Below are positions 1-20,348 of a stretch of DNA of 20,348 bases, piece by piece (within the stretch, counting starts at the first letter, position 1; each line of letters starts with the position of its first letter). Both the position numbers and the translations under genes were made by a program. The DNA is from a virus. The notes under the pieces are model-generated. The model had not been told where the DNA came from. It did not search any database and saw only the letters and a list, made by a program, of their open reading frames with translations. The stretch covers positions 1 through 20,348 of IMG/VR virus record IMGVR_UViG_3300042937_000835. One strand, given 5' to 3'.

Positions 1-33
1 TCACTGCCGACCAATAGTTCAACGGAGAGGGCG

Positions 34-78
34 GGATTGTACATCCGTCTACTACTGACCATGCGTCCAGTACAATCC
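34..78. repeat. 9-bp perfect inverted repeat upstream of the integrase
   Basis: GGATTGTAC at 34-42 and its exact reverse complement GTACAATCC at 70-78 are separated by 27 bases, about 95 bases before the integrase start. Inverted arms near an integrase gene can be recombinase or excisionase arm sites, or a repressor operator. Nothing in the window decides between these. No gene is called in 1-172, and I see no convincing sigma70 promoter for the integrase there. Confidence 0.4.
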
Positions 79-172
79 GAAGGAACCTCCGGTCGGCATA
101 GGACACGGCGACACGCGGAAGCGTATCGACCGATCTGCAAGGAGGCGAGGCCGTTTATCGGAGAGCCTTGCA

Positions 173-1087
173 ATGAAACTCACAGAAGCACTCAGTCGGT
201 ACGTGGTAATTCAGGATCTGTCGGCGCGGTCGGAGGTGCTGTACCGGCACTCGATCGCAAAGTTTGCCGAGCACCTCGGCCACGAGCCGACGGCCGACGA
301 TCTGACGAGCATGCGTGTTGCCGAGTTCCTTCGGTGGCGGGCCACCAACACTCGAGCCGGCAAGCCGATCTCGCCCGACAGCGTAAGCAAGGATCGGTCG
401 CAGATCCTCGCCCTCTGGCGTTGGATGCGTGAAGAGGATCTGACCGTCGGCAAGATGCCGAGACTGAAACGCCGGCCGAAGATCGCACGGACGCCGCGGG
501 CGTACACGTCGCACGACATCGCCCGCCTCATCGTGCAGGCTCGCAAGCGCCGCGGCCGGACCGGCGGTCTGCCGTCGGCCTGGTGGTGGTCGTCGATCTT
601 GTACGCGCAGTGGTGCTGCGGTGCCCGGATCGGCGAACTGATGCAGCTCCGCTGGCGCAACGTCGATCTCGTCGCCGGTCGCGTGCTCTTCGAGGCCGAC
701 ACGCGGAAGGGCCGGCGGGCCGACATCTCCCACGCCTTGCCGGCCGATCTCTGCCGGCAGCTCGAGGAGCAACGCGGCGGCCCTGACGATCTCGTCTGGC
801 CGTGGGACCGTAATCCCACCAGCATCTACCCGTCGTTACGAGTCCTCTGCCGGACTGCTGGCGTGGCCTACCTTCCGTTTCATGCAGTGAGAAAGTCGAG
901 CGCGAGTTATGTCCACGCGAATGGGGGAGACGCCACAGCCCATATGGGTCACACGTCGAATGAAATGACTCGCCGAAGCTATTTGGCTCCGGCCATCACC
1001 CAGACGCGGTCGGCCCTCGACTACCTTCCCGCACTCGATCTCGGCGAGGAGGCCGAGTTCGTGCCGGAGGCAGAGGGGTCGGACTGA
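173..1087 (+). CDS. int: Tyrosine recombinase / phage integrase
   Basis: Site-specific tyrosine recombinase of 304 residues, a usual length for XerC/D-like and phage integrases. It would catalyse strand exchange between phage and host attachment sites through a 3'-phosphotyrosine intermediate. The N-terminal part (about 1-95) looks like the SAM-like core-binding domain. The catalytic domain carries every expected residue: Arg152 in the ARIGEL motif, Lys179 in the beta-hairpin (TRKG), His237 and Arg240 (HAVR), His260 (MGHTS) and nucleophile Tyr270 (RRSYLAP). The enzyme therefore looks intact. The ATG at 173 follows a GGAGAG ribosome site 8 bases upstream. It leads the plus-strand block, about 115 bases before the first duplicated promoter module. 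It shows this is an integrating element, although the actual att sites are not identified. Confidence 0.95.
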   Translation: MKLTEALSRYVVIQDLSARSEVLYRHSIAKFAEHLGHEPTADDLTSMRVAEFLRWRATNTRAGKPISPDSVSKDRSQILALWRWMREEDLTVGKMPRLKRRPKIARTPRAYTSHDIARLIVQARKRRGRTGGLPSAWWWSSILYAQWCCGARIGELMQLRWRNVDLVAGRVLFEADTRKGRRADISHALPADLCRQLEEQRGGPDDLVWPWDRNPTSIYPSLRVLCRTAGVAYLPFHAVRKSSASYVHANGGDATAHMGHTSNEMTRRSYLAPAITQTRSALDYLPALDLGEEAEFVPEAEGSD

Positions 1088-1110
1088 ACATCGACCGCCG
1101 AAAAAAAACC

Positions 1111-1205
1111 CGAAAAAATCCGGCTCACCCTGTTGACCCACTATGGACGATAGTCTATACTAGATCACACGAGACAACGACACCCCACCAAGGAACCGAC
1201 CAATG
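1111..1205 (+). promoter_or_regulatory. Promoter-operator-leader module, copy 1
   Basis: A sigma70-type promoter: TTGACC at 1133-1138, a 17-base spacer and TATACT at 1156-1161. An A8 run (1101-1108) and an A6 run (1113-1118) lie where an UP element would be. An 18-base imperfect palindrome, TATGGACGATAGTCTATA (1142-1159, 7 of 9 pairs), fills the spacer and overlaps the -10 box, the classic place for a repressor operator. The leader then runs through ACGACACCCC to AAGGAAC and CCAATG, the start of the gene at 1203. A very similar module occurs at 2399-2492. The palindrome suggests control by a dimeric regulator that is not identifiable in this window. Confidence 0.75.
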
Positions 1206-1463
1206 AAGACCAACTACTACGAAGTCGCAACCGCCAACACCACCTACTACGTGCGGATCGAGCGCACGACGGGGATCGACGGCATCGCCCGATCGACGGC
1301 AATGGCCTACGGCGGCCGATACAAAGTGCTCGACCTCAACAGCGGCGAGCGGCCGAGGGTCGGCGGATGTATGTTCGGCAGCAACGGCACGGGGCGCGTA
1401 CGCACCTCCCCGGTGCGGTCCGTCAAGCGGATCTCCTTCCGGGCGTTTTCCACTGCGCCCTGA
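1203..1463 (+). CDS. Small hypothetical protein under promoter copy 1
   Basis: An 86-residue protein I do not recognise. The N-terminus is Tyr- and Thr-rich and could form beta strands (TNYYEVAT, TTYYVRIE). The C-terminal third is basic (RTSPVRSVKRISFR). It has one cysteine and no membrane segment. The start is supported by AAGGAAC upstream and by sharing the same leader as the gene at 2490. It is the first gene after promoter copy 1, so it is probably made early or under repressor control. The basic tail would suit nucleic-acid binding, but that is only a guess. Confidence 0.6.
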   Translation: MKTNYYEVATANTTYYVRIERTTGIDGIARSTAMAYGGRYKVLDLNSGERPRVGGCMFGSNGTGRVRTSPVRSVKRISFRAFSTAP

Positions 1464-1512
1464 CAGACAAACACGCACCCACCCCCCCACCCAACACAAG
1501 GAACCCTACCCA

Positions 1513-2139
1513 ATGGCCAGCAGTTCTTCCCCAGCAGCTCGACGCAAAACCGCCAAACAGTCGTTCCGGACGGCAGCGGAGTGTATCGGCGTGCTCGAGC
1601 CCGGCGCGTCGCTCTTCGCTATCACCCGCGGGCAATTCTCGATGATCGACGCAGTGCTCGCGTGCCTGGATCAAACCGGCCCGGCCGCCGTGTCGCTCTG
1701 GACGTGGACGGTAGCCGAGTACGAAGTCGAATGCCTAGAAGCTCTTCAAAACAGCGGCCGGATCACCGGCGGCCGGCTTGTCATCGACTACGGGGCTCGC
1801 AACAAGAACGCCGGTATCATCGCCAACTGGAAGCGATCCTACGGGGCCGACTCCGTTCGCTATGTGGTCAACCACGCCAAGATCGCCACAATCCAAACCG
1901 ACCGCTACCGGCTCCTCCTTCGCGGCTCGATGAACCTGAACATGAATCCCCGCTTCGAGCAGTTCGACCTGACCGAGGGCGGCCCCGACTTCGACCTGGT
2001 CAAAGAGGTCGAGGACGAGCTGCCGGTCCTGCCCGACGATTGCACCGGAGCCGACGCCTACAAGGCCAGCAAAGTGGCGGACGCCTTCAATCCTGAGCAA
2101 CTGAGCCTCTTCACCGGAGTCAAAGTATGGGCGAAGTAG
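1513..2139 (+). CDS. Phospholipase D-like (single HKD motif) phage protein
   Basis: A 208-residue protein with one PLD-type active-site signature: His121 and Lys123 (NHAKIATI), then GSMNLNMN with Ser139, Asn141 and Asn145, followed by an acidic stretch. PLD-superfamily nucleases with one motif, such as Nuc or BfiI, dimerise to build one active site through a phosphohistidine intermediate, so a DNA phosphodiesterase or binding role is more likely than lipid cleavage. The Asp of the canonical motif is displaced (Asp130, seven residues after Lys123), so activity is uncertain. Similar small PLD-like proteins occur in phage genomes, by my recall. The start follows AAGGAACC with the same CCAATG leader as neighbouring genes. 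Its end overlaps the small terminase-like gene by 13 bases, which suggests coupled translation and a joint role, perhaps near DNA packaging. Confidence 0.7.
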   Translation: MASSSSPAARRKTAKQSFRTAAECIGVLEPGASLFAITRGQFSMIDAVLACLDQTGPAAVSLWTWTVAEYEVECLEALQNSGRITGGRLVIDYGARNKNAGIIANWKRSYGADSVRYVVNHAKIATIQTDRYRLLLRGSMNLNMNPRFEQFDLTEGGPDFDLVKEVEDELPVLPDDCTGADAYKASKVADAFNPEQLSLFTGVKVWAK

Positions 2140-2396
2140 ACATCCTGGCCGAACTCACGAGAGAGAACCCGAAGGCCAACGCCGTCGATCTCCGAGTCTA
2201 CGCCGACGCTCTGACTACGTACCGCGAAGCGGCCGAGAACATCGACCGTAACGGGGCCATCGTGCAGCACCCTCGCACCGGGGCTCCGATCGAGAATCCG
2301 TACCTGAAGATCCGCACCTCCGCCGGAGCGACGTTGACGAAGCTGCGGCACATCAAAACGAAGTCGATCGCCGGACTACTGAACGGCAACGAGTGA
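2127..2396 (+). CDS. Small terminase subunit-like protein (P27 family)
   Basis: An 89-residue protein resembling the central part of P27-type small terminase subunits. It has a helical VDLRVYADAL stretch, a REAAENIDRNGAIV segment, then RTGAPIENPYLK and a further helix. The ENGAIV...GAPIENPYLK pattern is typical of that family, which recognises phage DNA and feeds it to the large terminase. It is shorter than most P27 proteins (often 110-160 residues) and lacks an obvious C-terminal LGLTPSSR-type segment, so it may be a reduced form or a regulator derived from it. It overlaps the PLD-like gene by 13 bases, with GGAG upstream of its ATG. No large terminase is visible in the window. Family call moderately sure, activity unsure. 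Confidence 0.6.
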   Translation: MGEVDILAELTRENPKANAVDLRVYADALTTYREAAENIDRNGAIVQHPRTGAPIENPYLKIRTSAGATLTKLRHIKTKSIAGLLNGNE

Positions 2397-2398
2397 CC

Positions 2399-2492
2399 GC
2401 AAAAAATCTTTGTTGAAGGGCTGGACGCAGTATGGACGATCGTCTATATTAAGGGAGACGAGAACGACACCCCTTAAAGGAACAAACCAATG
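2399..2492 (+). promoter_or_regulatory. Promoter-operator-leader module, copy 2
   Basis: Second copy of the module at 1111-1205. An A6 run (2401-2406) lies 16 bases before a -35-like TGGACG (2422-2427), followed by a 17-base spacer and TATATT (2445-2450). The spacer matches copy 1 at 15 of 17 bases. The operator-like palindrome TATGGACGATCGTCTATA (2431-2448) is better here, pairing at 8 of 9 positions. The leader again carries ACGAGA, ACGACACCCC, AAAGGAAC and CCAATG. The -35 is weaker than in copy 1, so this promoter may be weaker or need an activator. Confidence 0.72.
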
Positions 2493-2684
2493 ACCGACAT
2501 CGCCATCCTCGCCAACATCACCCGCGAAACCGAAAAGGCAATCCAAATCAACACCGGCGACCGCCTGGTATGGGTGCCGAAAAGCCTGATCGAACTCGAG
2601 GGCGACGTTGTCCTCTGCAAGAAGTGGTTCGCCAAGAAAAACGGCATCGGCAAGTACGGTGCCACGACCGTCCTCGTCGGCTGA
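2490..2684 (+). CDS. Small hypothetical protein under promoter copy 2
   Basis: A 64-residue protein. It has the look of small phage proteins found beside early replication or recombination genes: ETEKAIQI, then VWVPKSLIE, then KWFAKKNGIG. I recall the general pattern of an E-KAI strand, a W-PKS strand and a final W(L/F)A-K-G helix from hypothetical phage proteins with no known function. No membrane segment or cysteine cluster is present. The start follows AAAGGAAC with the CCAATG leader shared with the genes at 1203 and 1513. It is first in line after promoter copy 2. Confidence 0.65.
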   Translation: MTDIAILANITRETEKAIQINTGDRLVWVPKSLIELEGDVVLCKKWFAKKNGIGKYGATTVLVG

Positions 2685-2697
2685 TGATCCCCGCCCC

Positions 2698-2724
2698 ACC
2701 CGCCCGGCACTTCGCCGGGCGGGT
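2698..2724 (+). terminator. Strong GC hairpin between two small genes
   Basis: A perfect 11-bp stem (ACCCGCCCGGC at 2698-2708 with GCCGGGCGGGT at 2714-2724) closes a 5-base loop, ACTTC. It lies in the 68-base gap between the genes at 2490 and 2753. There is no run of T after it, so a classic intrinsic terminator is doubtful. It may attenuate transcription, protect an mRNA end, or sit close enough to affect the ribosome site at about 2735-2745. Confidence 0.45.
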
Positions 2725-2752
2725 CACCGCCCTAAGGAAAAGGAACGACACG

Positions 2753-3016
2753 ATGACCGCGACCAAGATCACCGCCAAGTGGCAGACGATTTGCACCGTA
2801 GCAGCCGACCCGACGCTCTCCGTCGAACGGATCGAGGGCGATGCGATGAAGGCGAAGGGCGGCGTCTGCCACTGCCAAGCCCGCATGAGCGGCAAGAACG
2901 GCCTGCGTGGGCGACTCGTGAACGCCAACGGAAGCCATCGAGAAATCGGATACGCCTTTTCGCTCGACGCCGACAAGCTGCGGCATTGGGAATCGATTGC
3001 AGAGGGTCAGCGATGA
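2753..3016 (+). CDS. Hypothetical protein, 87 aa
   Basis: An unrecognised 87-residue protein. The ATG at 2753 is preferred over upstream in-frame starts because AAGGAAAAGGAAC sits just before it, and because the frame upstream runs through the hairpin and the preceding gene. Visible features are a TICTVAADPTLSVERIEGD segment, a CHCQAR pair of cysteines and a C-terminal helix (LDADKLRHWESIAEGQ). Alternating strands suggest a small compact fold. Its stop overlaps the ATG of the HTH gene (ATGA at 3013-3016), so the two are probably co-translated. Confidence 0.6.
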   Translation: MTATKITAKWQTICTVAADPTLSVERIEGDAMKAKGGVCHCQARMSGKNGLRGRLVNANGSHREIGYAFSLDADKLRHWESIAEGQR

Positions 3017-3213
3017 CCCGCATCAACACCGACGACTACGTCCGGCCGTCCACCGCGGCCACGCTCGCCGGCGTCAGCCGTGCCCTGGCCTACCGCATGG
3101 TCAAGGACGGCACCGTGCCGAGCGTCGAGATCGACGGCACCGTATTCGTCCACCGGCGGGATGTTGCCAAGATCGTGGCCACGCCGGGGATGGGGCGGCC
3201 GAGGAAGACCTGA
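3013..3213 (+). CDS. Excisionase/AlpA-like helix-turn-helix DNA-binding protein
   Basis: A 66-residue protein with the MerR/AlpA-type winged HTH seen in excisionases: a threonine/proline cap (YVRPSTAATLAGVS), the recognition helix (RALAYRMVKDGTVP), and a beta wing (SVEIDGTVFVHRRDVAKIV) ending in a basic GRPRKT tail. Such proteins bind DNA as Xis-type architectural factors or as small transcription regulators. Together with the integrase at the other end of this cluster, an excision or switch role is reasonable. It could equally be the regulator of the palindromic promoters at 1142 and 2431. The start is fixed by the ATGA overlap with the previous gene. It is the last plus-strand gene before the strand switch. 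Confidence 0.78.
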   Translation: MTRINTDDYVRPSTAATLAGVSRALAYRMVKDGTVPSVEIDGTVFVHRRDVAKIVATPGMGRPRKT

Positions 3214-3218
3214 AGACC

Positions 3219-3273
3219 CCGCCCCCGGCGCGACGCCAGCCCGCGGGCATTGGCGGTCAGCGGCCGGGGGCGG
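3219..3273. terminator. Inverted repeat at the convergent gene junction
   Basis: CCGCCCCCGGC (3219-3229) and GCCGGGGGCGG (3263-3273) are perfect 11-bp complements flanking a 33-base loop that itself contains the palindrome GCCCGCGGGC. Plus-strand transcription would meet AGCTTTT just after the stem. The pair lies where the plus-strand cluster and the long minus-strand operon run into each other, so a bidirectional terminator is plausible. The right arm is inside the minus-strand gene end, and the T run is short. Confidence 0.4.
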
Positions 3274-3535
3274 AGCTTTTGCGGCACCCGCACGGGCAGT
3301 CGGCTTCGCACTTCATCTCGATCCGGCCGTCCGGCTTGTAGACGCCGCTCGAACACTTCCCTCCGCACGCACACTTCGCCGGTGCCGGTGGCGGCGTCGG
3401 GGCCGCCTCGGGGGCCAGCGAAGCGTACGCCGCGGCGACGGCCGCGGCGGCGCGTGGAGTCTCGCGGTCGATCTCGGCCGGGTCGGCCGAGAGGCTGGCG
3501 AGGAAGGCGAGGATCGAGCGGTACAACGTCATCAC
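3257..3535 (-). CDS. Small Cys-rich hypothetical protein
   Basis: A 92-residue protein in two parts. The N-terminal half is a helical, Ala-rich segment with a Pro-rich linker (PTPPPAPAK). The C-terminal part is Cys-rich with seven cysteines: CACGGKC, then KC, then DCPCGC. This layout fits a small zinc-binding or disulfide-stabilised module. I do not recognise the family. Its start overlaps the stop of the next gene upstream by 4 bases (3532-3535). It is the final gene of the long minus-strand operon. Confidence 0.6.
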   Translation of the reverse strand: MMTLYRSILAFLASLSADPAEIDRETPRAAAAVAAAYASLAPEAAPTPPPAPAKCACGGKCSSGVYKPDGRIEMKCEADCPCGCRKSSAPGR

Positions 3536-3804
3536 CAGCCCTCCCCGTGGTCAACCACACGATGCCCATCGGCATCAACCGCCGGCGAGTGAACGAGCTG
3601 CCTGCCGTCGGCCTGCGGCGGCGGCTCCGCGGCCATCGCGGCCCACAAGCCCAGCCGGGCGGCGATCCGGGCCAGCCGGCCGACGGCTTGCAGGACCGGC
3701 CGTTGGGGCGTCGGGTTGATCGGGCTCGACGGACTGGAGCCGAGCCACCAGCCGACGGCCAGGGCGACGAGGACAACGGCGATGGTCTTGCGGTCGATCA
3801 GCAT
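3532..3804 (-). CDS. Small membrane-anchored protein
   Basis: A 90-residue protein with one N-terminal hydrophobic segment (about residues 7-24, AVVLVALAVGWWLGSS), which is a signal anchor or uncleaved signal peptide. A mostly hydrophilic remainder, rich in Arg, Ala and Pro, would lie outside the membrane. GAGG lies 6 bases before the ATG. It sits directly downstream of the membrane-anchored protease gene with a 7-base gap and just before the Cys-rich gene, so it may belong to an envelope or lysis group. A spanin-like or holin-accessory role is possible but not shown. Confidence 0.6.
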   Translation of the reverse strand: MLIDRKTIAVVLVALAVGWWLGSSPSSPINPTPQRPVLQAVGRLARIAARLGLWAAMAAEPPPQADGRQLVHSPAVDADGHRVVDHGEGW

Positions 3805-3811
3805 GGCAACC

Positions 3812-4936
3812 TCACGGGGCGAGGGAGAACGTGTCAGCGATCAGTCGGGCGTTTTGCGGGCGGGCGGCAGCGGGCTCGAGCCACGCGCCGTTGTCGAGGT
3901 CGCGGGCCTCGAAGCCGTTGGCCCCGGCGATCACGAACGAATCGCCCTGGGCGAGCATGGCTTCGACATCGCGGCGGGCGGCCCAGAAAGAACCGTCGGG
4001 CTGGTCTTCCGGCCACTTCGGCCCCTTCACCCAGTTTGGCCCCCAAGAGTTGAGGATCAGCACGCCGTCGCGCTTGCCTGGGCCGGTCGCGTAGCGGACA
4101 GAAATCGCCACCATGCAATGCCCCCACTGCCCTCCGCGTGGCAGGAAGCCGTCGGAGTCTCTGACGTTCGTCGCGGCGTAGCCGACGTTGGAGCAGATGG
4201 GAACACACAGACCATTCTCGATCGCCGCGCAGAGAGCCTCGTAGGAGTCGCAGAGGGCCACGCCTTGCGCGGTGTGCTTGGTGGCTTCCTTGCCGAGAGC
4301 CAAGGGAACGCCCCGAGCCCCCCACTCTTTCGCCCGTGCGATGTCGTAGTTGGTCAGGTCGATGTCTCCGTACTTCTCGCGGAACAGAATCCCGCCGACG
4401 CCGGCCTTGGTGCCGACGATCCACCGGGCCGCGGCTGCCCCGTACGATCCGTCCGAGTAGCCCGCGAAATCGACCGGGGGGAGCCTGCCGGCCGTGCGGC
4501 TTCCGCCGTAGATCGCTTCGGGGCTGACGAGCTTTGGCGGGTCGTTCCGTTCGCCCTGAGTCCAATCGACGCACTGGCCGATGTAGGAGCCCATGCCCCA
4601 GCCGAACGAGACGCACGTTCCGATATTGCCCTGGTTCCAAGTCTCAAACGGCTTGCCGTAGACAGCGCGGTGGGCGCGGTCGGCATGGCGATACAGGAAC
4701 GTGTCGCGGTTCTTGGCGTTTTGCATCACATCGGGTGCCGCGTCACCGAACGTGGGGTGCTTGAGCTCCGAGAGAAATTGCCGAGTGCCTTCCGGATTGG
4801 GCGTGTACCCGAACCGCGATTCCACCCCAGCGGCGATCCGGTGCGTGGCCCGCTCGACGAGCGCGCCGACGATCGCCGCGAAGACGACGAAGCCGACGGC
4901 GCTCCAGGTCCAGACGGTGCGTTGACGGGCGGTCAT
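3812..4936 (-). CDS. Membrane-anchored papain-family (C1) cysteine peptidase-like protein
   Basis: A 374-residue protein with an N-terminal transmembrane anchor (about residues 8-27) and a papain-like domain. The expected residues are all present in order: Gln102 (WNQGNIGT, oxyanion hole), nucleophile Cys108 (TCVSFGWG), His273 (GGQWGHCMVAI) and Asn296 in the NSWG motif (LILNSWGPNW). C1 peptidases normally cleave proteins, while the related NlpC/P60 and CHAP folds cut peptidoglycan. The intact NSWG motif points to a true C1 type. The anchor would place the enzyme outside the cytoplasmic membrane. I chose the ATG at 4936 because it forms an ATGA overlap with the previous gene; a start 17 residues earlier is possible but less likely. 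A role in lysis, surface processing or superinfection is open. Confidence 0.82.
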   Translation of the reverse strand: MTARQRTVWTWSAVGFVVFAAIVGALVERATHRIAAGVESRFGYTPNPEGTRQFLSELKHPTFGDAAPDVMQNAKNRDTFLYRHADRAHRAVYGKPFETWNQGNIGTCVSFGWGMGSYIGQCVDWTQGERNDPPKLVSPEAIYGGSRTAGRLPPVDFAGYSDGSYGAAAARWIVGTKAGVGGILFREKYGDIDLTNYDIARAKEWGARGVPLALGKEATKHTAQGVALCDSYEALCAAIENGLCVPICSNVGYAATNVRDSDGFLPRGGQWGHCMVAISVRYATGPGKRDGVLILNSWGPNWVKGPKWPEDQPDGSFWAARRDVEAMLAQGDSFVIAGANGFEARDLDNGAWLEPAAARPQNARLIADTFSLAP

Positions 4937-5577
4937 CGTGTCGCCTCCGCCGCGGCCTGGGCGACGGCCCGGTACGCCTTCACCCACTTCGCCCGGCTGG
5001 CAGCATCGACCGGCCCGCCCTCGGTCCCGGCCTCGGCGTCGAGGAACCGCTTAATCTCGTCTCTGACGGCCGGCTGCCGAGCCCCGAGCGACACGCCTTG
5101 GCATCGGATCTCTCTGGCGATCCGCCGGAGATCGTCGAATGATGCACCCGTCTTCAGCCGCGTTTCCTTCGGCTTGCCTTCCTTGTCCACCGGAAGCCCG
5201 TCGTACTCGATGTCGTCAGCCAGAGCGCCCAGCAGGGCGGCCGTGGTGGCGGCATCGGCGGCGGCATCGACGCCGACGAATCGGCCTCGGAGATCGAGCC
5301 CGACCACCGGCGCGGGGCCGGGGGCGGGGGGCGTCGTTCGCGTTTCCCGAATTGCGAAAGCCACCATGCCGCCAGCGGCGAGGATCGCCAGGAGCGTCAG
5401 CGGGTGCGGGCCGCCGCCTCCTGCCGCTGCCCCTGGAACTCCCAACGGCATGATGCCGGGCGGAATGATGGGCGAGAGTGGCGGCAGTTGCGGCAGCGCG
5501 GGCGCGACCGCTGGGCGGGACCAGAGAAGGTAAGCCACCGCGGCGGCGGCAGCGAGCATCCAGAGCGGCGGGATCAT
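4933..5577 (-). CDS. Hypothetical membrane protein with hydrophobic N-terminal half
   Basis: A 214-residue protein of unknown family. It has a hydrophobic segment at about residues 3-20 (LWMLAAAAAVAYLLW), a Pro-rich stretch, and a second hydrophobic segment (about 60-75, LTLLAILAAGGMVAFAI). A soluble helical C-terminal domain follows, rich in Asp and Glu (FDDLRRIAREIR; DEIKRFLDAEAG). Two segments and a cytoplasm-facing tail would suit a holin-like or accessory membrane protein, though it is longer than most holins. The ATG at 5577 overlaps the upstream stop (ATGA), and its own stop overlaps the protease start, so it is translationally coupled on both sides. Confidence 0.62.
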   Translation of the reverse strand: MIPPLWMLAAAAAVAYLLWSRPAVAPALPQLPPLSPIIPPGIMPLGVPGAAAGGGGPHPLTLLAILAAGGMVAFAIRETRTTPPAPGPAPVVGLDLRGRFVGVDAAADAATTAALLGALADDIEYDGLPVDKEGKPKETRLKTGASFDDLRRIAREIRCQGVSLGARQPAVRDEIKRFLDAEAGTEGGPVDAASRAKWVKAYRAVAQAAAEATR

Positions 5578-5933
5578 GCGGACACCTCCGGGGCGGCGGC
5601 GCGGGTCAGCTTCAAGATCTGCTCGAGCGCCCCGCCGGCAGCCGAGAGGACGAGCGTGCGAACGGCCGGACGGATCACCCACCAGATCGGCTTGGCCGCG
5701 AACGGCACGCAGCTATCGGCGACCGCGTCGAAGAGCGTCCCGACGCAGGCGAGCGTCCACGCCTTCTTGCCCGGCCCGTCGAGGGTCGTGATCGTGTCGA
5801 GCCCGGCCACCGCCAGGCGGATCACCTCGACGGTCAGCGAGCCGAACTCTGAGACGGTCAGCCCGCCGGCGGCCTTGAGCCGCGCCCCGGCGATCAGAGC
5901 CAGGACGGCGGATTGCAGTTGCTCGGGCGTCAT
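5574..5933 (-). CDS. Hypothetical protein, possibly holin-related
   Basis: A 119-residue, largely hydrophobic protein. It contains an N-terminal helix (TPEQLQSAVLALIAGARLK), a central GPGKKAWTLACVGTLFDAVAD segment and a C-terminal amphipathic or membrane-associated part (IWWVIRPAVRTLVLSAAGGAL). The G-PGKK-W-L-D layout reminds me of phage holin superfamilies in which a membrane segment is followed by a conserved lysine-rich turn, but no clear transmembrane helix precedes it here, so I do not assign one. It lies upstream of the two-segment membrane protein and the anchored protease. Confidence 0.5.
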   Translation of the reverse strand: MTPEQLQSAVLALIAGARLKAAGGLTVSEFGSLTVEVIRLAVAGLDTITTLDGPGKKAWTLACVGTLFDAVADSCVPFAAKPIWWVIRPAVRTLVLSAAGGALEQILKLTRAAAPEVSA

Positions 5934-5934
5934 G

Positions 5935-6447
5935 TCAGTACCCCGCTGGGCCAGTGGTGGCGGTGCCGGCGATCACGATCGAGTAGGCGACGGAGCCGGT
6001 CGGCCCGGTGGCGCGGATCGTCACGGCACGCTCCGTGCTCGTAACGCCCCAGGCGTGCGTCTGCTGCACGGCGAGCAGCTCGCCGCCCGGCCCCACCTCG
6101 CCGGCGACACGGCCCCAGCCATTCGTGCCCGAGGGGCCGACGACGATCCGCGGGCCGGTGATCGTTTCGCTGTTGGCGATCCGCACGAGGCGAACCTGAC
6201 GCATCGTCTGGATTCCGGTCGCACCCTGGATGGTGTCGGCAAGCGAGAGCAGATCGAGCGTCTCGGACGCCCCGACCGCCAGCGAGCGGTTCGACACCCA
6301 GAGCTGATCGGCGATCGGCCCGGAGACGCTGTTGAGCGGCATGGCCGACGACACGGACACGGCCCGCGTCGAACTGCCGACGGTGCCCGTCTGCGTCTGC
6401 GTCAGGCTCGTGGTCGTGGATACGATCCCGTCGAGAGAGTCAGGCAT
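5935..6447 (-). CDS. Hypothetical virion-type beta-rich protein, 170 aa
   Basis: A 170-residue protein rich in Ser, Thr, Gly and Val with no charged patches or cysteines, typical of phage structural or decoration proteins. The N-terminal part is Thr/Gln-rich (TTSLTQTQTGTVG), followed by alternating strands (RQVRLVRIANSETITGPRIV) and ending in a Gly-rich tail (IAGTATTGPAGY). I do not recognise a specific family. A tail-appendage or head-decoration role is inference from composition. It overlaps the previous small gene by 8 bases, and the next gene starts one base after its stop. Confidence 0.55.
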   Translation of the reverse strand: MPDSLDGIVSTTTSLTQTQTGTVGSSTRAVSVSSAMPLNSVSGPIADQLWVSNRSLAVGASETLDLLSLADTIQGATGIQTMRQVRLVRIANSETITGPRIVVGPSGTNGWGRVAGEVGPGGELLAVQQTHAWGVTSTERAVTIRATGPTGSVAYSIVIAGTATTGPAGY

Positions 6448-6679
6448 CGAGAATCTCCGTGCGTCCCCGTGCTATCGCCCGCCGGACTTCGGCCACCGTC
6501 CAGCCGAGCCGGTAGGCGATCACCTCGATCTCGCGGTCCGTACGTTCCGGTCGGGAAGTAATGCGGCCTGACTTCTCGCCGGCTGTCAGCAGTCGCTCGA
6601 GCGACACGAAGTCTCCGGCGGATGCCACCGCTTCCCGGCCGTTGGGTCCGGTCCGCCAGTGCGTCGGCCGTACGATCAT
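6440..6679 (-). CDS. Small hypothetical protein with HTH-like C-terminus
   Basis: A 79-residue basic protein. The C-terminal half (REIEVIAYRLGWTVAEVRRAI) has the helix-turn-helix spacing of small DNA-binding or adaptor proteins, but there is no clear family match. The start is well supported by GGAGGTGACGC just before the ATG at 6679. It sits between the DUF6378-like gene and the 170-residue gene. Confidence 0.55.
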   Translation of the reverse strand: MIVRPTHWRTGPNGREAVASAGDFVSLERLLTAGEKSGRITSRPERTDREIEVIAYRLGWTVAEVRRAIARGRTEILDA

Positions 6680-6704
6680 GCGTCACCTCCCACCACGCTA
6701 CGGC

Positions 6705-7487
6705 TCACCCGTCACCGGCAGCAGGGGGTGCGGACGCATTGCACTCGGCGAGACAGGCCGCGTAGCCGGCTAGGTCAACAGCGTTGTCGGGGTGGGGCTT
6801 CGGCCCCAAGTCGCGGGCGAGCTTGTCGAGCAGCATGATTCGAGCCCAATCGGACGTAGTCAGCGGCCGTTTCAGCACGGACGCGAACAGGCTGTTGACC
6901 ATGCCCACCGTCCTTTGGAAATGCTCCTGCGGCGGGCCGTACACGCGGTGCCGATCGAGCACCGCGGCCCGCGCCGTGTCGAGGAGCTGCACCGCCACCG
7001 GCGGGCCTTCGGCCTCTTCGATCAACGTCGCCTCCGGCTCGAACTCGTCGCCGGTGAAGTGCTTCAACTCCCGCTCGCCCCGCAGGATGTGATCGGCCGG
7101 GTATTCCGCCTGAACGCTGATCGCGGCCGCCGCGGCCCGCGTCGCAGCGGCTTTTTTTTCGTGTTCCGCTTCGTCGAAGCCAGCGCGAAAACACGGCGGG
7201 TCTTCGGAGCTGTACTTCCACGGCTCAGCCGGGGAGCTTCGCTTCCAATACTTCCCGGCCCCGTTGCAATACGGGCACGTAGGCACCAGCCCGACGATGC
7301 CGCGGCACGTGTTGCACGGGACTTCGATTCGTGGCGGGTATTCCTCTGCCATCTTCCGCGTCTCCTGAATGTGTCGCACCAGCCGCCGAGCATCGCCGGC
7401 GAGAGAGCCGAGTGTGCCCGTCCAGCAGTTGGCCGCACCGGCCCTCTGGATGCGTTGGTCGATGGTAGCGAGGTCGGCGTCTGTCAC
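6705..7487 (-). CDS. DUF6378-like protein with a DnaJ-type zinc motif
   Basis: A 260-residue protein with three parts. Residues 58-77 carry Cys58-x2-Cys61 (CNTCRG) and Cys71-x2-Cys74 (CPYCNGAG), which look like a DnaJ-type zinc-binding motif. The middle is charged and helical. The C-terminal part (about 165-250) has the pattern RVYGPPQEHF ... LLDKLARDLG ... NAVDLAGYAA, which I associate with the phage domain DUF6378 of unknown function. Its biochemical role is not known to me. The gene starts with GTG at 7487, overlapping the stop of the phosphoesterase gene (GTGA), with GAGG 5 bases upstream. An A8 run (7152-7159) sits inside the coding sequence. Confidence 0.7.
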   Translation of the reverse strand: MTDADLATIDQRIQRAGAANCWTGTLGSLAGDARRLVRHIQETRKMAEEYPPRIEVPCNTCRGIVGLVPTCPYCNGAGKYWKRSSPAEPWKYSSEDPPCFRAGFDEAEHEKKAAATRAAAAAISVQAEYPADHILRGERELKHFTGDEFEPEATLIEEAEGPPVAVQLLDTARAAVLDRHRVYGPPQEHFQRTVGMVNSLFASVLKRPLTTSDWARIMLLDKLARDLGPKPHPDNAVDLAGYAACLAECNASAPPAAGDG

Positions 7488-8503
7488 GATTGCCTCACCC
7501 GGCCCGCCTGGATTCGGAAGTTCTCCACGTCAAACGAGCGGTCGGCGTGGACCGTCACGATCGCTGCGCCTTGATTCCATTTGTTAAGGCGAGCGTAAGC
7601 CGGGCGCATGTCACACAAGCAGCCCGTCGAGAAGCACACCGTCTCCGATCCCATCATGTCAGGCTCGGAGTGTGTGCTGGTGCGGTGCCCGTGGCCCTCG
7701 AGGACGGTGTGATGCAGCCGCATGAAAGCCCCGCGGGCTTGATTCACCGGCGAGCTGATGCCGTTGCCCTTTTCGTGCCCGTGCAGGACCGGCAACGCAC
7801 CGCAGAGGACGATCCGCTTGTCCTTTACCAACTCGATCCCGAGCCGCTCGAACCCATACCAATTGTCGATTCCCATGATTGGGTCATCGCTGATTTCAGG
7901 GGCGTGCTGAAATAGCCACGATTCCCAGCGCTCTTCGTGGTTCCCGAGTTTGGCGACGATCCGAATGCCGGGGAACTCTTGGCGAATCCATTTCAAGAGA
8001 TCGCGGCCCGCGTGCAGCTCGTTGCGGAAGTTGCGGTACTTCGGATTCTTCTCGTGCCGGCTGATCGAGTAGAAGTCGGCCCAATCGCCGTTGAGCAAGA
8101 GAGCGTCGATCTTCTCGCCCTGAAGGTGATCGACTGCGGCCCGCAGCGCCGTCTCGTCGTGGTACGGGACGTGAATGTCGGACAGGATGCCGACCTTGCC
8201 GACGATCCCGAGATCGAACGGCAGCCACGGCTCGGCCTGCGATGGCGGCATGGCCAGCCGCTGGCCTGCCGGCCGCGGCTCGCGGTGTAGTCGCTTGCTG
8301 GGGGCTTCCTTCCGCCTGGCGGACCCGCACAATCCGAGAGCGAGTCGCACCCGCGTCCTCGCCTGCTCAAGGGTCAGTGCCCCGTTCGTCTCTTCGACGA
8401 TCCGGCGGGCGAGCGTCCGAGCCGGCGCGTCCGGGTGTGCCTCGACGATCCGGCGGACAATCGGCGTGATCTGGTCGCCGGCAGCGGTGCCACGTCTAGC
8501 CAT
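7484..8503 (-). CDS. Calcineurin-like metallophosphoesterase
   Basis: A 339-residue protein with the full metallophosphoesterase signature: Asp109 and His111 (SDIHVPYHD), Asp140 (LLNGDWAD), Asn188 and His189 (KLGNHEERW), His241 (LHGHEKG), and His271 and His273 (EGHGHRTS). These residues bind two metal ions and hydrolyse phosphate mono- or diesters in this superfamily. Residues 1-60 form a separate helical region resembling a small HTH domain (IVRRIVEAHPDAPARTLARR), which may bind DNA or partners. The substrate is unknown. Phage homologues can act on nucleic acid ends, nucleotides or protein phosphates. The ATG at 8503 has GAGGAGG upstream, and its 3' end overlaps the DUF6378-like gene by 4 bases. 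Confidence 0.88.
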   Translation of the reverse strand: MARRGTAAGDQITPIVRRIVEAHPDAPARTLARRIVEETNGALTLEQARTRVRLALGLCGSARRKEAPSKRLHREPRPAGQRLAMPPSQAEPWLPFDLGIVGKVGILSDIHVPYHDETALRAAVDHLQGEKIDALLLNGDWADFYSISRHEKNPKYRNFRNELHAGRDLLKWIRQEFPGIRIVAKLGNHEERWESWLFQHAPEISDDPIMGIDNWYGFERLGIELVKDKRIVLCGALPVLHGHEKGNGISSPVNQARGAFMRLHHTVLEGHGHRTSTHSEPDMMGSETVCFSTGCLCDMRPAYARLNKWNQGAAIVTVHADRSFDVENFRIQAGRVRQS

Positions 8504-8777
8504 CCTCGTCCTCCTCGCGGGTCACACCGAACGCCTCGAGCACGGCCGACGCTTCTTCGGCGAACTCCGTCACCTCGCCCTCGTCGAGACACCACCATCG
8601 AGCGTGAATCAGTTCGTGGAGCAGCACTTCAACGAAGTCCACGCCGACGAGCTTCTCGCTGACGCGGATCGTCCCCGTCTCGTCGTTGCAGTCGCCGAGC
8701 CGGTCGGCGGGCACCTTGCAGACGCGGATTCGCCACTTCTTCTGCCCGATGTGGACCGTGGCTGATCGCTTCGCCAT
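8496..8777 (-). CDS. Small HExxH zinc metallopeptidase-like protein
   Basis: A 93-residue protein with the zincin motif HELIH (VLLHELIHARWW) and downstream Glu residues (EGEVTEFAEE) that could supply the third metal ligand, as in SprT-like and ImmA-like minimal metalloproteases. The N-terminal part forms strands (ATVHIGQKKWRIRVCKV). It is shorter than most active zincins, so it could be a compact protease or a metal-binding relic. The start at 8777 has GGAGG 5 bases upstream. A start 6 residues earlier (8795) is possible but lacks a clear ribosome site. It overlaps the phosphoesterase gene by 8 bases. Confidence 0.75.
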   Translation of the reverse strand: MAKRSATVHIGQKKWRIRVCKVPADRLGDCNDETGTIRVSEKLVGVDFVEVLLHELIHARWWCLDEGEVTEFAEEASAVLEAFGVTREEDEDG

Positions 8778-8813
8778 GCTCGCCTCCGCGGTCAATCGTG
8801 ACGGTGGGGACGG

Positions 8814-9185
8814 TCACCCCGGCGGGGGTGTGGCCGGGGTGGCGGCAGCCCGTGCCGCTTCGATGGCGCGGCCGACCATGATTCGGGCCGCCGTGGCGAT
8901 GAACGGCAAGCCTTTCTTCTCGGCGGCTTGCCGAAGGTGCTCGACGATCTCTTCGATGTGGTCCCAGCAGTCTTGCCCCCAGGCGTCCATCTTCGCGGCG
9001 AAGGAATCACAGCCGCAGGAGCTGTCATCGCGGATGCCCCACCATGCGAGCGTCCGGCGGAGTTGGCAGCCGGGGCCGCAGGTCGTCGGCAGCGGTTTGC
9101 GGCATTGGCGGATCGCATTGCGGATCTTCGACACGAAGCCGCAGCGGGGGCAGGTCGCGTCGGGGGCGGAAAGGTCGCAGTTCAT
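8814..9185 (-). CDS. Cys-rich zinc-ribbon-like hypothetical protein
   Basis: A 123-residue protein. The N-terminal half is Cys-rich, with CPRCGF, then single cysteines and a CGPGC pair, then CGC, which fits one or two zinc ribbons. The C-terminal half is helical (CWDHIEEIVEHLRQAAEKKG) and ends in an Ala/Pro tail. Such proteins can bind nucleic acid or protein, but I recognise no precise family. Its ATG overlaps the stop of the Cys-rich virion-type gene (ATGA at 9182-9185), so it may be co-translated with it. Confidence 0.58.
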   Translation of the reverse strand: MNCDLSAPDATCPRCGFVSKIRNAIRQCRKPLPTTCGPGCQLRRTLAWWGIRDDSSCGCDSFAAKMDAWGQDCWDHIEEIVEHLRQAAEKKGLPFIATAARIMVGRAIEAARAAATPATPPPG

Positions 9186-10264
9186 GCCTCAACCTTCCAG
9201 TCAAGAGTTCCGTACGCGAAAGGCAGGCTTGGCTGAAACCAGCTCCATGACGCCGAACCGCTTGCTAGCTCGCCCGTTCCGCATGGAGCAAGAAGACGGG
9301 AATCGACAGCATCAAAATGAATGTCACCGCATACGCCATTGTTTAGCGAAGCAATGTCAAAGGTTAGGTTTCCTGTGTTGAGGATAAATCCCACATTGAC
9401 CCCTTGAAAGTCCGCCCAGTACCCAGGGCCTAGCGAACAGTTTCCGGTAGCTCTATTAACGTACGCATTGCAAAACGTAGGAATGCGATTCATTACGTAA
9501 GTGCCGACTGGAAACGTTCCGACAAATGACCCCGACGTAACAGCAGCATTGCTTATTGTCAGATACAGCGATTCCGGTGGAGGACTTCCGCTGCACGTCC
9601 CGGAGCACGGCGTCCCCTCCTCGTAGCACTCCCGCACCAGCCCGTATACGACGTGCTGCCGCTTCTTCACGCTCCACTCGAGCCGGGCCTCGATGGTGAA
9701 GATGGCTGTTTTGTTGTGGCACTCAGGAGTGACGGTCGCGCTGCCGTTATACGTGCGAGGGTCGTTCGTACTTTGGTCGCCGCCGCCCGTAACCAGCGGT
9801 ATGGTTGCCGCTAAGTCGAGAGTCTCTCCGACACCAACAAGAGTACCCTCGACAAACACCCCGGTCCCGCTCGACGCGGACACGCTGACGCGAATCCGAT
9901 TCATAGTCGTCGTCGTCGCCGGCGGTGGGATCGTTGACGCACCCAGCGTGTTATTGTTCCGCCAAAACGACACCGTCACGTTGCACGGGTGCCTGGTCGT
10001 CGACGGTTCAAGCGTGAACTCGCCGGCAACCTGCTGAAACCACGGCCCGTTGCCATCCATGCTGTCATACGGGTCTGACGTGTCTGAATCGCCGCTGGCG
10101 GTCAGATAGCCGTCAGATACATTCCCGTCTTCGGCACCCTCGAAGTACCGCGTGTAGACGGCCTCAAACGCCGTCCCGGTATGCGGGTTCGTGCATGTCC
10201 GCTCGCACGGATCGCACGGCACGCACGTGCATTGCTGGCAGCCGCCTTTTCCTCCGAGCAGCAT
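9182..10264 (-). CDS. Large beta-rich, Cys-rich virion-type protein
   Basis: A 360-residue protein. A cysteine cluster near the N-terminus (CQQCTCVPCDPCERTC) is followed by a long Ser/Thr/Gly/Asn-rich body with many predicted strands and scattered paired cysteines (CYEEGTPCSGTC), the usual look of a tail fibre, tip or surface protein. The ATG at 10264 is chosen because it overlaps the upstream stop (TGATG) and has GGCGGAG upstream; starts up to 10 residues earlier exist. Its place after the tape measure in the operon suits a host-contact role, but no receptor-binding domain is recognisable. Confidence 0.6.
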   Translation of the reverse strand: MLLGGKGGCQQCTCVPCDPCERTCTNPHTGTAFEAVYTRYFEGAEDGNVSDGYLTASGDSDTSDPYDSMDGNGPWFQQVAGEFTLEPSTTRHPCNVTVSFWRNNNTLGASTIPPPATTTTMNRIRVSVSASSGTGVFVEGTLVGVGETLDLAATIPLVTGGGDQSTNDPRTYNGSATVTPECHNKTAIFTIEARLEWSVKKRQHVVYGLVRECYEEGTPCSGTCSGSPPPESLYLTISNAAVTSGSFVGTFPVGTYVMNRIPTFCNAYVNRATGNCSLGPGYWADFQGVNVGFILNTGNLTFDIASLNNGVCGDIHFDAVDSRLLAPCGTGELASGSASWSWFQPSLPFAYGTLDWKVEA

Positions 10265-11046
10265 CAAGCACACTCCGCCCATTCGAGATGCCACGTCCCG
10301 TCAATGCTCTCGCATCCGACCCAATACCCGCCGGTCGGCCCCGTCACCGTCTGCGCCCGGTTGATTGCTGTGAACGTCGCCGGCCCGCTGGCCCCGGTGA
10401 CCGCCTGCGACCCGTCGCCCTTCCACTGCGTCACCGATGCCGTGGCGTTCTTCGACCACGTGCCTGTGACCTTTCCGAGCCGGATCGACGCCCCGCCCGC
10501 CCCGCCAAACCGCACGATGGCCCACTTGCTCGCCCCGGTGCCGGACTCTTTCCAGAGAATCTGAGCTTCGCCGCTCGACGCCGAAGAGAGCTGCGTCAGG
10601 TCGCCGTCCTTCGCCGTGGCGAACGTGTCGGACTCGCTGACGACGTTGATCTTGGCTTGGACGACGCCGGCTACCGCGACCCGCCCGATCTTCCCGGCCG
10701 CGATCGGCTCGACCGCGACCACGAACGACGAGCCGCCAGTCGGCAGGCCGCCGCTCAAGACCGGCTGATCCTGAAACTGCTGCGTGGCGTTGCCGGTCGC
10801 ACCCGAGGGCGTGAAGACCACGCCGGCGACGGAAAGGACGCCCCAGCGGTTGACGGTGCCGGTGGTCGAGTTGCGGGCAAGGATCGGCGTGTAGGGCTTG
10901 GGGCCGTCGATCTGAGCCTCGCCGGCCTGCCCGTACCGATCGCCGAGGACGATGTCCGCGGCGTCCTGGGCGCGGTTCCACGCACGGGCGGATATCTGCC
11001 CGCGAAGCGGACCCGGCTTGATTCGGTTCGGTGCGCCGTCGCTCAT
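10264..11046 (-). CDS. Beta-rich virion-type protein downstream of the tape measure
   Basis: A 260-residue protein with a helical N-terminal segment (PLRGQISARAWNRAQDAADIVLG) followed by a Ser/Thr/Gly-rich beta body (GGASIRLGKVTGTWSKN; AINRAQTVTGPTGGYW). This suits a tail-tip or appendage component, with the helix possibly docking it to the tail. It overlaps the preceding gene by 4 bases (ATGA at 11043-11046) and the following start by one base (TGATG). I do not recognise the family. Confidence 0.6.
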   Translation of the reverse strand: MSDGAPNRIKPGPLRGQISARAWNRAQDAADIVLGDRYGQAGEAQIDGPKPYTPILARNSTTGTVNRWGVLSVAGVVFTPSGATGNATQQFQDQPVLSGGLPTGGSSFVVAVEPIAAGKIGRVAVAGVVQAKINVVSESDTFATAKDGDLTQLSSASSGEAQILWKESGTGASKWAIVRFGGAGGASIRLGKVTGTWSKNATASVTQWKGDGSQAVTGASGPATFTAINRAQTVTGPTGGYWVGCESIDGTWHLEWAECA

Positions 11047-11951
11047 GCCACACCAATGCCGAGTTTCGAGAAGTCGCCATCGGGATAGACGCGGTTGACG
11101 TAGACAGCCACCGGCAGGCGAACGAGCTGATTCTTTGCGGAATCAGTGTCCGTGGCGTATCGCACCCACACCACCTCGTGGCCGTAGGCTCGGATGTTGT
11201 CGATGTCGCCGATCTTGGCGACCGGCAGCGTCGTGCCGACGTTGGGGTTGGCGACGAACTTGAACGAGAGCGACCACGGACCGTTGCCACGCTGGTCGTC
11301 CCATTCGTGCGTCCCCGAGGCTCCGACAAACAAGACTTCGCCTTCCTCGAACGACCGGAACGGCGCTTTGTTCACGCTGCCGGTGAGGTAGGCGATGTTC
11401 TTGATGTAGGCGTTTGTGACGTACGAAGACGGTACGTCGTACGACTCCGTCCACGACAAGGCCGGCACCACCCTGTCGATGCCATTCACCCCGTTGTCAT
11501 CGACGTTGATCGCCCCCTTGAAGTCGGCGGCGTCGTTCAATCCCGCCGGGCCGTAGCTTCGCTGGCCCTTGTCGCCGTTGTTGTAGTCGAGGGCGTTGGT
11601 GATGTGCTGCGTGCCGCCGCTGGTGTCGAACGACCGCGCCCGCTTGAGCGGTGCCACCTGCGACGAATCGTCGGCCCCGATCTTCTCGTAGGCGATCGTT
11701 ACCTTCCAGCAGTCGTCGCCTTGATACTCGACCGAATACGACTCAGCCCGCAGTCGAACGAGCGGCTGGCCTGGGTACTGCCAGAACGGGTAGAGCGACG
11801 AGATCGCTTGGTTGCACGAGGCGTGCAGGACGTTTTCATTCGACGTGCCGATCACGTTGAAGACGCGAGTCCGCGTCGATGCGTCCTTCCGGCCGAGGCG
11901 GAAGATCGTCGCCGACTGGCTCGTACTGTCTTCGATCCATGTCAGTGCCAT
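11043..11951 (-). CDS. Probable distal tail / tail-tip protein
   Basis: A 302-residue beta-rich protein directly after the tape measure gene, the slot that distal tail or tail-tip proteins take in siphoviruses. It contains alternating strands (VRLRAESYSVEYQGDDCWKV), a long Asn/Asp-rich middle and a C-terminal RLPVAVYVNRVYPDG segment. No catalytic motif is visible. The start at 11951 shares a base with the tape measure stop (TAATG). The identity as a Dit-like protein rests on gene order only. Confidence 0.6.
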   Translation of the reverse strand: MALTWIEDSTSQSATIFRLGRKDASTRTRVFNVIGTSNENVLHASCNQAISSLYPFWQYPGQPLVRLRAESYSVEYQGDDCWKVTIAYEKIGADDSSQVAPLKRARSFDTSGGTQHITNALDYNNGDKGQRSYGPAGLNDAADFKGAINVDDNGVNGIDRVVPALSWTESYDVPSSYVTNAYIKNIAYLTGSVNKAPFRSFEEGEVLFVGASGTHEWDDQRGNGPWSLSFKFVANPNVGTTLPVAKIGDIDNIRAYGHEVVWVRYATDTDSAKNQLVRLPVAVYVNRVYPDGDFSKLGIGVA

Positions 11952-13456
11952 TAGACGCCCACCTGTCCGGCCATCGCGGCCGCCTTGAGGTCTTCGCGGA
12001 TCTTCTTGAGGGTGTCGAGCTGCTGCGCCGGGATCGAGCTGGCCCCCATCTGGCTGAGTCCCGCCGCCCCGAACTGCGCCGTGGTGGTCGCCTTCATCGA
12101 CGACTCCGGATTGGCGACAGCGTTCGGCACCGGGAACCGATTGACTTGGTCTTGGAGATTCCGATTGGCGTCGGCCACCGCCTGGGCACGGGTGCCGACG
12201 TTGGCAGCCGTCCGGCCGGCACGCTCACGCCGGAGCCGGTCCGCTTCCTCCGACATCGCCGCTTGCCGGTCGCGGCTCTCCTGCTGCATCTTGGCTTTCT
12301 GCTCGTCGGTCAGCCCCGTGCGGCCGGCAAAGCCCGGCCGGTCGCGGCCACGCTGCTCAGCGTTGGCTGCATTGACGGCGTCGATGCGGGCGAACTCCGC
12401 CGCGGCGGCCTCGTCGGAGACGCGGCCCATCCGCCGCCACATCTCCGTCCAACCCTTTTGAATCAGCCCGGTCGTGGTGTCCCAATACGCCACCATCGAA
12501 TTGAGCACGTTGTCGAGCGCGCCGAGGATGTAGCCGCCCCACTCGCTCGTCGCCATGTCCGTCCACATCTGGTCCCACATGGCGGCCATGCCGATGCCCA
12601 TGTCGGAGAAGACGTTCTGCACGGCCTCGATCCACGGGTCGAGCGATCCCATGATCGCCTGCTCACCCCTCGCCCACGCCGCGGCCCACCCGGCCCACAG
12701 CACATCGACGGCCCCGGCGAGGTCGCCGGCCGCGATCGCCCGGTAGACGCCTTCGACGGTCAGATTGACGGTGTCGAGGAGATCGCCAAAGACGGCCGTG
12801 AGGTTTCCGATTGGGTTGGCGAAGGCGTTGCCGATCACGCCGGCAAGCTTGCGGAAGTCCACGCCAGCCAGTGCCGCGCCGGCTGCCAGCCCGCCGAGGA
12901 CCGCCACGGCTGCCAGCACCGGGCCGCTCGTCGCAAACGCCCCGACAGCGATTGCCGCACCCTTGACCATGCCCAGAAACCCGCTCACCGGCCCAATGGA
13001 CGCCGCGATCGTGCGGGACAGCGTCGTCATGGCGAATCCGAGGGCGTACGTTGCCGTGCCCCAGACCGTGAAGTAGCCGCCGACCGCGACCGCCAGGCGG
13101 ACAAGAGCCGCGTTGTCGCGGACGAACTTGGCGACGGCCTTCGCGGCCCCGGCGACGACGTTGGCGATGCCGACGAACGCCGGCGCGACGGCCTCGCCGA
13201 CAGCGTTGCCCACGTCCTTGAGCGCCCGCTCCATGTTCTGGATCTCAGCGGTTCGCTCGACGAACGCCCCGCCGACGGCCATGATCGGGCCGGCAATCGC
13301 CGCCCCGATCGCCGCCATGCCCATGCCGGCCGATTCCAACGTCATGCCGACATCGGCGACCTTCGTGTTGATCGTCGAGAGCGCCGACAGGAACTTTGAC
13401 GGATTCGCCCCGATCTCGACGTAGACCTGACCGCCGCGGACTGCTGATGCACTCAT
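11951..13456 (-). CDS. Tail tape measure protein
   Basis: A 501-residue protein with tape-measure composition: Ala/Gly-rich helices and several hydrophobic segments in residues about 35-65 (MGMAAIGAAIAGPIMAVGGAF) and 110-210, then a charged coiled-coil-like region (about 390-450, QQESRDRQAAMSEEADRLRRE) and an Ala/Gln-rich end. Tape measures set tail length, and by the usual rule of about 0.15 nm per residue this predicts a tail near 75 nm. The ATG at 13456 has GGAGG 7 bases upstream, and the frameshifted chaperone ORF stops 3 bases before it. It follows the chaperone gene as in lambda-like tails. Confidence 0.85.
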   Translation of the reverse strand: MSASAVRGGQVYVEIGANPSKFLSALSTINTKVADVGMTLESAGMGMAAIGAAIAGPIMAVGGAFVERTAEIQNMERALKDVGNAVGEAVAPAFVGIANVVAGAAKAVAKFVRDNAALVRLAVAVGGYFTVWGTATYALGFAMTTLSRTIAASIGPVSGFLGMVKGAAIAVGAFATSGPVLAAVAVLGGLAAGAALAGVDFRKLAGVIGNAFANPIGNLTAVFGDLLDTVNLTVEGVYRAIAAGDLAGAVDVLWAGWAAAWARGEQAIMGSLDPWIEAVQNVFSDMGIGMAAMWDQMWTDMATSEWGGYILGALDNVLNSMVAYWDTTTGLIQKGWTEMWRRMGRVSDEAAAAEFARIDAVNAANAEQRGRDRPGFAGRTGLTDEQKAKMQQESRDRQAAMSEEADRLRRERAGRTAANVGTRAQAVADANRNLQDQVNRFPVPNAVANPESSMKATTTAQFGAAGLSQMGASSIPAQQLDTLKKIREDLKAAAMAGQVGV

Positions 13457-13459
13457 GGA

Positions 13460-14178
13460 CTAGCCTCCGGCGGGACCGAACAAGGCTTCAAGGTCTTCCT
13501 GCGTTGCTTCTCGCTTCGGGGGCGGCGTTGCCTTGCTGAACGGGTTGAGCTTGGATGCGTCGATCGCCGGCTTGCCCTGCCCGCGGTTGGCGTTGGCGAA
13601 TTGGGCCATCTGCTGTGCGGTGTGCCACCAGTCGGACTCAAGGCGAGCGTCACGCGCCGCCGTCAGCTCTCGGAGGGTGCGGTTGTCGGGATCAAGTCCG
13701 GTGATGCCAACGCACTCCCAGATGACGGCCCAGGTGCCCGAATAGCCGCCTCCGCGTTGTCGATCATCTGATCCGCCAGCTCCTTCATCCTGGCTGACAG
13801 AGCCGCGATCGCGCTGCGGAGGCGCGGGGGGAAAAAAGCGACTAGCTCCTCTTCGACTGCCAGCCCTCCTTGCTCGAGCGACTCGCCCTTCAGCCCGTCA
13901 AGGAATTGCTCCTGCGTCAGCCCCTTTTGGGTGACCTGCGGCAAGAGGATCGCGTACAGCGTGTCGCCGAGAGCGGAGAAGTTCGACCGCAAGACTTGGA
14001 ACGTCCTGGCGATCTCGCCGGCGTCGATCAAGTCGAACGGCACCGCCTCGGTCGGGGCTGGCTCGTCGGCCGACTTTGGCGGAAGCACCACCAACACCGA
14101 GTCCTTCACTCTCTTCGCCGACGACACGGTGAGCGACACGTGCCACGGCCTGCCCTCGTTGTCCTTGAACTCTCTCAT
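13460..14178 (-). CDS. Tail assembly chaperone, frameshifted long form (gpGT-like), -1 shift
   Basis: If ribosomes slip -1 at the T6C6 run (13826-13837), the 171-residue chaperone is extended in the -1 frame to a stop at 13460-13462, giving about 239 residues. The -1 frame has no stop from 13897 to the TAG. It is clearly coding from about 13745 on: GYSGTWAVIWECVGITG, then DPDNRTLRELTAARDARLE, and an end at LEALFGPAGG. It contains no ATG, GTG or TTG before 13609, so independent initiation is unlikely. In lambda, gpG and gpGT arise this way and recruit tail-tube subunits to the tape measure. The gene order here (tail tube, chaperone, tape measure) is the same. Codon third-position bias in the zone 13750-13826 favours the zero frame, so a slip later than T6C6 cannot be ruled out. 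Confidence 0.75.
13663..14178 (-). CDS. Tail assembly chaperone, short form (gpG-like)
   Basis: A 171-residue protein that begins with a compact strand region (MREFKDNEGRPWHVSLTVSS), continues with a helical middle (AGEIARTFQVLRSNFSALGDTLY, QEQFLDGLKGESLEQGG) and reaches EELVAFFPPRLRSAIAALS. The tail of this frame (after about residue 147, IRAPGPSS onward) reads like out-of-frame sequence. Its stop at 13663 lies inside the -1 extension. The start overlaps the previous tail-tube-like gene by 4 bases (ATGA). Placement between tail-tube genes and the tape measure is the standard slot for a tail assembly chaperone, which is the basis of the call. Confidence 0.75.
   Translation of the reverse strand: MREFKDNEGRPWHVSLTVSSAKRVKDSVLVVLPPKSADEPAPTEAVPFDLIDAGEIARTFQVLRSNFSALGDTLYAILLPQVTQKGLTQEQFLDGLKGESLEQGGLAVEEELVAFFPPRLRSAIAALSARMKELADQMIDNAEAAIRAPGPSSGSALASPDLIPTTAPSES
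13825..13837 (-). other. Tandem -1 slippery sequence TTTTTTCCCCCCG
   Basis: Read on the minus strand, codons GCT TTT TTC CCC CCG contain two overlapping X XXY YYZ heptamers in the zero frame: T TTT TTC (13837-13831) and C CCC CCG (13831-13825). Both allow tRNA re-pairing one base back. The following stretch, GCGCGATCGCGG (about 13803-13814), contains GC-rich palindromic bases that could form a stimulatory structure. This marks the likely slip site for the long chaperone form. Confidence 0.72.
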
Positions 14179-14531
14179 GTGCGGAGTCCTGTTTGTGTCT
14201 TCGTCATCTGAATCGACCAGACGCGGACATCGTCCAGCGGCTGGGAATCAGAGACGTTGGCGACGACCGCCGAAAACGAGTAGCCGTTGGTGACGACGGC
14301 GATCTCGGTGCCGGCAATAGCTGCCGCGATGGCGGTCGTTGCCGCGGCGTCGTCGATTGTGTCGATGCTGATCGACACCCCATACCCGGTGTGGTACGAG
14401 ATCGTCGCCCGGCTGCCGAACGGCGTGATCTCGCGGGTGGTGCCGGCAACGCTGACCTGCACGTCGCGGACGCCGGGAACGGTCACGCCGTCCCACGTCA
14501 CGACAACGTCACGCCCGAGAGAGATCGCCAT
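14175..14531 (-). CDS. Tail-tube-like protein, paralogue 3
   Basis: A 118-residue beta-rich protein with a small tail-tube layout: N-terminal LGRDVVVTWDG, middle GVSISIDTIDDAAAT, and C-terminal VVANVSDSQPLDDVRVWSI. The last two motifs match those of the two genes upstream (NVSENRPLDGPVTF and SVSQSEPLDDKVTYSV). Tail-tube subunits polymerise around the tape measure to make the tail. Three in a row is unusual, so one or two may be capping or initiator variants. It is followed directly by the chaperone gene, with a 4-base overlap. The fold call rests on motif layout and position. Confidence 0.6.
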   Translation of the reverse strand: MAISLGRDVVVTWDGVTVPGVRDVQVSVAGTTREITPFGSRATISYHTGYGVSISIDTIDDAAATTAIAAAIAGTEIAVVTNGYSFSAVVANVSDSQPLDDVRVWSIQMTKTQTGLRT

Positions 14532-14546
14532 GCCGCCCCCTCGTGG

Positions 14547-14867
14547 TCAGGAGGTCTTCTTGGCGGTCAAGGTGAACGTGACCGGCCCGTCGAGCGGCCG
14601 ATTCTCCGAGACGTTGGTGACGATATAGCCGGTGCCGGCACCGGCGAGGCTGGAGATCACCGCCGTGGCGTCGAGGCACTCGATCTCGGCGGTGCGGGTA
14701 ATGAATCCGCCCGTGGCAGCCTTGTAGGAAATGCCGCTCGCGTTGACGATCCCGCGGTGCGACACGTCGATCGCGGTCGACTCTTGGTTCCACGTCACCG
14801 CGATAACGCCCGTCGCGCCGTTGCCGCCAGTTGGTGCGCCGCCGTCCCGACCGAGAGTCACTGCCAT
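14547..14867 (-). CDS. Tail-tube-like protein, paralogue 2
   Basis: A 106-residue beta-rich protein. It shares the LGRD start, a central TRTAEIECLDATAV strand pair and a C-terminal IVTNVSENRPLDGPVTFTL motif with the flanking paralogues, and has a Gly-rich insertion after the first strand (APTGGNGATG). The ATG at 14867 is chosen over in-frame upstream starts because of AGGAG 8 bases before it and because translation from there aligns with the paralogues' N-termini. A 12-base gap separates it from paralogue 1 upstream and 15 bases from paralogue 3 downstream. Confidence 0.6.
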   Translation of the reverse strand: MAVTLGRDGGAPTGGNGATGVIAVTWNQESTAIDVSHRGIVNASGISYKAATGGFITRTAEIECLDATAVISSLAGAGTGYIVTNVSENRPLDGPVTFTLTAKKTS

Positions 14868-14880
14868 GTGAAATGCTCCT

Positions 14881-15219
14881 TCACTGGACGCCGCGGGTGC
14901 AGGAAACGCTGTAGGTGACCTTGTCGTCGAGCGGCTCGGACTGGCTGACGCTCGTGACGAGGAACTTGACCGAGGAAAGGTTGTGGCCGTTGGCCCCGGT
15001 GGCACTGACAACGACGACGCTGCCGACAGTCACACCCGGCGCGTCGATGCAGGTCAGGTCGAGCGTCTGCTCGGCCCAGCCGCGCAGAATCGTCCGCTCG
15101 GTGTCGCCGGACTTTGTTTTGTCGATCTCGGTGAACGTGGTCGTGATCGACCCGTCGCTGACGTTGGAGATGCCCGTGTACGTGACGTTCTTGCCGAGCA
15201 CGATCGTTTCGCCGGCCAT
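14881..15219 (-). CDS. Tail-tube-like protein, paralogue 1
   Basis: A 112-residue beta-rich protein and the first of three related genes. It has the LGKNVTYTG start, a central LDLTCIDAPGVTV pair and a C-terminal LVTSVSQSEPLDDKVTYSV motif. The start follows GGAGG by 5 bases (GGAGGCTCTCATG). A 69-base gap separates it from the gp10-like gene, the largest gap in the tail block, so a promoter or mRNA processing site could lie there, although I see no clear one. Confidence 0.6.
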   Translation of the reverse strand: MAGETIVLGKNVTYTGISNVSDGSITTTFTEIDKTKSGDTERTILRGWAEQTLDLTCIDAPGVTVGSVVVVSATGANGHNLSSVKFLVTSVSQSEPLDDKVTYSVSCTRGVQ

Positions 15220-15288
15220 GAGAGCCTCCGCGGGGGGTGTGGCTCTATCGTCGGCCGGACGGCCGGGGGCGGAGAGGGGGTGTGGCTG

Positions 15289-15972
15289 TCAGGGGCCGGA
15301 GATCGCGTCTCGGAACGCCTCGGCAAGATTCGGCTTGGCGTCGTCCAGGCCGGTCTGCATGTACCGCCGCGCCTTCACCCGGCGGGAACCAAGCTCGACG
15401 GGATTGGTTCCCGCGGGCGTGTTGGACGTGATCCCGAAGACGGCCCCGCCCGACAGCCGGCGCGGCACCGACGCCGGCGCGCGGGTGCGGACGAACCAGA
15501 GCTGAACTTGTCCGCCCACCTCGTGCAGCTTGTTGAGCTTTGGCAGCCGGGTTGGCCCGACGACGACGCTGTCAGTCGTGGCGTCGTAGTCGTATTGGAT
15601 GTCGGAACGCAGGAAGCCCTTTGGGAATCGGGCTGTCTTCCAGCTCGTGACCTTGTCGGGAATGGCGATCTGCCGCCGCTTGGCGACCAGCCGTTCGCCG
15701 TTGACGACCCCGAGGTCGATCAACTTTTCCTTGATCGGTTTCCGGTTTGACATCGCTCGTTGCGTGGCTCGTCGCACGTCCGATCCGGCGATCTTCAGTG
15801 CCCGCTCGCGGCCGACGGCGAGGCGGCTCCGAACGTGCTCCCACTTGAACTTGCTCGGAGGCTTGCCGGCACCAGACTTGCCCCCGCCTTCCTTCACGGT
15901 GACGGACACCTTAGCGCGCAGCAGCCCGTCCCCGGTGACCGTCCCCGTGCGGAAGTCTGCCACCCATCCCAT
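15289..15972 (-). CDS. HK97 gp10-like tail-completion protein
   Basis: A 227-residue protein. A basic helical core (RSRLAVGRERALKIAGSDVRR) is followed by strands (SDIQYDYDATTDSVVVGPT, EVGGQVQLWFV) and a C-terminal helix, RRYMQTGLDDAKPNLAEAFRD. The end pattern, Arg-x-Tyr-Met then a helix with Ala/Leu-x2-Ala, resembles the C-terminus of HK97 gp10 or lambda gpZ-type proteins that join head and tail. It is preceded in the operon by a tail-terminator-like gene and followed by the tail-tube genes, which is the usual order. GAGGAG precedes its ATG. Confidence 0.65.
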   Translation of the reverse strand: MGWVADFRTGTVTGDGLLRAKVSVTVKEGGGKSGAGKPPSKFKWEHVRSRLAVGRERALKIAGSDVRRATQRAMSNRKPIKEKLIDLGVVNGERLVAKRRQIAIPDKVTSWKTARFPKGFLRSDIQYDYDATTDSVVVGPTRLPKLNKLHEVGGQVQLWFVRTRAPASVPRRLSGGAVFGITSNTPAGTNPVELGSRRVKARRYMQTGLDDAKPNLAEAFRDAISGP

Positions 15973-15973
15973 A

Positions 15974-16420
15974 TCAGTGGCTCCTCGGCACCTTGAACGT
16001 CACCACGATCCCCGCCCGCCACACGTTCCGCTCCTGCAGAGCCTCGCCGGGATTCTTCTCGACGACGATCGTCTGCGGAGACGTGACGCCGGTCGGCCAC
16101 GTGATCCCCGGCCAGTTGTGATCTTCGAGGTAGCCCAGCAGCTCCTCGAGCATCTCAAGCATCACGTCGCAATCCGCCTCTTCCGGCGTGTGCCGGGCAA
16201 GGTAGATCTCGACCGCGTAGTCGCGCATGTGCGACGACCGGGCGATCCGCTCCGACTCAATCGAGCCGTCGGTGATGCAGATCACCGGGTCGGCAAGATC
16301 CTCGATGTCGTACTGGGGGAAGTTCTTCGTCTCGACGGTGACCGTCGCGGCCGTCGCCGTGAACGTCACCGCGTCGAGCGAGGCGACGAGCGCCGTGATG
16401 ATGTCCGCTTGGATGCTCAC
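15974..16420 (-). CDS. Tail-terminator-like protein
   Basis: A 148-residue protein started by GTG at 16420, with GGAGG 7 bases upstream, that overlaps the stop of the glycosyltransferase gene (GTGA). Its layout is an N-terminal helix (IQADIITALVASL), a strand (TATAATVTVETKN), ICITDGSIESERIARSSHMR, a central DYAVEIYLARHT strand, a Leu-rich helix (MLEMLEELLGYLE) and a final strand (RAGIVVTFKVP). This is the pattern of tail-terminator proteins (gpU-like), which form a ring that ends the tail tube. I assign it by layout and by position next to the gp10-like gene. Confidence 0.55.
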   Translation of the reverse strand: MSIQADIITALVASLDAVTFTATAATVTVETKNFPQYDIEDLADPVICITDGSIESERIARSSHMRDYAVEIYLARHTPEEADCDVMLEMLEELLGYLEDHNWPGITWPTGVTSPQTIVVEKNPGEALQERNVWRAGIVVTFKVPRSH

Positions 16421-17451
16421 AGGCTCGCCTCCATTGCCGCTGCGTTGCCCACGATCCGCTCGTCCCAATGCAATTGTGCCGCCGCGGCCCTGGCATGCGT
16501 CAGGGCGTCCGCCTTGCGGCCGAGGTGCCAGAGGGCGATCGAGGCAAGCTCTGCCGCCCTGGCCTTCGCCAGCGGGTCGGTGGCGTGGGTGCTGACCGGC
16601 GAGGCAATCGCCCGCTCGGCAAACTCCAGCGACCGCGGCCAGTCCTCGCCGTGGTGAGCGGCCAGCGCCAGCCGTTCCCACCCGTCCGGCTCGCCCGGCG
16701 ATTCTTTCGCGGCCCGCTCGAGGTAAGCCCCGTCGCCGGTGATCGACGCGAGCCGGCGAAGAGCATAGGCACGCTCCGTCGGCGATCCGCCGGGCATCTT
16801 CAGGAAGCCGGCGAACTCGCCCGCCGCCGTCGGTATGCCCGCGTAATCAAGCTCCCGAGCGTAGTACCACCTCGCCCGTGCGTCGGCCGGCGACTCGTTG
16901 ACCGCGACCTTCAGCAAGTCGAGGTCCGTCTTGTGAGCCTTGTTCTTGTCTCGGTGGTGCTCGACCACCAGGCCGTCGCACTTCCGCTGCACCTTCTCCC
17001 CCGACCAGCAGACGAGCCCTTCGTGCGTCGCCTGCCGCCACACGAATCCCGACCGGGCGTGGACACGGTCGCAATGGAAACGCAGGAGCGGCTGGCCGGC
17101 GTCGTCCATCGACCACCAGTAGTCGTAGACGAGGTTGTTCGCGGTGCCGTCCCACGCCGCTTCGATCGCCGCCCGCCAGCCCGGCTGGGGCCGCTCGTCG
17201 AGATCGACGCGGAACGCCACATCGACATCCGGCGGAAGATTGCAAAGCGACTGTGTCCATGCCACGTCCCACCGCCAGGGCACCACGTACGACCGGGCCA
17301 CGGTGACGCCGGCCGCCTCGAGCTGCTCGATCGTGCCGTCGGTCGAGCCGGTGTCGGTGACGACGCGGACATCGGCGTCGGCGGTTGCCGCGGCCCACGC
17401 TGCCGCGTGCTTCGACTCGTTCTTGGCGAGAGCGTAGATCCCGATTCTCAA
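16417..17451 (-). CDS. GT-A glycosyltransferase with C-terminal TPR-like region
   Basis: A 344-residue protein. The N-terminal domain is family-2-like: IGIYALAKNESKHA, then DTGSTDGT (33-40), and a metal-site motif RVDLDER (81-87). Further on comes HEGLVCW (143-149), where GT2 enzymes carry an acceptor-side motif. Residues about 190-335 are Ala/Leu-rich helical repeats like TPR units. It would transfer a sugar from a nucleotide donor to an unknown acceptor. The start is TTG at 17451, which overlaps the previous gene's stop (TTGA) and has GGAG 8 bases upstream; any further in-frame extension reads like noncoding sequence. Its stop overlaps the terminator-like gene, so this sugar enzyme is coupled to a tail gene. 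Confidence 0.8.
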   Translation of the reverse strand: MRIGIYALAKNESKHAAAWAAATADADVRVVTDTGSTDGTIEQLEAAGVTVARSYVVPWRWDVAWTQSLCNLPPDVDVAFRVDLDERPQPGWRAAIEAAWDGTANNLVYDYWWSMDDAGQPLLRFHCDRVHARSGFVWRQATHEGLVCWSGEKVQRKCDGLVVEHHRDKNKAHKTDLDLLKVAVNESPADARARWYYARELDYAGIPTAAGEFAGFLKMPGGSPTERAYALRRLASITGDGAYLERAAKESPGEPDGWERLALAAHHGEDWPRSLEFAERAIASPVSTHATDPLAKARAAELASIALWHLGRKADALTHARAAAAQLHWDERIVGNAAAMEASL

Positions 17452-18134
17452 AGGGTGTACTCCTTCGGGTTGCCGACCGTGTACCACGCCAGCGGCTCCT
17501 CGACCCGCATGATCCCGGTAAGCCGGGACGCCCGCTGCCAGTAGTCCCAGTCCTCGCCGAAGCCGACGGCTTGCTGATCGCCCAACCGCTCGACGATCTT
17601 GCTGTGGATCATCGCCGTCGAGTTGATGACGGGATTCATGGCCCGGCAGATCGCGGTCACGTCGCGGGTGGTGTCGGTGATCTGCACGCCTTGCGTCCCG
17701 TGGTGGTAGCCGCTGACAACGCCGGCGGGGTCGCGGTTGAAGGCGTTTGAGCAGAGGACGCCATACCGGCCGTTCGATCCCACGGCCGCGAACTGGACCG
17801 CCGACTTCGTCTTCAGCCACTCGTCGTCGTCGTCCAAGAACGCCACCCACCCGCTGAACCCGATCTTGAGCACGTGCCGAATCGCTTCGTTTCGCACGGT
17901 GCCAACGGCGAACCCTGCCCCGGTTTCCTCGCGGCTCGACACGGCTCGCCGGAGGACCGTAAGCCGCGGGCTGCCGACGATCTCCTCGAGCCACTGGTAA
18001 CGGGGATCGTCGGAGGCGTCGTCAACGACAAACACTTCTGCCGGCGGGACGGTCTGCGTCAGCGCCGACCGAATCGCCCGCAGGCACAGCCGGTAGCGGT
18101 TCCGCGTCGGGATGACGACGACGTAGTCATTCAT
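17448..18134 (-). CDS. Family 2 (GT-A) glycosyltransferase
   Basis: A 228-residue GT-A enzyme. The fold start is clear (VVVIPTRNRYRLCLRAI), with the nucleotide-binding VDDASDD (38-43) and the metal-binding FLDDDDEW (DDDDE at 101-105). A later GFGEDWDYW (191-199) matches the catalytic acidic motif of GT2 enzymes. It is shorter than many GT2 proteins but seems complete. The ATG at 18134 overlaps the stop of the HtrL-like gene (ATGA). The donor and acceptor cannot be read from the sequence. Together with the neighbouring sugar genes it may build a glycan on a virion or host surface component. Confidence 0.85.
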   Translation of the reverse strand: MNDYVVVIPTRNRYRLCLRAIRSALTQTVPPAEVFVVDDASDDPRYQWLEEIVGSPRLTVLRRAVSSREETGAGFAVGTVRNEAIRHVLKIGFSGWVAFLDDDDEWLKTKSAVQFAAVGSNGRYGVLCSNAFNRDPAGVVSGYHHGTQGVQITDTTRDVTAICRAMNPVINSTAMIHSKIVERLGDQQAVGFGEDWDYWQRASRLTGIMRVEEPLAWYTVGNPKEYTL

Positions 18135-18829
18135 TGATAGCCCGCCAAGATGGTGCCGTTGTGGTCGCATCGCCAGGAGTCAAACCAATCCGGGTGCAGC
18201 CGCCAGACGTTGGCCCACGTGTTCACCTCCCACGTAGCCTGCCCGGCCTCGATCTGCCGCTGGGCCTCAATCCGTACCGCCATGTCGAGCCACGACGCCA
18301 TGTTCCGAGGCACGGCAAGCACCCCGCCGGCACAGTGCCACGCCACCCGCTCCGGCGGCACGGGAGCGAACGGCGGCCCCCAGATCGACGCCATGCCCAC
18401 CCGATCGCGGCACCGCTCGCCGGCACGCTCCGCCAGGCGTCGGATGCCGTCGGCTGTGATGCCCGGCACGTGGAAGATTCCAAAATCGATCCACAGCAGC
18501 ACTTCCGCGTCGGAGTAGCTGGCAGCGTCGGCGAGCCACGCCGTCTTCTGGTGCTGCACGCTGAGGAACGCCCGTGTGTCCTTGCCGGCCGTGCCGTCCG
18601 GCAGCCCGGCCCCCTCCGACGCCTGCCAGTACCAGCAGCGCTCGAGCGACGCATGCAGCCGTAGCAGACCGGGCCGCGACCGCATGACTGCCGCCGGGTC
18701 GAGGTAGGCCACCGTCGGAAGCCCGACATCGACGAGCTGCTGACCGAGAGCGGTGTACCGCTCGTGGCCGCGATGCTCGCTGTCGAGCCGGACGTACCCG
18801 GTCACGATATGGGCTGGAGCAGCTCGCAT
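18131..18829 (-). CDS. HtrL/YibB-like putative glycosyltransferase
   Basis: A 232-residue protein resembling the HtrL/YibB group, which is often found among sugar genes and may be glycosyltransferase-like. Its N-terminus, HIVTGYVRLD, is followed by a helix; then come QHQKTAWLADA, LLWIDFGIFH (Asp115, possible metal contact), ASIWGPPFAP and a C-terminal WFDSWRCDHNGTIL. The family link is by pattern recall and could be wrong. The ATG at 18829 follows GAGGAGG by 4 bases and overlaps the GH130-like gene by 28 bases. Confidence 0.55.
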   Translation of the reverse strand: MRAAPAHIVTGYVRLDSEHRGHERYTALGQQLVDVGLPTVAYLDPAAVMRSRPGLLRLHASLERCWYWQASEGAGLPDGTAGKDTRAFLSVQHQKTAWLADAASYSDAEVLLWIDFGIFHVPGITADGIRRLAERAGERCRDRVGMASIWGPPFAPVPPERVAWHCAGGVLAVPRNMASWLDMAVRIEAQRQIEAGQATWEVNTWANVWRLHPDWFDSWRCDHNGTILAGYQ

Positions 18830-19872
18830 ACGTCCTCCTCTGCGATTGAAGTCGTCCACGCTTCCGCGTCGTTGACTCCAAACGACACGACGATCTGCCC
18901 GTCGAGCCCCGCCAGCCCGGCCGCGAACTCGATCGTTTTGGTGCCCTTGAACGAAAACAGCGGCGACCACCGGCGGAGCGTAAAGCCGGCGTCGAACCAC
19001 ACGAAACGGTGCTCGTACGCTCGCCGTCCGTCCTCGATGTGTGCCACTTCGTGAACAATCGCCAGCCAGCCGCCGCGGACCGGCACAAGCTGCCCGCCGC
19101 CCCGGAAGCCCCTGGCGAGGTGCGGGGCCGCGCCGCGACCGGCCACCTCGTAGACGCCGGGCATGTCGGCGTCGGCCGCCACGGTGACCGTCTGCCCGCC
19201 GTGATTGGCGGCGTACAGCCAGCCGTCCTGGCCGTCGATCGGCATCCAGTTCTTTTCGTGGACGCCGAGCCCTTCCCACTCAAGCACCCGGAGCCCGTGC
19301 AGCCGGGCCTCGCCAACGTCAAGGTCGGCCACGCCGATCCGGCACTGCCCCTGCCACGGTGCCGCGTCGCGGACCGTCGCCGAGACGCCGACGCCGCGGG
19401 GCGTCCGGCGGAGCCGGCAGTCTTCCAGCCCGTGGACCGGGTAGCCGTTGGGCTCGTAGGCGGGCGGGACGATGACCTTGGCGTCGTAGGCGTTCCCGTC
19501 CTTGTCGATCCGGCAAAGGATGTTCTCGGTGCGGATCGCCCCGGCGTCCTCCGGCGGGATCACGTACCGGCCGCCGGCGTCGATCCGGTAGTTGCTGGAA
19601 CGGACGATTGCCAGGAGGCCGGTGCCGTCGGGGATGACGGTCGGGTTAAAGGTCGTCCAGCCGGCGTGGGCCGGCTCGACTTCGATCCGCTGGAACCTGT
19701 GGAACGCCAGCTCAGCGAGCAGCGGCGTGTACCACGTGCGATTCGACCGAGCCTGCCGCTCGAGCGCTTCCGGCAGCGGCATGTTGAGAAGCCGGTCGCT
19801 TGCTCGTCGTCCCGTCTCGATTTCGCCGCAGTAAAAGGCGTGGATTGCCAGGGCGTGAAGATGTTCTTGCAT
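18802..19872 (-). CDS. GH130-like beta-propeller protein with N-terminal helical unit
   Basis: A 356-residue protein. Residues 1-50 form a TPR-like helical unit (ALAIHAFYCGEIETGRRASDR). The remainder resembles five-bladed propellers of the GH130-type mannoside phosphorylase fold: WTTFNPTVI (72-80), HGLEDCRL (147-154), HEKNWMPI (205-212), a later EFAAGLAG and SFGVNDAEAWT (330-340). Similar proteins lie near glycosyltransferases in some bacteria and may bind or process glycans rather than perform phosphorolysis. The catalytic Asp of true GH130 enzymes is not assigned with confidence here. The ATG at 19872 follows GAGGAGG and is preferred over one 7 residues earlier. Confidence 0.65.
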   Translation of the reverse strand: MQEHLHALAIHAFYCGEIETGRRASDRLLNMPLPEALERQARSNRTWYTPLLAELAFHRFQRIEVEPAHAGWTTFNPTVIPDGTGLLAIVRSSNYRIDAGGRYVIPPEDAGAIRTENILCRIDKDGNAYDAKVIVPPAYEPNGYPVHGLEDCRLRRTPRGVGVSATVRDAAPWQGQCRIGVADLDVGEARLHGLRVLEWEGLGVHEKNWMPIDGQDGWLYAANHGGQTVTVAADADMPGVYEVAGRGAAPHLARGFRGGGQLVPVRGGWLAIVHEVAHIEDGRRAYEHRFVWFDAGFTLRRWSPLFSFKGTKTIEFAAGLAGLDGQIVVSFGVNDAEAWTTSIAEEDVCELLQPIS

Positions 19873-19930
19873 ATCGTCCTCCTCGGCTGGCAATCGTGCC
19901 GGGAGGGGCCGGGGCGGCGGAGGGGGTGCG

Positions 19931-20348
19931 TCAGCGCCACGTTCCGGCGACGTTCACGAAGGGAACCCCCAGCCGCCAGCCGGAGCCCGTCTTGACGTAG
20001 GCGTCCCCGTTTCGCCACGTGCCGGCGTCGTTCACGAAAAGTTTTTTCGGCAATCCCGCCGCCCGATCCCGCAGCGGCGACAGGCCGATCCCGCGACGGG
20101 AGGCGAGGAGGCAGATCTCGGGGGCGGTGAGGGCGCGGTTGTAGAGGCGCACGTCGTCGAGCGAACCGTTGAGGAATTGCCCTGTACCGGAAATCGATCC
20201 GAGCCACACAGACTGTCGAGAGTAGTTCGCCGCCACGTTTGCAGCATTCGCCGGGCTTTCGGAGACGGTTCCGAGTCGCACTCCGTTCTTGTAGTAGATC
20301 GTTTCGCGGATGACGGTTCCTGGGTAAACAAACACGCCATGCGTCCAT
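19931..20348 (-). CDS. LamG/ConA-like lectin domain protein, C-terminal part (cut by window edge)
   Basis: The visible C-terminal 138 residues are open to the window edge, so the gene begins beyond it. WTHGVFVYPG, then YYKNGVRLGT, match the 'W-H-V-Y / YVNG' hallmark of LamG and concanavalin-A-like domains. QSVWLGSISGTGQFLNGSLDD and VRLYNRALTAPEI follow as the characteristic end of such a domain. The tail (FVNDAGTWR, then YVKTGSGWR and FVNVAGTWR) repeats a short xGTWR-like unit often seen at the ends of phage surface proteins. It is probably a virion appendage or adhesin that binds a glycan. A GTG at 20335 is an unlikely start because the domain is already under way before it. Confidence 0.75.
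   Translation of the reverse strand, partial: WTHGVFVYPGTVIRETIYYKNGVRLGTVSESPANAANVAANYSRQSVWLGSISGTGQFLNGSLDDVRLYNRALTAPEICLLASRRGIGLSPLRDRAAGLPKKLFVNDAGTWRNGDAYVKTGSGWRLGVPFVNVAGTWR

Follow-up and report, generated by a model that had tools for sequence, protein, structure and literature searches.

The tail-gene locus and its relatives

The window, that is, the whole stretch of DNA analysed here, is a viral contig of 20,348 bases (IMGVR_UViG_3300042937_000835). Its minus strand carries a zero-frame ORF that overlaps an open -1 frame and is followed directly by a gene for a tape-measure-like protein. The features of this locus are listed below.

13663..14178, minus strand: zero-frame ORF for the putative short form (gpG-like), ATG 14178 to TGA 13663, 171 aa
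13846..13850, minus strand: AGGAG, a Shine-Dalgarno-like candidate stimulator 8 nt upstream of the T run (from sequence)
13831..13837, minus strand: slippery heptamer T TTT TTC, in phase in 126/127 distinct relatives; efficient in E. coli (PMC4066793)
13825..13831, minus strand: second heptamer C CCC CCG, sharing the last C of the first; lineage-specific (C6 in 45/126)
13816..13824, minus strand: 5' arm of the downstream stem, CGCCTCCGC, 6 nt past the heptamer (folding, covariation)
13747..13755, minus strand: 3' arm of the downstream stem, GCGGAGGCG (folding, covariation)
13463..13830, minus strand: predicted -1-frame extension, a low-complexity linker and then a T-like domain from ~13750 (weak PF06223; AlphaFold2)
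13460..13462, minus strand: -1-frame stop TAG (from sequence)
11951..13456, minus strand: tape-measure-like protein, 501 aa, directly downstream (phrog_1272, E 2.6e-7)

The family matched by 11951–13456, phrog_1272, is the tail length tape measure protein family. This tape-measure-like protein has only 501 aa compared with the 853 aa of lambda gpH; its length, if complete, would point to a short tail. Upstream of the zero-frame ORF, the region 15219–14881 weakly matches a major-tail-protein family (E 0.005).

Relatives were collected by five scans of viral contigs and one scan of genome contigs, which yielded 331 loci, including the window's own and many that overlap. After the removal of duplicates, 127 distinct sequences contain both the site region and the T domain, and 18 representatives below 70% identity, which are still related to each other, were chosen from them. 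Nearly all relatives are uncultured contigs from many metagenomes, and the genome-contig scan returned a single match, L177 (L177:4820-5200), from a Nitrosomonas metagenome assembly. Stretches encoding T-domain relatives gave 440 to 491 reported matches per single scan, and neither protein had a match in a search of 50,697 annotated phage genomes. The zero-frame ORF is intact in all 42 of the full-length aligned relatives of the close clade.

The slippery heptamer and the downstream stem

The run TTTTTTCCCCCCG is located at 13837–13825 on the minus strand, phased GC T TTT TTC CCC CCG CGC in the zero-frame ORF, and holds the two overlapping in-phase heptamers pointed out in the initial annotation. 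T6C6 (13837–13826, minus strand) occurs once in the window and in none of 100 shuffles, and TTTTTTC alone occurs five times against 0.55 expected. Among the 127 distinct sequences, 126 carry T TTT TTC in the zero-frame phase and inside the open -1 frame, exactly one each, and a Pro codon always comes next. The outlier, L177, has an in-phase A AAA AAG that lies a few codons downstream of this position and represents a natural swap of the slippery heptamer. In the 18 representatives, the residue ahead of Phe-Phe is D, A, G, S, N, or C, yet its codon always ends in T (GAT, GCT, GGT, TCT, AAT, or TGT, followed by TTT-TTC), while T-ending codons otherwise make up 11–13% in the genes of these representatives. 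With amino acids and codon usage taken into account, xxT TTT TTC has a joint probability of ~1e-23, a value uncorrected for relatedness that serves as a guide only. No synonymous variation is seen at GAT (where Asp is encoded), TTT, and TTC across 44 sequences below 90% identity, and the Pro codon that follows the heptamer is CCC in 25, CCG in 15, and CCA in four. In the alignment around the site, no block except TTTTTTCCC is invariant over more than two adjacent columns.

The C run is far less constant. C6 is kept in 45 of the 126 relatives and absent in the other 81, and it is broken to CCCACC in L088, which belongs to the same close clade as the window. U_UU.U_UU.C falls in the H_HH.U_UU.Y class that is efficient in E. 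coli, whereas the list of efficient heptamers for this species does not include C_CC.C_CC.G (PMC4066793). The initial proposal of two tandem heptamers acting as one device is therefore not upheld, and the check suggested with it, an alignment of homologues for T6C6 and both frames, supports the T6 part and the two frames and fails for the C6 part. Judging from this pattern of conservation, the heptamer TTTTTTC appears to be selected and the C run does not. By reasoning from the sequence, the codon pairs TTT-TTC, TTC-CCC, and CCC-CCG of the window are all able to re-pair one base back, and a slip at any of the three would lead to the identical protein (...FFPP-APPQR). Since three re-pairing registers would give one product and C6 is poorly kept, the tract could tune the slip rate without being part of the core signal.

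The AGGAG upstream of the run is no stronger than in synonymous controls (mean z -0.2), so selection for a Shine-Dalgarno stimulator was not detected. A literature search for TTTTTTC in phage frameshifts returned nothing relevant; the study of Xu et al. 2004, reportedly the main survey of tail-gene frameshifts, lay outside its scope, and an earlier report of this heptamer in tail genes is thus possible.

The initial annotation missed the RNA stem downstream of the run, which is added here. A 9-bp stem pairs CGCCTCCGC (13824–13816) with GCGGAGGCG (13755–13747) after a spacer of 6 nt from the heptamer, within the ~5–9 nt downstream at which a stimulatory structure of a -1 signal is expected. Folding windows across the gene revealed one sharp peak of stability that starts just past the heptamer. 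RNA stability at this peak has a mean z of -2.6 in the 18 representatives (Fisher p 5e-15) relative to shuffles that preserve the amino-acid sequence with each gene's own codons, and codon-order shuffles agree with the peak obtained from the synonymous shuffles. Except for those overlapping the peak, the other folding windows range from z -0.8 to +0.5, and background is reached within a few codons. In the window, the stem fold has a free energy of -40.6 kcal/mol (z -2.95).

The stem also covaries among the relatives. Compensatory changes are present in L207, L292, and L260; stem cells changed on both sides number seven compared with 2.4 in shuffles (2/500 as high), and 82% of the stem cells are paired compared with 33–53% when the stem is slid. 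The position of the 5' arm is kept with another partner, over 11–13 bp, in L209, L261, L294, L313, and L228, and is likewise kept in the group of L155, L163, L185, L194, and L244, which has a hairpin of the GGCTGCGA/TCGCAGCC type. The stem is weak or absent in L158 and L163, where the energy test is not significant, and L163 has a local hairpin. Pairing of the stem loop with downstream sequence as a pseudoknot gave a marginal signal only (mean z -0.34 ± 0.16) and is not claimed. Just upstream of the site, RNA stability is not raised; a helix proposed by RNAalifold (7–13 with 24–30) pairs the T run with a GA-rich upstream stretch, mostly through G-U and A-U pairs. As read from the sequence, the putative stimulatory stem and U UUU UUC together have the make-up of a standard -1 cassette.

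Probable position of the slip and the two reading frames

An open -1 frame extends from 13897 to the TAG at 13462–13460, and its first ATG, GTG, or TTG past the T6C6 run is the ATG at 13609, both in line with the initial annotation. A stop of the -1 frame lies right against the T run in 16 relatives, so any slip in these sequences must occur at or after the run. Stops in the -1 frame take up 29 of 274 chances just upstream of the site and none of 159 between the site and the T domain (Fisher p 1e-6), and none of the 126 relatives has a T-frame ATG, GTG, or TTG between the run and the Trp of the T domain. The zero-frame stop follows the end of the heptamer by 165 nt in the window and the start of the site by 166–274 nt across the relatives.

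Codon-position variability in the 42 aligned relatives changes frame near 13745–13728 (index 450 corresponds to about 13728), which bears out the earlier observation that the -1 frame reads as coding from ~13745. A zero-frame bias up to ~13750 had been taken as a hint that ribosomes slip later than the run, near 13750, where the -1 frame shows its own codon pattern. The zero-frame constraint does last to ~13728 and a conserved GCGGAGGCGGC sits near 13750. However, GCGGAGGCGGC does not have the form of a slippery sequence and acts as the 3' arm of the stem, no shift-prone motif other than the heptamer is conserved, with TTTTTTCCC as the only such invariant block, and in every relative the -1 frame stays open once the T6 run is reached. 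A lasting constraint on the zero frame is to be expected, given that the helix at residues 118–147 is required in the short form, and this helix, together with the -1-frame linker, explains the bias better than a late slip does. The switch near 13728 marks the point at which the -1-frame constraint takes over and not the point of the slip, and a slip near 13750 is very unlikely.

Transcriptional slippage on T6C6, by which a base would be inserted and normal translation would then proceed in the -1 frame, is slightly less likely still. A run of nearly the same composition, the T5C5 of an IS element from Roseiflexus, is known to undergo such slippage (PMC5009743). In the Roseiflexus system, however, RNA polymerase deletes a C, insertions are prevented, and an upstream stem-loop is needed (PMC5009743). 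A deletion leads into the +1 frame, where a stop appears after a median of nine codons in the relatives, and is the wrong direction for the present gene. Moreover, pure runs are reported to slip at 9 A or T, C6 is missing in 81/126 relatives, and the RNA upstream of the run shows no raised stability.

In most close relatives, an ATG overlaps the zero-frame stop (TGATG; index 512–515), while the window (13665–13660) and several others have ACG in its place. This overlap, and the presence of a start within 12 nt of the zero-frame stop in 45/126 relatives, would suit a separate synthesis of the T domain by termination-reinitiation at that stop. Against this stand the ACG of the window and the lack of any start upstream of the conserved Trp of the T domain in 126/126 relatives. 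The zero-frame stop typically lies 23–31 codons inside the T domain, and reinitiation would remove the conserved N-terminal part of the domain. Reinitiation as the source of the T domain is thus highly improbable, more so than either slippage at another point or slippage of the polymerase; the overlap ATG of the relatives may offer an extra route to a truncated T domain. Least credible of all is that the overlap arose from faulty sequencing or assembly of a single gene, or from the decay of a pseudogene, since, although homopolymer runs are error-prone, the same two-frame layout with conserved stop spacing recurs in 127 distinct sequences from many metagenomes, and sequencing error is excluded by the independent contigs.

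Predicted products, decoding, and comparison with known systems

The AlphaFold2 model of the short form has a mean pLDDT of 85 and ends in a C-terminal helix (residues 118–147) followed by a disordered tail. The -1-frame extension is modelled with a mean pLDDT of 87. Its linker is Gly/Asp/Arg-rich and of low complexity, while the same stretch is a confident helix in the zero frame. The extension of the window scores 16.2 bits against PF06223, below the curated cut-off of 25.9. PF06223 is matched at E<=0.1 by 24 of 39 relatives (best E 1.6e-5), and none of ten relatives scored singly reaches the cut-off, the best having 24.4 bits. These matches suggest a kinship of the extension to the PF06223 T domain. 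Neither domain has a convincing match in PHROGs, and hhalign profile comparison with lambda gpG and gpT gave no match (gpG probability 2.6). For the short form, the best Foldseek hits among viral models (E 0.013) are unnamed proteins, with named chaperones at low probability only, and sequence and fold searches of the PDB yielded nothing convincing.

At the sequence level, four features are established, namely the conservation of both frames, the heptamer, the lack of alternative starts, and the stem. We therefore consider it very probable (about 0.9) that -1 programmed ribosomal frameshifting decodes this locus as a tail-assembly chaperone gene of the lambda G/GT type. The initial annotation had placed a -1 shift in a tail-chaperone gene at the T run, which agrees with the location of the ORF just upstream of the tape-measure gene and with the conservation of both frames in homologues. 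Most ribosomes would read 14178–13663 and produce the 171-aa short form. A minority would pause at U UUU UUC (13837–13831) because a GC-rich stem starts 6 nt downstream. With the Phe tRNAs of the P and A sites re-paired to UUU UUU, one base back, these ribosomes would then translate the -1 frame to 13460. The resulting long form would comprise residues 1–118 of the short form (up to and including FFPP), the low-complexity linker, and the T-like domain, and would be devoid of the C-terminal helix of the short form. That slippage occurs, and at what rate, is what we infer from these signals. Since position and architecture are like those of the lambda pair, the same chaperone roles may apply, with the short form acting on the tape measure and the long form bridging to the tail-tube protein.

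As the slip would lie 165 nt ahead of the zero-frame stop, the long form would exchange the last helix of the short form for the linker and T domain. The frameshift may thus swap C-termini rather than merely add one, generating alternative-ended chaperones. Accompanying this swap, ~80 nt would carry three layers, i.e., the helix frame, the linker frame, and the putative stimulatory stem, and in the clade of the window C6 would add re-pairing registers that tune the rate and leave the product unchanged. We regard this fuller reading as tentative, with somewhat less than even odds.

Lambda gpG and gpGT are tail-assembly chaperones produced at ~30:1, in which the G portion acts on the tape measure and T on the major tail protein (PMC5009743). 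The present pair shares with them a short protein with a -1-frame extension just upstream of the tape-measure gene, an XXXYYYZ heptamer, and a weak match of the extension to PF06223 (gpT). It differs in its heptamer (TTTTTTC here, GGGAAAG in lambda), in the distance from heptamer to zero-frame stop (165 nt here, 15 nt in lambda), with the loss of a helix from the long form here, and in the conserved downstream stem, which is a feature of the present gene unlike lambda gpG/gpGT. No sequence similarity to lambda gpG or gpT is detectable; the gene would work like lambda G/GT, and its membership by sequence is only suggested. The -1 frameshift cassettes of bacterial IS elements (IS1/IS3 families) also use U_UU.U_UU.C, with downstream RNA structures that stimulate slipping (PMC4066793), but they make a transposase fusion instead of a tail chaperone.

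The frameshift trick itself is known, and it is very probably a clear case that is described here in a large uncultured phage family, with an unusually early slip point. The cassette represents a clean candidate recoding signal for a large, diverse, and uncultured phage group. Ordinary gene-calling programs would miss the T domain because it has no start codon of its own. Over 120 natural versions of a single U UUU UUC cassette, whose stem covaries, would allow tests of how the short-to-long ratio required for tail assembly depends on heptamer, spacer, and stem.

Elsewhere in the window, a tyrosine integrase is encoded at 173–1087 (PF00589, E 1.8e-8; phrog_1, E 6e-31), and the phage is therefore probably temperate. 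Two further TTTTTTC motifs at 1100–1118 on the minus strand, 12 bases apart, adjoin the integrase gene. A metallophosphoesterase is encoded at 7484–8503 on the minus strand (PF00149; phrog_221, E 6e-36), and the region 16417–18170 contains two adjacent and overlapping glycosyltransferase reading frames, with matches to phrog_13126, a beta-1,4-glycosyltransferase (E 1e-57), and PF00535 (E 2e-14).
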